Source: Bdellovibrionales bacterium (GTDB lineage Bacteria; Bdellovibrionota; Bdellovibrionia; Bdellovibrionales; UBA1609). Taken from it: a DNA stretch of 64,000 bases. The stretch is from assembly GCA_019637855.1 (NCBI GenBank), contig JAHBUX010000017.1, positions 1 to 64,000 of the forward strand, in the 5' to 3' direction. How positions within the stretch are numbered: position 1 is the first letter of the stretch; each line of letters starts with the position of its first letter. This document shows, one piece after another, positions 1 through 64,000 of this stretch. Below the pieces are notes generated by a model. That model searched no databases, had not been told where the DNA came from, and saw only the letters and a program-made list of their open reading frames with translations. A program made the position numbers and the translations under genes.

Positions 1-303
1 ATGAAGACCGTGCACGCGACGGTTACGCACGCGAAAACCACTCATATGAAACGCAATCATTCGGCTGAGCGGCGGGCGGTGTTTCAGAGGGCTGGTGGTC
101 GTTGTGAGTATGTTGATCCTCGAACCGGGCGTGTTTGTGGGAGTACGTTTCAGGTTCAAAAAGACCACATTCATCCTCGGGCGCTCGGTGGGATTGATCA
201 TCCTTCGAACTATCGCTGTCTTTGTGGGAAACATAATCGTTTGATGGCTGAGGCAGCTCTCGGTGAAGAGTGGGCATCGGCTTGGCGGGGGAATGTATCT
301 TGA
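1..303 (+). CDS. HNH endonuclease domain protein, probably the C-terminal part of a longer protein
   Basis: The 100 residues carry an HNH/McrA-type nuclease core: a Cys-containing first strand (GGRCEYVD), a Cys in RVCGS, then QKDHIHPRALGG with the catalytic His, and a closing segment NYRCLCGKHNR. The Cys residues probably bind a structural zinc. Such cores cut DNA with one metal ion. The frame is open right to the first base of the window, and in related bacteria this core usually sits at the end of a 300-400 residue protein, so the ATG at position 1 may be internal. The substrate and role (mobile element, restriction, repair) cannot be told. Confidence 0.75.
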   Translation: MKTVHATVTHAKTTHMKRNHSAERRAVFQRAGGRCEYVDPRTGRVCGSTFQVQKDHIHPRALGGIDHPSNYRCLCGKHNRLMAEAALGEEWASAWRGNVS

Positions 304-347
304 GTTCGTTGACAGGCTTCCACTGACTCAGTGAAATGCGGGGCACG

Positions 348-965
348 ATGGCTAAGTTTGAGGTTCTCAATAAAGTAAGTACGGCCTCTGTCCACAAAGG
401 GACTGGGCGCGGTTGGGATGAGTGGGTTCGGCTTTTGAATAAAGCGGGTGCTAAGAACTGGACTCATCAGGAGACTGTGGCCTTCCTCAAAAAGAAATAT
501 AAACTCACGCCTTGGTGGCAGCAGGGGGTGACTGTTGGTTTCGAAATCGCCGTGGGCCGACGCCAAGAGGGACAGAATCTCAAAGGTGAATTTGGCGTTA
601 TGGCTAGTCGTACTTTTCCACTTGGTGTGAAAGCGCTTTGGAAATTTGTGACCTCAGACAGAGGCATTGCGCTTTGGTTAAAGCCTATGGGGGATTTTGA
701 GCTGAAACCTAAACAGCAGTTTGAAGTCGAGGGTGGAATTTTTGGTGAAGTGCGCACCATGAAAACGTTTGAGCGAGCACGACTGACCTGGCGTGAAGAG
801 GAGTGGGCGCGCGCTACAGTCCTGAACTTGATGTTCCTGCCGCGTACTGAGAGTAAATCTATTTTGGTGTTTCAGCACGATCGCTTATTTAGTGCGCGAC
901 AACGCGAAGAGATGCGGAGCTACTGGAAAGCTAGGATTGAAGAGCTTTTGAAAGATGCCTTGTAA
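348..965 (+). CDS. DUF4287 plus SRPBCC (START-like) domain protein
   Basis: About 205 residues. Residues 20-65 match the DUF4287 pattern (W..LL...GA, WTHQETVAFL, WWQQGVTVGFE, GRR). The rest looks like a SRPBCC/AHSA1 ligand-binding fold (ASRTFPLGVKALWKFVTSD, a central WLKPMGDF region, and a final amphipathic helix). This two-domain layout is known from many bacteria, but its ligand is unknown. I chose the ATG at 348, after a G-rich stretch, over the ATG at 336. The last codons are part of a tandem repeat that runs on past the stop. Confidence 0.75.
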   Translation: MAKFEVLNKVSTASVHKGTGRGWDEWVRLLNKAGAKNWTHQETVAFLKKKYKLTPWWQQGVTVGFEIAVGRRQEGQNLKGEFGVMASRTFPLGVKALWKFVTSDRGIALWLKPMGDFELKPKQQFEVEGGIFGEVRTMKTFERARLTWREEEWARATVLNLMFLPRTESKSILVFQHDRLFSARQREEMRSYWKARIEELLKDAL

Positions 966-1025
966 GAGATCTTAAGATCTTTTGTAAGAGCTTTGAAAGA
1001 TATCTTGTAAGAGCTTTTATAAGAG
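942..1025 (+). repeat. degenerate ~23-bp tandem repeat across the stop codon
   Basis: Three diverged units begin GAGCTTTTGA or GAGATCTTAA and end in TGTAAGAG (ends at 968, 990 and 1013), followed by a short unit ending TATAAGAG at 1025. The first unit encodes the last residues and the TAA stop of the preceding gene, so the array looks like a duplication of the gene's 3' end. A 14-bp perfect palindrome, AGATCTTAAGATCT, lies at 967-980 and is followed by TTT; it may act as a weak terminator. Confidence 0.6.
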
Positions 1026-1455
1026 ACCTATAAAAAACATCACTGGTAGAAGCTCTTTGGGCTTAATGAAACTCCTCCGAAAAACCGCATGCGTCATCTG
1101 TGTGCCGTTGGCTTTCTCGATGTTGTCCTGCCTCTACGTGTCGTTCATATTGCATGCGGATCTGCTTCTTTAATTTGCACTGTTGGCGAATTCAAAATCT
1201 CTTGAATTCCAATACGCATGCGGTTTAGCGAAAACTCTTGCGGTCGCTAACAGATCTTACAAGGTGTGTATCTGCATCGCTTTCTATTTTCTATTTCTAT
1301 ATTTCACATAAGCTCGCCACGGCTTTGAGTGCTTGAGCCGCTTCCCGTCAAGTCAGCGAAGTCTCTTCATACGGTTCGGCCCCCTAATATGTTCTTTACA
1401 AAAACTTGCACAGGCCATATCCAATTATGTCTAAGGGTTTCTTGAGGGGGAAATT
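966..1455. other. 490-bp gene-free leader before the trans-envelope operon
   Basis: No convincing gene was seen. It holds the tandem repeat (to 1025), a widely spaced 13-bp inverted repeat (1082-1094 and 1214-1226), a third GCATGCGG copy at 1152-1159, and a compact dyad GAATTCAA/TTGAATTC (1188-1195, 1202-1209). An AT-rich stretch lies at about 1278-1305. The ribosome site GAGGGGG sits just before the first operon gene. A promoter must lie here, but no -35/-10 pair stands out. Confidence 0.5.
1082..1226. promoter_or_regulatory. spaced 13-bp inverted repeat, candidate regulator sites
   Basis: AAACCGCATGCGT at 1082-1094 is the exact reverse complement of ACGCATGCGGTTT at 1214-1226. Each arm contains the self-complementary core GCATGC, and GCATGCGG appears again at 1152-1159. 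Three copies of one core in 145 bp upstream of a ten-gene operon suggest regulator binding sites or a long-range fold in the leader. The function is inferred only. Confidence 0.4.
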
Positions 1456-2145
1456 ATGCTTACAAGTATCGCGCTTGCCTTTAAAGAGGGCGGCTTCTGG
1501 ATGTGGCCTATTCTCGGCCTGGGTTTGGCAACGATCGCCATCTCGGCAGAGCGTTTCTATGCGCTGTTTATGAAGCGCAAAATCAATCAACGGCAAGTGG
1601 CTGACTCCTTTGAGGATAGTATCCGTCGTGGCGAGCTCGATCGCGTGATCGAGCAGGCGCGTTCGCAAGAGGGCGCAGTTGCTAGAGCGACTCTTGCCGG
1701 TGCTCGTGCTGCCCGTGCGCTGGGTGGCAAAGAAGAAATTCAAGGCAAGATGGACGAAGTGCTGATCACGGAGAACGGCAATCTTGATCGTCGCGTTGGT
1801 TTTCTCTCTATGCTCGGTAACGTGGCTACCCTGACAGGTCTGTTGGGCACTATCACCGGGATGATCAAGTCTTTTGCCGCCGTTTCGTACGCCAACCCGG
1901 CTGAGAAAGCTGCGCTGCTGGCGCACGGTATTTCAGAAGCCATGAACTGTACCGCTTTCGGTCTGGTCGTCGCTATTCCGGCGATCCTGATGTATTCGAT
2001 TCTGCAAAACCGCGCCAATCGTTTGGCTGAAGACATGAACCAGAGCGCACTGCGTGTGTTCAACTGGCTGAGCTACGCTTTTGAGCCCGCCGGTATGAAG
2101 CCGTTTCGTGCCGCAGATAAAAGAACACCCGAAATCAACGCGTAG
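1456..2145 (+). CDS. MotA/TolQ/ExbB proton channel family protein (AglR/TolQ-like)
   Basis: 229 residues with the three-helix ExbB/TolQ layout: a helix near residues 15-33, a cytoplasmic domain, then helices near 112-135 (GNVATLTGLLGTITGM) and 163-187 (ISEAMNCTAFGLVVAIPA). The last two hold the conserved small residues and the Thr of the ion path. These proteins form pentamers around ExbD/TolR helices and turn the proton gradient into movement. It opens the operon, behind the ribosome site GAGGGGG, and is followed by two ExbD/TolR genes, as in the AglRQS motor of myxobacterial gliding and in TolQR. Confidence 0.93.
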   Translation: MLTSIALAFKEGGFWMWPILGLGLATIAISAERFYALFMKRKINQRQVADSFEDSIRRGELDRVIEQARSQEGAVARATLAGARAARALGGKEEIQGKMDEVLITENGNLDRRVGFLSMLGNVATLTGLLGTITGMIKSFAAVSYANPAEKAALLAHGISEAMNCTAFGLVVAIPAILMYSILQNRANRLAEDMNQSALRVFNWLSYAFEPAGMKPFRAADKRTPEINA

Positions 2146-2153
2146 GCCGGATC

Positions 2154-2588
2154 ATGCGGCACAACCGTAAACATCTCGATTTCGAGGTAAACCTAATTCC
2201 GTGTATCGACTTGTTGTCGGTGTGCATTTGCTTTCTCTTGCTTACGGCAGTTTGGCTGCAGGTTGGTTCGATGAATGTGAAGCAAGCCATCGGAGGGCAG
2301 TCGGCGGCGGAGACGCCTAAGAAGCCGCAGCTGTGGGTCAATATGGGGGCTGACGGCGACCTGACATTGAACGTGAAAGAGTCTTCCGCAATTCCGCGCA
2401 AACTGGCGCAGATGAAGTTGAAGATTGTGGATCTGGCCAAGGCTGTCACTCAGCTGAAAAGCTTGGATCCGGCGCTCAATACAGTCTTGATTCAGCCCCG
2501 TGCCCAGTCGGAATACGACGAGATCATCGGCTTGATGGATGAATTTAAGAAGGCCGGGCTCAATGACCTCGGCGTGGTGCCGCTCTAG
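2154..2588 (+). CDS. ExbD/TolR family protein 1
   Basis: 144 residues with a short cytoplasmic N-terminus, one membrane helix (about 17-36) and a periplasmic domain. The helix carries the proton-accepting Asp19 in NLIPCIDLLSV, matching the ExbD/TolR family. The C-terminal part (ALNTVLIQPRAQSEYDEIIGLMDEFKKAGL) fits the TolR periplasmic fold. It is the likely stator partner of the preceding TolQ-like protein, eight bases downstream of it. Confidence 0.9.
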   Translation: MRHNRKHLDFEVNLIPCIDLLSVCICFLLLTAVWLQVGSMNVKQAIGGQSAAETPKKPQLWVNMGADGDLTLNVKESSAIPRKLAQMKLKIVDLAKAVTQLKSLDPALNTVLIQPRAQSEYDEIIGLMDEFKKAGLNDLGVVPL

Positions 2589-2598
2589 GAGGCTTTAG

Positions 2599-3099
2599 AT
2601 GCTAGAAACCCAGAGTGTATTGACTGACACGGCGATGACCAGTGTGTTGGCCGGTGAATCCCAATTGCGCCCTTCGCATGCGAAGGTGAAACGCAATGTA
2701 AATGCGGATCTGCTGCTGACGGCACTGATCGATGCTTTCTCTATCCTAGTGATATTTCTTTTGGCCAGCTTCTCCAGCTCTGGTGAGCTATTGACCATGA
2801 GCAAAGACATGGAGCTGCCGAAAGCTTCGTTGAACGAAATTCTTGAGCGCAATCCGGTCGTCAAGATCGACGGAACCAAGCTCTATCTAGAGGACAAAGA
2901 GATCACGACGGACAGTTTGATTGCCGAGTTGATCCAGCTGCGCAAGCAGTTTGCGGAGACTCGTCCTGGTGAGGAGTACCCAGGCATCGTCACGGTTCAA
3001 GCCGATCGTCGTCTGAAATACGAGCTCTTGAATCAGATTGTGTTGGCCGCTTCAGCTGCCGGTTTTGGCGATATTCGCTTTGCCGTTCTTGCTAAGTAG
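2599..3099 (+). CDS. ExbD/TolR family protein 2
   Basis: 166 residues with a longer cytoplasmic N-terminus (about 35 residues), a membrane helix near 38-56 with the conserved Asp45 (LLLTALIDAFSI), then a periplasmic domain ending EYPGIVTVQADRRLKYELLNQIVLAASAAGF, typical of ExbD/TolR. The start is set by GGAGG ten bases upstream. Two different TolR-like subunits beside one TolQ is the arrangement of the AglRQS gliding motor rather than of plain TolQR. Confidence 0.9.
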   Translation: MLETQSVLTDTAMTSVLAGESQLRPSHAKVKRNVNADLLLTALIDAFSILVIFLLASFSSSGELLTMSKDMELPKASLNEILERNPVVKIDGTKLYLEDKEITTDSLIAELIQLRKQFAETRPGEEYPGIVTVQADRRLKYELLNQIVLAASAAGFGDIRFAVLAK

Positions 3100-3126
3100 C
3101 CGCGTTTAGTTTTTGGGGGGAAGACA

Positions 3127-6021
3127 GTGTTAAGAGTTTTGTTTTCGCTGCTATTCGTAACCGGCGCGCTTGAGGTGCATGCGCAGCTCGATCCAGAAAG
3201 CCAAAAAATTCTGATCGAGAAGCTAAATAAAGTGTATCTGCAACTGCCGGCGCAAGATCCCTCGAAAACGGCTGTCACTTTGCGCCTGGCGGATCTCTAC
3301 GCCGAGCGTGCTCGTCAGAACGCGATGACCGATTGCACGAACTGCCCTGATCCGGGTGCCGATCGCGAAAAGGCTTTACGACTATATAATGAAGTTTTGG
3401 ACCGCGCACCGGAGGCCGCTCGCACCAAGATCATGATCCAAGTGGGGCACCTCTATCAGATGAATGGCCGTCAGGATTTGGCGGTGAAGTTCTATGATAA
3501 GGTTCTGGCGGGCGATACGGATCCTGCCGTGCGGGCCGAGGCCCAGTTGTCGATTGCTGAAATCGCATTTAAGCGCCGAGATTATAAGACCGCCATTGCA
3601 CGCTATGACGAAGTGTTGAAGCTGCCTAAGGCCAGCTCGCGAGGGCTTGCGGCCTATCGCCGGGCTTGGAGCTATTTTAATTTGGGTCAGCTGGATCGCG
3701 CTTTGAGTGAGCTGAAGACCATCTTGCAAACGCCTGAGCTTTTGGTGCGTAACGGTGCCGGTAACAATCAAGTCGATGTGCAGTTTCAAGAGGAAGTTTC
3801 GCGTGACTACGCCACCTTTATGGCGAAGGACAAGATCACACAAGAGAGCATCGAAGTCCTTTTCAAGCTAAGCCCAGAGTCCACTCGCATCGCCAACGTT
3901 CAGGCATTGGCATCGGAGGCTGAGCGCTTGGGTCGCAAAGACGAAGCGATTTTGACCCTGAATTTCGTGATCGGAAAACTTGCCAATCCGCAGGATCGGA
4001 TTGCTGCGCAGCTATCAATGGCCCAACTGCAGTTGGATCGTGGCAACAAGGCGGAGGCTTTGAAGGTTTACGAAAACGCCATGCAGGTTTGGAAAGAGCT
4101 GGGATTTAAAGACACTGCCAGCGAACAAGAGTTGCGTCGTCGCGCTAAGAATTTTTGTGTGGCTTGGAATCAGACCGAGAAGAAGAGCCCATCTGCGGAG
4201 CTGTTGCAGGCTTACGAACTTTTCCTCGCTATGTTCAGTCAGGACTTGGATATGCAGCTCTATGCCGCGCAGACGGCACGTGAGTTAAAGAACTACGGTG
4301 CGGCTTGGGCCCACTATTCCGCGGCTCGCATTTTGGCGGCTAAAGATGCGGAGAAGCTCGAGTCCATTTTGCTGACTCAATTGGAGTTGGCTGAGAGCGC
4401 TCATGACGACGTGCTTTCGCTGCAGGCCTATGACTCTTACATTCAGAACAGTCCTAAGAAGACCAAGCTCATGGAAGTGCAATACCAGAAAGCTCGCGCA
4501 CTCTATGAGAAAGCCGACTATCCGGTCGCAAGCGAACAGCTGCGCGCGGTCGCGTTGACCCCGGGCGGAAATTTGGCCCTGAAAAAGCAAGCGGCGGATC
4601 TTTCATTGGATGCTTTGGTGCTCATGAAGGATGAAAACAAACTTGTGGCGTGGGCGCGCGAGTATGAAACTGCATTTCCGCAAAACCGTGGCGACTATTC
4701 GGAGGTCATTCAGAAGGCGACACTGACTAAAGTGGCGACGCTGGCGGACCAGAATCCGGAAGCGGCTTTTGCGGCCCTGGCGGATTTCGACCCCGCCAAG
4801 GCGACGGCTGCGGACAAGATCAAGTACTATAAAAACAAGCTGATCCTGGCGGAGAAGCTGAACAAGGTGGGTGAGGCGTCTTCGGCCGCCGATGCTTTGC
4901 TGGCTTTGCCTGGAATTACCGCCGAAGATCGGGAGCTCGCTTGGTCGCGCAAAGCCTATTATGCCGAACTGCGCTTGGACTTCTCGACGGCCTTTATTGC
5001 CACGGAGAAGTTGGAGAAAAGCCTTGGCGACGAAGAGAAAAACTTTAAGCTTGCGGTGTTTGCCGAACTGGCTGGAAAGCCGAGTTCGCCGTTCTACATG
5101 AAATACTTAAGCCAAACCAAAGACGATGAACGTCGTCAGCTGGTGGCGGCGGAATTGGTGCGCAAATCAAAGACTCCGGAAGTGGAGATCGAAAAGGTGC
5201 GTTCAGCCTTAAATGGCGCACCGGAATTGCTGGCGGATCTCTACACTGAGATCTATGCCAAAACTGGCAGCGACAAAGTGCTTAAGAAAGTCATTCAGGA
5301 TGAAAAACTGAAGACCACCGCTTCGGGGCGGCTGCTTGCGCGCCAAGTGTTCTTGCGCGATTTTGCCAAGGTCAAAGCGCCGCTTGAGTCTGACAAACTC
5401 GATACCAAAACGAACGCCAAAATGGTGGCGTCGATTAAGCGTCGCGCGGCTCTTTTGCAAAAGGCCGAGGGCGTGGCTAAGAAAGCCATTGAGAGCGGGG
5501 ACTGGACTGCCCAATTGGTCAGCATCGATTTGGTGGCCAAAGAGAGTGAACGTTTTTACGGCGAACTTATGTCGGCGCCGATGCCGCAGGGACTTTCTCC
5601 GGAAGAAGAGAACGAATATCTGAGCTTGTTGACGGCCCAAGCCTCGCCCTTTCAAACGAAGGCGGCGGAAGCGAAGACTAAGGTTGCGCAGTTCTGGCAA
5701 GCGGACTGGGCGAAGGCGCTTGAGCAATCTTGGCAGCAGAAGCCGATTCGCAAGCTGATCGGGGTGGAAGTAGCCACCTTGAAGGCCATTGCGCCCGAGG
5801 ATCAAAAGACCAAGTTCGAAGTGTTTAGTGAAAGCACGGTCGTCGCTGAGAGACCATCCGTGCAAGAGTTGCAGAGCGCGCGCCAGCTGGTCTTCAATAA
5901 TCCGAATGACAAGGTAGCGCTGGAACGTTTGCTCAAGCTGGAGCGCCAAGCTGAAAACAAAGCCATGTCGGAATATCTGGGCACGCGTCTAGATAAGCTG
6001 AACACGAAGGGGACTTTATGA
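3127..6021 (+). CDS. large periplasmic TPR protein of the trans-envelope operon
   Basis: 964 residues. It starts at GTG behind GGGGGGAAGACA and has a signal peptide (cut near VHA-Q at 20). TPR-like helical pairs fill the first half (for example residues 90-200, AEAQLSIAEIAFKRRDYKTAIARYDEVL), and further helical repeats follow to about 700. The tail is helical and charged. TPR proteins of this size serve as scaffolds in Glt/Agl-type machines. The stop overlaps the next start as ATGA, so translation is coupled. The family is recognised only as TPR; the exact Glt subunit is not assigned. Confidence 0.85.
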   Translation: MLRVLFSLLFVTGALEVHAQLDPESQKILIEKLNKVYLQLPAQDPSKTAVTLRLADLYAERARQNAMTDCTNCPDPGADREKALRLYNEVLDRAPEAARTKIMIQVGHLYQMNGRQDLAVKFYDKVLAGDTDPAVRAEAQLSIAEIAFKRRDYKTAIARYDEVLKLPKASSRGLAAYRRAWSYFNLGQLDRALSELKTILQTPELLVRNGAGNNQVDVQFQEEVSRDYATFMAKDKITQESIEVLFKLSPESTRIANVQALASEAERLGRKDEAILTLNFVIGKLANPQDRIAAQLSMAQLQLDRGNKAEALKVYENAMQVWKELGFKDTASEQELRRRAKNFCVAWNQTEKKSPSAELLQAYELFLAMFSQDLDMQLYAAQTARELKNYGAAWAHYSAARILAAKDAEKLESILLTQLELAESAHDDVLSLQAYDSYIQNSPKKTKLMEVQYQKARALYEKADYPVASEQLRAVALTPGGNLALKKQAADLSLDALVLMKDENKLVAWAREYETAFPQNRGDYSEVIQKATLTKVATLADQNPEAAFAALADFDPAKATAADKIKYYKNKLILAEKLNKVGEASSAADALLALPGITAEDRELAWSRKAYYAELRLDFSTAFIATEKLEKSLGDEEKNFKLAVFAELAGKPSSPFYMKYLSQTKDDERRQLVAAELVRKSKTPEVEIEKVRSALNGAPELLADLYTEIYAKTGSDKVLKKVIQDEKLKTTASGRLLARQVFLRDFAKVKAPLESDKLDTKTNAKMVASIKRRAALLQKAEGVAKKAIESGDWTAQLVSIDLVAKESERFYGELMSAPMPQGLSPEEENEYLSLLTAQASPFQTKAAEAKTKVAQFWQADWAKALEQSWQQKPIRKLIGVEVATLKAIAPEDQKTKFEVFSESTVVAERPSVQELQSARQLVFNNPNDKVALERLLKLERQAENKAMSEYLGTRLDKLNTKGTL

Positions 6022-6278
6022 TGCGGATCACGTTGGCTCTTTTGATGTTGATGTCGGGGGTGAGTGTCAGTGCCGCGCCGGCAAAAGATAAGGCCGCTGC
6101 TTCGGCGGCCGGCAACACAACGACGGAGCATAGCTTCGACGATATGCTAGTGCAGGGTAAGTATCACTTCTCCGACGAGGCCGTGACCACTGTGGAAGAA
6201 GACAAGGTGCTCGACGCTTTGATCGGCGTGCGTACGGAGTTTAAAGATCGTTTAGAACAATCGGCGGGGCTTAACTAA
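6018..6278 (+). CDS. small periplasmic protein of the operon
   Basis: 86 residues: a signal peptide (MMRITLALLMLMSGVSVSAAPA), then about 65 polar residues (HSFDDMLVQGKYHFSDEAVTTVEEDKVLDALIGVRTEFKDRL). I do not recognise a family. It overlaps the TPR gene by ATGA and the next gene by TAATG, so it is translationally locked into the operon and likely a small accessory subunit. Confidence 0.8.
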   Translation: MMRITLALLMLMSGVSVSAAPAKDKAAASAAGNTTTEHSFDDMLVQGKYHFSDEAVTTVEEDKVLDALIGVRTEFKDRLEQSAGLN

Positions 6279-7405
6279 TGGAACGTCAGCTCGTTTTAGA
6301 AGATGACAATGGGCAGGTCGTGCGCGCCTATGCCTGGGACGGAAGTCCGGTAAAGGTCATTCGTCGCGGCGACACGCGCCGTCTGGAGCTGGTGAGCGAC
6401 ACCACGGAGCTCGACGTTAAAAAAATCCCATTCCAGTTCTTGGGTGATCTCTCCAAAGACTTCATCGAAGAAACGCCTTTTCAAGTCGGTGATCTGGGAC
6501 GTCTGAAAGCGGTTCCGAAGATCGAGAACATTGCCACTGATGCCAAGTCGAGCGGCGAGAGCTCACGCATCTGGCACAGCATTGTAGGCGTGGTGTTGTT
6601 TGCAACCCTTGTTCTCTTCGGCTTTATGTTCACTCGCGCTCCGCAGATGGAGAGTAAAGAGGCTGAGCTTAAAGAAGAGGTAATCAAGATCGTTAAAAAA
6701 ATTCCGGCTCGCCAAAAGGTGGCCGAGACCACGATCAACCAAAACCAGCCCGAGCCAACCAAGGCCCAACCGAAAAGTGTAGACCGTTTGAAGCGTATGG
6801 GTGCTTTGGCCGCTTTGGGTAGCTTGCAGAAAAGCAATCAGCGCGGTGGTTTGAATTTAGGAGCGGCGACCACTACGGCTGGTCCCGGTTTGGGCGGCAA
6901 TGCGGGTAGCGGCGGAACGCAGACCTCTCTTTATGCCAAGGGTCTCACTTCGGCGCCGTTGGGTGCCGGCGGGCGGGTCGAGGGGGCCGGCGGCTATGGC
7001 ACGAAGGGCAAAGGAGGCGGTCAAGCCGGTTACGGCAAGATGACGTTGGTGGGTTCCACAGGAGCTGCCGCCGTAGGTTTGTCGAGCGAAGCCAGCGTTG
7101 AGTCCGGACTTGATCGCGATGCCATTGCGGCTGTTGTTAACAAGAACTCGGGTCAGGTGCGCTTTTGTTATGAGCAAGGACTACAAAGTGATCCTAACGT
7201 GAACGGTCGTGTGGCCATTGATTTCACGATCGGCGGCAACGGCATGGTGAAGGTGGCCAGTGTGGCCAACAGTTCTTTGAATTCGAAAATTATCGAAGAT
7301 TGCATCATGATGCGCTTGAAGAGCTGGAAGTTTCCGCTCCCGCAAGGCGGTGTTGATGTGAAAGTTTCTTATCCATTCGTTCTCAGAAGGGCAGGTCAGG
7401 GCTAA
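6278..7405 (+). CDS. TonB-like AgmX/PglI C-terminal domain protein
   Basis: 375 residues: a cytoplasmic domain (1-97), one membrane helix (about 98-118), a Lys/Pro/Glu linker (120-170), a long Gly-rich region (183-270), and a C-terminal domain (about 278-372) with the AgmX/PglI pattern. The pattern includes the Cys pair C297 (RFCYEQGL) and C342 (EDCIMMRLKSWKFP). In Myxococcus such proteins (GltG/GltJ class) join the inner-membrane AglRQS motor to outer-membrane parts, much as TonB does. Its place beside TolQ/TolR-like genes supports that role here. Confidence 0.88.
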   Translation: MERQLVLEDDNGQVVRAYAWDGSPVKVIRRGDTRRLELVSDTTELDVKKIPFQFLGDLSKDFIEETPFQVGDLGRLKAVPKIENIATDAKSSGESSRIWHSIVGVVLFATLVLFGFMFTRAPQMESKEAELKEEVIKIVKKIPARQKVAETTINQNQPEPTKAQPKSVDRLKRMGALAALGSLQKSNQRGGLNLGAATTTAGPGLGGNAGSGGTQTSLYAKGLTSAPLGAGGRVEGAGGYGTKGKGGGQAGYGKMTLVGSTGAAAVGLSSEASVESGLDRDAIAAVVNKNSGQVRFCYEQGLQSDPNVNGRVAIDFTIGGNGMVKVASVANSSLNSKIIEDCIMMRLKSWKFPLPQGGVDVKVSYPFVLRRAGQG

Positions 7406-8589
7406 TGAAAACTCTCATTGCTAAAATTGCAGCCACCGGTCTTGTGTTGGCCGGTTTGGGATGCGGACTTCATCAGGATCCCTTAGCGGGCCAGGATGCG
7501 CGTTTCCGCGACGGGCGCCCGGCCCCGACGAAACCGATCTATGACAAACCATTGTCTTCGGAGTCGATCGTTTTCAATCAGCCTCAATACATGGGAGTGG
7601 AAGAAGACGAAATGCTCGAATTCGACCTCACCGCGCGAGCTTTGATCGACGGCTATGCGGTTAGCTTGCAGATTGAAAACATGATCGAGTTCCCGGGGGC
7701 GACCTATGCGCCGGCAACCGGTAAATTCAAATGGAAACCGGCGCGCGGTTTTGTAGCCAGCGTGGGCGGAGCCAATCGTATCGAGCGTGTTTTACGTGTG
7801 CGTGCAACTGGTGTTAAGGCGGATAAGCCTGTCCTATTCCGTGACACAACCGTCACGATCGGTATCACGCGCGACTACACTGAACCGCAGATCACCATGG
7901 TTCGCAAAGACAGCAATACCCTGCGCGAGGGTTATGATATGTACTTGCGCATTCGCGTAAAAGATCTGGATGCGAATGATAGTGATAAAAACACCTGGCC
8001 CGAAGTTTTGTTCACTCGTGTGGGCAGCAATAAGAGTTTGATGGGGTGGATTGGTTTTTATAGCGCTACCAAGGCCGGGCCGAACGAGTACGAATTCACT
8101 TACCGTATTGATCTGAGCGGCGCTGAGCTCACTCCGGCGGGTGCGGACTTTACGACTGGCATTCAGGCGATCTCACGTTATGGCAAGCGCAGTGCTCAGC
8201 AGACCATGACTCTCACGGTGTTCACCTCATTGAGTGAACCTGATACCACTTGGGAAGGCACACAGATTTTCAAGGCCGGTGAGAAGAGATTGGTTCAGTT
8301 TGTGATCTTTGATCCCAAACAAGAGGGCACGCTTTCGTTGCGCAGCTGGCAGGATGTTCCGGCCGGCGCCAATATCAGCTGTTTGCCGTCGACCAACTCG
8401 GCTGCCGTCCTGAACTGCACGATGGAATGGGAGCCGACCCCGGATCAGTCGGGAGCACAAGCTTATATCCGCGCTGTGGTGCAAAGCCGTAACTCCGATA
8501 CGCGCGACACCACGATGCCGTCTTACAATGTGTACCTGAGTTACCGTGTGGCTCCGTCTAACTTTATTCCCGTACAGGAAAAGGAATAA
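7405..8589 (+). CDS. putative lipoprotein with Ig-like regions
   Basis: 394 residues with a hydrophobic leader ending at Cys20 (LAGLGCG). It is a likely lipoprotein, though Gly at -3 is not the usual lipobox residue. The rest is beta-rich, and one part (YAPATGKFKWKPARGF) resembles cadherin/Ig-type repeats. Its start overlaps the previous stop as TAATG. It probably forms a periplasmic or surface part of the same machine. No enzymatic motif was seen. Confidence 0.78.
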   Translation: MKTLIAKIAATGLVLAGLGCGLHQDPLAGQDARFRDGRPAPTKPIYDKPLSSESIVFNQPQYMGVEEDEMLEFDLTARALIDGYAVSLQIENMIEFPGATYAPATGKFKWKPARGFVASVGGANRIERVLRVRATGVKADKPVLFRDTTVTIGITRDYTEPQITMVRKDSNTLREGYDMYLRIRVKDLDANDSDKNTWPEVLFTRVGSNKSLMGWIGFYSATKAGPNEYEFTYRIDLSGAELTPAGADFTTGIQAISRYGKRSAQQTMTLTVFTSLSEPDTTWEGTQIFKAGEKRLVQFVIFDPKQEGTLSLRSWQDVPAGANISCLPSTNSAAVLNCTMEWEPTPDQSGAQAYIRAVVQSRNSDTRDTTMPSYNVYLSYRVAPSNFIPVQEKE

Positions 8590-8592
8590 ACC

Positions 8593-9312
8593 ATGCAGTG
8601 GTTGAATTTAGTTTTCGCTCTGTTCGCCAGCGCCGCCTTCGCGCAAACGGCCAACACTCCGGCTGAGCCGGAGTTTGACTCGCTTGGTGGAAATCGGGTG
8701 TTGCTTGAGCGCGCCAAAGCCATGAATCCGGACCAGACGGTGAGTGTGGTGCAGAACCGCACTGTGGATCGTCGTAATCGGGTTGAGTTCGCACCGGAGA
8801 TTTCCGGCGTGATGGGAGGCGATACGTACTCGCGCGCGCGTAGCGTGGGTTTGAATGCATACTATCATTTCAACCCACGTTTTGCTGTTGGCGCCAAGTT
8901 CGGTTACTCCTTCAACACGCTAACACCTGAAGGCCAGGCTCTCTTGGATCAGGCCAACCACGATTTTCAAGCGGACCCTGAAACCCCTTCGATTGGTTAT
9001 CCCGATGTGGATTATCAAAAGACCGAGTGGATGGGTTTACTGAACTGGTACCCGTTGTACGGGAAATTCAGTGTTTTGGATCGTCGCGTGATTCACTTCG
9101 ACTTTTATGTGGTGGGTGGTGCCGGTCAAACCACTCTGCGCTCCGGTCCCGCCTCGACCTACACTGGTGGAATCGGTATGGGGCTGTGGTTAACTCAGCA
9201 CTTCACCACGCGCATGGAAGCCCGTTATCAGACGTATGAAGCCAAATACTTCACTGGCGCGCGTCGCTTGGATCTCACTGTGGCGTCGCTGCAAATGGGA
9301 TGGTTGCTATGA
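8593..9312 (+). CDS. outer-membrane beta-barrel protein (myxobacterial-type family)
   Basis: 239 residues with a signal peptide (cut near AFA-Q). The repeating amphipathic strands are rich in aromatic ends (VGLNAYYHFNPRFAVGAKFGYSF, FYVVGGAGQTTLRSG, TRMEARYQTY), with the final strand VASLQMGWLL at the very C-terminus. This fits the outer-membrane barrel family found with TPR and AgmX-like proteins in myxobacteria and Bdellovibrionota. AAAGGA precedes the start. It likely provides the outer-membrane ring of the machine. Confidence 0.82.
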   Translation: MQWLNLVFALFASAAFAQTANTPAEPEFDSLGGNRVLLERAKAMNPDQTVSVVQNRTVDRRNRVEFAPEISGVMGGDTYSRARSVGLNAYYHFNPRFAVGAKFGYSFNTLTPEGQALLDQANHDFQADPETPSIGYPDVDYQKTEWMGLLNWYPLYGKFSVLDRRVIHFDFYVVGGAGQTTLRSGPASTYTGGIGMGLWLTQHFTTRMEARYQTYEAKYFTGARRLDLTVASLQMGWLL

Positions 9313-10886
9313 GATTGGTCCTTGCCGCACTCGTACTGCTCAGCCACATGGCTGTGGCGCAAGAAAGCTTAGAGTCGCTGCTCGACGACGCCAAGCCTGG
9401 CGATGGAGCGACGAAGGCGCAGTCGCCGAACAGCGCTTTGTTCTATATCTTGCAGACGTTGCTCACGGACCCCACGCCAGATCAGAGTCTGTTTATTCGC
9501 CATATGGAGGCGGGCGATTGGGGCAAAGCCCTGATTCAGTATCCGGTGGCTTTCGATAAATCGACGTTTGAAAAAACTCCGAATGGCAAGGCCCTCTTCG
9601 CGTTGGCGCACTTTAAAAACGGAATGCCGGTGACGGGGCTTGAGCTCTTGTTCAACATCGATCAGCCGAACAAAATCCATCCTGAGATTCGTCGGCTGTG
9701 GCGTGAGGCGGCTCCGGAAAATCACTTCGCCTGGACATTGGCGCAGATCAATTGGAGCCCGACATTTTCGGAGGTGTTCCCCTCGGAAGTGGAGTTTCGC
9801 GTCCTGACTCGCGACCTTTACACCCACACCGATGTGGCTGAGCTGCAAAAACTGTTTGCCCGCCTCCCGTCGTCCAGTGCGGAACGTGGCCGTGTGGGTT
9901 GGCAGCTAGTGATCGCTTATTCGATGGCCGGCAAAGTGGAAGATGCAGCCAGGACGCTGACTCAGGTGATTAAAGCTTCGCCCGCACCGGTCAGCATGGA
10001 CCTAATGAATATGACCGCGGCCCGGTTACTATATAACCGCGGCTTTTTTGCCGCCGCGATCAAATATTACGAGAAAATCGCGCGCACCTCAGAGTACTGG
10101 CCCGACGCTCAAGAGGAGATCGCCTGGGCTTATCAGCGCAAAGGTGAACCGCAAAACGGAATCGCGATCAGTCAGTCGTTGATGGTGCCGGCTTTAGCGG
10201 GACAAGTTTCCGCGGAAAGCTTTTTCGTGCATTCGTTGGGTCAATTGAAGATTTGTGATTACGCCGGTGTGTTGACAACTTTGGGGCAATTTCCCAAAGA
10301 GTTCAAAGGCCGTTCCGAACGTTTGAAGACGATCGCCGCTTCAACTGATTCGCCGATCGTTAAGCGCTTGCTGGAGACTTTGAAAAATGGTCGCGTAACA
10401 ACCAAGGCTTTGGGCAAAGATGCGCAAGATCTTCCGCGTCTGATCAGCCGCGATGAGCGTCTGTATCGAATGGCGCAATCGGCGAAACATTTGGAAGCGG
10501 AGGCCAAGGCGGCTGATGCGACCTATACCAAAACCTTTAGCAATACCGGCCTGCAGGGCTATTTCGACAAGCTACGCCAGAACACAATGGCTCGGGCTCG
10601 TCGGGCGGGCGCTGACGCCCAAGCGCGAGTGAAGGAGCTGGCCTTGCAAGAGGCCGATCAGATTAAGGAGATTTTGCGCAAACTCCATATCGTTGAAGCC
10701 GAAGTCATTCAGCAGATGGGTGTCACCAATCGCATTGCGGCCGGTGGTGCGGGTGAAACAGGATCGAAGGCCAAGGACACTGTTAAGTTCAAAGCCGACG
10801 GCGAGTTGTGGTTTGATGAGATCGGCAATTACCGCGTGGACGTCAAGAAGGCGTGTCGTGGCGCTCAAAAAGGGAAGTCCACATGA
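9309..10886 (+). CDS. TPR-like periplasmic protein
   Basis: 525 residues from the ATG at 9309, which overlaps the barrel gene's stop as ATGA. There is a signal peptide (cut near AVA-Q), then helical TPR-like repeats (clearest at about 215-300, AAIKYYEKIARTSEYWPDAQEEIAWAYQRKGEP). A charged coiled-coil follows near 400-465, and the C-terminus is basic. It is the second scaffold-type protein in the operon. The exact subunit is unknown. Confidence 0.8.
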   Translation: MRLVLAALVLLSHMAVAQESLESLLDDAKPGDGATKAQSPNSALFYILQTLLTDPTPDQSLFIRHMEAGDWGKALIQYPVAFDKSTFEKTPNGKALFALAHFKNGMPVTGLELLFNIDQPNKIHPEIRRLWREAAPENHFAWTLAQINWSPTFSEVFPSEVEFRVLTRDLYTHTDVAELQKLFARLPSSSAERGRVGWQLVIAYSMAGKVEDAARTLTQVIKASPAPVSMDLMNMTAARLLYNRGFFAAAIKYYEKIARTSEYWPDAQEEIAWAYQRKGEPQNGIAISQSLMVPALAGQVSAESFFVHSLGQLKICDYAGVLTTLGQFPKEFKGRSERLKTIAASTDSPIVKRLLETLKNGRVTTKALGKDAQDLPRLISRDERLYRMAQSAKHLEAEAKAADATYTKTFSNTGLQGYFDKLRQNTMARARRAGADAQARVKELALQEADQIKEILRKLHIVEAEVIQQMGVTNRIAAGGAGETGSKAKDTVKFKADGELWFDEIGNYRVDVKKACRGAQKGKST

Positions 10887-11899
10887 GACGTTTTTCTCTG
10901 ATCGCCGTTCTATTGGCGGTGACTGCTTGTTCGCCCACTGCTTCGAAGCAGTACTTGTCGCCCTATGTTCCGCCGAACAAAGTGGTCGACGCCAATGCGG
11001 AGATCTTTGATCCGCAAGCCGATATTTTGTTTGTGGTCGATAACTCGCAGAGCATGGACACGCATCAAGCGAACTTGGCGCGAAACATCGGTCTTTTTAC
11101 TTCGGTATTTCTGAAGAACTCGGTATTGGACTACAATATTGGCGTGGTATCCACGGACACCGAACGTTTTCGCGAACCTTGCTGTGGACATCTTTACGGC
11201 GACGTCAAGGTGGTGACCAAACAGACACCCGACGCGAACTACGTTCTGGGCCGCAATATTCAGATTGGTACGAATGGTTCAGGCTATGAGCGCCTTTTCG
11301 ATCCGATTTTTCTCGCTCTTTCGTCGCCCCTTGTGGACACCTACAATCGCGGATTTCTCAGACCGTCGGCTTCGTTGATCGTCATCTTTATCACCGATGC
11401 CGAAGATCAGAGCGAGCGTATGAGCGCCAAAGGTCTCTATGATTTCTTGGTCAATCTCAAAGGGGGCGACAAGCGCAAAGTCCTAGGCTACGGTGCCATC
11501 ATCCCCAGCGGGTTTTACGGCTGCACTCGCGATCCATCGAACGACGGTGGTGCAGCACCTGAGCCCAAACGCATCGAAGACTTCTTGCAGCTGACCGATC
11601 CGGGTCACAAGAATATTCTTAATTTGTGCGCGGGGGATTTTGGTACTCGTTTGGCCGAGTTCGCTACCGATATCGTGAATCAGGTCGGTTCGATCGTGTA
11701 CCTCTCACGGGCACCGATCTTACAATCGATTCGCGTGGTTTATGGAGCGGCGGAACTACCCATGGATGCAGAAAGCGGTTGGTCTTTTGACCCCACTATC
11801 AACGCGGTTCGCTTAGGTCGCAAGATCGATTGGAGCTCACAGCCCAATGGCAGCCGCGTGCAGGTCTTTTACGACGCCGCTCGTTTTGATGAGGAATAG
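10883..11899 (+). CDS. VWA-domain lipoprotein
   Basis: 338 residues. A lipoprotein signal with lipobox AVTAC (Cys16) is followed by a von Willebrand A fold with the metal site DxSxS at 53-57 (VVDNSQSM) and a later TDAED loop. Cys pairs (CC near 95, a later CTRD and CAGD) may form disulfides. VWA domains bind protein partners through a metal ion. The gene overlaps the TPR gene as ATGA and is the last of the operon, just before a terminator. Confidence 0.85.
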   Translation: MRRFSLIAVLLAVTACSPTASKQYLSPYVPPNKVVDANAEIFDPQADILFVVDNSQSMDTHQANLARNIGLFTSVFLKNSVLDYNIGVVSTDTERFREPCCGHLYGDVKVVTKQTPDANYVLGRNIQIGTNGSGYERLFDPIFLALSSPLVDTYNRGFLRPSASLIVIFITDAEDQSERMSAKGLYDFLVNLKGGDKRKVLGYGAIIPSGFYGCTRDPSNDGGAAPEPKRIEDFLQLTDPGHKNILNLCAGDFGTRLAEFATDIVNQVGSIVYLSRAPILQSIRVVYGAAELPMDAESGWSFDPTINAVRLGRKIDWSSQPNGSRVQVFYDAARFDEE

Positions 11900-11900
11900 T

Positions 11901-11927
11901 AAAAACCCGGTGAAAACCGGGTTTTTT
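11901..11927 (+). terminator. intrinsic terminator of the ten-gene operon
   Basis: The stem AAAACCCGG / CCGGGTTTT with a short TGAAAA-type loop runs directly into a run of six T. It begins two bases after the VWA stop codon. It is the clearest Rho-independent terminator in the window. Confidence 0.88.
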
Positions 11928-11930
11928 GTT

Positions 11931-12365
11931 TTAACGACCGATTTTGATAAAGCGTACGAATCCCATTGGATGCTCCGAAATGGGCTTGCCTAAGAGGCTG
12001 GCGAAAAACACCAATAGCAGAAATGAATTGGCCACCATTGCAAACAGCGTGAGCAGCAGCGCCGGTAGAGTGACTAGAAACAAGAGAATCCAGGCAAAGA
12101 TCCCGCCATCGCCAGTTCCCATATCGAACAACCAAAACCAGATTGAGTCGATAAAGAACGCCGGTGCGGAAACATAAAGCATCCACATTAAAATCTGTAG
12201 CGAGCGGCGCACGCGCCCCGGAGCGCGGGGACCTTGAGGGCGAGCACCAGGCTCAAAGGCTTCGCGTTCATTACGGGGTTGAAATCCGCCGGGCTCGATG
12301 ATTTCAGGATTTTGGGGAGAGCCCAACGGGGCGGAGTTGCGAATTTTCCAACGATCATCACTCAT
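11931..12365 (-). CDS. small inner-membrane protein, unknown function
   Basis: 144 residues from MSDDRWK. The cytoplasmic N-terminus is polar and Pro/Gly/Arg-rich (about 65 residues). Two hydrophobic segments follow, near LMWMLYVSAPAFFIDSIWFWLF and a long FAWILLFLVTLPALLLTLFAMVANSFLLLVFF. I do not recognise a family. An upstream start at 12419 would add 18 residues of low-quality sequence. It converges on the preceding operon. Confidence 0.65.
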   Translation of the reverse strand: MSDDRWKIRNSAPLGSPQNPEIIEPGGFQPRNEREAFEPGARPQGPRAPGRVRRSLQILMWMLYVSAPAFFIDSIWFWLFDMGTGDGGIFAWILLFLVTLPALLLTLFAMVANSFLLLVFFASLLGKPISEHPMGFVRFIKIGR

Positions 12366-12509
12366 AGCCCGGTTTCGTAACACACTCTGGTAGGATTTGC
12401 AAAATGGCCCTGCGCTCACTCACGCGTGCTTTTTACAAAACGCCCCTCGCTCTTGACTCTTTCGCGTAAACCCATGGCGTTCATTGAGCCCATCTGTTAG
12501 ACCCGTGCG

Positions 12510-13586
12510 ATGTCCAATTTCGATTCTTATGGCTTTCCGCCTTCGATCTCAAAAGAGCTCCATAAACTTGGTTTTGTGAAACCGACGCCGATTCAAGCAC
12601 AAGCGATTCCAGTCGCGTTAAGCGGTCGCGATATGATGGGAATGGCGCAAACAGGCACTGGCAAAACAGCCGCGTTTGCACTGCCCATGCTGATTCGCTT
12701 GATGTCACACCCACAGCAAACAGCTCTTGTATTGGCGCCGACGCGTGAATTGGCCATGCAGATTCATGCATTTGTAAAACAGCTTTCCGGTAAGAACATC
12801 AATTTGCATTCGGCGCTGCTGATCGGCGGCGCTTCGATGCACAATCAAACGCGTGAGCTACGCCAGCGCCCGCGCATCTTGATCGCGACGCCCGGCCGCT
12901 TGGTGGATCACCTGCGCAGCCAACCCAAACTCTTGCAAAATGCCGGCATTCTCGTCCTGGATGAAGCGGACCGTATGCTCGATATGGGGTTTCTACCGCA
13001 ACTCAAGGTGATCTTGCGCAATTTACCGAAAGTGCGTCAGACGATGATGTTCTCGGCCACGTTCCCGAATGCCATTAAAAATCTGGCCGCTCAATTTTTA
13101 AACAAACCGGCGGAAGTGGCCGTGGGGGAACCATCGCGGCCCGTGCAGAAGATCGAGCAAGCGATAATTGAGACCACACAGAAGGGGAAGAACGATATTC
13201 TTCTCGACGAATTGAACGCGCGCCAGGGACCGGTTTTAATCTTCACCCGCACTAAACATCGCACTGATCGCCTAAGCCGCTATTTGGAAAGCTATGGCTA
13301 CAATGTCACTCGCATTCACGGAAATCGCACCCAGGCCCAGCGCCGCAACGCTATCGAGGGATTTCGTAGCGGTGAGTTCCGCATTCTCGTGGCCACCGAT
13401 ATTGCGGCCCGCGGTCTAGATATTGATGGGATTGCTCACGTGATCAATTACGACCTCCCACAGGTGCCTGAGGACTATATCCATCGTATTGGCCGAACGG
13501 CTCGAAATGGGAAAGCTGGCCAAGCCTTATGCTTGCTGACGCCCGAGGATCGGGGCATGTGGAAGGCCATTTCGCGTCTCAATTAG
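12510..13586 (+). CDS. rhlE: DEAD-box RNA helicase, RhlE type
   Basis: 358 residues with all helicase motifs: Q motif (GFVKPTPIQ, Gln29), Walker A AQTGTGKT (46-53), PTRELA, TPGR, DEAD (151-154), SAT (182-184) and HRIGRTAR near the end. It unwinds RNA with ATP and likely helps ribosome assembly or mRNA decay. It stops right after the second RecA domain, lacking the basic tail of longer RhlE proteins, so it is a minimal core helicase. Confidence 0.93.
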   Translation: MSNFDSYGFPPSISKELHKLGFVKPTPIQAQAIPVALSGRDMMGMAQTGTGKTAAFALPMLIRLMSHPQQTALVLAPTRELAMQIHAFVKQLSGKNINLHSALLIGGASMHNQTRELRQRPRILIATPGRLVDHLRSQPKLLQNAGILVLDEADRMLDMGFLPQLKVILRNLPKVRQTMMFSATFPNAIKNLAAQFLNKPAEVAVGEPSRPVQKIEQAIIETTQKGKNDILLDELNARQGPVLIFTRTKHRTDRLSRYLESYGYNVTRIHGNRTQAQRRNAIEGFRSGEFRILVATDIAARGLDIDGIAHVINYDLPQVPEDYIHRIGRTARNGKAGQALCLLTPEDRGMWKAISRLN

Positions 13587-13595
13587 AGACGCGAA
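13571..13595. terminator. perfect 10-bp hairpin overlapping the helicase stop codon
   Basis: TTCGCGTCTC and GAGACGCGAA pair around the five-base loop AATTA; the TAG stop lies inside. On the plus strand it is followed by A, not T. It may be a non-canonical terminator or an mRNA 3'-end stabiliser. Confidence 0.5.
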
Positions 13596-13709
13596 AAAAC
13601 CTGTCATTTTAGTTCAAGTCCGCTTATCCTATTAAAGTACTGTTCCGTGTTCTAGTTCCGTCATTTTCCACATTTGGTTTAACCGCATGTATGAGGAAAG
13701 GAATTAGTC

Positions 13710-14168
13710 ATGAAAGCACAAGTCATCTCTTTCCACTGCGTTCTCAAAACTAAACTCGGCCGTTTGATAAGCAAGACGGTGAATCGTGACGTGGTTACAA
13801 TGCCTTTGCCGGGGCAGGCCCCTCTACTGTCAGGTTTGGTTGAAGGCCTGCAAAACCTAAAGGGTGGCGAAAAACGCAGCATTAGCGTTTCCGCCGATCG
13901 CGCCTATGGTTTTTACGATCCTGCCAAGGTCATCACCTGCCCACGCGAGGCCGTCGAAGTAGGACGCCTTGTGGTCGGCGACAATGTACGAGCCGATTAT
14001 GAAGGCCAGCCCACACTGTTTCGCGTGACCAGCGTGAATAGTGATGAGGTCACTTTAGATGCCAACCATCCCTTGGCTGGCGAAGATCTGGTATTTGAGA
14101 TCGAAGCGCTCAATGTGCGCGAGGCGGGGCCCGAAGATTTACAGCCCGCCGATTTGGATCTGCACTAG
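13710..14168 (+). CDS. slyD: SlyD-type FKBP peptidyl-prolyl isomerase
   Basis: 152 residues with the SlyD layout: FKBP half-domain 1 (LKTKLGRLI, PGQAPLLSGLVEGLQNLKGGEK), an inserted flap (AYGFYDPAKVITCPREAV, VVGDNVRAD) and the closing FKBP strands (LDANHPLAGEDLVFEIEALNV). It helps proline-limited folding of new proteins in the cytosol. The His-rich metal-binding tail of E. coli SlyD is missing. The ribosome site GAGGAAAGGA precedes it. Its TAG overlaps the stop of the convergent gene (CTAG). Confidence 0.93.
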   Translation: MKAQVISFHCVLKTKLGRLISKTVNRDVVTMPLPGQAPLLSGLVEGLQNLKGGEKRSISVSADRAYGFYDPAKVITCPREAVEVGRLVVGDNVRADYEGQPTLFRVTSVNSDEVTLDANHPLAGEDLVFEIEALNVREAGPEDLQPADLDLH

Positions 14169-15157
14169 TTTGCGCGAAAGAAACTCAGAATCTGATTGAG
14201 AGCAGGAGTACGGAGAGCATCCGTCTCCTGCAGGATTTCGTGGCGCGCTTGAGATAAATGGTGCAAGCGACAGCCTTTGGCTTGACGGCAGAAGTGCTCT
14301 TGTCCGTGTGGCAGCACCAGCTCGTCTTGCCCCGCTTGTAACAGAAGCACAGGCGTGCGGATACGCGCAGCGTTCGTGCGCGCAAGATAGCTCCCATGAA
14401 TAGATTGAAAGACCCAGCGTACGGTTTGACCGGCCAAGAACAGCTCAGGGTGGGAGGTCAAGATCGCCCGGTTGTTTAGATAGCGAGCTCGGCTATGTGT
14501 GACCGTATTGGCTTCAAAGGGGATCTGCGACGGATCGTAGTCACCGGTGCCCGGGGCATAGCTGCGAGCGCGGCCGATCAGCATCAGCGCCAACAGCTGC
14601 ATGGAGGCCAGATTCTCATCGCGACCTAGATTGATCTCCAACATCGGTGCGGAAAGAGCGGCGGCGCGGAAGTCGTGCGGGTAGGACTCGAGATAGTAGG
14701 TCGCGATCGCACCACCCATCGAATGCGCTAGCAGATAGCGCGGTCGGTTCCGGGGAACCACCGTGTCTGCGAAGGTCTTTAAATCTTGCACGTAGCGCGA
14801 GAACAAATCGACGTAACCTTTGTGCGAGTCGCTAAGAAAGCGTTGTGAAGCGCCTTGCCCGCGATGATCGAGTGCATAGACGGCATAGCCGCTTTGAAAC
14901 AGATCGTATGCGAGCTCGGCATATTTGCGAAAGCTCTCATTGTATCCAGGCACGATCAGCACCACGGCGCGCGCTTGCGGACGGTCAAAGGCGATGTAGC
15001 GCAGACGCACTTTGCCGGCGCCGATCATCTCTGCCTGGCGCCCACTGTTGTAAAAGGGCAGGACTGAAGTCCGATAGGTGGCATCGAAGTTCTGTTCGGG
15101 AATAGCCTGCGCAAAAGAGCAGCAGAGGATGAGTAAAGCCAGGGTGAGTTGAAGCAT
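14165..15157 (-). CDS. secreted alpha/beta hydrolase, lysophospholipase/monoacylglycerol lipase type
   Basis: 330 residues from MLQLTLALLILCCSFAQA, a signal peptide. The hydrolase fold shows VLIVPGYNES (oxyanion region), DHRGQGAS, the nucleophile elbow AHSMGG, the acid in LLLQAGQDELV and the catalytic His in SQARHEILQE, all typical of the PldB/Hydrolase_4 family. It likely cleaves lysophospholipids or monoglycerides at the envelope. An upstream start would put 30 polar residues before the signal peptide and was rejected. Confidence 0.88.
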   Translation of the reverse strand: MLQLTLALLILCCSFAQAIPEQNFDATYRTSVLPFYNSGRQAEMIGAGKVRLRYIAFDRPQARAVVLIVPGYNESFRKYAELAYDLFQSGYAVYALDHRGQGASQRFLSDSHKGYVDLFSRYVQDLKTFADTVVPRNRPRYLLAHSMGGAIATYYLESYPHDFRAAALSAPMLEINLGRDENLASMQLLALMLIGRARSYAPGTGDYDPSQIPFEANTVTHSRARYLNNRAILTSHPELFLAGQTVRWVFQSIHGSYLARTNAARIRTPVLLLQAGQDELVLPHGQEHFCRQAKGCRLHHLSQARHEILQETDALRTPALNQILSFFRAN

Positions 15158-15253
15158 GACTTTATTTTGCGGTTCGAGTGAAGAGCGACAAGGCCAGTCC
15201 TGCCGAAGTGAAAATCTTTGGCCTAACGTCGACGTGTGCACTAGCATTTATTG

Positions 15254-16108
15254 ATGCACTTCAAATGGGGCGCGCTTCTTCTGCCGCTACTGCTGGCGAC
15301 GAACACCTATGCGCAATTATCCGATGTTCAGGGTGAAAGTCCTTTGTGGGAGCTCGGGATGGGCGGAGCTGTGATCGCGGCCCCCGACTACCCGAGTTCG
15401 GATCACAACAATCTTTGGTTGCTGCCGTTTCCTTGGGGCGTTTATCGCGGTGAGATTTTACACTCTGATCGGCGCGGCGCTACTCGCGCGCGTTTGTTTC
15501 GTTCAGCTAGCTACGAGTTCAATGTCAGCGCCGGCGGAGGATTGCCCAGTTCGGCTCACGCCAACGGCGTGCGTGAAGGTATGCCCGATCTGGAGTGGCT
15601 AGGTGAAGCCGGTCCGCGCTTGATGATCGATCTGTGGGGCGAAGAACAAGGGGGCCGCTTTGTTCGCTTGGGCATACCACTGCGCATGGCGATCTCCACA
15701 AACCTTCGCCGTTTCACCGATCGCGGCTATCTGTTCATGCCTGAGCTTCTATACGACCATCCGCATATCTTTGGCTCTGAGTTTGATGTCTTCGCCAGTG
15801 TCACCGTGGAGTTCTCCGATAAGCGTTTCGCCAATTATTTTTATGGAGTCCATCCAGACTACGCGACGCCTGAACGCCCGCGCTACGACGCAAGAAGTGG
15901 TTATGTCGAGACTGACCTGACGATAGGATTTATGTATCCCTTCGGCAATTCAGGTTTAAGAGTTTTCACTATGGGTTCGGTGCAATCGCTTGATGGGTCG
16001 GCCAATGAGAAGAGTCCTCTATTCAAGACCCGACTGAATACCTCGGCCAGCGTGGTTTTGTTGTGGGTGTTTGCGGAGTCCTCTGTTAACGTGCGTTCGG
16101 AAGACTAG
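15254..16108 (+). CDS. MipA/OmpV family outer-membrane protein
   Basis: 284 residues with a signal peptide ending TYA-Q. The MipA/OmpV signature is clear: LGMGGAVIAAPDYPSSDH, PFPWGVYRGEIL, an 80-residue middle with alternating strands, and YFYGVHPDYATPERPRYDARSGY. These proteins form outer-membrane barrels; some scaffold murein enzymes. TTG at 15251 is an alternative start, one codon earlier. It is divergent from the lipase gene and shares stop bases CTAG with the next gene. Confidence 0.88.
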   Translation: MHFKWGALLLPLLLATNTYAQLSDVQGESPLWELGMGGAVIAAPDYPSSDHNNLWLLPFPWGVYRGEILHSDRRGATRARLFRSASYEFNVSAGGGLPSSAHANGVREGMPDLEWLGEAGPRLMIDLWGEEQGGRFVRLGIPLRMAISTNLRRFTDRGYLFMPELLYDHPHIFGSEFDVFASVTVEFSDKRFANYFYGVHPDYATPERPRYDARSGYVETDLTIGFMYPFGNSGLRVFTMGSVQSLDGSANEKSPLFKTRLNTSASVVLLWVFAESSVNVRSED

Positions 16109-17727
16109 CCTCGCTTGATCGCTTCCAGAGCTTTGGCTGCCGAGGTGTAGCCATGAAAGTGCGCCTCTTCGAATAGGCACATGCCGCTTAAATCCGAATG
16201 ACTAAAGAAAATATTGCCCAAAGGCTTCAAAGCTTCCAATCGGTGCTCACCCCACATAAATCCCGGAGGGCAACGGATCATACCGTGACCCCAGACACAC
16301 ACATCGACGCTGCGGATTTGTGAGCGTATACCGGGATGCATTTTCTCTAAGTCCTCGACTACGATGGCGGACCACTCGGCGTGGGAGCGCTGGCGGGCTT
16401 TTTTGCGGGTTTCTTGCGGCGACTCTTTGTCGAGAGCCCAATACAAAGTCAGTACCGTATCGTGCTCGCCTTTTAAACGCATTTGATGAGTGGCGACGAC
16501 ATAGCCCATGCTGTCGCTTTCGAAACTATTGTTGTCCCAACACAAAGGCGCATCGTCGAAGCCGGATGACTTTGGTACGCCATGCAGGGTGATATTGGCC
16601 ACCATCCACGGAGTATACTGGAAGGCTTGAATATGCGCCGGAGGATCTTTACGCCAAGGTTCGATAACTTTGGCTGCGACAAAGCGAGGACCGGCAAATA
16701 CCACTGCACCAGCCTTATAGCGGATGGTCTTTTTCTCATCGGGATAAAACACCTCCACATCCGCGCCGCTTTCGGTCGGCTTCACGTTGGTCACTAATGC
16801 GCGCGTGTGAATCTGATCCGCCGATTTTTCGCGCATGCGTTTGACCAACCAACCATTGCCTTCGGGCCACGTCAAAAACGCCTCACCTCTTTTCTTCGAG
16901 GCCTCGCCTCCGCGCGCGGCGAAGTAGTGAATTCCCGCCCAAGCGGAAGTTTGATCATAAGCCGTTCCAAAATCGTCGCGACAGCAGAAGTTGATCCACC
17001 AGTGCAAGCGCGAAGAGGTCCAGCTGTTTTCCAACAGATACTCTTTCATCGAGATCGTATCCAATCGTCGCGCGATCATGTCCTCTGAACTTTTCTCGAG
17101 TGGAATGCCGAACATAGGTTTTCCGTCGCTGCCCATCACCAAACGCAAACGCAGCATCTCGCGGATAAAGGCATAGGTTTGGTCGCGGTCTTGATCGGAC
17201 CAACCTGCTTCCGGCACCGAACCTCGTCGCCACTTGCCGTTGAAGAGCAGGCGGTCTTGCGGTTCGGCACACAGGTACTCTTCTTTATATATGGGAAGAC
17301 CATTTTCGTAGCCGGTGATCACGCCGAGCTCTTCGAGCAAGCGGCGCAGTTCGACACTCTCTTGAGCCGGGATGGGTAGGTAGTGCGCGCCCCAAGGAAA
17401 ACGACTGACCGAATTTTCACCGAAAGCGGAGGTGCCGCCGACCTCATGATCGAGCTCAAACAGTTTAAAGTCTTTGAATTTGAAATCGTGCAGGTGCCAA
17501 GCCGCACTTAATCCAGAAACTCCTCCACCTATGATGGCGATCGGAATCTTCTCTTCAGAGGAGGGCGGCGGGACTTGGGAATGATCGCCGCGCAGGATAT
17601 GGCCGATGTCGGCGGAAGGGCCTTGCATGCGGCCGGGCAAATGCCTGAGCCACCGCCATCCTCCATAAATAGCGGATCCAAGTGCGGTTACAGCGGTGGC
17701 AGACAGAAACCAGCGGCGCGAGAACAT
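16105..17727 (-). CDS. Tat-exported FAD-dependent oxidoreductase (amine-oxidase-like)
   Basis: 540 residues. The N-terminus SRRWFLSATAVTALG is a twin-arginine signal. A Rossmann motif follows (IAIIGGGVSGLSAAWHL, about 62-78), then ELDHEVGGTSAFGENSVSRFPWGAHYLP, as in FAD amine-oxidase/protoporphyrinogen-oxidase-like proteins, and a final FAD segment near NIFFSHSDLSGMCLFEEAHFHGY. FAD would be loaded in the cytosol before export. The substrate is unknown. It lies 10 bp downstream of the TerC gene on the same strand, probably co-transcribed. Confidence 0.82.
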   Translation of the reverse strand: MFSRRWFLSATAVTALGSAIYGGWRWLRHLPGRMQGPSADIGHILRGDHSQVPPPSSEEKIPIAIIGGGVSGLSAAWHLHDFKFKDFKLFELDHEVGGTSAFGENSVSRFPWGAHYLPIPAQESVELRRLLEELGVITGYENGLPIYKEEYLCAEPQDRLLFNGKWRRGSVPEAGWSDQDRDQTYAFIREMLRLRLVMGSDGKPMFGIPLEKSSEDMIARRLDTISMKEYLLENSWTSSRLHWWINFCCRDDFGTAYDQTSAWAGIHYFAARGGEASKKRGEAFLTWPEGNGWLVKRMREKSADQIHTRALVTNVKPTESGADVEVFYPDEKKTIRYKAGAVVFAGPRFVAAKVIEPWRKDPPAHIQAFQYTPWMVANITLHGVPKSSGFDDAPLCWDNNSFESDSMGYVVATHQMRLKGEHDTVLTLYWALDKESPQETRKKARQRSHAEWSAIVVEDLEKMHPGIRSQIRSVDVCVWGHGMIRCPPGFMWGEHRLEALKPLGNIFFSHSDLSGMCLFEEAHFHGYTSAAKALEAIKRG

Positions 17728-17737
17728 TTGCCTAATC

Positions 17738-18439
17738 TTAGGTCTTCTTTTTTTTGTTCATGTTGTGGCTAAGGCGCATTTGTAGCGCCTCAACGCCTAG
17801 GGCAAAGCCCATCGGTAGATAGATGTAACTCTTGGGCACGTGGCCGCCAAAGCCCTCCACGCATAACGTCACACCGATCGTCACTAAAAACGACAAAGCC
17901 AAAACTTTAAGGCTGGGATTGCCGTTCACGAAGGCTGCAATCTTGCTGGCGAAGGCCAATACGGCCAAGAAAGACGCCACAACCGCGCTGTAGATCACAG
18001 TTAGATTGTCGGTCAGGCCGACTGCGGTGATTACAGAATCGATTGAGAATACCAAATCCAAAAGCACCATCTGAACGATCACGCTGGACAAGGTCGAGTA
18101 GGTCTTCATTTTGGCTTCATCCGCGTCGAAGCCTTCGACGGCGTGATGGATCTCTTTGACCGCTTTGAACAGCAAGAAACCGCCACCGGCGATCAAGATC
18201 AAATCTTTCCATGATAGATTGAAGAAGGCGGGCTGGCTAAGCTGCAGGATGTAAGAAGCACCCAACAAAAGTACGCAGCGGGCAAGAAAGGCTAGACTAA
18301 GTCCTAGCAGGCGAGCGCGATGGCGCTGGTGGGCCGGCAGACGGTCGGTCAGGATTGAGATCAGCAAGATATTGTCGATACCGAGTACGATCTCAAGGCC
18401 GACCAAGAGAGCAAACGTAGCAAGCAGATTGATATCCAT
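17738..18439 (-). CDS. TerC family integral membrane protein
   Basis: 233 residues and about seven membrane helices. It bears the TerC signatures GLEIVLGIDNILLISIL near the N-terminus and MVLLDLVFSIDSVITAVGL in the middle, each with the acidic residues thought to bind a metal. TerC proteins act in Mn efflux, metal loading of exported proteins or tellurite resistance. The C-terminus is basic (NMNKKKKT). It sits upstream of a Tat-exported oxidoreductase, which fits a role in the folding or metalation of exported proteins. That link is inference. Confidence 0.9.
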   Translation of the reverse strand: MDINLLATFALLVGLEIVLGIDNILLISILTDRLPAHQRHRARLLGLSLAFLARCVLLLGASYILQLSQPAFFNLSWKDLILIAGGGFLLFKAVKEIHHAVEGFDADEAKMKTYSTLSSVIVQMVLLDLVFSIDSVITAVGLTDNLTVIYSAVVASFLAVLAFASKIAAFVNGNPSLKVLALSFLVTIGVTLCVEGFGGHVPKSYIYLPMGFALGVEALQMRLSHNMNKKKKT

Positions 18440-18456
18440 ATGGCAGTAAAGCTAAC

Positions 18457-19023
18457 ATGAAGATTATGAAGATCGCGATTTTAATCTGGAGTTCATGGGC
18501 CTTCGCCGCAGCGCCCGTGCAGGTGGAAACCACATGCCGGTTGCCAAAATCTGCCGCTGTTGAGGTATTGCGTCTATTTGAACTTTCAGCAGACAAGCCT
18601 ACATCTCTGCGACTGCCGGTGGCCAACTCGGCACCCAAGGGTGAAAATGAGCTCAAATGGGACTTGAAAAACGAAACCCTGACATTGGGCCGCTTGTTTC
18701 AAGATCGCCTTAAGGAACCACCGGCGAATGCGCCTCGCTATGAGTTTCAAGTCGATATGCCGGAGTTTTTGAAAACACACTCAGCCCAGTGGAAGGCGTT
18801 GTTGAACGACATTTCGGGTGCCGTGCACTTGGAGGCCCCGCGTGAAGCGGAGGGCGCCGCCACCAAAGTGGTGGGCAGTTTGCGCTACGGCCAGGGGCAG
18901 GATGTATGGGAGTTTTCGGTTTACCAAATAAAAGATCGGCGGGGTTTGAAACCCGCCGATCAGGGTGCCGATGAACAGGGCAGATGGTTGGTTATTCGAT
19001 GCGGCCCTGTCCGGGCACCTTAA
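18457..19023 (+). CDS. secreted protein of unknown function
   Basis: 188 residues with a short signal peptide (MKIMKIAILIWSSWAFAAAP) and a single globular region without a known motif. There are two Cys, one near the new N-terminus (TTCRL) and one near the end (VIRCGP). It is divergent from TerC with only 17 bp between the starts, so the promoters overlap. It converges on the protease gene with a shared TTAA stop. A second ATG at 18466 is equally possible. Confidence 0.7.
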   Translation: MKIMKIAILIWSSWAFAAAPVQVETTCRLPKSAAVEVLRLFELSADKPTSLRLPVANSAPKGENELKWDLKNETLTLGRLFQDRLKEPPANAPRYEFQVDMPEFLKTHSAQWKALLNDISGAVHLEAPREAEGAATKVVGSLRYGQGQDVWEFSVYQIKDRRGLKPADQGADEQGRWLVIRCGPVRAP

Positions 19024-20207
19024 GAGTTTGCTGATTCAGGTTGGGCGCCTAGCTTCACTTTGAGTGTCTTGCTCGCGCCGCCGCGTAAGACTTCGATCTC
19101 AGCCGCTTTGCCGGCGTTCAACTTGGCCATCGAGCGATACAGATCGCGCACATTTTTGATTTCGGTGCCGTCGATCTTACGGATCACATCGTAGCGTTGG
19201 ATACCGGCCTTTTGCGCCGGAGCATCGTCCATCACTTGCTTGACCAAGACGCCGTCTTTGTTTTCCAGGCGCATCAGGCCTGCCACTTCTTCGTTGATGT
19301 CGTCAATGCCGATACCGAGCCAAGCTCTCTCGACTTTGCCATTGGTGACCAGCTGGTTAATGACGTCTTTGGCGGTGTTAATAGGAATCGCAAAACCGAT
19401 GTTTTGCGCGCGCGCATCGATAGCCGAATTGATACCAATCACTTCGCCATTCATATTGATCAGCGGCCCACCCGAGTTGCCCGGATTGATTCCTGCAGAT
19501 GTTTGCAAGAACTCGCCGCGTGCACCTTCCAAGCTGCGGCCGACGGCGCTGACAATACCTTGAGTTACGGTGTTGGTATGGCCATAGGGATTGCCGATGG
19601 CCAGTACCCATTCGCCGGCTTTGGCTTTGGTGCTGTCACCCAGGGCAACAGCTTTGATGCCGGCTCGTGGTTCTTTTAACTTCAAAAGCGCGACGTCGCT
19701 GACTTCATCCGCGCCAATCAGTTTGGCCGCATGACCTTTGGAGTTTTCCTCGCCTAAGAATTTCACCATGATCTCGTCGGCGGCGTGACCGGCTTGGCGC
19801 ACGACATGGGCGTTGGTTACGATATAGCCTTCCTCTGCATTGATCACGAAGCCGGAGCCAAGGGCCTCACGCATGTCGGGAATGGAGAACGGCATCGGCC
19901 CCCCGAAACCGAAAAACCGTTCCGGCAGCTCTTGCTTCTGGCTTTGGCGGCGGCTCGGTCCGGACTTGGTGTAAATGTTGACGACGGTGGGTGAGACCTT
20001 ATCGGTCAGACTACTGAAGGCCTGACTTAGATTGATCGCATCGCCCACGGGCGTTCCACTTAACGGGGCCGGCGCTGGTTTGGCTTCGGTGTAGGGGGGC
20101 GATGCGTGGCTCAGCGCCGGCCACTCGACATGAGCTCCGGTAAGAATTAAAGCGCCGGCTACAACAGCGGCGCCGGCAGCCGCGGAGGGAATAAATCGAA
20201 ATAACAT
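19020..20207 (-). CDS. degQ: HtrA/DegQ-type serine protease with one PDZ domain
   Basis: 395 residues from MLFRFIPS: a membrane anchor or signal (about 8-24), then a trypsin-like domain with catalytic His134 (TNAHVV), Asp171 (SDVALL) and Ser245 (GNSGGPL), and one PDZ domain (about 295-385). It degrades or refolds misfolded periplasmic proteins. The start is fixed by AAGGAG eight bases upstream; the start at 20231 would lie inside the hairpin. One PDZ and a retained anchor resemble DegS/HhoB-like forms more than DegP. Confidence 0.92.
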   Translation of the reverse strand: MLFRFIPSAAAGAAVVAGALILTGAHVEWPALSHASPPYTEAKPAPAPLSGTPVGDAINLSQAFSSLTDKVSPTVVNIYTKSGPSRRQSQKQELPERFFGFGGPMPFSIPDMREALGSGFVINAEEGYIVTNAHVVRQAGHAADEIMVKFLGEENSKGHAAKLIGADEVSDVALLKLKEPRAGIKAVALGDSTKAKAGEWVLAIGNPYGHTNTVTQGIVSAVGRSLEGARGEFLQTSAGINPGNSGGPLINMNGEVIGINSAIDARAQNIGFAIPINTAKDVINQLVTNGKVERAWLGIGIDDINEEVAGLMRLENKDGVLVKQVMDDAPAQKAGIQRYDVIRKIDGTEIKNVRDLYRSMAKLNAGKAAEIEVLRGGASKTLKVKLGAQPESANS

Positions 20208-20238
20208 AGAGAGTGCTCCTTCTTTCTTCAAAGAAGGA
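20205..20238 (-). promoter_or_regulatory. hairpin hiding the HtrA ribosome site; candidate RNA thermometer
   Basis: In the transcript, TCCTTCTTT (from 20238) pairs perfectly with AAAGAAGGA over a four-base GAAG loop. The 3' arm is the Shine-Dalgarno itself (AAGGAG, eight bases from ATG). The pyrimidine-rich strand facing the ribosome site resembles fourU-type thermometers. A heat-responsive role is inferred from the gene being an HtrA protease. Confidence 0.55.
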
Positions 20239-20283
20239 TAGCCGGAAGGAATTAAACGCCGCTGAACGGCAGATTAAAGTCCG

Positions 20284-21300
20284 TTAAAAACAGGTCTTGG
20301 CCACAAAGCCCATTTGGCCGCCCGCATAGGGGAAGGTGATCCAGCCTTGGCTGGGCACAGCGCCCGTGATGGAGGAACCACCCAGCTGCACGCCGAGAAC
20401 TTCGGCTGCACGGCTCGGAGCACTACGCACTTTGCAGTCGATCTTCAACGTCATATCGCCGGAGCTCGCGTTGACCACGCGCAAGGGCTTAACAATCGGT
20501 TCGCGCACTGTGGATGCAACCGGCGCTGCAGGCGGTAAGTCCACATTCGGCAGAGCGGCTTCGCTTTGCTTCACGGCTTCTTCTGCCGCTTGGGCGAGGG
20601 CTTCCAGTCGCGCTGCTTCGGATTGTTGGCGCGCGCGTTCTTTTTCAAACGCCGCCTTCTTCTGCAAAGCAGTTTGATAGCGCTCTTTGTAGCTGGCGAT
20701 CTGTGCTTCCAGCCGCGCTTTCTTTTTCAGTTCCTCCAGGCGCGTGGTTTCCAACGCGTCCTGGGCCTGCTTCTCGTCGGCTTTTGCTTTTTCAAACTCG
20801 GCCTTGGCTTCGGCATGCTGCTGTTCAATCAGCTTGCCTTGAGCGCTGGCTTCCTCCAGTTTTGCCTGTGTTTCCGCCTTCAATTTTTGTAGTGCTTCGG
20901 TTTCGCCCTTGGTTTTATCTGTGCGCGTTTGGCTCTCTTGAATGCGCGACTCCACAACACCCATTTCTTTTTCAAGCTTCTGCATTTGCTTTTTCAAACG
21001 ATTTTGCTCGGCCACTTGGGTTTGAATCTCGCGCTCGTGGCGCTTGATTTCTGAAACGGCCTCTTCCTTGCGAACTCTGACGGTGATTCGTGTGCGTTCC
21101 GCTTCGCGTAGCGCTCGGCGCACCTCTTCACGCTCTTTGGTTGCCCGCAGTTTGGCATCTTTGGCCAAACGCAGGGCCGCTTCCGAGTCGGCGGTGATCT
21201 CTTCGATGTCCGCGGTGGTGTTGTTCAAATCTTCGTTGGCGAGAAGTGGGTGGCTTAGCACGGCCAATACAAATACAACGACAAAAAGGAAACCCTTCAT
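20284..21300 (-). CDS. secreted coiled-coil protein with C-terminal SH3b domain
   Basis: 338 residues from MKGFLFVVV, chosen for GGGGGA eight bases upstream. A signal peptide (cut near LLA-N) is followed by about 200 residues of continuous charged coiled coil (Glu/Lys/Arg/Gln/Ala-rich), a Pro-rich hinge and a terminal bacterial SH3 domain (LKIDCKVRSAPSRAAEVLGVQLGGSS, QGWITFPYAGGQMGFV). SH3b domains often bind peptidoglycan. It probably spans or spaces the periplasm. It lies 76 bp upstream of the HtrA gene on the same strand. Confidence 0.82.
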   Translation of the reverse strand: MKGFLFVVVFVLAVLSHPLLANEDLNNTTADIEEITADSEAALRLAKDAKLRATKEREEVRRALREAERTRITVRVRKEEAVSEIKRHEREIQTQVAEQNRLKKQMQKLEKEMGVVESRIQESQTRTDKTKGETEALQKLKAETQAKLEEASAQGKLIEQQHAEAKAEFEKAKADEKQAQDALETTRLEELKKKARLEAQIASYKERYQTALQKKAAFEKERARQQSEAARLEALAQAAEEAVKQSEAALPNVDLPPAAPVASTVREPIVKPLRVVNASSGDMTLKIDCKVRSAPSRAAEVLGVQLGGSSITGAVPSQGWITFPYAGGQMGFVAKTCF

Positions 21301-21445
21301 ATCAATATCCCCCATTTAGCTAACCCTTAGCTCTTTTCGACACAGACTTTAGGAGGATGAATGTACAAGAGTTCGCCGCTTTAAATGCACTTTACATGGG
21401 ATAGAAGGCGAAACGTATCAAATTGCGACGCTAAAAGTTCGTCAC

Positions 21446-21481
21446 GGCTGGCGCGGCGGACATGCGGCCGCCGCGCCAGTC
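21446..21481 (-). terminator. strong GC-rich hairpin after the barrel gene
   Basis: CTGGCGCGGCGG (21448-21459) pairs perfectly with CCGCCGCGCCAG (21468-21479), extended by one wobble and one GC pair. It lies 20 bases after the stop of the next minus-strand gene upstream. No U-tract follows on either strand, only ACTTTT some bases on. A terminator role is likely but not certain. Confidence 0.6.
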
Positions 21482-21500
21482 AAAGGTTGGAGAGAGGATT

Positions 21501-22067
21501 CTAGAACCAATATTTTGCCATACCGTTAAGGGCGAACACGTCCGCCTTAGCGCCCGACACGAAGAGATAGTTCGCATTGGCGCCTAAGGAGAATTTGGTA
21601 CGAGTGATCGGAATATCAAAACCAATCTGTGGAGCAATACCGAGCTGCAAAGAGTCGGTATTGAGGACATTGTCCCACACCGGGCCTAAGCCGATGCCGA
21701 CATAGGAGTTTTTGACGACGGGAATATCGCCGCCAAAGTTGTAGTTGGCTTTGCCAAGCAGGCGGGTGCGAGTCAGCGTAGCCTCATTGTCCACCGCCGG
21801 GCTGACGTAGCCACTCAATTCAATCGCTACACCGAGTGGAATGTAGGGCTGAAAGCCATACTCGACGCCGTAGTTCGTGCCTGAACGACGGTTGGCTTCG
21901 GTTTCGGCGTAGCCACCCATGATGCCGATGGAGGGTTTCATTTCAGCTTCGTTGGCAGGTTCACGGCCTTCAGGCAATGAACGACTCACAGCGGATTCGT
22001 CCGCGGCCCAGGCGGCAAGAGAACAAAAACCCAGACAGGCGATTGTCATTTTCAATAGTGCGCGCAT
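21501..22067 (-). CDS. outer-membrane beta-barrel protein
   Basis: 188 residues from MRALLKM, set by AAGGAG seven bases upstream. A signal peptide ends AAWA-A. Eight or so amphipathic strands follow (IGIMGGYAETEANRR, YGVEYGFQPYIPLGVAIELSGYVSP, SYVGIGLGPVWDN, FSLGANANYLF), with the final aromatic KYWF at the C-terminus, a barrel-assembly signal. The size fits an OmpX/OmpW-like barrel. No ligand can be inferred. Confidence 0.8.
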   Translation of the reverse strand: MRALLKMTIACLGFCSLAAWAADESAVSRSLPEGREPANEAEMKPSIGIMGGYAETEANRRSGTNYGVEYGFQPYIPLGVAIELSGYVSPAVDNEATLTRTRLLGKANYNFGGDIPVVKNSYVGIGLGPVWDNVLNTDSLQLGIAPQIGFDIPITRTKFSLGANANYLFVSGAKADVFALNGMAKYWF

Positions 22068-22191
22068 AATGTGCTCCTTCCGGCGGGGAATATCCACGCC
22101 ACGAGGAACAGCAAAATTGCAATTGAAGGACCACTGCGGAACAGCGATTAGACGGGTCTTTTCACGTCTAGGTCCTAATGTTGGACTTAGA

Positions 22192-22218
22192 CATGGGGCA
22201 CTTCTCTCGTGCCCCATG
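22192..22218 (-). terminator. perfect 10-bp hairpin after the proline-rich lipoprotein gene
   Basis: CATGGGGCAC and GTGCCCCATG pair around a seven-base loop, 18 bases past the lipoprotein stop. No U-tract follows. A second, imperfect dyad (TCTAGGTCC / GGACTTAGA) abuts it at about 22168-22192, inside the leader of the next gene. Confidence 0.6.
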
Positions 22219-22235
22219 CTTTTGAAAGCGGTGAA

Positions 22236-23534
22236 TTATAAGTGACGGAACCAAAGATCGAAGATCAAACGCATGCGGCCATCTTTGAACTTAACCACCG
22301 ATTTTAGCTCGGTGCTGTTGCCGTAGGCATCGACTTCGCGGAAGTTCGGATCGAAGTTCAGATCGATCTCGATCAGTCCAGCGTCGCGCAGGCTTTGAAG
22401 CTCGCCGCGCTCGGCGATACCGTTTTGATTCACGTCGGACCACAACGACAGCTTCGAATACACATCGTCGTTCGCATCGATCTTGCCGTCGGCAGGCTGC
22501 AGGCGGCGGCGACCTAAGAAGTCGGTGCCATCATATTTGGCCAAAGCCGCAAATCCGTCGCGGGCGAATTTAAGATCAGGGCCCAAAGTGTTGTTTCCAA
22601 ACATCTGGTCGACGCCGTGAACTTTGTCGTCCGCGCCGGTCAACACTAGGAACTTGTAGCGATCCGGGTTGCGTAGCCAAGAGATTTGTTTCTTGGTGTG
22701 CGGTAACGGTTTCGCGTTCCATCCGAGGATGTTGAACAGAATGCCATCTAAGGGCGCGGTCAGGGCGATCGGTTGAGCATTGTCCGTCTCGGCGTGCGTA
22801 TCGATGATCAGTGGCGAAGCCGTTTGATCACACTCACCGGCCGTGTTGCTGTACAACACGAACAATTGATTGCCATAGAGGCTGTTCGGCGACAGCTTAA
22901 ATTCGGTCGCGGTCTTAATAACAGTCCGTTTGCTTCCTTTGCCGAAGTCATTGCTGTTGACGAAGTCAGTGGCTTTGTCCGCAAGCAAGTTGAAATTCGG
23001 TTTTTGCGGGTCGATCAATTTCAGATTATATGTTCCAGGCACCAAGGCGGGGCAGGCCTGCAACGTCAAACGCTTATGGTTCATCACGTCGGCTTTTACA
23101 CCTGCCGTGACTGAGCAAACTGTGTCGCCCTTCGTGTCTAGAAGCATATAAGTCAGCTCAGATGCCTTCTTCACATTGGTTCCCGCATACTCGGTGCCTT
23201 TGCGCGAACACACCGTGCCCAATGGAATACTCAAATCCTTAGCCGTAGGCGGCGGCGGCGGATTGGGCGGCGGCGGCGGATTAGGCGGCGGCGGCGGATT
23301 GGGCGGCGGCGGATTGGGTGGCGGCGGCGGATTGGGTGGCGGCGGATCTTTAGGGTCCGTCGGCTCATCTTCAGACGGACGGTCTCCATCTGTCGTATCC
23401 GGATTTAGAACGCTAGTGTTGGAAAGTAGCTTCGCACGCTGAGATGCATTGGTCGTCAGCTTCGCGCATCCCACTGCGCTCGACGCTACCAAAGCCGTGA
23501 TGAGAATTTTCCAATTCAATGTTGTTAAGGACAT
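22236..23534 (-). CDS. lipoprotein with long poly-proline linker and EF-hand-like segment
   Basis: 432 residues from MSLTTLNWK, chosen for GGAG seven bases upstream. The lipobox is SAVGC. A Pro/Asn stalk of about 35 residues (PPPPPN units) stands the rest off the membrane. The C-terminal part holds a calcium-loop-like DVNQNGIAERGEL beside DGKIDANDDVYSKLSLW, a layout common in large secreted bacterial proteins. It is likely a surface-exposed lipoprotein. Its partner is unknown. Confidence 0.75.
   Translation of the reverse strand: MSLTTLNWKILITALVASSAVGCAKLTTNASQRAKLLSNTSVLNPDTTDGDRPSEDEPTDPKDPPPPNPPPPPNPPPPNPPPPPNPPPPPNPPPPPTAKDLSIPLGTVCSRKGTEYAGTNVKKASELTYMLLDTKGDTVCSVTAGVKADVMNHKRLTLQACPALVPGTYNLKLIDPQKPNFNLLADKATDFVNSNDFGKGSKRTVIKTATEFKLSPNSLYGNQLFVLYSNTAGECDQTASPLIIDTHAETDNAQPIALTAPLDGILFNILGWNAKPLPHTKKQISWLRNPDRYKFLVLTGADDKVHGVDQMFGNNTLGPDLKFARDGFAALAKYDGTDFLGRRRLQPADGKIDANDDVYSKLSLWSDVNQNGIAERGELQSLRDAGLIEIDLNFDPNFREVDAYGNSTELKSVVKFKDGRMRLIFDLWFRHL
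23248..23346. repeat. proline-coding minisatellite
   Basis: About 99 bp built of 18-bp and 15-bp units of repeated GGC followed by GGATTG, GGATTA or GGATTGGGT. Read on the minus strand it gives the PPPPN stalk. All units are multiples of three, so copy-number change by slippage would keep the frame. Confidence 0.8.
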
Positions 23535-23742
23535 TGCCATACTCCTTGAACTTCTGACCTCAAGGACTTACAGAGCACATGCCGTACCGAAGCTAAGTGC
23601 GCGTCTCACAATGAGAATACCGCGTGATTTGAAATCCTTAACAAACAGGTTCCCGGAGCCCATAACTTCGTCAGTCGCATTTCTATACATACACGTGTCA
23701 GACCTTTAGACATCTCGGTTGTCCCCAGAGTATGCTCCCGGC

Positions 23743-25530
23743 ATGTCGTCTTTTATTGAACAGGCGCTCGTTTTTATCGGCGCAGCTGTGATTCTAGTGC
23801 CCCTTTTTCAGAAACTTCGCTTCGGATCCGTACTGGGATATCTGATGGCTGGTATTGTGGTCGGTCCGTTTGCGCTCAAGCTGATTCCCGAGTCCGAAAG
23901 CGTGATTCATTTCTCTGAGCTTGGCGTGGTTTTTCTGCTTTTTATCATCGGCCTTGAGATCCAGCCCAAAAAGTTATGGTCCATGCGCAAGCATCTTTTT
24001 GGCTTGGGCGGGATGCAGATTGCACTGAGCAGTGCGGTGTTCACCGGCATTGCCATGGCCTGTGGCTTGAGTGCCGTGCTGGCCGCAGTGATTGGTTTTG
24101 CACTCTCACTTTCGTCCACCGCCTTTGCTCTACAAACTTTAAGCGAACGCAATCAGCTGAATACCGAATTCGGTCGCGGCAGCTTCTCCGTGCTTTTGAT
24201 GCAGGATCTGGTTGCGATTCCCGCCTTGGCTTTGATCCCCAGCTTAGGAGCAGTCGGCGGAGAGGAGAGCCCGTCACCCTTACGTACTTTGGCGATGGCT
24301 GCGGCAGTGATTGCCTTTCTTCTGATCGCCAGCCGACTGTTGATTCGCCCGGCATTTCGCCTTATCGCATCCACCCGCACCCGTGAGATCTTTACTGCTG
24401 CCACTCTGTTCTTAGTTCTGGGGGTGGCAGTTCTTATGCAAAAAGCCGGTTTGTCAGCGGCCCTGGGAGCTTTTATCGCGGGTGTGCTTTTGGCCGATTC
24501 GGAGTTCCGCCATGAACTTGAAGCTGACATCGAGCCTTTTAAAAGCATGTTGATGGGATTGTTCTTTATCGGTGTTGGCCTAGGTGTAAGCCTGCCGTTG
24601 ATTTTCTCGCGCCCGTCGGAAGTGTTTGGCTTAGCCCTTGGCTATCTGGCGATCAAAGGCTTGCTGATCTACTTCAGTGCGCGGCTCTTCCGTCTGTCCC
24701 ATGAAAATGCGAAGCAGATCGCTCTCACTATCTCGCAAGGCGGGGAGTTCGCGTTTGTGATTTTCGGTATTGCTTTGCATGCCAACATTGCTCCTGAACA
24801 GACGGTGGTTCTATTGACCGCGGTGATCACGATTTCGATGGCCTTAAGCCCTGTTCTGAATGTGTTTGGCGGCTGGGCTTCGCAGCGTTGGCGGAAAGTG
24901 GCGGCGCCGGAATGGGACGTGATTCAAGATGAAGCTCCGCAGGTGATTATCGCTGGCTTTGGGCGTTTTGGTCAGATCTTTGGCCGTATTCTGCGCGCTC
25001 AGGGCATCGGTTTTGTAGCCATTGATCACGATGCTGAACAGATCGAGCTGCTGCGTAAATTTGGCAACAAAGTATATTATGGCGACGCCTCACGGGAGGA
25101 TATTCTGCGGGCGGCTGGGGCAGAACGCGCCAAGTTTTTCATTCTCGCCGTCGATGATGTTGAGGCTTCGCTTGAAACCGCTCGCCGTGTGCAAGAGTAC
25201 TTTCCCCACCTGCGTATTTTTGCCCGCGCCCGTAACCGCGGCCACGCTTTCGATCTGATGGAGATCGGCGTCAAAGACATTAAGCGTGAGGTATTTGATT
25301 CAAGTGTCTATTTCACAGGGGACCTTCTGGTCGCTTTGGGCATCGATCCGGTGCGCGCCGCCGACTTGATCGAAAGATTCAAGCGTCACGATGAGATCAT
25401 GTTGGAAGAGCAATTTAAAGTGCGGCACGACAACGAAGGCCTTATCAGCGTTTCGAAACAAGGTGTTTTGCAGTTGGAGCAAGTGTTGGCTGAGGACAGT
25501 ACGCGCACGTACGTAGACTCTAGTCGTTAA
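23743..25530 (+). CDS. CPA2-type cation:proton antiporter with TrkA-N domain (KefB/KefC-like)
   Basis: 595 residues from MSSFIEQAL. Twelve or so membrane helices (1-380) carry the CPA2 features GSVLGYLMAGIVVGPF, ELGVVFLLFIIGLEIQPKKLW and LSSTAFALQTLSE. Then a Rossmann TrkA-N domain (about 400-520) begins VIIAGFGRFGQIFG and ends in a short tail. Such proteins exchange K+ or Na+ for protons under nucleotide control. An upstream start at 23719 would add eight non-hydrophobic residues. Confidence 0.9.
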   Translation: MSSFIEQALVFIGAAVILVPLFQKLRFGSVLGYLMAGIVVGPFALKLIPESESVIHFSELGVVFLLFIIGLEIQPKKLWSMRKHLFGLGGMQIALSSAVFTGIAMACGLSAVLAAVIGFALSLSSTAFALQTLSERNQLNTEFGRGSFSVLLMQDLVAIPALALIPSLGAVGGEESPSPLRTLAMAAAVIAFLLIASRLLIRPAFRLIASTRTREIFTAATLFLVLGVAVLMQKAGLSAALGAFIAGVLLADSEFRHELEADIEPFKSMLMGLFFIGVGLGVSLPLIFSRPSEVFGLALGYLAIKGLLIYFSARLFRLSHENAKQIALTISQGGEFAFVIFGIALHANIAPEQTVVLLTAVITISMALSPVLNVFGGWASQRWRKVAAPEWDVIQDEAPQVIIAGFGRFGQIFGRILRAQGIGFVAIDHDAEQIELLRKFGNKVYYGDASREDILRAAGAERAKFFILAVDDVEASLETARRVQEYFPHLRIFARARNRGHAFDLMEIGVKDIKREVFDSSVYFTGDLLVALGIDPVRAADLIERFKRHDEIMLEEQFKVRHDNEGLISVSKQGVLQLEQVLAEDSTRTYVDSSR

Positions 25531-25594
25531 AGAGGGGCCAGCTAAAGATCGACCTAAGTCTAGGCTTTGCCGAAGAGAGAAATGCGCGAGGAAG

Positions 25595-25660
25595 GTGCCG
25601 AGTTTCACCGTCAATGAGCGTGCAGTGGTGATATTCCCTATGGTATTTATGGAGTGGTGA
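25595..25660 (+). other. possible leader peptide overlapping the MFS start
   Basis: A 21-codon reading frame from GTG 25595 (or six codons from ATG 25640) ends at TGA 25658-25660, overlapping the GTG start of the MFS gene as GTGA. The MFS gene has no good ribosome site of its own. Coupled translation is possible but unproven. Confidence 0.25.
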
Positions 25661-26877
25661 CAAATCAAACACCCACCTTCACTGGTTACCAAAAACAGGT
25701 CGTCGCCTTACTAGCTTTTCTGCAGTTCACGGTGGTCCTCGACTTTATGATTCTCTCGCCCCTTGGCGCCATACTTATGCCGGCGATGCAGATCACGCCG
25801 GCCCAATTCGGCGCCGTGGTTTCGGCCTACGCATTTAGTGCGGGCCTCTCAGGCCTGCTGGCCGCGGGATTCGCTGATCGCTATGATCGCAAAAGCCTCT
25901 TGCTGTTTTTCTACACCGGCTTTTTGTTGGGAACCTTGTTCTGCGCTCTCGCTCCCTCTTATGAGCTTTTATTGGCTGCACGTATCGTAACCGGAATTTT
26001 CGGCGGCGTGATTGGTTCAGTTTCATTTGCCATAATCACAGACCTGTTTCCGTTGGAAAAGCGTGGCCGTGTGATGGGCGTTGTACAAACCGCTTTTGCC
26101 AGCAGCCAGATCTTAGGAATTCCTCTCGGACTTTTCTTTGCCAATCGTTGGGGGTGGCACGCGCCTTTCTTGATGATCGTTGCCGTTGGCGTCGCCATGG
26201 GTGTGGCGATCTACGTTCGCTTAAAGCCGATCAACAACCATTTGGCTGAGGGGCGGCAAGGCAAAGCATTCCAACATTTGTACAACACGCTGACCACACG
26301 GCGCTACGTGCAAGCCTTTTCGACCACGGCCCTGTTGGCAACGGGCGGCTTTATGATGATGCCGTTTAGCAGTGCGTTCACTGTAAACAACCTTGGAATT
26401 GCCATTGATCGCTTGCCGTTGGTTTATATGATAACGGGCATTTGCGCAATCATCACGGGGCCGTTGGTGGGAAAGCTTAGTGACACCTATGGCAAGTTTC
26501 CCATTTTCGTTTTTGGCAGCGTTTTGAGTGCCGTTATGGTGGCCATTTACACTCACCTCGGGGTGACACCGATTGGCTGGGTGATCTTGGTGAGTGCGTT
26601 GATGTTTGTCGGTATCTCCTCCCGCATGGTGCCTTCACAGGCCTTGGTGTCGGCGATTCCGGCTCCCTCAAGCCGCGGCGCTTTTATGTCCATCAACTCC
26701 TCGCTGCAACAGGTCTCCGGCGGAGTGGCTTCGGCCTTGGCCGGCATGATCGTGACCGAGACCGCCGGTGGAAAGCTGGAGCATTTTGACGTCATCGGCT
26801 ATGTGGTCATAGGCGCTATGGCGATCACGCTTGTGCAAATGTATTTTATTTCCCGCCAAGTTCACGAACGCCATTGA
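25654..26877 (+). CDS. MFS transporter (DHA1-like)
   Basis: 407 residues and 12 predicted helices. MFS motifs: DRYDRKSLL (loop 2-3, motif A), RIVTGIFGGVIGSV (motif B) and GIPLGLFFANRWGWHAPF (motif C-like), which point to proton-driven export of small molecules. The N-terminus is polar, then QKQVVALLAFLQFTVVLDFMILSPLG. The start is GTG 25654 or 25657; no ATG fits. The substrate is unknown. Confidence 0.87.
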   Translation: MVTNQTPTFTGYQKQVVALLAFLQFTVVLDFMILSPLGAILMPAMQITPAQFGAVVSAYAFSAGLSGLLAAGFADRYDRKSLLLFFYTGFLLGTLFCALAPSYELLLAARIVTGIFGGVIGSVSFAIITDLFPLEKRGRVMGVVQTAFASSQILGIPLGLFFANRWGWHAPFLMIVAVGVAMGVAIYVRLKPINNHLAEGRQGKAFQHLYNTLTTRRYVQAFSTTALLATGGFMMMPFSSAFTVNNLGIAIDRLPLVYMITGICAIITGPLVGKLSDTYGKFPIFVFGSVLSAVMVAIYTHLGVTPIGWVILVSALMFVGISSRMVPSQALVSAIPAPSSRGAFMSINSSLQQVSGGVASALAGMIVTETAGGKLEHFDVIGYVVIGAMAITLVQMYFISRQVHERH

Positions 26878-26942
26878 CCAAAGGTTGACAGCTGGGCCGG
26901 TTGGGCTAAATTTGCGCAGCAAGCACGACTGCGGAGGCTCCC

Positions 26943-28136
26943 TTGGCTAAGAAAAAATCCCCCGACCTGTTCGGTGACGACAGTGCCGCTAAACCCATGT
27001 CTGATTTCGAAGCGATGTTGAATGCCTCGCAGGTGCACGCCCGTGGGCTGGCGGCCGGCGATCGTTTTCGCGGCGAAGTGTTGGCGGTCAGTGGGCAAGA
27101 GGCCTTTGTCTCCACCGGCACCCCGACCGACGCGACGATGCCTTTAGGCAGCGGGGAGCCACCTAAAGTCGGCGATTTTGTCGATGTGATCGTAGTGCGC
27201 GCGCGTGAGGGTGAGATCTTGGTTAAAGGCGTAGATGCCCGCGGCGTCAGTGCGGAAGTCGATAGCCTGGAAGATGCTTATGATATGGAGATTCCGATTG
27301 AAGGCTTGGTCCTTGATGCCGTCAAAGGCGGCTTTCGCGTGAAGGTGCAAGGGCAAAATGCCTTCTGCCCGATCTCGCAAATCGACTTTCATTGCACCAA
27401 TGCTCAAGACTATGTTGGTCGCAAATATGAATTTATCATCACTCGCATGGAGCGTGGACGCGATCTCGTGGTTTCACGCCGTAAGTTACTGGAGATCGAG
27501 CGCGCTGCCAACGAAGGTGAGTTTTTAAACAGCGCCGAAGAAGGCAGCATTCACAGTGCCACGGTTTTTCGTCTGGAGAAGTACGGCGCCTTTGTGCGTT
27601 TGGAAAACGGCATCGAAGGTTTGATTCCCATCAGCGAATTGAGCTTTAGCCGCATCGGTCACCCGCAAGAGGCGGTGAACTTGGATCAAGTGGTGCAGGT
27701 CAAGCTGTTGCGAGCTGTGGAGGACGGTGACCGTCTGAAAGTCAGTTTTTCGCTTAAGCAAGGCGGCAGTGTGATGGATCCTTGGGCCACTTTGGAGCAC
27801 ACCTATCCGCTCGGCACGCAAGTCGAAGGTGTGGTGGAACGCAAAGAGCCCTTTGGTCTATTCGTCAACATCAGCAATGGTATCACCGGTCTGCTGCCGC
27901 GTTCGGCATGGCGCGAAGCCATTGACGGTGGGCAGTACGAGAACAAGCGCAAGGGCGACAAAGTGAAGGTGCGTGTCGACCGTATTGACAATGAAGCCCG
28001 CAAACTGGCTTTCTCTTTACCGCGTGATGATGAGGACGATAGCTGGCGCAGTCATTCGGCCGCCGGTCGCCCCACAGGAAACAGTTTTGGCACCTTGGGT
28101 GATTTGCTCAAGAATGTTCAAGTTAAGCGCAAATAA
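26943..28136 (+). CDS. S1 RNA-binding domain protein (S1-like, four domains)
   Basis: 397 residues with four S1 domains: a degenerate one (about 38-100), then 118-182 (ending LVVSRRKLLE), 200-275 (EKYGAFVRLENGIEGLIPISELS) and 290-362 (KEPFGLFVNISNGITGLLP). Ribosomal S1 usually has six, so this is a shorter paralogue that binds mRNA or the ribosome. It starts at TTG behind GGAGG six bases upstream. Its TAA directly abuts the stop of the convergent gene, with no base between. Confidence 0.88.
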   Translation: MAKKKSPDLFGDDSAAKPMSDFEAMLNASQVHARGLAAGDRFRGEVLAVSGQEAFVSTGTPTDATMPLGSGEPPKVGDFVDVIVVRAREGEILVKGVDARGVSAEVDSLEDAYDMEIPIEGLVLDAVKGGFRVKVQGQNAFCPISQIDFHCTNAQDYVGRKYEFIITRMERGRDLVVSRRKLLEIERAANEGEFLNSAEEGSIHSATVFRLEKYGAFVRLENGIEGLIPISELSFSRIGHPQEAVNLDQVVQVKLLRAVEDGDRLKVSFSLKQGGSVMDPWATLEHTYPLGTQVEGVVERKEPFGLFVNISNGITGLLPRSAWREAIDGGQYENKRKGDKVKVRVDRIDNEARKLAFSLPRDDEDDSWRSHSAAGRPTGNSFGTLGDLLKNVQVKRK

Positions 28137-29051
28137 CTAAAGCGCCAGATGCAGCCCGAAAGAGATTCCACTGACGCCTTTGAAATGCAGGCTTTTGGGA
28201 AACTGTAGGAACGGCGAGACCGAAGCGCTGAGCCGATTGCGATAAATCACCTGCGCAAAAGACCATGAGTAAGTGAATGTGTCGGCGTGCATAACCGGCT
28301 TGTTATGCGAGAGCCAGCCGGCCGCGCTACCGATGGCTTGATAGTCATTCAGCTGATGATCGATGGAGATCTCATGTTGGGTGGTGAAGTAATTGTCCTT
28401 CGCCATATACTCCTCCGTATTGACTAAGCCCAATTCGGTACGTTCATTCAATTCGATACGTACCTCGAAGGACACGAACTCGCCGGTGCCTTTCAACGGG
28501 TCAGCGAACAGATCGATGCGCGGGATAAACCGCACCGGTTTCCATTCTGCCGAGCTCTCAAAACGCAAAACATAGTTCACTTGTAAAGGGTCTTTGAGCT
28601 GCACGCGGGGGATAAAGGCGGCTTTGACGGAACCGAGGCGCTCTAAAAACAAAAGACCTGCGCCGTAGTCGCGTTGACGTGGACGAGTGCGCACCCGGCG
28701 CTGCTGACGGTCACGACTTTCACTCTCTTCATCGTAAGTGGAAAACCGCAGTTGCCAACGTTTCTCCACGTTGGGCAGGCGTAAGTTAATGCTGAAATCG
28801 GGCTGCGATGTGTAGCGACCGTTCTCTTGCCAGGAGAAGGATTGGCGTACGTCCACGCTCGAGGGGTTGGTCTTCTTGGTGTACTTCTTACCGGCGAGAG
28901 TGATATCTATTTTCTCGGCGGCTTTGTCGATTTTCTTTTCCAGATAGTCGCCGGCACGGAGCACGCGTTCTTCAATTGTGGGCGGTTCTGCCTGGGCCGG
29001 CCAGATACAGAGCGCTAGGATGAGGCAGGCAGTTCGTGCAAGTAACAACAT
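28137..29051 (-). CDS. secreted beta-rich protein, unknown function
   Basis: 304 residues with a signal peptide (WPAQA-E). It is rich in alternating aromatic and charged residues (WQLRFSTYDEES, FIPRVQLKDPLQVNYVLRFESSAEW, SFEVRIELNERTELGLVNTEE) and ends in GISFGLHLAL, which suggests an outer-membrane barrel. A basic loop RQQRRVRTRPRQR sits near residue 115. No family recognised. It is divergent from the next gene, with only 38 bp between the starts. Confidence 0.68.
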   Translation of the reverse strand: MLLLARTACLILALCIWPAQAEPPTIEERVLRAGDYLEKKIDKAAEKIDITLAGKKYTKKTNPSSVDVRQSFSWQENGRYTSQPDFSINLRLPNVEKRWQLRFSTYDEESESRDRQQRRVRTRPRQRDYGAGLLFLERLGSVKAAFIPRVQLKDPLQVNYVLRFESSAEWKPVRFIPRIDLFADPLKGTGEFVSFEVRIELNERTELGLVNTEEYMAKDNYFTTQHEISIDHQLNDYQAIGSAAGWLSHNKPVMHADTFTYSWSFAQVIYRNRLSASVSPFLQFPKSLHFKGVSGISFGLHLAL

Positions 29052-29089
29052 ACTCTTCTGGGTTAGCGCAGGGTGGAGAAGGAAACAAG

Positions 29090-29692
29090 GTGAGAGTCAT
29101 ATTCCTCCTACTTCTTTTTACAGCCAGCTTGAAGGTGGCTGCTCATGAGCCGAAAGATGGTGATATCCGCGCCATGTTCGGCGGTTTCACCTATCGAACC
29201 ATGACCCCGCAACCTGCGGCCATTCATCTGGACCCGGCATTGGCGGTTGAGGCCGATGTTTCCAAACACGGTGGGGTTGAGGTCTCGATGTTTTATTTGC
29301 GCAACGCCTTTTACTTGCGCCGTTACGGTGATGTGCTGGCCGAGCAAATCAAGCGCGTCTACATTGCGACCGGTTATCGCCATTGGTTCACGCCCAAGTT
29401 TTCGACCGCGTTGGCCTTTGCTTCCTCATACACGATTGGCAACTACAAAGTGCTAAAAGATAGTTATGGCAACACTGCGCGTCCCGATACGTCGGCACAC
29501 GATATAACCGAATATGGTTTAGATCTATCGGTGCAGTACGAGCCTTGGAGCTGGGAACGCTTTGCTGTCGTGGTTGACGGCAGATACGGGTGGTCGCTAA
29601 CACCTAAGAAGAAAGAAGATGCTCATCACATGGGCGTACTCATCGCGATCAAATATTTTATCCAGTCACGCCAAACTGAACTGGAAGATTGA
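29090..29692 (+). CDS. small outer-membrane barrel-like protein
   Basis: 200 residues from GTG 29090, chosen because AAGGAAACAAG precedes it and a clean signal peptide follows (VRVIFLLLLFTASLKVAAHE). Amphipathic strands (MFGGFTYRTMTPQPAAIH, VEVSMFYLRNAFYLRRYG, RVYIATGYRHWFTPKFSTALAFASSY, YGLDLSVQYEPWSWERFAVVVDGRYGW) suggest a beta-barrel. No family recognised. The ATG at 29036 would lie within the divergent gene's start region. Confidence 0.68.
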   Translation: MRVIFLLLLFTASLKVAAHEPKDGDIRAMFGGFTYRTMTPQPAAIHLDPALAVEADVSKHGGVEVSMFYLRNAFYLRRYGDVLAEQIKRVYIATGYRHWFTPKFSTALAFASSYTIGNYKVLKDSYGNTARPDTSAHDITEYGLDLSVQYEPWSWERFAVVVDGRYGWSLTPKKKEDAHHMGVLIAIKYFIQSRQTELED

Positions 29693-29725
29693 CCACGGCA
29701 CTCAACCCCAGTAACTAAACCAAAG

Positions 29726-30505
29726 ATGTCTCATCGCCAGCCCGTTCTCTTCATAGGTCATGGAACTCCAATGAATGCTCTCGCCGACAACAGTTTCACT
29801 CGGCGGCTAAATGCGCTCGGCCAAGAGCTCAAGCGGCCACGCGCCATAGTGTGCGTGTCATCGCATTGGATGACCGAAGGCATAGCGGTGACGGGGATGG
29901 AGAAGCCTCGCACCATTCATGACTTCAACAGTTTTCCGCAGCCTTTGTTTGCGGTTCAGTATCCCGCGCCGGGGAGCCCTGAAGTGGCGGCTTTGGTGCA
30001 GGCGGTGGTCAAGGAAGCAGACGTGCGCATCGACTTCGATTGGGGCTTGGATCATGGTAGCTGGTCCATTCTGCGGCATATGTATCCCGCTGCCGATGTT
30101 CCCGTGTTGCAACTGAGTTTGGACATCACTAAGCCTGCCGAGTTTCACTTCAAGGTGGGACAACAGTTAGCTGCTTTGCGCGATCACGATATTCTTCTCT
30201 TGGCGACGGGCAATATTGTGCACAATTTGCGCTTGATCCGCTGGTCTTCGGAAACACCGCCGTTTGACTGGGCCTTGGAGTTTGATGCGTGGATCAAGAG
30301 TCAACTTGAGGCGCGTAAATTCTCGGCGATTTTAGGCGATGCTTTGAGCACACCGGCCGGTCGGTTGAGCGTTCCTACTCCGGATCATTTTTTGCCTTTG
30401 CATTACGTGACCGGCGCTGCGCTTCCCGACGAGAAGGTGCGCTTCGAATACGAAGAGATTCAGAACGCCTCGATTTCGATGCTCAGTTTTTCTTTTGGCA
30501 GATAG
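29726..30505 (+). CDS. ygiD: YgiD-type extradiol dioxygenase (4,5-DOPA dioxygenase family)
   Basis: 259 residues with the LigB-superfamily pattern: FIGHGTPMNAL (metal His), VSSHWMTEG (second His), FGxP-like MHDFNSFPQPLF, GLDHGSW, and the third site GNIVHNLR. These enzymes use a zinc or iron centre to open catechol rings; YgiD acts on L-DOPA. The length matches the family (about 260). The physiological substrate here is unknown. Confidence 0.92.
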   Translation: MSHRQPVLFIGHGTPMNALADNSFTRRLNALGQELKRPRAIVCVSSHWMTEGIAVTGMEKPRTIHDFNSFPQPLFAVQYPAPGSPEVAALVQAVVKEADVRIDFDWGLDHGSWSILRHMYPAADVPVLQLSLDITKPAEFHFKVGQQLAALRDHDILLLATGNIVHNLRLIRWSSETPPFDWALEFDAWIKSQLEARKFSAILGDALSTPAGRLSVPTPDHFLPLHYVTGAALPDEKVRFEYEEIQNASISMLSFSFGR

Positions 30506-30572
30506 AGAAGCGGTGAGCCGCTATGCCGATTTTCCGCGATTTCAAGATCCGGGTACGCTAAGCTTCTAAGCC

Positions 30573-31418
30573 ATGCTCGAAAACAGCTTTGTTCATCTTC
30601 CCGGCATCGGGCCTGAAACCGAAGAACGTCTATGGGCCCAAGGCTTGCGCACTTGGGAGCAGCTTGCCTCCTCACTTTCGCTGATTTTCGGCGCCAAGAA
30701 GGCGCAAACTCTGGCGCGTGCGCTCGAGGAGTGTCGAGCCGCACACGAGGCGCGCGAGTTTTCTTACTTTCAAGGTCGTTTTAAGGCCAGTGAGATGTGG
30801 CGTTTGCTGCCCACACTCCTGCATACGGCCCCGCAGGAGATCGCTTATCTCGATATCGAAACCACCGGCTTAGGCTTTCCACCTCAGTGTCAGTCGACCA
30901 CCATAGCTGTTTATTTCGGTGGCGAATTGCATCTGGAATATGATCTAAGTCGCAAGCGCGCGTTGATGAAACGCATAGACGGCGAAGCGCGCGGTCTGGT
31001 CACATTCAACGGCGGCACGTTTGATCTTCCTTTCTTGCGCCGCGAATTCGGTCTTAGTTTTGGCCAAGCCCATGTGGATCTGCGTTTTTGGTTCGCGCGC
31101 CTAGGTTTAAAAGGTGGATTAAAGGCGATTCAAAAGGCTTTTCCGGGAGTGCGCCAGCGCGATTCGATGGATATCGATGGTTTCGATGCGGTTCGCCTTT
31201 GGGCACTCCATAAAAGTGGTGTACCTCGCGCTCTTGAGACGCTTCTCACCTACAATGCGGAAGATACAGTGGTGCTCGAGCCGTTGGCCTATGAGGGCTT
31301 ACGCCTTGAGCGCGAACGCTGGCCTAGCCTGGGCCTTGAGGATTTTTCCTGCCCGCCAAGCCCTACGATTCCCTATACGGTATGCCCTCAGATTTACCGC
31401 AGAATTCGTGGCGGATAG
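30573..31418 (+). CDS. RNase H-like 3'-5' exonuclease, YprB family
   Basis: 281 residues. An N-terminal helix-hairpin-helix-like part (LPGIGPETEERLWAQGLRTWEQL) precedes a DnaQ-fold domain with Asp94 and Glu96 (YLDIETTGLG), motif II TFNGGTFDLPFL and motif III YNAEDTVVLEPL. These acidic residues bind two metal ions for nucleic acid cleavage. The family (YprB_2) is often annotated as ribonuclease H-like, and its cellular role is poorly known. Confidence 0.87.
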   Translation: MLENSFVHLPGIGPETEERLWAQGLRTWEQLASSLSLIFGAKKAQTLARALEECRAAHEAREFSYFQGRFKASEMWRLLPTLLHTAPQEIAYLDIETTGLGFPPQCQSTTIAVYFGGELHLEYDLSRKRALMKRIDGEARGLVTFNGGTFDLPFLRREFGLSFGQAHVDLRFWFARLGLKGGLKAIQKAFPGVRQRDSMDIDGFDAVRLWALHKSGVPRALETLLTYNAEDTVVLEPLAYEGLRLERERWPSLGLEDFSCPPSPTIPYTVCPQIYRRIRGG

Positions 31419-31456
31419 GGTTGTAAAATCTTGTAACTCGGCGTATCAATAGCGCC

Positions 31457-33067
31457 ATGATCAGCACCTCCAATGTCAGTTTGCGTTTCGGCGCTAAGAA
31501 GTTATTTGAAGATGTGAACGTCAAGTTCACCCCCGGTAATTGTTATGGCCTTATCGGTGCCAATGGCGCCGGGAAAACCACTTTCCTAAAGATCTTAGCG
31601 GGCGATATCGAGCCGAATACCGGTGAAGTGCATATGGCTTCGGATTTGCGCCTTTCAGTGCTGAAACAGGATCACTATGCCTACGACGAAGTTCCGGTTT
31701 TAAAAACCGTGTTGATGGGCAATGCGCGTCTGTTTGCCATTATGAAAGAGAAAGATGCGCTGTACGCGAAACCTGATTTTTCGGAAGCCGACGGAGTGCG
31801 CGCTTCCGAACTGGAGACGGAGTTTGCGGAACTGAACGGTTGGGATGCGGAAGCCGAAGCTGGAACCATGCTGGCGGGTTTGGGAATCTCGACGGAATAC
31901 CACGATAAGCTGATGAAAGAGCTGGACCCGGGTGAGAAGATCAAAGTGCTCTTGGCGCAAGCCTTGTTTGGTCAGCCGGATGTGCTGTTGCTGGATGAGC
32001 CGACGAACCATTTGGACATCTATGCCATCCGTTGGCTGGAGGAATTCCTTTACGGCTTCAACAACACGGTGATCGTTGTGTCCCACGATCGCCATTTCTT
32101 AAACAAAGTTTGCACGCACATGGCCGATATCGACTTCAGCAAGATCACCGTGTACACGGGTAACTATGATTTCTGGCGGCACGCCAGCGAATTGAATCAA
32201 CGTCTGCGCTCGGATCAGAACAAAAAGAACGCCGACAAAGCCGAAGAGCTCAAAGAATTTATCCGTCGTTTCAGCGCCAATGCGTCGAAGTCGCGCCAAG
32301 CGTCTTCGCGCCAAAAGCAGTTAGAGAAATTGGATTTGAGTGAATTGCCCGTCAGTAGTCGTCGCATGCCGTTTGTCGGTTTCGAATCCAAGCGTGAAGC
32401 GGGCAAAGATATCGTCACCGTTGATCGCGTCAGCAAGACGGTGAATGGCGAAGTTTTGCTCAAAGATGTGAGCTTCACTTTGCAAAAGGGCGATAAGGTT
32501 GTTTTGTTAGGGCGCAATGATCTGGCCAAAACGGCGCTGCTGGATATTCTTGCTGGTGAAATGCAGCCGGATTCTGGCACGGTCACCTGGGGTATTACAA
32601 CGACCGTAGGGCATTTCCCGGGCGACAACAGCAAGTATTTCAACACTGAGTTAACGACTCTGGTCGATTGGTTACGTCAGTATTCGGAAGAAAAAGACGA
32701 AGCATTTATTCGCGGTTTCTTGGGTCGTATGTTGTTTAGCCGGGATGAAGCTTTGAAAAAGCCTAGCGTCTTGTCTGGCGGTGAGAAGGTGCGCTGCATG
32801 CTTTCTAAGATCATGCTGTCCGGCGCCAATGTTCTTTTGCTGGATGGTCCGACCAATCACTTGGATTTGGAAAGCATCACAGCGGTGAACGAAGGTATCC
32901 AGCGTTTCGAAGGTACGGTTATATTCACTTCGCACGATCACGAGTTTATTCAGACCGTGGCCAATCGAATTATCGAGCTCGACACCCATGTGATCGATGA
33001 TGATCGCATCACCTATGATGAGTACGTTGACAAGAAACGCCCGGCTTCCATCAACGCCAGCGTTTAA
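31457..33067 (+). CDS. ykpA: ABC-F ATPase, YkpA/YbiT subfamily
   Basis: 536 residues with two ATPase domains and the linker RFSANASKSRQASSRQKQLEK of the YbiT/YkpA group. Domain 1 is intact: Walker A GANGAGKT and Walker B LLLDEPTNHLD. Domain 2 has GRNDLAKT in place of Walker A and LLLDGPTNHLD, where the catalytic Glu is Gly. A relaxed second P-loop (GRNELAVT) is, as I recall it, also present in Bacillus YkpA. ABC-F proteins act at the ribosomal E site. The overall match is closer to Bacillus YkpA than to E. coli YbiT. Confidence 0.92.
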   Translation: MISTSNVSLRFGAKKLFEDVNVKFTPGNCYGLIGANGAGKTTFLKILAGDIEPNTGEVHMASDLRLSVLKQDHYAYDEVPVLKTVLMGNARLFAIMKEKDALYAKPDFSEADGVRASELETEFAELNGWDAEAEAGTMLAGLGISTEYHDKLMKELDPGEKIKVLLAQALFGQPDVLLLDEPTNHLDIYAIRWLEEFLYGFNNTVIVVSHDRHFLNKVCTHMADIDFSKITVYTGNYDFWRHASELNQRLRSDQNKKNADKAEELKEFIRRFSANASKSRQASSRQKQLEKLDLSELPVSSRRMPFVGFESKREAGKDIVTVDRVSKTVNGEVLLKDVSFTLQKGDKVVLLGRNDLAKTALLDILAGEMQPDSGTVTWGITTTVGHFPGDNSKYFNTELTTLVDWLRQYSEEKDEAFIRGFLGRMLFSRDEALKKPSVLSGGEKVRCMLSKIMLSGANVLLLDGPTNHLDLESITAVNEGIQRFEGTVIFTSHDHEFIQTVANRIIELDTHVIDDDRITYDEYVDKKRPASINASV

Positions 33068-33105
33068 GGCATGACAGTCTGGTAAAAGGCGTTATCCTTT
33101 AAAAT

Positions 33106-34629
33106 ATGCGTGGCTTCGTTGCGGCCGTCGGTCTATTGATCGGCGCGCTGATCATTTTTTATCCCAGTTTGCATGGTGAGTTCATCATGGATGACTTGGG
33201 CTATATCGTGCGCAACCCATGGATCACCACTACTGCGTCGCCCTGGCTTTTTTGGACCAGTGGTGAGCAAGTCGACTATTGGCCGGTCACGTACACTTAC
33301 TATTGGCTTGCCTATCGCGCTTTCGGAGAAAACCCTCTCGGCTATCACCTCGTGTCCGTTGCCTTGCATGCCTTGAACGCCGGTTTGGTGGTGCTCTTGG
33401 GCAAGCGCCTCGAGGTGAAGTGGGCTTGGCTGGCGGGCCTGTTGTTTCTAGCGCATCCTTTGCATGTGCAGGCGGTGAGTTGGATTGTTCAGTTTAAAAC
33501 TCTGTTTTCAACAACACTGGCGCTGGCTTGCATGCTTTTGTTTCTGCGCTTTCTGCACACGCGCCGGTTGGGGACCTATACTCTCGCCGTTGTGGTTTTT
33601 GCCGCTGCTCTTTTTACCAAAACGTCGACGGTGTTTTTACCCGCCGTGTTTCTGCTTTTGCCGCGGCTTTGGGGCAAGCCTTTTCGCGTCCAGCATGTGG
33701 TAACTCTTGCGCCGTTCTTTGTGCTGGCCTTGGTAGGAGGGCTAACCACTGTCGGGATCAATGAGGCGGTCTTTCATGAACGTTCAGCGGCTGTTTTTCA
33801 AATGTCGATCTGGGGACGCCCGCTTTTAGCTCTGCAGAACCTGGGCTTTTATATCCATAAACTTCTGCTACCAATAGGACTGGCATTTATGTACCCGGCC
33901 GATGTGCCGAGTGTGAGCCAGGCTAGTACATGGCTCAAGCTAATCACTACTTGTTTTGTCGCCGCGCTAGTGGTTTTGCGCTGTACGCGACGTGAGCAGA
34001 TCTTGGCCCTAGCCTTTGTTGCGCTCTTGCTGCCGTCGTTAGGGTTGGTGACGGTGCCGGGAATGAAGCTTTCGCTCACGGCAGATCACTGGACATATCT
34101 GGCCGATATCTTTGCGGCCTTGTTTGCGGCTTCTCTCCTGGAGCGAATAACTCCGCCGAATCTGCGGCGGCTGGCTTGGCTTTTGCCCTTGCCACTGGCC
34201 TATTTGAGTTTTGTGCACGCGCAGACTTTTGCTTCACAAGAGGCGTTCTGGCGAAATGCGATGCGATTGAACGCGAACAGCGCCGCTCCTGCCTACAACT
34301 TGGGTGTGGTGTACGACGAGAAGAAGCAGCTGATCGAGGCCACCCCTTATTATGAGCGCGCTGTAAGCCTGGATCCCAAACACGCACGGGCTTGGTACAA
34401 TCTAGGACGTATGCACGTGGCCGCTTCCAAATGGGATGAGGCCCGCAATAGCTTTGAACAGGCGTTGAATGCAGAGCCTAGTGCCGAAGCCTATATGGCT
34501 CTTACGCGGGTGTACCTGGTGCGGGGAGAACGGCGCGAGGCGATTCAGACCTTGGTGCGCGCCGCGCGCGATTTTCCCGGCAATGCGGAGATTGCGGCCT
34601 GGTTGCGAGACCTATTGTCGGCGCCTTAA
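33106..34629 (+). CDS. polytopic membrane protein with C-terminal TPR (TMTC/O-mannosyltransferase-like)
   Basis: 507 residues. About ten helices follow an early luminal motif GEFIMDDLGYIVRNPWI with Asp29-Asp30, the acidic pair of GT-C glycosyltransferases. Residues 385-500 hold three TPR units (PAYNLGVVYDEKKQLIEATPYYERAVSLDPKHARAWYNLGRMHVA). The layout resembles animal TMTC and bacterial TPR-GT-C proteins, which transfer sugars from lipid donors. The acceptor is unknown. Its stop overlaps that of the convergent gene (TTAA). Confidence 0.83.
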   Translation: MRGFVAAVGLLIGALIIFYPSLHGEFIMDDLGYIVRNPWITTTASPWLFWTSGEQVDYWPVTYTYYWLAYRAFGENPLGYHLVSVALHALNAGLVVLLGKRLEVKWAWLAGLLFLAHPLHVQAVSWIVQFKTLFSTTLALACMLLFLRFLHTRRLGTYTLAVVVFAAALFTKTSTVFLPAVFLLLPRLWGKPFRVQHVVTLAPFFVLALVGGLTTVGINEAVFHERSAAVFQMSIWGRPLLALQNLGFYIHKLLLPIGLAFMYPADVPSVSQASTWLKLITTCFVAALVVLRCTRREQILALAFVALLLPSLGLVTVPGMKLSLTADHWTYLADIFAALFAASLLERITPPNLRRLAWLLPLPLAYLSFVHAQTFASQEAFWRNAMRLNANSAAPAYNLGVVYDEKKQLIEATPYYERAVSLDPKHARAWYNLGRMHVAASKWDEARNSFEQALNAEPSAEAYMALTRVYLVRGERREAIQTLVRAARDFPGNAEIAAWLRDLLSAP

Positions 34630-35249
34630 CGGCGCGGCTTGCGGATGGTTTTGACCATGTAGCCATTGGAAGCCACTTCGCGTTCGGGAAACGCCTTTTT
34701 TAAGCGGGTCGCAGCATCACGGATGGCAGCTTGTGTGGCTTGCCCAATGGGTGCGTCACGAAACAATCCCGAGTTAAAAACGGCACCTTTGTAACCGGCG
34801 TCGACGCGAGCGGCGATCTCAGAAGCTTTGCCTTTAGCGGTGAATTTATGAGCCACGTCTCCGCTGGCCACCTCGAGCACGCGAATTTCAAGAGCCACTT
34901 CCGCCTCTTGCTTCTTTTTAACGTCGCAGACGTCAAACGCCGTGATTGCGCCTTCAATGGAATATTGGGCGGCCTTGAAGGTGCGTTTTTTATGCACGGT
35001 ATTTACGCCGGAGAATGAATCGCGGGTCTCAGCGCGGAAGAGTTCGGGTTCGACGATGGTAAAAACGCCGGTTTCATTCATAGCGTGAATCAATTGCTGT
35101 TTGAAGGCTTCCGCGATGTCTTTCTTCCAAGCGGCGGAGGCGTCGCAAGTGGTGGCTTTGGTCTTGTCTTGAAACTGCACGTCCACCTTCGTTTTGGCCT
35201 GCGCCACCGTGGCTGTGCTGATCAGTATCAGAATGAGCAGCTGTTTCAT
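34626..35249 (-). CDS. secreted CsgG-like-fold protein
   Basis: 207 residues from MKQLLILILISTATVAQA, a signal peptide. The middle resembles the CsgG/TolB-N fold: VDVQFQDKTKA, a helix (IAEAFKQQLIHAMNETGVFTIVEPE), AQYSIEGAITAFDVC, and VALEIRVLEVASGDVAHKFTAKGKA, then a helix AAIRDAATRLKKAF. CsgG itself is an outer-membrane pore, but many soluble relatives exist. There is no lipobox Cys, so it is not a classical CsgG. The role is unknown. Confidence 0.65.
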   Translation of the reverse strand: MKQLLILILISTATVAQAKTKVDVQFQDKTKATTCDASAAWKKDIAEAFKQQLIHAMNETGVFTIVEPELFRAETRDSFSGVNTVHKKRTFKAAQYSIEGAITAFDVCDVKKKQEAEVALEIRVLEVASGDVAHKFTAKGKASEIAARVDAGYKGAVFNSGLFRDAPIGQATQAAIRDAATRLKKAFPEREVASNGYMVKTIRKPRR

Positions 35250-35387
35250 CTTGAGGCCCTCCCACAAGCGTTCGTACGGAGAGGTAGTTCACGATATATG
35301 CCGCCCGCCGTGTGTGGGGAGCGCTTCCAGCGCCGAGGTTTTGTACAGTGGCGAGAGGGGTGACGCTGATTCTAGGAGTGAAACGTC

Positions 35388-36092
35388 TCAGCGTTGGCCG
35401 CGCATACGTTCGATCACTTGCCAAGTGTGACCGATGGTGCGGTTCGTGCCATTGGGATCGACCGTGTAGCCTTTAAGATCCGTGCGGTCCTTGTCGCGAT
35501 CGTCGAGGGCAAAGCGGTCAGTGACATAGGTCTCAGCGCGATTTTTTAGGAAGCTCTCCCATTCTTCGCGTTTCACCGGCCGGCTGAAGGTAAAAGGATC
35601 GATCACCCATTGCTCGATTTTGCCCTCGCGTTCAACGGCGACAAAGGGCGCCACATGGTATTTGAGTAGGTAGTTGCGGCCGTCTGGATACTGCACATTG
35701 AGTTGGCCGTGGCTCAACATTCCGCTTTTAGGTGTGGCAATGAGTTTGCCCGCCAGAATGTTCTTTTGATCTTTAAGCTCATAGGCCACCACGTGCGCGC
35801 GTTGTGAGCAGAGATGCCGATTTTTCAAAGGCAAGCCAAAGGTGGTGGAAAAATAAAAGAGCTTTTGCAGATCCTGTTCGGGCACCACGCTGATCTGCGT
35901 TTTCTGACCGTTAGAGGTCTCGACTTCGGTAGTCGGATAACCCCCGTTTTGTTCTTTGTGGCAAGTCTGTCCTTTTCCGGTACTGTTCAAGCGGGCTAGG
36001 GCCGTCTGGCAATCCTGAGCCATTTGGGCCGCGGCCATTGTGGTGTCGTCGGCCAGAGCGGTGGAGAGGGTAAGTACAAAAGCTAGAAGCAT
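35388..36092 (-). CDS. secreted protein-glutaminase-like enzyme
   Basis: 234 residues with a signal peptide (LTLSTALA-D). A Cys-His-Asp triad fits the bacterial protein-glutaminase fold: Cys95 in HLCSQRAHVVAYEL, His146 in YLLKYHVAPFVAV and Asp165 in VIDPFTF, followed by RPVKREEW. Such enzymes convert Gln side chains of proteins to Glu. The motif order and spacing match; the overall family call is from memory. Start supported by CAGGGA eight bases upstream. Confidence 0.72.
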   Translation of the reverse strand: MLLAFVLTLSTALADDTTMAAAQMAQDCQTALARLNSTGKGQTCHKEQNGGYPTTEVETSNGQKTQISVVPEQDLQKLFYFSTTFGLPLKNRHLCSQRAHVVAYELKDQKNILAGKLIATPKSGMLSHGQLNVQYPDGRNYLLKYHVAPFVAVEREGKIEQWVIDPFTFSRPVKREEWESFLKNRAETYVTDRFALDDRDKDRTDLKGYTVDPNGTNRTIGHTWQVIERMRGQR

Positions 36093-36111
36093 CGTTGCGG
36101 TCCCTGTCAGC

Positions 36112-37281
36112 TTACGTTTCAGTCTTCAAACGGCCTTCGGCGATCTTCTCTAGCTCCACACCCAACGTGAAATTTGCCGCTAGCAGTTCGAAAAATTCCC
36201 GGTCACTCATTTCCAAAACCATCACCTCCGACGTGGTGGTGATAGTTTCCGTGCACTTGCCGCCATTGATCAGCAAGCCCGTCTCTCCAATAATCTCACC
36301 GGGTAAAAGCTCGGTCAGTTTTTTTCCCTCGCGACTGACCTCAACGGTTCCTTTGACCAGGATGTAGCAGGTCGCACCTTTGTCACTCTCCCTATAAAGA
36401 GTTTGGCCGGCCGGATATTTTTTAATCTGGCCGCTCACCACGACCTCATGAAAATTATCTGACGGAATGCTGCGGAAGAACTGTGATTGCAGCATGGCCT
36501 GCACCAGCCATAGGCGGTTGGAGATTTCGCGGGACTGCGCCTCTTGAAAGATGGGATCAAAGGCTTCGGGATTGTACTTCACCTGCATCAAGACGCTGTC
36601 TTCATCGGTGATCACATCTTCGCCGCGCGCTTCACCCAGAAAAAAACCAGTCTCACCGAAAATGGCGCCGGGATAAAAAGAAGCGGTCTTGCGTTTTTTG
36701 CCGGTAGCGGTTTTTTTATAGGCGGTGGCTGAACCGCTCAACATCACGTAAAGTGTGCGATGCGATTGACCTGCTGTACAGACGGCGACCTTGGCATCTG
36801 CCCGCGCAATTTTGGAGTTGGCGAAGAACAGATCCAGAATATCGAAGTTCAGAGAGCGAAAAAAAGGCAGTTCGGACACCTGGCGATGAGCATCGGCCAT
36901 ATCGATGCCCAACTCTTGACCTGAGACTTTAACCTTGATGTTCTCCACCACGTTCTGCACGTCGATGGACTCCCGCGCGATGGTGAACTGCTCTTGGAAA
37001 GCCTTGTCTTCGATATGATTTTCTTCGACCAAAAACACCAATAGCTGCTTCAAACCGCTGAACGACATGCGGATATTCTTGTCGAAGTGGTACATCACCA
37101 CATCAAACAACGATTTGTTCTCGTGCATAAGTTCAAGAAAACGAGAGAGCTGCGAAGTGAGTGTGATGCCTTGCGCGTTGATCCGCCCCAGCAGAGCCCC
37201 TTCAGCGCGGGCCGCCTTGAGGTCGATACTCGACATTTGGATTGGTCGGTATTCGAGCTTGGTCTGACGTTCCAGTATCAT
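36112..37281 (-). CDS. protein with two cyclic-nucleotide-binding domains
   Basis: 389 residues. An N-terminal helical domain (about 30-130) precedes two cNMP folds, about 140-255 (SELPFFRSLNFDILDLFF ... GAIFGETGFFLGEARGED) and 270-385 (FFRSIPSDNFHEVVVSGQIKKYPAGQTLYRESD ... GEIIGETGLLINGGKCTETI). The second phosphate cassette lacks the usual Arg, so ligand binding may be altered. There is no HTH, so it is not a Crp-type regulator. It is divergent from a pseudokinase gene, 155 bp away. Confidence 0.83.
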   Translation of the reverse strand: MILERQTKLEYRPIQMSSIDLKAARAEGALLGRINAQGITLTSQLSRFLELMHENKSLFDVVMYHFDKNIRMSFSGLKQLLVFLVEENHIEDKAFQEQFTIARESIDVQNVVENIKVKVSGQELGIDMADAHRQVSELPFFRSLNFDILDLFFANSKIARADAKVAVCTAGQSHRTLYVMLSGSATAYKKTATGKKRKTASFYPGAIFGETGFFLGEARGEDVITDEDSVLMQVKYNPEAFDPIFQEAQSREISNRLWLVQAMLQSQFFRSIPSDNFHEVVVSGQIKKYPAGQTLYRESDKGATCYILVKGTVEVSREGKKLTELLPGEIIGETGLLINGGKCTETITTTSEVMVLEMSDREFFELLAANFTLGVELEKIAEGRLKTET

Positions 37282-37436
37282 TGCCCTTATAGAGTAGCAG
37301 GTCTCTATTGAGAGTCACGGCTCATTAGAAACTCCGTGCCGGACAATTGTCTGAGAATTGATCGCTAAGCAAGCCTTAAGCCGAACTGCTGACCACAGAG
37401 TCTTAATTTAATCCGTTTTACAGCCGAAATAACAAT

Positions 37437-38939
37437 ATGGGACTGACGCCAGCCAAACCATTTCAGGAGATTCTTGAAAAGTGCGTTTTGAGCGCTGAGG
37501 AAGCGATTCCGTTGATGCTTCAATTGCTTGAGCAAATCAAAGCAATTCATGCCCGGAATCAGGCGCACGGCGAGCTGAGCTCACGTACGGTCACTCTAAA
37601 CTCCGCAGGCCGCATAGAGATTCTCCCTCCCACGGCGGTCAGTGCCGATCGCGCCGCCGATCTGTGGGCTGCGGGGTCGTTGTTTTATGAGATGATGACC
37701 GGTCAAAAAGTGCACCCTCAGAAGCCGATTCAGTATCCCATCGAAGCTCTGCATTGGGTTCCACCGGCTTTGCGCGATCTGATCGCCGAATTGTGTGCCG
37801 CCGATCCCAGTCATCGCCTAGATGCAGGAGAGGCCTACACGGACTTGATAGGCGTGGAGCGTAAAGAGGTCGCACTTGAAGATCTCGGTGGCTTGGCGCG
37901 AGTTTGCACCAACTACCCGGAAGTGCATTTTGTGCTCTCACGTGACGCCAACAAACTGATTGTGAAGCGCGTGTTTGCATTGGCGTTGATGAAGCAGGCC
38001 AAATTGGTTGTCGCCCCAGCTGAAGTCACAATTCCAGTGGATGGTATTCGTGCCGTGCTCTTGCAAGTGCGCGGCGAACCGGTGACCCTGGTAAAGCCCG
38101 AGCCGATCACACAAAGAACCGCAGTTCGAATGGCGCCCGTGACGCCTGCGAAGCGTGGTCTGCCGTTGATGGAAGTGGCGTTTGTGGCGCTGCTCTTGGT
38201 CGGCGCATGGTTTATTTTGGGCGGCAAATATAAAATTCCGTTTCTCTCTTCCAAAGCGGCGGCGCCGGTGGCGGTCGCTAAACCGCAACCGAAGCCGATG
38301 CCTGACAACACGTCGACCAGTGCGACATCATTTTGGTTGCCGCGTGGGACCGGTCCACTCATCACCTGGACCAACAGTGTGGATGGCTTCGATGCGTTTT
38401 TGCATGTGTCGCGTTCCGCGAACTTTTCCATGTTGGCGGTCGAGAGTACAGTGCGCGGAACTGAACATCGCGTGAACCGGGAGATTGAGGAGGGCCACTA
38501 CTTTTGGCGTCTTTATGATCGCGCCACTGGCAAGAGTGTCGGCCCATTTGAATTCACGCTTTCGTACCTGCAGCCGCCAAAGATTCTGACTCCGGCAGAT
38601 CAGCAGACGTACTCGATCTCGGCCACCTACACGGCGGTGGAAATGGACGCTTCGTGGGAATGTAAGCCTGGCGTGAAGGCCTACGAAGTGACGATTTCGG
38701 ATTCCAACGGTGCAGTTGTGGGCAGCACCAAAACCGCGGACTGCATGTGGCACAGCGTGCAACTGCGCTCGGGTCAGTACGCTTTGCGACTGCGTGTAGC
38801 CGACCCGGTGGGCGAAATGAACATCTGGAGTGATCCTGTGATTTTCTGGGTCCGTGGCGGTCGCGCCGATTCGCTTTCGAAATTCCGCTCGCAGCAACAG
38901 TCGCAGCCTGTGCGCCGCTTGCCGGCCCGTCAAAAATAG
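37437..38939 (+). CDS. membrane pseudokinase (kinase C-lobe only) with extracytoplasmic beta domains
   Basis: 500 residues. Residues 10-135 match only the C-lobe of Ser/Thr kinases: QLLEQIKAIHARNQAHGELSS (HGE44-46 where HRD is expected), DRAADLWAAGSLFYEMMTGQK and LRDLIAELCAADPSHR. There is no glycine loop, no VAIK Lys and no DFG. A membrane helix lies near 244-262, then a Pro-rich hinge and two beta-sandwich-like domains (FWRLYDRATGKSVGPFEFTLS, YALRLRVADPVGEMNIWSDPVIFWV). It is probably a signalling scaffold. Confidence 0.72.
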   Translation: MGLTPAKPFQEILEKCVLSAEEAIPLMLQLLEQIKAIHARNQAHGELSSRTVTLNSAGRIEILPPTAVSADRAADLWAAGSLFYEMMTGQKVHPQKPIQYPIEALHWVPPALRDLIAELCAADPSHRLDAGEAYTDLIGVERKEVALEDLGGLARVCTNYPEVHFVLSRDANKLIVKRVFALALMKQAKLVVAPAEVTIPVDGIRAVLLQVRGEPVTLVKPEPITQRTAVRMAPVTPAKRGLPLMEVAFVALLLVGAWFILGGKYKIPFLSSKAAAPVAVAKPQPKPMPDNTSTSATSFWLPRGTGPLITWTNSVDGFDAFLHVSRSANFSMLAVESTVRGTEHRVNREIEEGHYFWRLYDRATGKSVGPFEFTLSYLQPPKILTPADQQTYSISATYTAVEMDASWECKPGVKAYEVTISDSNGAVVGSTKTADCMWHSVQLRSGQYALRLRVADPVGEMNIWSDPVIFWVRGGRADSLSKFRSQQQSQPVRRLPARQK

Positions 38940-38945
38940 ACATTT

Positions 38946-41252
38946 TTAGTTTATTATTGTTCCTGCTTTGATGGGTCGATACTCCAAACTCAGTTCTCGT
39001 CCAGGCAATTCTTTCTTTTGAGCTACTCCCGATGTCATCGTAGAGCCTTTGTAGCCGGCGGCAATGCGCGCTGGCCGCCCAGGGCACGGGTCTACGATGT
39101 GAACCACCGCGGGTGCTAGGAAATAGGCATCTGGTGAACGTCGATCGGTGACGTCTTTGTTCACCCCCATCTCATTGAAAAGTGGGAACACGCGATCACG
39201 TTTCTCGCCTGCGCATTGTACGCGCACGTAGAGATCTTGCACCGTCTGCGCCCATGTTGGGACAACCCACGGCGTGGTTTGCGACAGCACGTCGCCGGTG
39301 ATTTCGATTTCGATGCGACGTTCATTGGGTTCTCGCAAGACATCAAAGTGGAAAGAGCAGAAACGGTCGAGCGCGGGGCAGTCGTTGAAAGAGAACCGAG
39401 CTTTGTCCACAGCGGTGAAGCGCGCCTCTTCCGCGGCGCTTTCGGGGAGGTCGCGATGAATCAGATTGGCCACGGCATAGTTATCGCCGATGTTTTGAAA
39501 ACGCGGTGGATGCTTGATGCGATCATGCACGGTGTAGGGAAACAATGTGCCGTCGGTGATGAAGATGGGCTCGCCGAGTTCGATCTCGCCGTGGGCAATG
39601 TCCTCGCGCAAAGAGGCGGGCAGACGATTGTTCATCCAGATTTGCGTGCGTTTGAAATCCACGCGACCATCGAGTGCGAGAAAAAAGCCATCCGGTAGGC
39701 GACCGCCTTGCGTTCTTTTAAAGCGTGAATGGATGTCGCGATAGACGCTGGCCATTGAGCGTTGATACTGAAAACCGACGGTGAAGAGGCGCAGCCGTGC
39801 CTCTTCCCATGACCAGCCGGTGCGTTGAACAATCGCCTTGGCTGCCGTTTCAAGGGTGGCCACGCGCGGAGGCATATCGATACCGTAAGTGCCGCGGTAG
39901 CGAATCTCTTGTGAGAAACCACTGAGAAAAAACAAGCTCAGCAAAAGTGTGGGACGCATCCAGTGGCGTTTGTCGAAAAACAAAGCGATGGCTCCAACGC
40001 CTACGGCGGCTGCCAACCAATCCCACGGAACCTCATGAATGCGCAACAGTTCCACGTCCTTTCCACTGCGAACGAAGGCCATGGCCATCATCGAAGCGAA
40101 TGAAAGCAGAAGGTAAGGCCTTAGTTGAGTGCGCTGGCGACGGCGCATGCGTGAGTCCAGCCAAGCGGCAAAGGCGAAGGTTCCCGTCATCAGAAGGCAT
40201 GTGAGATAGCGCGAGCGGTGAGGCGTGGCGATCAAAGAGAACGCGGGTAGCAACGTGAACAACGAGCACACCAGCCATACGCGCAAATAGGCGGCGGCAG
40301 GTGTGTCTTGGTTTTCTAGCGGCTGAACATCTTTTTCTAAGCCGAGCCAGATGGCGACAGCGATAGCCGGTGGTGAGAGCAGAAGAGCAAACTCATCCAT
40401 CCACAGCCACAGTTGCAGAAATTGCTCCCACAACATGCCGAGGGTTTCGCGGTTGGCAAATACCGTGGTCTCCGCCCAATCGCTAAAGCCTCCGCCTATC
40501 ACCGATTTTGGTGGCAAGCTGCCTAGATCATAGCCGGTGGAAAAGGCTACGCGCCAAATCACGTAGGGCGCAAGCGTCAGCAGGAACAGTCCGACACCGC
40601 TGAGGAAGGTCTTCCACTCCAGCCGCTTTAAATGCAGACGTTCGGCAAAGAGTTGAAGCGCCGGTGCGGCCGCCAAGAGGAAGAGCACCGACAAATGTAG
40701 CTGCAGTGCGAGGCCTCCACTGACGCAAGCCATCCACCAAGCGTGGCGTGCCGACGGTGCGGGGGTAGATGGAGTGAAGCTCATAGCCAAGCCGATCAAG
40801 ATCAGAGCTAAAAACAGTGGCAGCACACTGAAGTTTTGAAAGTAGCAGAAGGTTTTTAAAAACTGTGGCGTGCACAGCAGTGACAGTCCGCCGACAAAAG
40901 CCGCCGCCGGACTCAAGTGCTTGCGAAAAAAGGTCCACGTGAGCGTAAAGGTAAGTGCACCGATTATGGCCACCAGGGCCCAGCAGCCGTTCCATCCCAG
41001 GCCTAGGCGTAGAGGTAGCGCCATCAGAAAATAGTAGAACGGTCCAGGTAGATGACCGCCGCCCACCATCTCGGGTCCGTAAAAAAGCCAATGGCCTTCG
41101 GCGATCAGTCGTGCGCGTTCGAGATCACGCTCTTGAAAGATGGTGAAGTAAACTAAATCACGCGCCATAAAGAAGCCGACGGCGGTGAAAATAAAAACGG
41201 CGATGGGTTCAAGTTTGATCTTAGAAGTGAGACGCGCCGGCAGCAAGACCAT
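38946..41252 (-). CDS. glycosyltransferase family 39-type membrane protein
   Basis: 768 residues. About twelve membrane helices fill the first 460 residues, with the GT-C acidic site in TIFQERDLERARLIAEGHW and PGPFYYFLMALPLRLG. A periplasmic domain of about 300 residues follows. Such enzymes move sugars from polyprenyl phosphate to lipid A, proteins or polymers. The donor and acceptor are unknown. It converges on the pseudokinase gene with six bases between the stops. Confidence 0.8.
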   Translation of the reverse strand: MVLLPARLTSKIKLEPIAVFIFTAVGFFMARDLVYFTIFQERDLERARLIAEGHWLFYGPEMVGGGHLPGPFYYFLMALPLRLGLGWNGCWALVAIIGALTFTLTWTFFRKHLSPAAAFVGGLSLLCTPQFLKTFCYFQNFSVLPLFLALILIGLAMSFTPSTPAPSARHAWWMACVSGGLALQLHLSVLFLLAAAPALQLFAERLHLKRLEWKTFLSGVGLFLLTLAPYVIWRVAFSTGYDLGSLPPKSVIGGGFSDWAETTVFANRETLGMLWEQFLQLWLWMDEFALLLSPPAIAVAIWLGLEKDVQPLENQDTPAAAYLRVWLVCSLFTLLPAFSLIATPHRSRYLTCLLMTGTFAFAAWLDSRMRRRQRTQLRPYLLLSFASMMAMAFVRSGKDVELLRIHEVPWDWLAAAVGVGAIALFFDKRHWMRPTLLLSLFFLSGFSQEIRYRGTYGIDMPPRVATLETAAKAIVQRTGWSWEEARLRLFTVGFQYQRSMASVYRDIHSRFKRTQGGRLPDGFFLALDGRVDFKRTQIWMNNRLPASLREDIAHGEIELGEPIFITDGTLFPYTVHDRIKHPPRFQNIGDNYAVANLIHRDLPESAAEEARFTAVDKARFSFNDCPALDRFCSFHFDVLREPNERRIEIEITGDVLSQTTPWVVPTWAQTVQDLYVRVQCAGEKRDRVFPLFNEMGVNKDVTDRRSPDAYFLAPAVVHIVDPCPGRPARIAAGYKGSTMTSGVAQKKELPGRELSLEYRPIKAGTIIN

Positions 41253-41294
41253 TCCGTTATTGTTCGGAGCGGCCGTGAAGCAGTCAAGTCAAAC

Positions 41295-42614
41295 TCAATC
41301 GTGTGGCGTCCAAAGTTTATGCCCCGCCGCCAACTCCAGCTTGCCGAGGGCTTCGACCGCGTCTGCCTGCGCCCTTACCAAACCGCCTCGTGCGCGAAAC
41401 AGGTCCAACTCAGCATCTAACATTTCTGTATGAGTGCGTGTGCCTGTCCGCACACCAATACCGGCCAATCGCACGCTCTCTTGAAATTGCGCGAGAGCGT
41501 GCAGACGGGCTTTGTAAAGTGCGACGCTGTATTGAAATCTACGTCTCCAGGTATCGAGTTCGCGCGGCAGACGGGCCAGGGTTTTTTGCGTCTCAGCCCG
41601 AGCCTCGGCCGCTGCTTGACTGGCCTCACGCTGGTGAGCGTAAGAGCGTCCGCCATCAAACAGATTCCATTTCAAGCGCAGGCCCACGGCCCACGCGTTT
41701 TGATAGTTGGAATTGGGCTGAACGGCCGAATCGAAGTCTCCGAATTTATAGAATTGCTCGTTGGCGAACAAAGACACGGAGGGAAACCAAAATGCTCCCG
41801 CCGCCGCTGCCTCCTTCATGGTGGCCGCATCACGTTTCATTTGTGCCCGCACGTCGTCACGGGCCTCCGGATTCAAGTCGATCTCTTTCGGAACATCGCT
41901 TTCGCTGAATACGGGCAGTTCGCCCACAAGAGGCCGATCATCCGTTTGCGTGCGACCTAAGATCTCTGTCAACGCCGCGCGCGTGATATGCACATTGTTG
42001 TCGGCGGCCTCTTGCTCCGCTCGCGCTTCCTCTAGCGTGGCTTGAATACGTAACACGTCAAAACGCACGCCGTAGCCTGCGCGTTCACTGACATGCGCAC
42101 GTGACAGGTGGTCCTCTAACGTCTTCACATTTTGCTGAGCCACCAGGAAGAGTTTTTGCGCGGCCAACGCTTGATAGTAACTTGCTCGCACGGCCTCTTC
42201 GACTTTACGGTCGGCATGCTTCATATCCAACTCGGCCGCCTCGGTGGCCAAGCGGGCTGCTTTGAATTGATCCAATCCACGAAAGCCATCAAAAACTGTG
42301 ATCTCGGCTTCCAGACCAAGGTTGTCTTGCGGATAAGCGGCGGGAAATCCAACGGTGGCACCGCCGAAAACCACATTCTCGCGCATATAGTGGGATTGAA
42401 AATAGTGTTCGTACTTGGCCGAGATATGCGGGAGGTATGTCGAGACGGCTTCAAGCTTAGCCCATGAGAGGCGTTCGGCACGCGCCTTGAGCTGTTGCAA
42501 CTCGGGATTGTTCTGTCGCGCCTCATTTGTCGCTTGCGGCAAAGTCAGCGACTGAGCGTGCGCCTGCGCAAAGGCGGTGGCGGTGAATAGCGTAAGAAAA
42601 AATATCCATTTCAT
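41295..42614 (-). CDS. TolC family outer-membrane efflux protein
   Basis: 439 residues from MKWIFFLTLFTATAFAQAHAQ, with GGAG seven bases upstream. The two TolC repeats show long helices (AERLSWAKLEAVSTYLPHISAKYEH; RDAATMKEAAAAGAFWFPSVSLFANEQFY) and WNLFDGGRSYAHQREASQAA. Trimers form the outer duct. It lies five bases behind emrB and completes a tripartite pump with emrA and emrB. Confidence 0.93.
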   Translation of the reverse strand: MKWIFFLTLFTATAFAQAHAQSLTLPQATNEARQNNPELQQLKARAERLSWAKLEAVSTYLPHISAKYEHYFQSHYMRENVVFGGATVGFPAAYPQDNLGLEAEITVFDGFRGLDQFKAARLATEAAELDMKHADRKVEEAVRASYYQALAAQKLFLVAQQNVKTLEDHLSRAHVSERAGYGVRFDVLRIQATLEEARAEQEAADNNVHITRAALTEILGRTQTDDRPLVGELPVFSESDVPKEIDLNPEARDDVRAQMKRDAATMKEAAAAGAFWFPSVSLFANEQFYKFGDFDSAVQPNSNYQNAWAVGLRLKWNLFDGGRSYAHQREASQAAAEARAETQKTLARLPRELDTWRRRFQYSVALYKARLHALAQFQESVRLAGIGVRTGTRTHTEMLDAELDLFRARGGLVRAQADAVEALGKLELAAGHKLWTPHD

Positions 42615-42618
42615 AACA

Positions 42619-44172
42619 TCACTCCAAATGAATCGGTTCGGCGCTCTTATGGGTAGGTGGGTTTTTAGGAAGATAGAAAACGCCCAGCAAAACAATTAGG
42701 GTCATTGCGGCTCCCACTAAAAACGCATCTTGAAATCCGAGAATGCTCGACGCCTTAGTGACTTCACCGCTCAAAGCGACGGCGGCGATCTTTTGGCTGG
42801 TGGCATGAGTGTAGCCGAGCTCATGCGCCCGCGCAGCCCAGCGCAGAGCGGATTCGTGATAGGCCTGAGTTTGCGTTGAAACATCGGTGCCTAGCAGGCT
42901 GAGGTGATAGACAGAGCGACGATGCAGGGTCAAACTCAAAACGGCTATGCCGATCGAGCCCCCCACCTGTTGAATGATATTGAGCATGCTGGAGGCCATA
43001 CCGGTTTTGATTCGCGGCACGGCGTTCATGGCAGTTGCGGTGAGCGGAGCGATCAGCATAGCCACGCCGACTCCGCGAATCAGCGTGGGAAAAATAATTC
43101 CCCAATTGCTGGTGTCGACATTGAGGTTTCGGTACTCAAAGAAAAACAAAGTGAGCAGAGAGAACCCGATAAAGGCCATCAGGCGTGGGCTCATCTTGTC
43201 ACCCAAGCGCCCACCAAAGGGCATCAACAGCCCCATCAGGAGCGAGCCCGGCAGAAGAATCAAACCGCTCTGCAATTCGTCATAACCTTTAAAGTTCTGC
43301 AGAAACACCGGCAATAGAAACGTACCGCCGTAGAGCGCCAGTGAGCGAACGCCTGTCATCGCGAAACAGGCGGCGAACACTTTGTCGCGCAACAAGCTCA
43401 GGTCCATAATTCCATGTTCGACCAACGACTCCACCAGTAAAAAACCAGTGAGGCCGATCATCGCCAGCACGACACAAGTGATGATGTACGCGGAGGTCCA
43501 GCCTTCGCTTTCACCTTTGGTCATGGCCAGCAAGAAGGCCACCAGAAACACCGCTAGGAAAACAAAACCGGCCGCATCGAAAGGTTTGCGGAAGTGCTCC
43601 ATGGGCTTGTCGTTGCGAAGAATACGCAGCGCGAAGAACACGCCGAGCAGCCCGATAGGCAAGTTGACCAAAAAGATCGAGGGCCATCCGAAAGCTTGGG
43701 TCAGATAACCGCCGATGGTCGGCCCAAACGCAGGTCCCATCACCGCGCCCATGGCCCAAAAGCCTAGCGCCTTACCGCGCTCGTGCGGCTCGAAAGTTTC
43801 TGTGATCATGGCCATACCTGTGGGAGTGATCGCGCCGCCGCCGATCGCCTGAATCACTCGCGCCACAATCATGCTGGGTAAATTCCAGGCCAAACCGCAA
43901 AACAGTGAACCTACGGTAAAGACCACCAAGCTCCATATATAAAGAGATTTGTGTCCCATGCGATCCCGCAACCAAGCGGTGAGGGGCATCAACGCCGCGA
44001 AGGCCAACATGTAAGAGGTGATAACCCATTCGATATCATCGAGGCTCGAGCCGAAGTCGGCCATAATGGCGGGGATGGAGACATTGACGATGCTGGCGTC
44101 CAGCGCCGACATCAGCGTGCCGATCATCACGATCGCAAGCACCAACCATTTGTACTGGTCATCGCGCTTCAT
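42619..44172 (-). CDS. emrB: DHA2 family MFS drug exporter (EmrB/QacA type)
   Basis: 517 residues and 14 predicted helices, with MSALDASIVNVSIPAIMADF (motif D1), WLRDRMGHKSLYI (motif A), RVIQAIGGGAITPTGMAMI (motif B) and GPAFGPTIGGYLTQAFGWPSIFLVNLPIG (motif C), all standard for EmrB/QacA. It exports hydrophobic compounds with proton import. It stands between the EmrA adaptor and TolC in the operon. Confidence 0.94.
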   Translation of the reverse strand: MKRDDQYKWLVLAIVMIGTLMSALDASIVNVSIPAIMADFGSSLDDIEWVITSYMLAFAALMPLTAWLRDRMGHKSLYIWSLVVFTVGSLFCGLAWNLPSMIVARVIQAIGGGAITPTGMAMITETFEPHERGKALGFWAMGAVMGPAFGPTIGGYLTQAFGWPSIFLVNLPIGLLGVFFALRILRNDKPMEHFRKPFDAAGFVFLAVFLVAFLLAMTKGESEGWTSAYIITCVVLAMIGLTGFLLVESLVEHGIMDLSLLRDKVFAACFAMTGVRSLALYGGTFLLPVFLQNFKGYDELQSGLILLPGSLLMGLLMPFGGRLGDKMSPRLMAFIGFSLLTLFFFEYRNLNVDTSNWGIIFPTLIRGVGVAMLIAPLTATAMNAVPRIKTGMASSMLNIIQQVGGSIGIAVLSLTLHRRSVYHLSLLGTDVSTQTQAYHESALRWAARAHELGYTHATSQKIAAVALSGEVTKASSILGFQDAFLVGAAMTLIVLLGVFYLPKNPPTHKSAEPIHLE

Positions 44173-44183
44173 ACATCCCGTCT

Positions 44184-45056
44184 CTAGTGCACCCGAATTT
44201 TGATCTCGACCGATTGGCCGGCTCGCAGAGCGCGCCCATCGTGCGCATCCAATTCGACTTTGATCGGCACGCGTTGCACGACTTTGGTGAAATTTCCAGC
44301 GCCGTTGTCACTAGGGATCAAAGCAAACTGCGATGCCACAGAGGCACGAACTTCACTCACTTTGCCGGTCAACTGACCACCTTCATCCACTTGGATGTGC
44401 ACGGGCTGCCCAACGCGCACATCGCCGACGGCGGTCTCTTCGATATTGGCTGCAACCCAAGCGTGGTCGATGTCGACAAGAGTGAAGAGGGTTTGACCGC
44501 GCTCCGCAATGTTTCCTTCTTCGGTGGATTTCTGCACCACGATCCCGTCGACCGGGCTGCGGATGGTGGTGTCCTCCAGCGCGACTTCTGCCAACGCCAG
44601 TTCGGCATCCGCCGACTCAGCACTGGCTTTAGCCAGGTCAAGATCCTTTGCTGCGAGACCTCTTTGTGAAACCAACTCACCGATGCGTTTGTAGTCACGA
44701 GCGGCAAGCTCGGCCTTGGCCTGCGCGCGTTTTAACTGAGCGGCGGTGGTGCGATGATCGAGTTCGGCCAGCACCTGTCCCTTTTTCACCTGATCACCCT
44801 CTTTGACATTGATTTGGATCACGCGTCCACCAACGACCTCGGGGGCCACGCGCACTAGGGTAGCGGCAACTCGCGCGTCGTCCGTGCTCACGTAAGGGCG
44901 AAAGGCGAACCACCAGGTCACGAGCCCGACAGCTAAGACGGCAGTCGTCGTTAGGCCCGTCATGTGGGCGCGGCGGGTTTGCCACCAGGGGCGTTCACGT
45001 TTGGCCGCGGCATTTAGTTTTTCACTTCCATTGCTGATAGGGCCAAGGCTGGACAT
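44184..45056 (-). CDS. emrA: HlyD/EmrA membrane fusion protein
   Basis: 290 residues: a cytoplasmic N-terminus, one membrane helix (about 32-52), the lipoyl half-motifs YVSTDDARVAATLVRVAPEVVGGRVIQINVKEGDQVKKGQVLAELD and IRSPVDGIVVQKSTEEGNIAERGQ, a helical hairpin between, and a beta-barrel end. It bridges EmrB to TolC across the periplasm. It starts one base after the MarR stop. Confidence 0.93.
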   Translation of the reverse strand: MSSLGPISNGSEKLNAAAKRERPWWQTRRAHMTGLTTTAVLAVGLVTWWFAFRPYVSTDDARVAATLVRVAPEVVGGRVIQINVKEGDQVKKGQVLAELDHRTTAAQLKRAQAKAELAARDYKRIGELVSQRGLAAKDLDLAKASAESADAELALAEVALEDTTIRSPVDGIVVQKSTEEGNIAERGQTLFTLVDIDHAWVAANIEETAVGDVRVGQPVHIQVDEGGQLTGKVSEVRASVASQFALIPSDNGAGNFTKVVQRVPIKVELDAHDGRALRAGQSVEIKIRVH

Positions 45057-45057
45057 A

Positions 45058-45483
45058 CTACGCTCTCTTTTTCAGCAGGCCGTCGACGACTTTGTCCATC
45101 AGTTCGGCGAGCTGCTCTCGTTCATGGTGGGTTAAGGTTTCTTCCAATTGCATTCCAATATATGTGCGCACATCCCGGGCTTTACGGGCCTTGTTGCAGC
45201 CTTTGCGGGTAAGGCGAATCACGCGCTTGCGCCGATCTCCGCCATCGTCATGGCGTTCGATCCATCCGGCCTTCGCGAGTGCCTCAACCGTGCGGGTCAC
45301 CGAAGCCTTGTCCGACTGGGAGTAGGCTGCCAGTTCGCCCATCGTGCAGGGGGACTGACTGAGACGATACAGAATCATCATCTGTTTCTGTCCCAAGTCC
45401 ATGGCTTTGAGCTTGGCGGCGCCAATCAGGCCCACCTCGCGTCGTAATCTGGCATATGCTTCTAACACAGAGAAGGTTGACAT
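45058..45483 (-). CDS. MarR family regulator of the efflux operon
   Basis: 141 residues with a winged helix: MGELAAYSQSDKASVTRTVEALAKAGWIERHDDGGDRRKRVIRLTRKG, including the Asp-Arg wing motif of MarR. It is the first gene of the marR-emrA-emrB-tolC unit, so it likely represses its own pump and lets go on binding a drug or phenolic. A TTGAT-AA-ATCAA dyad lies 27 bases before its start. Confidence 0.92.
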   Translation of the reverse strand: MSTFSVLEAYARLRREVGLIGAAKLKAMDLGQKQMMILYRLSQSPCTMGELAAYSQSDKASVTRTVEALAKAGWIERHDDGGDRRKRVIRLTRKGCNKARKARDVRTYIGMQLEETLTHHEREQLAELMDKVVDGLLKKRA

Positions 45484-45509
45484 ATCAAATAGCTTATCGG
45501 ACGAAATAG

Positions 45510-45521
45510 TTGATAAATCAA
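45510..45521. promoter_or_regulatory. dyad TTGATAAATCAA before the efflux operon
   Basis: A perfect 12-bp palindrome upstream of the MarR gene, in an AT-rich stretch. MarR proteins bind such 16-20 bp dyads close to their own promoters, so this is the best candidate operator here. It is short and AT-rich, so chance is possible. Confidence 0.35.
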
Positions 45522-45555
45522 GTATTACGCCTGTGCCGTATTGAAACGTTAAGGG

Positions 45556-46767
45556 TTAAGCGCTTGGAACGACAGAGCGTTGCGGCGCCTTGGCCTCGGT
45601 AAAGAAATACAGCAGCGCGATGCCGGGCATGGCTAAGCCTATCCACGACGTCAGCTCCCAGCCGCCCCGGGCATAGGCCCATGCGCCAAGCGCCGAACCC
45701 GTGGCGCCACCGATAAAGATAATGGCGATATAAAGGCCATTGAGCCGTCCCCGCAGCTCTGGGTTTAAACTAAAGATAGCTCTTTGCCCCAATACCAGAT
45801 TGGCAGACACACCCGCATCCAGAAGAATTCCTGCGAAAGCCAGCAGCGGAACGGCGACAATGCCCCAATGGCGAGCGTAGTGACCTAGCAAGAATGACAG
45901 CACACCAGCCAGCAGTCCTAAGAAGGTGGCGACTTGGCTGCGTCCGCGATCGGCCATGGTTCCGGCAATGGGTGCTGACACCGCTCCCGCAATGCCGACC
46001 AATGCGAAAATGGCCACATCGGTCTGCGACAGTTTAAAAACATCGGCGAGGAGAAGAGGGGTGGCTGTCCAAAACAAACAGAAGGCGCCAAACATCGCGG
46101 CCTGGTAAAAAGCTCGTCGTCTCAAAATGGGCGTGGTGAAAAGGAGACGCGTCATCGACGACAGCAATCCGGTGAAACGCAGTTCGAGAGCAGCCGGTTG
46201 GCGTGGCGGCATCATAAAGAAAAGTATCAGCGCCAGCACGGTCATCAATCCGGCCGAGAGCACAAACACGGCGTGCCACGAAAAGTAGTCCGTCAACAGG
46301 CTGGCCGTAGGCCGCGAAAGCATAATTCCTAACATCAATCCACTCATCAGCTGCCCTACGGTTTGTCCGCGCCGCTCTTCAGTAGTGAAGTGCGCCGTGT
46401 AGGGGACAATGATCTGCACGGTCGAGGTACCAAGGCCTGTCGCAAAGGCCGCCACAAAGTAGGGAACGATATGTTGCGCGAAGGCCAGCCCCAGCAATCC
46501 AAAAGCGGCGATCACAATCATGGTTAAGACCAAACGTTTATTCTCTATCAAATCCCCGAGCGGGACGGCGAGCAAAACCCCGAGTCCATAGCCGATCTGA
46601 GTGAGCGTGACCACCAGCCCCGCAGCCTCCGGGGCGAGTCCCAAGTCACGACTGATTAGCGCGATCAATGGTTGGGCGTAGTAGAGATTGGCGGCGATAA
46701 GGCCTACGGCCGTGGCGAGAAGAAAAACGAGACTGCGAGGCAGAGTTTCTTTGGCGACAGAGTTCAT
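45556..46767 (-). CDS. MFS exporter (DHA1, YnfM/NepI-like)
   Basis: 403 residues from MNSVAKETLPRSLVF. Twelve helices with GYGLGVLLAVPLGDLIENKRLVL (motif A), FVAAFATGLGTSTVQIIVPYTAHF and RRGQTVGQLMSGLMLGIMLSRPTASLLTDYFSWHAVF. An upstream ATG at 46860 would add a polar 31-residue tail reaching across the divergent regulator's operator and was rejected. It is divergent from an ArsR gene, its likely repressor. Confidence 0.88.
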   Translation of the reverse strand: MNSVAKETLPRSLVFLLATAVGLIAANLYYAQPLIALISRDLGLAPEAAGLVVTLTQIGYGLGVLLAVPLGDLIENKRLVLTMIVIAAFGLLGLAFAQHIVPYFVAAFATGLGTSTVQIIVPYTAHFTTEERRGQTVGQLMSGLMLGIMLSRPTASLLTDYFSWHAVFVLSAGLMTVLALILFFMMPPRQPAALELRFTGLLSSMTRLLFTTPILRRRAFYQAAMFGAFCLFWTATPLLLADVFKLSQTDVAIFALVGIAGAVSAPIAGTMADRGRSQVATFLGLLAGVLSFLLGHYARHWGIVAVPLLAFAGILLDAGVSANLVLGQRAIFSLNPELRGRLNGLYIAIIFIGGATGSALGAWAYARGGWELTSWIGLAMPGIALLYFFTEAKAPQRSVVPSA

Positions 46768-46838
46768 TTGGGTAGAGGGTCCTTGTTCGATAATCTTCAA
46801 ACAATAGATATCCGCCGTCTTGCGCTGGGGCAAGGTCT

Positions 46839-46860
46839 TTGTTAGAAGATGATCTAACAA
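46839..46860. promoter_or_regulatory. operator-like inverted repeat between MFS exporter and ArsR gene
   Basis: TTGTTAGA (46839-46846) and TCTAACAA (46853-46860) are exact reverse complements six bases apart. The right arm ends on the A of the ArsR start codon. The site lies between divergent genes, so one dimer could control both. Confidence 0.6.
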
Positions 46861-47162
46861 TGGCGAATTCTAAACACAAACCTAGTTTGGATGTGATGAT
46901 GAGGGCGTTGGGCGATCCTTTGCGTCTCTCCGTCGTGCGGCAGTTGCTCGCCGTGCGTGGTGAAGAGAAAGCCTGCGGCACCTTTGAGCATGGCGTGACT
47001 AAAGCCACGTTCTCTCATCATATGGCTATTTTGGAGGAGGCAGGCGTTGTGCAAGCGCGGCAAGAGGGCACACGCAAGATGATTTCTTTGCGCCTTAGTG
47101 AACTTAAAAAAGACTACCCGGGTTTGATCGAATTGGTGGAGCGCACATGTGTAAAACGATAA
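46860..47162 (+). CDS. ArsR family winged-helix regulator
   Basis: 100 residues with ALGDPLRLSVVRQLL (ArsR helix), TKATFSHHMAILEEAGVVQARQEGTRKMISLR (recognition helix and wing) and no obvious metal-binding Cys cluster. The single ACGTF Cys near 40 makes a classic arsenic sensor unlikely. It overlaps the next gene by 16 bases, as many ArsR regulators do with SRPBCC partners. A TTG start at 46839 would place codons inside the operator. Confidence 0.9.
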   Translation: MANSKHKPSLDVMMRALGDPLRLSVVRQLLAVRGEEKACGTFEHGVTKATFSHHMAILEEAGVVQARQEGTRKMISLRLSELKKDYPGLIELVERTCVKR

Positions 47163-47536
47163 AGCAAAAGGTTCATTTCAAAGCCTCACCGCAAGTCATT
47201 TACGATCTCTTGGTCGATTCTAGGAAACACACGCAGTTGACGGGAAAAAAGGCGGAGATCAGTAAGAAGGTGGGAGGGGCTTTCCGTAGTGGCTCTGTTA
47301 CAGGTGTAAATGTGGATTTGGTGCCGGGAAAACGGATCGTGCAAGCTTGGCGCGATCGGGATTTTCCGGAAGGTGTTTTTTCTATGGCGGCCGTGACCCT
47401 CGTTGATTCCAAGAGCGGCGGTACGGACTTGACGCTGACTCATAGAGGCGTGCCAAAGGACTTGATCCCTCGCGTGGATATGAATTGGCGTCAGAACTAT
47501 TGGCAGAAAATAAAAGAACGGATCGCAAAAGCCTAA
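47147..47536 (+). CDS. SRPBCC/AHSA1 domain protein
   Basis: 129 residues. KVHFKASPQVIYDLLVDSRKHTQLTGKKAEIS, GGAFRSGSVTGVNVDLVPGKRIVQAWRD and the final helix WRQNYWQKIKERI fit the AHSA1/START-like fold, which holds a hydrophobic ligand. Coupled to ArsR, it may bind or modify the compound sensed or exported by the neighbouring carrier; that is inference. Its TAA overlaps the hisS stop (CTAA). Confidence 0.88.
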   Translation: MCKTIKQKVHFKASPQVIYDLLVDSRKHTQLTGKKAEISKKVGGAFRSGSVTGVNVDLVPGKRIVQAWRDRDFPEGVFSMAAVTLVDSKSGGTDLTLTHRGVPKDLIPRVDMNWRQNYWQKIKERIAKA

Positions 47537-48855
47537 CGGCTGTTCAACAGAGCTTGCGCCGTTTGGACGACAGAGTTACCTGCGGCAACGTCCACCTGTT
47601 GGCCTGTACCCAAGTGCTTCAGCACCAGCTTGCCGTCGAACATGAACATCGCGACTGCAGCTTCGGTGCGGGCCGCGACCTGCAGACCCTTTTTCAGTTT
47701 TCCCACGGAAACGGTGTTTACCGAATGGCGCAAGCGCTTGAGCTCATTGCCCGCGGCGATCAAAGGTTTGGAGTCGGCGGTCTCTGCATCTAAAATCAAG
47801 CAGAAGTCGGAAACGTATTTCGGATAGTCGCGCATTTTCTCCGGCTCGAGCGACTCTTTTGCCATGATTCGAGTGACGCCAATCGAGAACCCCACGCCGG
47901 GGAGCTTCTTATTGCCGAAACCCTCGGCCAAGTTGTCATAGCGACCGCCCGAGCAGATGCTGCCATAGGTGTCGTCACTGGTAAATTTGCCTTCGAAAAT
48001 GCTGCCGGTGTAGTAGTCGAAGCCGCGCACAAATGACAGATCCGGATAGATTACCTCTTGGACTCTAGGGCTACCAATCAGCTTCACATTGTTCAGCAGC
48101 TCTTGCAGTTCGGCCAAGCCTTGTTCGAAAACTGGGTGACTCACACCTAAGGAAGTGGCCAGGGCGGTGAGGTTGTCTGCGTCTTTAGGCAAGGCCGCCA
48201 ACGCCAAAGATTTTCTAGCGAGCTCAGCGCTCATGCCGCAAGTCTCGACCAGGAGTTTGGCTACACCTTCGGTCCCAATTTTTTCAAGTTTATCGATCAA
48301 GCGCAGAACGGGAACTGTATTTTCCACGCCCAGGCCGCGCAAATAGCCTTCGTAAATTTTGCGATTGCTGACGCCGACTTTAAAGGGTGCAATGCGCATC
48401 TTCAGCATCGATTCTACACCCACGCACACGACCTCGGCGTCGTACAAGGCAGGCAAGGTCTCCGCATCAATTACATCGATATCCGCTTGGTAGAACTCGC
48501 GGTAGCGACCGAATTGGGGGCGCTCCCCGCGCCAGACCTTTTGAATCTGATAACGCTTAAACGGAAACGCCAAGCGCGAAAAATGCTCGGTCACATAGCG
48601 TGCAAGCGGGATTGTCAGATCGTAGTGCAGAGCCAACTCTTTGCTGGTCTCTTTGTCGCCGGGTTTAGTCAGGCAATAGATCTCTTTGTCGATCTCGCCT
48701 TTGATTTCAAGTGTGCTGAGATGTTCAACCGACGCGGTTTCCACGGGTAAAAAGCCGTTGCGGCGGGCGTGCGTCGAAATTCGACGCAGCCATTTTTCCT
48801 CGATCGCTTTGACCTTGGGCTGCCATTCTGGAAAACCGCTGACCGCTTTTTTAAT
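47533..48855 (-). CDS. hisS: histidyl-tRNA synthetase with apparent ATT start codon
   Basis: 440 residues counted from ATT 48855. Class II motifs include LHYDLTIPLARYV, GRYREFYQADIDVI and the HisRS signature RGFDYYTGSIFE, with the C-terminal anticodon domain after 330. It charges tRNA-His. The first canonical start (GTG 48744) would cut off the conserved N-terminus KKAVSGFPEW ... RRNGFLPVETAS. The frame holds no ATG, GTG or TTG above that before an in-frame TGA. GGAG lies seven bases before ATT. Confidence 0.93.
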   Translation of the reverse strand: MKKAVSGFPEWQPKVKAIEEKWLRRISTHARRNGFLPVETASVEHLSTLEIKGEIDKEIYCLTKPGDKETSKELALHYDLTIPLARYVTEHFSRLAFPFKRYQIQKVWRGERPQFGRYREFYQADIDVIDAETLPALYDAEVVCVGVESMLKMRIAPFKVGVSNRKIYEGYLRGLGVENTVPVLRLIDKLEKIGTEGVAKLLVETCGMSAELARKSLALAALPKDADNLTALATSLGVSHPVFEQGLAELQELLNNVKLIGSPRVQEVIYPDLSFVRGFDYYTGSIFEGKFTSDDTYGSICSGGRYDNLAEGFGNKKLPGVGFSIGVTRIMAKESLEPEKMRDYPKYVSDFCLILDAETADSKPLIAAGNELKRLRHSVNTVSVGKLKKGLQVAARTEAAVAMFMFDGKLVLKHLGTGQQVDVAAGNSVVQTAQALLNSR

Positions 48856-48887
48856 GGGACATCTCCGTTTTTTCGAGATGCTACCCC
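48853..48887 (-). promoter_or_regulatory. hisS initiation region: AUU start and hairpinned ribosome site
   Basis: In the transcript CATCTC (48880-48875) pairs with GAGATG (48865-48860) over a nine-base A-rich loop, and GGG/CCC can close the base. The Shine-Dalgarno GGAG lies in this stem. The start read from it is ATT at 48855-48853. A tiny ATG-TCC-CAT-TAA frame overlaps it. Confidence 0.55.
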
Positions 48888-48904
48888 AAGCCGGCCGGAC
48901 CTGT

Positions 48905-49186
48905 CTACTTCAGCTCGCAGCCATATTTGGCTGACACGTAACGAAAGGTGGCTATCTTTGACTTATCCTCAGAGGTGGCGGTGACTTCTTTTTTGGCCTC
49001 ATCGATGGTGGCGTCGCCCACCAGAAGAGCTAAGCGAACGTCGTCACGGCAGCCGGCCTTACTTTGTCCCACCAGAAAGCGGCACGAGCAGAGCTCTTTG
49101 GCCAAAAACACGGTTGAAGAGTCTTTTTCCGGGGCGCAGGCGGTGAGTGTCAGGACAAGGAAGGTCCAAGCGAGAGTGTTTTTCAC
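48905..49186 (-). CDS. small Cys-rich lipoprotein
   Basis: 93 residues. The lipobox is LTAC (Cys17), and then four more Cys (ELCSCRF, AGCRDD, YGCELK), which may form disulfides in the periplasm. No family recognised. Its ATG overlaps the serine hydrolase stop as ATGA, so the two are translationally coupled. Confidence 0.75.
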   Translation of the reverse strand: MKNTLAWTFLVLTLTACAPEKDSSTVFLAKELCSCRFLVGQSKAGCRDDVRLALLVGDATIDEAKKEVTATSEDKSKIATFRYVSAKYGCELK

Positions 49187-50340
49187 AGCTGGCCTCCCTT
49201 CGTTAGGCTCGAGTACAGCAGCCGAAAGATTTTGTGGCGGTAATTTTTGCGTTTATCGACCGAGAGTTCCGTATCGGTGCCGGTGCGCACCAGAATCAGT
49301 TTCTCGGTGGGTAGTATCAACAGTACTTGGCCGCGTGTACCTAAACCTAAGAGCGCGTTGGCCGGCAGTTCAGGGTAGGGGCGCTCGCCGCTATCGTGGG
49401 GCCGTGGAATATTGAGCCAAATGTGCGCGCCGTAGGCTTGGTTGTTTTGTAAGTTGCGATCTCCAGGATCAGGGGCATTGTTTTGTGCCGGCGCCATTTG
49501 GCGCGTGAACGCCAGCCAATCGCGTGGCCACAAGCGTTTGCCATTCACCACGCCGTCGGTCAGGTAAAGTAGTCCCATGCGAGCGATATCTCGAGGCGAG
49601 GCAAAGCCGACTCCATGCAGAGCTTGATTGCCAGCACCGTCGCGCTCAATCGCCATCGAAGTCATACCGAGCGGTTGAAACAGCTCTTGCCATGCAAAGT
49701 GAGCATATGCCGCCTCGCCAATTGCACCCCTCATCGTCGCGACCAGCAGACCGGAGTCTCCGGAAGAGTAGTTGAACTTACGCTCGCCTTTATACAGTAC
49801 CGCTTTGCGCGCCACCCATGCCGGCATGTCTTTGAGCGACTCGCGCGAGTAAAAGGCAAACCACGGATCGCTTTCGACCAAGTTTTCGCGGTCCTCTTCG
49901 ATCCACTCGAGGCCTGAGCTCATGTGTAGTAACTGGCGAACAGTCAGATTTTTGTGCCCGAACTGATTGATGGCCGGATAGTAGCGACTGATATCGTCGT
50001 TGCGATGAAGCAGTCCTTTGTTTTCCATTATCCCGAGAAGAGCGTTCATCATAGTTTTGCCGAGGGAAAACAGCGCGTGCCTTTGTTCAGGTTTGTAACC
50101 GTTGGTATAGCCCTCATAAGCCAAGTGGCCGTCTTTCACGACCAAGATGGCGTCGGTCTTAAATGTCAGGTGTTTGGCAAAGGCGGCGCTTAAGAATTTG
50201 TCGAATTCTTTTGGCGCGAAGCCTACCTCTTTTAGAGATTTGCGCGGCCATTGCTCTTTGGGCCACGGCGTCCCCGACTGGGCGAAAGCCGTTGATGTGA
50301 ATACGCAGCTAAGAAAAAGGCTCGCGATTTGTATTGGCAT
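49183..50340 (-). CDS. secreted serine hydrolase, beta-lactamase class C-like
   Basis: 385 residues with a signal peptide (STAFA-Q). The active site SxxK is at 92-95 (SLGK) and the Tyr-Ser motif at 191-193 (YSSGDSG); RQLLHMSSGLEW is also typical. The family includes esterases, D-peptidases and AmpC-like enzymes. The KTG box appears as LGTRGQV, so a true beta-lactamase is unlikely. It is followed by the coupled small lipoprotein and then hisS on the same strand. Confidence 0.87.
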   Translation of the reverse strand: MPIQIASLFLSCVFTSTAFAQSGTPWPKEQWPRKSLKEVGFAPKEFDKFLSAAFAKHLTFKTDAILVVKDGHLAYEGYTNGYKPEQRHALFSLGKTMMNALLGIMENKGLLHRNDDISRYYPAINQFGHKNLTVRQLLHMSSGLEWIEEDRENLVESDPWFAFYSRESLKDMPAWVARKAVLYKGERKFNYSSGDSGLLVATMRGAIGEAAYAHFAWQELFQPLGMTSMAIERDGAGNQALHGVGFASPRDIARMGLLYLTDGVVNGKRLWPRDWLAFTRQMAPAQNNAPDPGDRNLQNNQAYGAHIWLNIPRPHDSGERPYPELPANALLGLGTRGQVLLILPTEKLILVRTGTDTELSVDKRKNYRHKIFRLLYSSLTKGGQL

Positions 50341-50392
50341 AGCGAGAGTAGTTTCGGCTCTTCATCAACGGAGCTGAAGTCAAGAAAGGCGG

Positions 50393-51814
50393 TTATTTTA
50401 CGCGCACGAAAGCGGCTCGGAAGTTGGTGGGAATTATATAGCCGTTTTCTGCTGGGCAAGGGCTAGTAGCTACAACACACTGGCTTAGCAAATCCGCCGA
50501 CATCCCGCCCAGCTGCAACAGTCCGTCGGCAGTGATTTTCATTCGCTCCAGTAAGTACGCCTTGTCTCGCGGGCCGTACAGATGGCCGCTAACAGCGAAA
50601 CTAGCATCGAATTGTCCATCGGCCGTCAAACGTGAAACGACGAATGTCGTTTCACCTTCGCCCTCCACTTGCCAGCTCACGCGGCCCAAAACAAGCATTT
50701 TGCCCGAGGTGGTGTCAGGAATAAGATCGTAAGCTTTATAGATCTCTTCACCGCGAGTGATCATCGAGTGTTGTAAGATACCGGCGGTGGCGAAGCCGGT
50801 GTCCAATTGACCGTCGGAATTCAATCGCACCACGCGCATTTCTTTTTCGGCCTCGCTACCGCTGCCGCGTGCAAGGGTGGTGATGACAACCTTTTGCGTG
50901 GCGGGATCAAAGCTGATGGCGCCGCCTTCCGAGGAGTCAGTGCCGATTTGAATGCGTCCCGAATTGCCATAGCTCAGATCTTCCTCGCCTTGAGGTGTGA
51001 CATGCATAACGTAGTGAGTGGTCAACTCGCGACCGAAGACATAAATATCGCCGGTCTGCGCATTGACGGTGAACGAAATAATATTTGGTAGCAAAGAGAG
51101 ATCGACCTTCGCGTTCACGCCAAAGCTCATGTCAGGCGTACCATCTGCATTGAGACGGAAAACCACGCGAGTCAAAACTGCAGGTGTGCCGATCCAGGCC
51201 TCCATCAACGCGACGATTTTGCCGTCGTTTTGCATTTGCAACCGCGGCAGCAGCGCGGCCGAGATACCGGGAAGTGAAAGGACTCCCAATGTGGCAAAGC
51301 TGGTGTCCATTTGGCCATCGGATTTCAAACGTACGATGTGCACGGCGGGCGACGGACTTTGCACACCGATCGAGAGCAACATTTTGCCGTCAGCCTGTTG
51401 CGAAAGATCACCGAACTGACAGTAGGCTGTGCCAAAGAGAGCGGCGCATTCGGGAAAACCAGCATCGTGGCTTGCCAGGTGAGTGCTGCCATCTACACTC
51501 ACTGCGCGCAGGTAGGCTTGGTTGGGAGAGGTCGTAGTCTCAGCGAAACCCGCCATGGCGGCACCCTCGGGAAGAAAAACCAAGCCGCGCATTTGAGTGG
51601 TCATGGACATGCTGGCGCCCACAGACATTTGGACACCAGTGCCATTGTAGGAAGTGTCGAGTTCGCCTAGTAGCGGTGCGACGTCTTGTTGTTGACCAAG
51701 GGGGGAGGTTGGCGAGCTCGATCCACCGCTGGAGCATCCGACGAAGAAAATGCTTGTTGCCAAAATCAGTGTTGCGGTCGTGTGATTCAAAGTTGAACGT
51801 TTGTGGTTTTCCAT
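50393..51814 (-). CDS. lipoprotein with delta-60 beta-propeller-like repeats
   Basis: 473 residues. The lipobox is FFVGC (Cys27), followed by a Ser-rich linker. Repeats of the delta-60 type follow (VRLKSDGQMDTSFATLGVLSL, RLNADGTPDMSFGVNAKVDL, VRLNSDGQLDTGFATAGIL, SRLTADGQFDASFAVSGHL), each with QxDGK-like turns, giving a likely beta-propeller at the cell surface. GGGAG precedes the start. The binding partner is unknown. Confidence 0.83.
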   Translation of the reverse strand: MENHKRSTLNHTTATLILATSIFFVGCSSGGSSSPTSPLGQQQDVAPLLGELDTSYNGTGVQMSVGASMSMTTQMRGLVFLPEGAAMAGFAETTTSPNQAYLRAVSVDGSTHLASHDAGFPECAALFGTAYCQFGDLSQQADGKMLLSIGVQSPSPAVHIVRLKSDGQMDTSFATLGVLSLPGISAALLPRLQMQNDGKIVALMEAWIGTPAVLTRVVFRLNADGTPDMSFGVNAKVDLSLLPNIISFTVNAQTGDIYVFGRELTTHYVMHVTPQGEEDLSYGNSGRIQIGTDSSEGGAISFDPATQKVVITTLARGSGSEAEKEMRVVRLNSDGQLDTGFATAGILQHSMITRGEEIYKAYDLIPDTTSGKMLVLGRVSWQVEGEGETTFVVSRLTADGQFDASFAVSGHLYGPRDKAYLLERMKITADGLLQLGGMSADLLSQCVVATSPCPAENGYIIPTNFRAAFVRVK

Positions 51815-52014
51815 CGAACTCCCTCGCCCCGTTGCTTGGAGTGATTTTGCAAAGTGGAGTCCAAAGGCGATCCTATAGTGAGATCTGAGGACTTTGTTTA
51901 GCCCTATAATATCAATAGCTTGGAATATATGCTTAAGACTGAGGTGGAGGCTTTGGCTGATAGGATTCTAACGGCTGATTAGCAGATCGGCGCATCGGGA
52001 TGAGACTATATTCA

Positions 52015-52041
52015 GCCGGCCATCCATGATGGATGGCCGGC
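52015..52041. terminator. 12-bp hairpin after the DUF4214 gene
   Basis: GCCGGCCATCC and GGATGGCCGGC pair perfectly, with one further A-T pair and a three-base loop. It lies 11 bases after the stop of the minus-strand DUF4214 gene. No U-tract follows. Confidence 0.65.
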
Positions 52042-52052
52042 TTGAGATTCAA

Positions 52053-52580
52053 TTACCAAAGAAAATTTTGTGCGAATTCTTGCGAGTTCACAATCATGTT
52101 CACGACTTCCGTGATGCGACCTTGAGCCACCATTTGCACGTAGTTGCGAGCACTGGGATCCGGATTGCGCCGGAAAAACACGTGATACATGTTGGCCACA
52201 ATCTGGTGGGGCGGAGTGGTCCGCTGAACATTATGGAAGTACTCCGGGCTATTCACCATATCACGGGCACCACTGCTGACGCCGAACATGCCTTCTTGTT
52301 GTATCTTGAAAGTCAGGCTGCGTAGACCATCGCGGTCAGCACGGCGGAACAGCAGCCCGCGATACAACGCATTCGCGATGCGATCGGCCCGCTGATAGTC
52401 GATGTAGCCACCTGGATTGCCGGGACGTCCCGGATGTCCACCGCCACCATGACCGGGGCCACCACCGTGACCAGGGCCAGGGTTCGGTCGCCAGTGTCGA
52501 TCCGGCACTTGCGCTTGGGCTGCGAATTGAAAAGCGAGAAGAACGGCTGCTGTTGCGAGAGTCAGATTCTTGAGATTCAA
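52053..52580 (-). CDS. secreted Gly/His-rich DUF4214 protein
   Basis: 175 residues: a signal peptide (QFAAQA-Q), a Gly/His/Pro-rich stretch (about 30-58) and then a DUF4214-type unit (ADRIANALYRGLLFRRADRDGLR ... NSPEYF, IVANMYHVFFRRNPDPSARNYV ... SQEFAQNF). DUF4214 modules occur in secreted surface proteins near S-layer or polysaccharide genes. The His-rich part might bind metal. It lies 112 bp from a larger DUF4214 protein. Confidence 0.8.
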   Translation of the reverse strand: MNLKNLTLATAAVLLAFQFAAQAQVPDRHWRPNPGPGHGGGPGHGGGGHPGRPGNPGGYIDYQRADRIANALYRGLLFRRADRDGLRSLTFKIQQEGMFGVSSGARDMVNSPEYFHNVQRTTPPHQIVANMYHVFFRRNPDPSARNYVQMVAQGRITEVVNMIVNSQEFAQNFLW

Positions 52581-52691
52581 ATTTTCCCCCTAAGAAAAGT
52601 TTCGATACAAAAGGGGATTGCACGGCGTGTGCCAGAAAAAATGGTGGCATTACGCCACCATTTAATAAGACCGATTTCAAAAGGCTTTCGG

Positions 52692-54968
52692 TTAGTAGCG
52701 AAGGCCTCGCTTCGCACATATTTCTTTGAATTCGGGTGAATTCAAAAGATCGTTTTCGAATTGATCGACGGTCAGTGCGCCACTGTCGAGCATTGAGCTC
52801 CAGTAGTTGAGGCCGCTGCTGTCCGAGCCGCGCCATAAGACGACTTGATAGACCATTTCGATATAGGCTTTTTTAGCCGCGAGATTTCCCGTGATGGCGT
52901 TGCGGCGGGTACTTCCCTCAGTTGCCGTCAGAAGACTTTGAGTGAGGTCGCGGCAGCCCGCTTTTCCTGACTTGTAAAGATCCGTCCAATGGGCCAATCC
53001 AGACGCATCGGGCTCACGCATTAAGGCGGAGCGATAAAGGTGTGTGATAAACTCGGTCAGCGGGTCGACGGGTACGGGGATAGGAAGATTTGCGATTTCA
53101 CTGCGGACCTGTGCAAGAGAGTGTGAAGAGGCCAATTTCTGCTGGTAGCTCTGTAGTTCCGTCGCCGTGGGTGCGCGTGACAGCCGGCTTTGGAATGCGG
53201 CAGTGATAAGGTTTGCGGCCTCACTGGATGCAGACATATTTCTACGCAATTGAGCGAGAGTCGTCTCGCCGGCGGCCAAGCTCTCGGTAGCTGCTGCCAG
53301 TCCGACCTTGTCAGTATCGCGGCCGAGTACGACCTGATAGATATTACGAATGGCTGCCTGTGCTTCGGTCGAGATAGCCATTGAGCGGCGCATATCGGTT
53401 TCGCTCTGACCGTTTTTCAAACTGTTGAGGTGAAACTGCAATCCCGCACTGTCGGGAGCGCGGCCAAAAATTTCGTTGTAGGCTTGCTTTACAATATCGG
53501 TGAAAAGCGCGGCCTGATCTCCGGTCACGCTAGTCAGATTGTAGGTGCGAGTGATGGAAGCTTTCGCTACATCGGGAAGGCAGTACGGATAGTTTCGGTT
53601 AGTGATCAGGGCGCTGTCGGGAGCATTGTCAACAACGCGCTTGAGCCAAGAGCTCGAAGATGCGACCAGATAGTTTTTTGAGCCATCGGTGATATTGATT
53701 GCCGCCATGCGAATCGGTTGCCCGTTGCAGGTTCCGGCGGTCCCGGTCGCGGCTTCTATAAGAGTGTTGTTTTCGAGAAGAGTCGAGCCTGTGAGTACAT
53801 CCGCATTGATTGCGATAATGGCTTTGGTGATGGTGTTGTTGGTGATTTTCGCACCGAAAACCGCGCTTTGCGGGCTGGGGTACCAAGAGTCACCACCCAG
53901 GCCGAGTGCCATAGCGCACATATATTGGCAATCGATGTTGTTGTTGACGACCGAGGTGCCGGTGAAGTCACCACTGGTGCCACCAGGCCAATTGTGCAAA
54001 TGCAGTTCGGAGAAGGAGGCGTTTTCTAGGCTATTGGGCGTATGTCTGAAGACGTTGCCGCTGATGACGCAGTTTTGGCAGCCACCCAAAACAAGTTGCA
54101 CATCGGTGTTGTCGTCAAAAAGGTTATTTACGAACTTCAGATTCGTGCCGTCGCCGATCGTAAGTCCATCGGCCCAAGTGTCCGTATGATCGCCGTTCTT
54201 ATGAAAGATATTGCTCTCTAAAACCATATCGCGTGGCTGGGCGCCTTGGGTGACGAAGGCGGTGCCGCAGACGGCGTTTTTGAAAACCGAACCGCGCACC
54301 ACCAGATCGTTGGCTTCGGAGGTCAACAGCATACCGGCGGCGTTGTTAGGGTTGGGAGCACGGCAAGCTTTCATCGCAGCCAAGTTGCGACGATTCTGCC
54401 GATTTCCATCTAGGATCAGGCTTTCAAGGATTACATGGTTGCCTTCAATATGAAATGCGCCCCGGCGGGCTTCTCCCACTTGCGAAAAATCGTTCTCATT
54501 GTTGGCGACAAAGCGAGCACAGCGGCTGTCGTCGATACCGCATTGGATAAATTCACCTGCATTCGTAGTGGTGTCGCTCATCACCGCGATCGGGCCGCGA
54601 ATGCTCACGCGCCGATCCAAACGGTAGACACCCGGGGGAATAAGTAGAGTTTTACCGACGTTTTGATCTAAGCATTTCTGCAAAACCGCGGCGGCGTTCT
54701 TTCCGCCACCGGCCACTGTAGATAGGGCTGAACAACGGACGCGAGAGGAATCCAGCTGCGCAGATACCGTGCTATTGAGCTCGGTAGAGGCCTGCGCAGG
54801 CATCACGCTTCCCGTGCCACTGACCGCCATGACTTGATAAGTTCCGACTGTTGGCTGAGAAGCAAGTGAGGCTTGTGCAGAGCTGCGAAAGCCGTTTGTG
54901 CAGTTAACTAAAGCGATACCGAAGACGCTCGTACCAAAGATGACCGACACAAGTCGAGTGTATTTCAT
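52692..54968 (-). CDS. lipoprotein with right-handed beta-helix and C-terminal DUF4214 repeats
   Basis: 758 residues. Lipobox-like IALVNC (Cys23). Residues 90-450 form a pectate-lyase-type beta-helix (LLIPPGVYRLDRRVSIRG, ILESLILDGNRQNRRN, MVLESNIFHKNGDHTDTWADG, VISGNVFRH, SVVNNNIDCQYMC, KITNNTITKA). Residues 490-750 hold several DUF4214 units (VKQAYNEIFGRAPDSAGLQFHL, IYQVVLGRDTDKVGL, HLYRSALMREPDASGLAHW, VYQVVLWRGSDSSGLNYW). It may bind or cut a polysaccharide. No catalytic residues can be assigned. Confidence 0.83.
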   Translation of the reverse strand: MKYTRLVSVIFGTSVFGIALVNCTNGFRSSAQASLASQPTVGTYQVMAVSGTGSVMPAQASTELNSTVSAQLDSSRVRCSALSTVAGGGKNAAAVLQKCLDQNVGKTLLIPPGVYRLDRRVSIRGPIAVMSDTTTNAGEFIQCGIDDSRCARFVANNENDFSQVGEARRGAFHIEGNHVILESLILDGNRQNRRNLAAMKACRAPNPNNAAGMLLTSEANDLVVRGSVFKNAVCGTAFVTQGAQPRDMVLESNIFHKNGDHTDTWADGLTIGDGTNLKFVNNLFDDNTDVQLVLGGCQNCVISGNVFRHTPNSLENASFSELHLHNWPGGTSGDFTGTSVVNNNIDCQYMCAMALGLGGDSWYPSPQSAVFGAKITNNTITKAIIAINADVLTGSTLLENNTLIEAATGTAGTCNGQPIRMAAINITDGSKNYLVASSSSWLKRVVDNAPDSALITNRNYPYCLPDVAKASITRTYNLTSVTGDQAALFTDIVKQAYNEIFGRAPDSAGLQFHLNSLKNGQSETDMRRSMAISTEAQAAIRNIYQVVLGRDTDKVGLAAATESLAAGETTLAQLRRNMSASSEAANLITAAFQSRLSRAPTATELQSYQQKLASSHSLAQVRSEIANLPIPVPVDPLTEFITHLYRSALMREPDASGLAHWTDLYKSGKAGCRDLTQSLLTATEGSTRRNAITGNLAAKKAYIEMVYQVVLWRGSDSSGLNYWSSMLDSGALTVDQFENDLLNSPEFKEICAKRGLRY

Positions 54969-55103
54969 GGATATCCCCCATCGGTGCTATACCCTAAGGG
55001 GATTGCAAACTCACGGCCTGTCTACACGTGTTGGATTCAATCTCAGTTTAACCCGATGCCAAGCTTGTTTACACTGTCCAAATGAAAGCCGAAAGATGCC
55101 ATC

Positions 55104-55895
55104 TCAAAGTGAGACAGGATGCTTTGCATTCAGTGTGTCTTTCAGGTCACTCAGAAGCTGCGAGTTCACATTGACGATGCCGCGCGCCGGCCGATCCAAA
55201 TCTTGAATTAGTCCGAGCACCATACACAGAAGCAGAGCTAGTAAGAAGAGTGGGTAGGGATGGTGGCGTCGGCAGCCATAGATATAGGATAAGGAATAGA
55301 TACAGGCGACGGTGATTAGGAAAATCGTGAGATAGGTGATCTCAGGAACATGATCTTGTAGGGCGAAAATACGCAGAGCGGCTTGGTCCATCATTCTGGT
55401 GACCGACGATGTGAAGAGCGCGGTGACTTGCGAACGATCGCGCTCGCTCTCACTTTGCGCCATGATCCAGATTAAGCCTTCCAGGCGCTGGCTCTCTTGC
55501 TGATAGGCCCTGAGCTCTTCGGAGCTGGCTGAGTCTTTGGGGAAAGCGATACGATGATCGAGGTATTGGCGCAGCAACGTGCGTGTTGTAGCGGCTTCGA
55601 GTTTGGGCAGCAAGCCGGCTTGTGTCCACACGGTCGAAATCGCATTGGCTTCATTGACCAGTGCCAAGCGCCTAGCATCGAAGCGAGCAATGGCCATTGA
55701 AAAGGTAAAGCCCATTAACAAAGCCAGTAGTCCAAGCAGACTGGTGGGAATCATTTCGAGCAAAGATTCAGCCGAGCCGGCTTCATGCACGCGCCGGCCT
55801 TGACGGTGACCGGCGAAAATCGTGAGAGCAAGGATCACGACGTAGGCGAGTAAAACGAGGCCCAAGGGCAATCCGTAAAGCAATTCCGACTGCAT
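55104..55895 (-). CDS. bestrophin-like (DUF4239) membrane protein
   Basis: 263 residues: an N-terminal helix, a second hydrophobic pair (SLLGLLALLMGFTFSMAIARFDARRLALVNEANAISTVW), a central helical domain and C-terminal membrane helices (YLTIFLITVACIYSLSYIYG; YPLFLLALLLCMVLGLIQDLDRP). This matches DUF4239, a family distantly linked to bestrophin-type channels. The function in bacteria is unknown. Confidence 0.8.
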   Translation of the reverse strand: MQSELLYGLPLGLVLLAYVVILALTIFAGHRQGRRVHEAGSAESLLEMIPTSLLGLLALLMGFTFSMAIARFDARRLALVNEANAISTVWTQAGLLPKLEAATTRTLLRQYLDHRIAFPKDSASSEELRAYQQESQRLEGLIWIMAQSESERDRSQVTALFTSSVTRMMDQAALRIFALQDHVPEITYLTIFLITVACIYSLSYIYGCRRHHPYPLFLLALLLCMVLGLIQDLDRPARGIVNVNSQLLSDLKDTLNAKHPVSL

Positions 55896-55971
55896 GTTGT
55901 CTCCGATCGAGTTTATTCGAAGACTAGAGCGTCTTGCAGCACGAGTAAAGGTTCAGCGCGCAGTACTGGGA

Positions 55972-56364
55972 TCAGCGCGAACCCGGAAAATACTCAGTAT
56001 GCGAATCGCCGTTGCGGCCCATGTAGACGACCCGTTTTCCCGCCAGATAGGTGATGTAGTAAACGACGCCGGCTGTAGCGATCTTTTGCATAAACTGGGG
56101 ATAAGTGATCTTTCCAGCCTGACTTTCGCGCACGGCGCTTTCCACTTGAGCGGCTGAGAAGGCGTTGGCCACTTTGATCGCGGGAAGTCCGTTGGCCACC
56201 GCGTGACTTTCACCGGAGGGTAGATAGTAGCGGTTTTCGCAGCGGGTAAGATCCACATGATAGGATTCCACTCCGGCCGCGAGGAGGCTGCCGACGACCT
56301 CGGGAAACTTTTTGCTTCCTGTGAGTGAGGCTTGCGCGCAATCTTCGAAAAACTTTTTGTCCAT
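55972..56364 (-). CDS. DUF1398 family protein
   Basis: 130 residues. GVESYHVDLTRCENRYYLPSGESHAV, the helix SAAQVESAVRESQAGKITYPQFMQKIATAGVVYYI and GKRVVYMGRNGDSHTEYFP match the DUF1398 (YbcV-like) family. The function is unknown. It starts two bases after the MarR stop, so it is the only other gene of that operon and likely the regulator's target. Confidence 0.88.
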   Translation of the reverse strand: MDKKFFEDCAQASLTGSKKFPEVVGSLLAAGVESYHVDLTRCENRYYLPSGESHAVANGLPAIKVANAFSAAQVESAVRESQAGKITYPQFMQKIATAGVVYYITYLAGKRVVYMGRNGDSHTEYFPGSR

Positions 56365-56366
56365 AT

Positions 56367-56825
56367 TTACTCCGTAGGTAATTTTTTAAGGCCGTGCCGA
56401 TCGGCAATCTTTTGAAGGGTCTCGATAAGTGTTTTGCGTTCCGATGCTGTCAGTACAGAAAAGAACTGTTCATCATTCTCATCCGCCAGTGCGGCCAGTT
56501 TGGGCACGAGTGCCGCGGCCGCAGGGGTAAGTTTGATCTCCTGGAAGCGGCGGTCGACACGCGCCTCTGTTCGAGTGACCAGCTTTTTCTGGAGAAGGCG
56601 CTCCATCAGTTTGGAGATGGCGCCGCGGGTAAGGCTGGTGAGTTCAGCAACGGTGCTGGGCGAGATGTTCTCTCCAGCGCCGTACATCTCGCGCAGAACA
56701 ACCCATTCCGCAACGGTAACCCCGCTGCTTTCCAACTTCCGCGCAAAAGAATGCGAAACGTTGTTGGATACAAGTCGCATCCAAAATCCAATATGAGATT
56801 TCAAGCCGCTAGCGTCCCGTTTCAT
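56367..56825 (-). CDS. MarR family regulator
   Basis: 152 residues from MKRDASG, with GAGGA before it. The winged helix reads STVAELTSLTRGAISKLMERLLQKKLVTRTEARVDRRFQEIKLTPAA, with the Asp-Arg wing. It should control itself and the DUF1398 gene behind it. An ATG at 56849 would add eight residues and also has AGGAA upstream. A perfect palindrome lies just before that codon. Confidence 0.9.
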   Translation of the reverse strand: MKRDASGLKSHIGFWMRLVSNNVSHSFARKLESSGVTVAEWVVLREMYGAGENISPSTVAELTSLTRGAISKLMERLLQKKLVTRTEARVDRRFQEIKLTPAAAALVPKLAALADENDEQFFSVLTASERKTLIETLQKIADRHGLKKLPTE

Positions 56826-56851
56826 CAAGATCCTCAGCCATAAATGCATTA

Positions 56852-56869
56852 TAGTTTCCTAGGAAACTA
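56852..56869. promoter_or_regulatory. perfect 18-bp palindrome, likely MarR operator
   Basis: TAGTTTCCTAGGAAACTA is fully self-complementary and lies 27 bases before the preferred MarR start (three before the alternative one). Its length and symmetry fit a MarR dimer site placed for autorepression. Confidence 0.7.
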
Positions 56870-57028
56870 ATGTCAAGGGCGTCGGAGGGATGAGGCACAG
56901 GCCGTCGACCTTGTAATCTTGTCCAAATCAGAAACAGTTTACCCCGCCAATCTGGACAACCGCTTGACCGCATACGTCTTCTCTTGCAGGGTGCGGCCAT
57001 ATTGATCCTCCGTGGAGTAGGGGTAGGC

Positions 57029-57826
57029 ATGCGATTTTTGTTTAGTACCATTCTCATCGTTTTAGCTGCGATTTTGACCTCTCAGGCGGGATGGGCAAGC
57101 GGTTCCCGATGTTCGGATTCGCTGCAAGGCGCTTCTCAACCTTTGCCGCTTACGGCCTCCCAGAGGGAATTGTTGCTTGGGGAGGATGGCCTACGCGCCC
57201 TCTTGGCGGTTAAGTTTTTATCGCCGTCTGTATTCAATGCCGAAGCTTCGCGTAATTTCCCCAGCATCGATCGCCAAAAGATTAAGTGGACTGCTGCTAA
57301 AAACATTATGATTGGCGAAGTGATCGCTCAGCTGCTGGCGGAAGGAAAGTTGCTGGATTTTATTTATGAGTTTAAGACCTACGCGGGTCGAGTGGCCTAC
57401 CAAAATTTATATCCAGGTCAAATAGCTTTGATTGAGCGGATAGATTCAAGTTTTGTTGCCCGACAAAAGTACGATTTGAGTTTCAGCCGGCGCTCCCGCG
57501 CGGAAATTTTGGGGAATTTGACCGAGCGGCAAAAGCATGCCCTGTTCGGTGGCGGTGAATTGCGCGATATTATTTCAAGCACCTTTTCGACCACTTCGAA
57601 TATCGAGGTGGAAGCCATCATGCACTTTCCAAGTATCGAGCGCGGCGATATCAATTGGGATGCGGACAAGAACTCGGTCATCGATGAGGTGATCGAGCAA
57701 GCGTTTGCCAACCACCGATTCTCACTCTTCCTCGAAGAGCTTGTTCGCTACGCTGACCACAGCTCGATTTTGTCTAAGAAAAGGGCCGTTTTGGCCGACT
57801 TGATCGTTATGTTCAAGGGCGAGTAG
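57029..57826 (+). CDS. secreted protein made of two diverged tandem repeats
   Basis: 265 residues from MRFLFS, preceded by GGAGTAGGGG. A signal peptide ends near GWA-S. Residues 41-118 and 164-242 are copies of one unit: LTASQRE or LTERQKH, a helix, then NFPSIDR or HFPSIER, I(K/N)W.A.KN, (I)GEVIAQL or (I)DEVIEQA and a closing helix ending YA. The all-helical pattern loosely recalls effector-associated domains, but this is weak. No family recognised. Confidence 0.7.
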   Translation: MRFLFSTILIVLAAILTSQAGWASGSRCSDSLQGASQPLPLTASQRELLLGEDGLRALLAVKFLSPSVFNAEASRNFPSIDRQKIKWTAAKNIMIGEVIAQLLAEGKLLDFIYEFKTYAGRVAYQNLYPGQIALIERIDSSFVARQKYDLSFSRRSRAEILGNLTERQKHALFGGGELRDIISSTFSTTSNIEVEAIMHFPSIERGDINWDADKNSVIDEVIEQAFANHRFSLFLEELVRYADHSSILSKKRAVLADLIVMFKGE

Positions 57827-57896
57827 CGTCCTACGCAACAAATGGTGGCATCCTTATCACCGGAGATGTCTGGCATACAGAGCGTATGGAGGCACA

Positions 57897-60059
57897 ATGG
57901 AGATATTGAAACGGCGACGAAAAGGCATAAACCTTGTCGCCATCGTAGTGTTATATGCGGGAGTTGCGGTCGCACAAAATTCGGAGGTCGTTACCGAATT
58001 AGCCCCGGTGGAAGTGACAGAAAAATCGGATGAATATTCCAGGAGCACCAGCGATTCGCTGCGTACCCGAACCCCCATCTTAGACAGTTCGCAGAGCCTA
58101 CAGGTTGTGCCTCGTGCGGTGATTGAAGACCAAAATAGCCAATATTTAGGTGATACCTTAAAGAATGTTTCTGGCGTGCAGTTGGACTATGGCTTCAATG
58201 GTTCGGCGCAGCCCCTTACGATTTTAAGAGGTTTTCCCAGCAATTCCTGGGGGTCGGGTAGTTCCACCATGCAGCAGTCGTCGAACTACTATCTGGATGG
58301 AACAAAGGTGACTGGAGTTCCCATCAACATGTTGAATACTGAATCCATTGAAGTGATCAAAGGGCCCTCAAGCATCTTATTTGGACGCTCGGAGCCAGGT
58401 GGGACGATCAATGTTGTCAGTAAGTCCATCTCCGCAAGGCGGCTGACGAGCTTCACGCAAACGGTAGGATCCTATGACTTGGTTTCTTCAAGTCTTGAAA
58501 CTACGGGCGCGCTGAATGAATCCAAGTCTTTGAGCGCCAGGGTGGGAGGCTCATACTCGACCTCGGAGTCGGTCCGGGACTATGTGGAAGACAAACTTTC
58601 CGCCTTTAGCGCGGGCTTGCAGTGGGCGAATGGGAAAACGCTGGTCAAGGCGACGGTGGATTATATGGACCAACGCTATCGCAGTGATCTTGGCGTTCCC
58701 TCCGAAGGCAATCGACCCAAGGATTTGCCCTGGTCACGGCAATTCAATGACTCCCCACTTCTTTCCTACGCCAAAACTTCATTGGTGAAATTGGACATTG
58801 TCCAGCAGTTGCGAGGCAGCTGGGAAATCAAGGCGAAGGCTCTCAACGTGGAGTCGAAAACACTGGAAGCCGATATCGTCACTCGCCGAACGGACTGGGG
58901 CAAAGGCCCCACGCCCAGTGACACGTGTAATGCCTCGGGGAATCCTCTGTGCCGTTACTATTTTGGTTACAATCCGGATGGACGCTACGGTGTGTGGCAA
59001 ACGAGTGTGGATCTTACCGGCGGCTTTTTTACCGGAAGGCTCAGACACAATGCGCTTGTTGGGGTGGATGGATACTGGAGTCAGCGATCGGGGACTTCTT
59101 ATGGGCAGCAAGTTTCCTCTGTGGATGTCAATGATCCTAGGTTGGGGCACACACTACCTCCCAATAGTGCGCTAGGAACTCCGGTCGATCGCGCTGGCCG
59201 CAATGATTGGTTGAGCATCTACGCGCAGGACGAACTTTATTTTACCGAGCGTTTTATCATGACCACGGCGCTCAGATATGACGACACCAATACAGTGACT
59301 GGTGGTGCGAATAGAGCACCGGTGAGGCAGGCGGCGCTCACACCTCGCGTAGGTTTTTTGTGGAAGCTGGATGAGAATCAATCGCTTTATACTCAATATC
59401 AAGAGGCACTTTCGGCTAACAACGGTCGTGACAATATCTCTGGCGAAGCCCTCAAGCCTGAACGGGCTCGTGAGTATGAAGCCGGGTACAAATTTAGCTC
59501 CGACGACAATCGACTAAATGCCACAATCGCGGTCTTTGACCTCACGAAGTACGATAAGGGCAATACGGAAATTGTGGGTTCGCCGCCGGTCACGCGCCGA
59601 GTGACCACCGGCGAATCTCGTTCTTGTGGTGTGGAGTTCGATATCTCTGGACAACTCACGAGCAAGTTCGCGCTGATTGGCTCTTACGCTTATATCGATG
59701 CGAAGGTGCTCAAAGATCGCAGATATTCCGGCAAGGAGCAGCCCAATGTGGCCAAGCAGTCTGGAAGTATTTGGGGACGCTATTTTTTGACTTCGCAGTG
59801 GACTGCGGGGGCTGGCGCTTTCGGTCAGGGGGAGCGCCAGAAGAATCCGGAAAACACCATCCAGCTGCCGGGCTATATTCGATACGATTTGATGTTGGCC
59901 TACGGCTTTAAATCCTGGGGAAACAAATCTGCTCTTCAGTTGAATGTCGATAACTTGCTGAACACCAAATACTACACGGGTAGCCATCAGTTTGTGGAGG
60001 ACTGGATTCGCGTGGGAAGTCCGAGGACATTCCGATTGACCTACAGGCTGGATATCTAG
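57897..60059 (+). CDS. TonB-dependent siderophore receptor
   Basis: 720 residues: a signal peptide (VAVAQ), a possible TonB box (ELAPVEVTE), a plug (TPILDSSQSLQVVPRAVIEDQ ... YLDGTKVTGVPINMLNTESIEVIKGPSSILFGRSEPGGTINVVSK) and a 22-strand-type barrel ending NVDNLLNTKYYTGSHQFVEDWIRVGSPRTFRLTYRLDI. It imports a ferric siderophore with energy from TonB-ExbBD. The ribosome site is GGAGG. No Fur-like site was recognised. Confidence 0.93.
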   Translation: MEILKRRRKGINLVAIVVLYAGVAVAQNSEVVTELAPVEVTEKSDEYSRSTSDSLRTRTPILDSSQSLQVVPRAVIEDQNSQYLGDTLKNVSGVQLDYGFNGSAQPLTILRGFPSNSWGSGSSTMQQSSNYYLDGTKVTGVPINMLNTESIEVIKGPSSILFGRSEPGGTINVVSKSISARRLTSFTQTVGSYDLVSSSLETTGALNESKSLSARVGGSYSTSESVRDYVEDKLSAFSAGLQWANGKTLVKATVDYMDQRYRSDLGVPSEGNRPKDLPWSRQFNDSPLLSYAKTSLVKLDIVQQLRGSWEIKAKALNVESKTLEADIVTRRTDWGKGPTPSDTCNASGNPLCRYYFGYNPDGRYGVWQTSVDLTGGFFTGRLRHNALVGVDGYWSQRSGTSYGQQVSSVDVNDPRLGHTLPPNSALGTPVDRAGRNDWLSIYAQDELYFTERFIMTTALRYDDTNTVTGGANRAPVRQAALTPRVGFLWKLDENQSLYTQYQEALSANNGRDNISGEALKPERAREYEAGYKFSSDDNRLNATIAVFDLTKYDKGNTEIVGSPPVTRRVTTGESRSCGVEFDISGQLTSKFALIGSYAYIDAKVLKDRRYSGKEQPNVAKQSGSIWGRYFLTSQWTAGAGAFGQGERQKNPENTIQLPGYIRYDLMLAYGFKSWGNKSALQLNVDNLLNTKYYTGSHQFVEDWIRVGSPRTFRLTYRLDI

Positions 60060-60076
60060 GTTGCTCTTTTTCGTTA

Positions 60077-60106
60077 TTCTGACCGCCTCGCGTGAGGCGG
60101 TCAGAA
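60077..60106. terminator. 13-bp hairpin between convergent receptor and cytochrome genes
   Basis: TCTGACCGCCTC and GAGGCGGTCAGA pair perfectly over the loop GCGT, with one added T-A pair. It sits between the two convergent stops and could end both transcripts. No U-tract on either side. Confidence 0.7.
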
Positions 60107-60113
60107 ATGGACT

Positions 60114-60467
60114 TCACTTCTTCTTAAGACTCAAAACATAGTAGGTCACAGCCCAGCGATCCGGTTCGGGCAAGTGTTGAAAGCTGGCCATCGAGGTGTT
60201 CTTTGAACCTGTGGCGATAAGTTTGAACACCTGCTCCGGCTTGGAGCCGAATTTGAATTTTTCCGATATAAAGTTTCGCGCTTTGGGTTGAAGGGCGGAT
60301 CCTGCGGGTCCGTTGCCATCGCCTGTATCGCCGTGACAAACGGCGCAGTTGGCTTTGTAAACGGCTTGGCCTTTGGTGATCAACTCGGGTGAAGAAGGTG
60401 GGACTGTATTTTTTGACAATGCTTGAGTGGCAGTTAGGGCTAAAGTGATTAAAAACAGTTTTCGCAT
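60114..60467 (-). CDS. monohaem cytochrome c
   Basis: 117 residues with a signal peptide. The haem site is CAVCH (Cys41, Cys44, His45), and the likely sixth ligand is Met93 (NTSMASF). The fold is class I (cytochrome cbb3 subunit/CccA-like). It carries electrons in the periplasm and is last in the regB-regA-sco-pcuAC direction, pointing to an oxidase-linked role. Confidence 0.92.
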   Translation of the reverse strand: MRKLFLITLALTATQALSKNTVPPSSPELITKGQAVYKANCAVCHGDTGDGNGPAGSALQPKARNFISEKFKFGSKPEQVFKLIATGSKNTSMASFQHLPEPDRWAVTYYVLSLKKK

Positions 60468-60489
60468 AAGGCTTCCTAAAGTGAGCAGC

Positions 60490-60945
60490 TTAGCGCTGCG
60501 CTTTTGCGGGTTTGTTTCTTAGTCGAACTTGGAATGGGACGGCGACGCTTTTATCGTCGAGCTTGAAGTTCACATGAACGGTGTCGCCCTCTTTGAAATC
60601 TTTTGTCGGATCAAAAAGCATGACGTGGTTTCCGCCGGGTTTAAGTTCGAAGGACGCATCCTTGCCCAAATGGAAGTTTTCAATTCTTCGCATTTTCATC
60701 AAGCCGTCGACCGGCACGGTTTCATGCAGTTCGACGGCTCCAAACCCTTCGGCGCTCACGACGGTAAGGGCGGCGTCTTTACCACTGACGTTTTTCAAAA
60801 TTCCGTATCCGGCCGTTGCGTTCGATCCTTTGAGTGGTTGAAAAATATATCCGTCGTTGATCTTGAGGGATGGCGGTCCGCTCTGCGCATGGGCAGCGGC
60901 CCCACATGAGATTGATAGGGCAATGAGTGTTTTGGCTAGATTCAT
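60490..60945 (-). CDS. pcuAC: periplasmic copper chaperone PCu(A)C
   Basis: 151 residues with a signal peptide. The family motif H-X10-M-X21-H-X-M is exact: His74, Met85, His107, Met109. PCu(A)C carries Cu(I) and hands it to the CuA or CuB site of cytochrome oxidase, often with Sco. Its start overlaps the sco stop by four bases, so the two are made together. Confidence 0.95.
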   Translation of the reverse strand: MNLAKTLIALSISCGAAAHAQSGPPSLKINDGYIFQPLKGSNATAGYGILKNVSGKDAALTVVSAEGFGAVELHETVPVDGLMKMRRIENFHLGKDASFELKPGGNHVMLFDPTKDFKEGDTVHVNFKLDDKSVAVPFQVRLRNKPAKAQR

Positions 60946-61517
60946 AAGTGCTCCTTTATGGTTTTAATTATTTCTTCTGACGATCTGGGATTGGAAATGG
61001 TCGCTTGGACCACGCCGTTGTTATTTAGAAAAAACAGACGGTCGGTATGCGCGATGGAGTAGCCAAGGTGGGACTTTTCGTCTTTTTCGATGATGTAGCT
61101 GGCGTGGTACATCGCGATCGTTTTATCGATCTGCTCGCGCGTTCCACTAAGGCCGAGGAATGAGGGAAAGAAGTGAGCGGCGTAGTTGGCCACGTCCTCA
61201 GGAACATCGTTGTCGCGATCCACACTGAGAAAAAGAAGATGCACTCTTTTCGCTTCGTCTTCAGTCAAACCGTGAAAGGCTTGCCCTGCATGACTTAACG
61301 TCAAGGGACATACGTCGGGGCATTTGGTGTAGCCGAAGTAGAGGATGTTGAGTTCCTTCGCATTTTGCGAAAGGCGCCACTCGTTTCCTCTGTAGGTGAG
61401 CGAAAAGTCACCGCCTACCGGCGGTTCATAGGTCAGATACCAAATCAGACCAAGAGAGCAGAAAGCGGCGGCGACGAACGAAATAGCCAACGCTTTGACA
61501 GTAAAGCCAGGAATCAT
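60942..61517 (-). CDS. senC: Sco1/SenC copper and thiol protein
   Basis: 191 residues from MIPGFTVK, with GGAGGT five bases upstream. A membrane anchor (about 7-28) is followed by a thioredoxin fold with the copper site Cys66-PDV-Cys70 and His157 (AHTDR). Sco proteins insert copper into cytochrome c oxidase and keep its Cys reduced. It is coupled to pcuAC and preceded by regA, as senC is in the Rhodobacter regB-senC-regA cluster. Confidence 0.94.
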   Translation of the reverse strand: MIPGFTVKALAISFVAAAFCSLGLIWYLTYEPPVGGDFSLTYRGNEWRLSQNAKELNILYFGYTKCPDVCPLTLSHAGQAFHGLTEDEAKRVHLLFLSVDRDNDVPEDVANYAAHFFPSFLGLSGTREQIDKTIAMYHASYIIEKDEKSHLGYSIAHTDRLFFLNNNGVVQATISNPRSSEEIIKTIKEHL

Positions 61518-61595
61518 AGTACCTCCGAAAGGGAAAGGTAGATCAAGACTCTGAGGCTGGGGATGCAGCAAATTGCGGCGGGAGAATGGCTGCCG

Positions 61596-62096
61596 TTAGG
61601 TGTACTTTTTTAGTTTTCTTTGTAGGCTTTGGCGATGCAGGCCAAGATCTTTGGCGGTCTTAGTGATGTTGCCTTGGTTTTTGGTTAGAACAAAATCAAT
61701 GTGTTCGTGCTCGACTTGTGACAGGGATTGGGGCTTGAAATCCGGTTCTGGCTTTTTAAGTCGGCCTTCGAGTGCAGCTTCAATCAGATCAAAGCTGGCT
61801 GGTTTTGTTAGGTAGTCAGTGGCACCCAGTTTTACGGCTTCAACGGCGGTGGCGATACTGCCATAGCCGGAAAGCACGACGATCTTGCAAAGCGGAGAGT
61901 TCGTCTTGATAACCTGGATGGCATCGAGGCCGAATTCTCCGCGCAGGCGGAGATCGACGAGGGCGAATTGAAATTCCGTTGCAGGAATCTCTTTGATGGA
62001 ATGGACTATGGTGGGCTCGTAACCGTGATCCTTAAACTCACTCGCCAGGCTTTTTGCCAGATTTAATTCGTCATCTAAAATGAGCACCGTCTTCAT
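61596..62096 (-). CDS. regA: RegA/PrrA/ActR-type response regulator
   Basis: 166 residues from MKTVLILDDE. The receiver domain has Asp8-Asp9, phospho-acceptor Asp48 (LVDLRL) and Lys in LTKPA. A short linker leads to a Fis-type helix-turn-helix (NQGNITKTAKDLGLHRQSLQRKLKKYT), as in RegA. It controls respiration and redox genes. The ATG overlaps the kinase stop as ATGA. Confidence 0.93.
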   Translation of the reverse strand: MKTVLILDDELNLAKSLASEFKDHGYEPTIVHSIKEIPATEFQFALVDLRLRGEFGLDAIQVIKTNSPLCKIVVLSGYGSIATAVEAVKLGATDYLTKPASFDLIEAALEGRLKKPEPDFKPQSLSQVEHEHIDFVLTKNQGNITKTAKDLGLHRQSLQRKLKKYT

Positions 62097-63394
62097 GGGG
62101 CGTCTTCCCTTAAAAGCCAAGACATCCGAACGGTTGCACCGCCCTCGGGGCGATTGCGTGTTTCGAGGTGACCGCCCAGGGATTGCGCGAATAGTTCAGA
62201 GACGTAGAGGCCCAGACCCGTTCCATTTTTCTTGGTCGTCACAAAAGGTTCACCTTTTTGTCGTAGGACGCTTGCCGGAAAACCGGGGCCGTCATCTGCG
62301 ACGGAAAGGCAGGTTTCGTGACCGACTTTCTTGAGCTCGATGCGGATCTGGCCAGAGGGGTTGGCGTCAAAGGCGTTGTCTAAAAGATTGATAACGACTT
62401 GTGAGAAGTTGACTGGAGGGATCGACGCGGTGATCAGGTGTTCGATATCGAGCCGCGGTTTGATTTCTTTGTCCTCGCTCCAACTGTCGACGATATCTTT
62501 TAAGAGGTCACCGACGACGACGTTTTTGAAGTGAAAATCGCGAGAATCCATTTGCGAGTCGTTCATCCGGTGAATGATATTCTGGCAAACTAAGATGGCA
62601 TTCAACGCTTCGTCGGTATCCTCCGATGCGCCGAGGTGGCGTTTAAGTCTTTCGAGTCGAATTTTTGCCACATTGAGCGGACTTGCGAATTCGTGCGAGA
62701 AGCCGGCGGCGAGTGCGCCGATAGAGCGCAGGCGATCTTGTCTCTCGAGCGTGATTTGGGCCTGCCGTTGTTGTTCACTTTGCCTTTCGAGATAAGAGCC
62801 CAACGATCGCATGACCAGCCAGAAGCTGAAAGCCATGAGATGGAAGACGATAAAGGTGGCGATAAGTGGTGAAGTGACTACGCCTTGGCTGGCGAGAACG
62901 ACTTGAAACTGCAACATGCCAATAAGGACATGTGTAAGAACGAGAAACGGCCAGCTGAGTCGGCCGGGGATAAGCACTCCCCCTAAAGAAGCGTTTAATA
63001 AAAAGAGGATCACGAACGGATTGGCAAATCCTCCGGTGGCGGAGAGAAGGCCAGCCAGGATCAAGAGATCAAACGCGAGTTGATAGCAAATGATTACAGG
63101 CCCGATGGGACGCTTGGATTCGGCGATAACTAGCTGGCTCAGAAGATTGAAGAGGATCAGCACTCCCAGGATGGCCAGGTACCAGGGGGCGGTTTCTCGC
63201 GTGAGGGCTCCGAAGACAAGAGCAGGTCCGCAGAGAATGAGAATCAGCGTGATGGCGACCCAGCGCAGCTTAACCAACCAGAGCAGTTTGGCTTTTTCCG
63301 AGACGCCGTTCTTAGATGGGAAAACAAACAGGCCGGCAGCTTCCTGCGCCTGATTCAATATGCGGCTTGTGATCGGGACCTCAATGCTGGACAT
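62093..63394 (-). CDS. regB: RegB/PrrB/ActS-type redox sensor histidine kinase
   Basis: 433 residues: six membrane helices with the quinone-site motif GGFANPF (121-127), phospho-His234 (FSHEFASPL), a Cys at 270 (ILVCQNIIHRM) placed like the redox Cys of RegB, and an HATPase domain (NLLDNAFDANPSG, DDGPGF, GTGLGLYV). It senses quinone and thiol redox state and phosphorylates RegA. It is divergent from the sulfatase gene. Confidence 0.92.
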   Translation of the reverse strand: MSSIEVPITSRILNQAQEAAGLFVFPSKNGVSEKAKLLWLVKLRWVAITLILILCGPALVFGALTRETAPWYLAILGVLILFNLLSQLVIAESKRPIGPVIICYQLAFDLLILAGLLSATGGFANPFVILFLLNASLGGVLIPGRLSWPFLVLTHVLIGMLQFQVVLASQGVVTSPLIATFIVFHLMAFSFWLVMRSLGSYLERQSEQQRQAQITLERQDRLRSIGALAAGFSHEFASPLNVAKIRLERLKRHLGASEDTDEALNAILVCQNIIHRMNDSQMDSRDFHFKNVVVGDLLKDIVDSWSEDKEIKPRLDIEHLITASIPPVNFSQVVINLLDNAFDANPSGQIRIELKKVGHETCLSVADDGPGFPASVLRQKGEPFVTTKKNGTGLGLYVSELFAQSLGGHLETRNRPEGGATVRMSWLLREDAP

Positions 63395-63443
63395 GTGGAA
63401 CGCAAGTTAGCGCAATATCCCCCACTTGGCGACTTGTTAGAGC

Positions 63444-63468
63444 TCCCTGCAACAGGATGTTGCAGGGA
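63444..63468. promoter_or_regulatory. 11-bp dyad between regB and the sulfatase gene
   Basis: TCCCTGCAACA and TGTTGCAGGGA are exact complements separated by GGA. The site lies in the 123-bp divergent region, 50 bases before the sulfatase start, as an operator or a 5' leader hairpin. Confidence 0.45.
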
Positions 63469-63517
63469 CGGATGTGTTTGGATAGCTTTTCTTAAACCCT
63501 TCAAAGTTGGAGACGTG

Positions 63518-64000
63518 GTGAAAAAACTAAGCACGGGTAGAGGTATCAGTCGTAGAGATTTTATTGCTCTTTCTTCGGCTTTCGCGGCTACGTCCTCCCT
63601 GAACGGATTCACCTGGGCGAAATCGGCCCGTGAGGCTCGCAAAGATAAGAAGCCGAACATTTTATTCATCTTCACCGACCAAGAGCGTTACTTCTCCCGA
63701 TTACCGTCTGTCTTTCCTTTTCCAGGTCATGAACGTCTCGTAAAAATGGGAACGACATTTCATCTCCATCAGATTTCCGCGACGATGTGTACGTCGTCGC
63801 GATCGACCATGCTGATCGGATTGCAAACGCCACTCACGCGAATGTTCGACAATACGGATGCGCCCTACGTTAAGGCCATGTCGACGAAAATTCCGACGAT
63901 TGGCCACATGTTGCGTAAGGTGGGTTATTACACCGCCTACAAAGGGAAGTGGCACCTGAGCCGGGATTTCGAGGACCCAGCGTGTGGGTTGAATCAAGAA
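63518..64000 (+). CDS. Tat-exported sulfatase family protein, 3' end beyond the window
   Basis: The first 161 residues are present. The GTG start has GGAG five bases upstream. A twin-arginine signal (GISRRDFIALSSAFAA) leads to the alkaline-phosphatase/sulfatase core: KPNILFIFTDQER (metal Asp54) and MCTSSRSTMLIGLQ, with Cys91-T-S-S-Arg95 at the formylglycine position (Ser instead of the usual Pro). Then IPTIGHMLRKVGYYTAYKGKWHL, typical of arylsulfatases. It would cleave sulfate or phosphonate esters outside the cytosol. Confidence 0.88.
   Translation, partial: MKKLSTGRGISRRDFIALSSAFAATSSLNGFTWAKSAREARKDKKPNILFIFTDQERYFSRLPSVFPFPGHERLVKMGTTFHLHQISATMCTSSRSTMLIGLQTPLTRMFDNTDAPYVKAMSTKIPTIGHMLRKVGYYTAYKGKWHLSRDFEDPACGLNQE

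Follow-up and report, generated by a model that had tools for sequence, protein, structure and literature searches.

The histidyl-tRNA synthetase gene (hisS) on the minus strand of the window, the whole 64,000-nucleotide stretch of Bdellovibrionales DNA analyzed here, probably starts at an AUU codon (positions 48855–48853). This reading, drawn from the gene and its genomic context, makes hisS a well-supported candidate for an essential gene that uses a rare start codon. To our knowledge, starts other than AUG, GUG and UUG are documented in very few bacterial genes, and a literature search found no AUU start at a bacterial aminoacyl-tRNA synthetase gene. If the assignment is correct, an essential synthetase with an AUU start would tie tRNA charging to the level of initiation factor 3 (IF3), and such a start could be kept or gained by an acquired gene that has displaced its native counterpart. 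Proteins of this kind are cut short by gene callers; the first callable hisS start is 37 codons too late.

Counted from the ATT, hisS spans 47533–48855 and encodes 440 residues in a frame that is uninterrupted over its 440 codons and contains all HisRS motifs. The class II HisRS signatures include motif 2 (GERPQFGRYREFYQADIDV), VRGFDYYTG (RGxDYYTG), SGGRYD, and the motif 3 arginine segment GVGFSIGVTR. The product scores 272.4 bits against TIGR00442, slightly below the cut-off of 286.75, matches PF13393, and can be aligned to 3NET, the nearest solved structure. By sequence, it is a complete class II HisRS.

The hisS frame, with its stop at 47533, is open upstream to an in-frame TGA (48912–48910), and no ATG, GTG or TTG occurs in it between this TGA and a GTG at 48744–48742. 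On the minus strand, the TGA is followed by AGT AGA CAG GTC CGG CCG GCT TGG GGT AGC ATC TCG AAA AAA, and the start region reads CGG AGA TGT CCC ATT AAA AAA GCG GTC AGC GGT TTT CCA GAA TGG. The SGFPEW segment encoded here is common to distant homologues and lies 5′ of every canonical in-frame start, so initiation has to occur ahead of this segment; the GTG falls past the conserved N-terminus, inside the conserved domain, and its use would cost 37 residues. A Shine-Dalgarno-like GGAG (48866–48863) precedes the ATT by exactly seven bases (ATGTCCC), a spacing typical of this genome. Re-reading the minus strand thus bore out three observations of the initial annotation: the absence of a canonical start up to the TGA, the seven-base distance between GGAG and ATT, and the conserved N-terminal residues encoded upstream of the first GTG. 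A small lipoprotein-like gene (ORF 48905–49186, minus strand), for which neither Pfam nor NCBIfam gave a match, lies upstream of hisS and ends 49 nt before the ATT.

The missing start was compared with the rest of the genome, using statistics drawn from 1.23–1.57 Mb and a dicodon model whose training data came from this genome. According to the model, coding in hisS begins at 48858, one codon before the ATT, and hisS ranks first among 1353 genes (1.55 Mb, 46% of the genome) for coding signal lost before the first canonical start. Whereas 19.4% of predicted starts have GGAG 5–8 nt upstream, the figure for internal ATT codons in frame is only 1.1%. A scan of 742 genes singled out hisS as the one gene whose ATT outscored every canonical start and was followed by a conserved N-terminus; infC was recognized separately. 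A LysR gene (C18:11514–12485) that seemed to lack a start was rejected, as a GTG with AGGAG precedes the usual LysR N-terminus.

Apart from the window gene, no HisRS gene, neither a second copy nor a native hisS, was found in this genome, whose completeness is 99.98%. In congeners, the hisS flanked by a lipoprotein gene and kynB is the native one and differs from the window gene. Contig C26 of this genome also carries these neighbours, 55–71% identical to the congeners' copies, and the gap between them is 721 bases (L239:6566–7285) without similarity to hisS. Since the window gene is the sole HisRS and the native gene is gone from its conserved locus, it must be translated and work. In a phylogenetic tree, it groups with SGFPEW-type enzymes from Actinomycetota, Deinococcota, Lentisphaerota and another family of its own phylum and is well separated from the native genes; its branch is long and its exact position uncertain. 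Together, the tree position and the empty native locus mark a xenologous displacement: as read from these sequences, the native hisS was cleanly displaced by a foreign synthetase gene. Five other genomes of the same family (G008, G010, G011, G015 and G028; L002–L006) carry a third, separate hisS type that is apart from the native type in the tree. Judged from the sequences, this family has undergone more than one replacement of HisRS.

The search for closer relatives returned none above 48% identity in the order, the class, the phylum (369 genomes), GTDB contigs or viral contigs. The start codon could be read in 91 homologues, all at or below this identity, and was ATG in 90 and TTG in one; ATT was found in none. 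With an AUU start, five residues (counting fMet) precede SGF, compared with the usual seven in the clade. The closest homologue in the phylum (48%; G361, L116 / L240 around 7400) has no ATG, and its only candidate start is a TTG (MAKTITKLTGFPEW).

Ribosomes of this lineage use such codons elsewhere. The infC gene of this genome, which encodes IF3, reads CAGGAGG-CTAACA-ATT-CGT-CCA (C2:79629; L187) and lacks a usable canonical start. All four genus members have the ATT behind AGGAGG, and the three congeners (G001, G002 and G003) share the ATT, the AGGAGG and the six-base spacer. Across the order, 28 of 30 infC loci start at an AUN codon (18 ATT, 6 ATC and 4 ATA, one of the ATC calls, L196, also having an ATG two codons upstream), while the other two start at TTG. 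This distribution indicates that AUN starts are used by the ribosomes of the lineage; it also means that gene callers will misplace infC. AUN starts are known for infC of E. coli and Streptomyces (PMC5472188).

An HNH-nuclease gene (PF14279; L281, C10:12581–13126, minus strand; relatives L282–L288 and L293–L309) lacks a canonical start across much of the order. In 18 of 25 orthologues, an SD-like stretch (mostly AAGGAGG or GGAGGT) is followed after 3–10 nt by TTC (once TAC) and AAT or AAC, at which codon conservation begins. L295 and L296 have an in-frame stop two codons upstream of the TTC, and other frames are not consistently open; family f8 has an ATG instead. This pattern points to a conserved start outside the canonical set, perhaps UUC, or to an unfamiliar recoding.

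The main competitor of the AUU start is a sequence error, in either of two forms. The assembly appears clean: comparison of about 180 genes with their counterparts in a congener, over 57,600 aligned residues, gave no genuine frameshift, the lone frameshift-like pair being a shadow frame on the strand opposite a sucD-like gene (C1:564504–565442), and on its 66.7-kb contig the hisS start is 17.8 kb away from the closer end. The only other start-less genes recognized in the sample, infC and the HNH gene, lack a start in relatives as well and are therefore not sequence errors. These findings lower the probability of a one-base error at the hisS start without bringing it to zero, and we regard the two forms together as possible but unlikely.

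The first form concerns an ATG at 48862–48860, absent from the initial annotation, that adjoins the GGAG and opens an overlapping mini frame one base out of the hisS frame (ATG TCC CAT TAA, encoding M-S-H-stop; 48862–48851, minus strand). If the CCC at 48858–48856 were one base too long through an assembly indel, this ATG would be the true start, giving MSIKKAVSGFPEW. The protein would then have seven residues before SGF, the common length in SGFPEW-type homologues (MIKPTPLSGFPEW, MSKPTPLSGFPEW), and this genome shows a mild excess of TCC at codon 2. However, the ATG touches the GGAG and has no other SD; a spacing of zero is seen in 2 of 909 starts, a chance rate. A run of three Cs is also not error-prone in short-read data, the data type suggested here by contig order and sizes, and the alignment to the congener shows no frameshift. 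We therefore give an indel a small but real chance of being correct. In the second form, a single-base error or a strain-mixture consensus at 48853 hides an ATG at which initiation is ordinary and occurs at the same place. The SD spacing and the AAA AAA that follows would suit an ordinary start equally well, and all hisS homologues have canonical starts. Nevertheless, it requires a mistake at precisely one position of a genome that shows no visible errors, where the other start-less genes are real, and its chance of being right is slight. The initial annotation had considered the change of ATG to ATT as the main alternative; it stays among those considered, but the N-terminal length of the family is better matched by an indel that follows the ATG at 48862.

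Other starts are improbable. A near-cognate AUC (48879–48877) has GGGGU just upstream, but this is a poor SD at a spacing of three; the GTG at 48744 is the first canonical codon, but starting there would remove the SGFPEW segment found in all homologues. Still less probable is that a base truly was inserted downstream of the ATG at 48862 and that ribosomes enter hisS either through a +1 frameshift at AUG-UCC-C(AU) or by reinitiating at the AUU after the M-S-H stop. The UAA of the mini frame does overlap the AUU, and its third codon is His; against this, the ATG has no usable SD, no homologue has such an arrangement, and other support is absent. It is very improbable that this frame makes hisS self-sensing, in which case scarce charged tRNA-His would stall the ribosome at CAU and let it slip by +1 from UCC onto CCC into the hisS frame, giving M-S-I-K-K...; HisRS would then rise on histidine starvation.

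An AUU start for hisS, as first proposed from the sequence, hence remains the best reading: the gene is essential and the sole hisS, the SD is at the proper distance, and infC uses AUU, although none of the 91 homologues has ATT. An SD of only 4 nt, partly paired, also counts against it, and the evidence comes from one assembly of the species.

The pairing of the SD involves a hairpin (GGG..GCATCTC-loop-GAGATGT CCC; 48886–48856, minus strand) with a predicted energy of −11.9 kcal/mol. Its stem joins 48881–48875 to 48865–48859 through seven pairs, one of them G-U, and GGG (48886–48884) can additionally pair with CCC (48858–48856). As the initial annotation had noticed, the GGAG sits in a stem, most of it (GAG) being paired with the first G in the loop; the ATT is open. 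The folding energy of hisS from −40 to +20 is in the lowest 6% of 909 genes, and the 90-nt fold has a z of −1.3. An SD buried as deeply is found in 24% of SD-bearing genes (24th percentile). A sigma-70-like promoter, TAGACA-18-TAGCAT (48907–48878, minus strand), is a consensus match only, at 9 of 12 positions, with 0.2 such sites expected in a 600-base region. Its −10 element overlaps the upstream arm of the hairpin; a transcript from it would begin near 48871, inside the loop, yielding an mRNA without that arm. Because burial of the SD is ordinary and the promoter-like site overlaps the arm, the case for control of hisS by leader folding, which had been suggested earlier, is weak. Such control could still apply to any transcripts that read through from upstream.

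We propose that hisS came from another lineage and took the place of the native gene. Its GGAG, pairing with the 16S rRNA, would direct fMet-tRNA to the AUU at 48855–48853, and the product would begin fMet-KKAVSGFPEW..., i.e. (M)KKAVSGFPEWQPK. By analogy with infC, the start is expected to be weak, IF3-sensitive and of low output, and a promoter just upstream may supply an hisS mRNA with a short leader. We infer that the AUU is genuine and serves as the start codon, that hisS is repressed by IF3, and that the upstream promoter gives the short leader; the link to IF3 and initiation fidelity is an extrapolation from infC.

Among known systems, infC of E. coli and of this genome resembles hisS in having an AUU at SD distance without a usable canonical start, for which a weak, IF3-sensitive start is expected. 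However, the SD of infC is 6–8 nt long, whereas hisS has only GGAG, 4 nt and partly paired; the AUN codon of infC is conserved across the order, whereas the ATT of hisS is seen in this one genome, the gene having no orthologue above 48% identity; and infC has a feedback logic that hisS does not share. The second known AUU-start gene is pcnB of E. coli, which lies outside the initiation machinery. Its protein is unrelated to HisRS, but an AUU start outside that machinery would be common to both. In Streptomyces, sigR has a GTC start that is repressed by IF3 (PMC5472188). The sigR start was shown experimentally and is conserved in Streptomyces, whereas that of hisS is predicted from one genome; the two are nevertheless alike as non-canonical starts outside infC, overlooked by gene callers that assume ATG, GTG or TTG.
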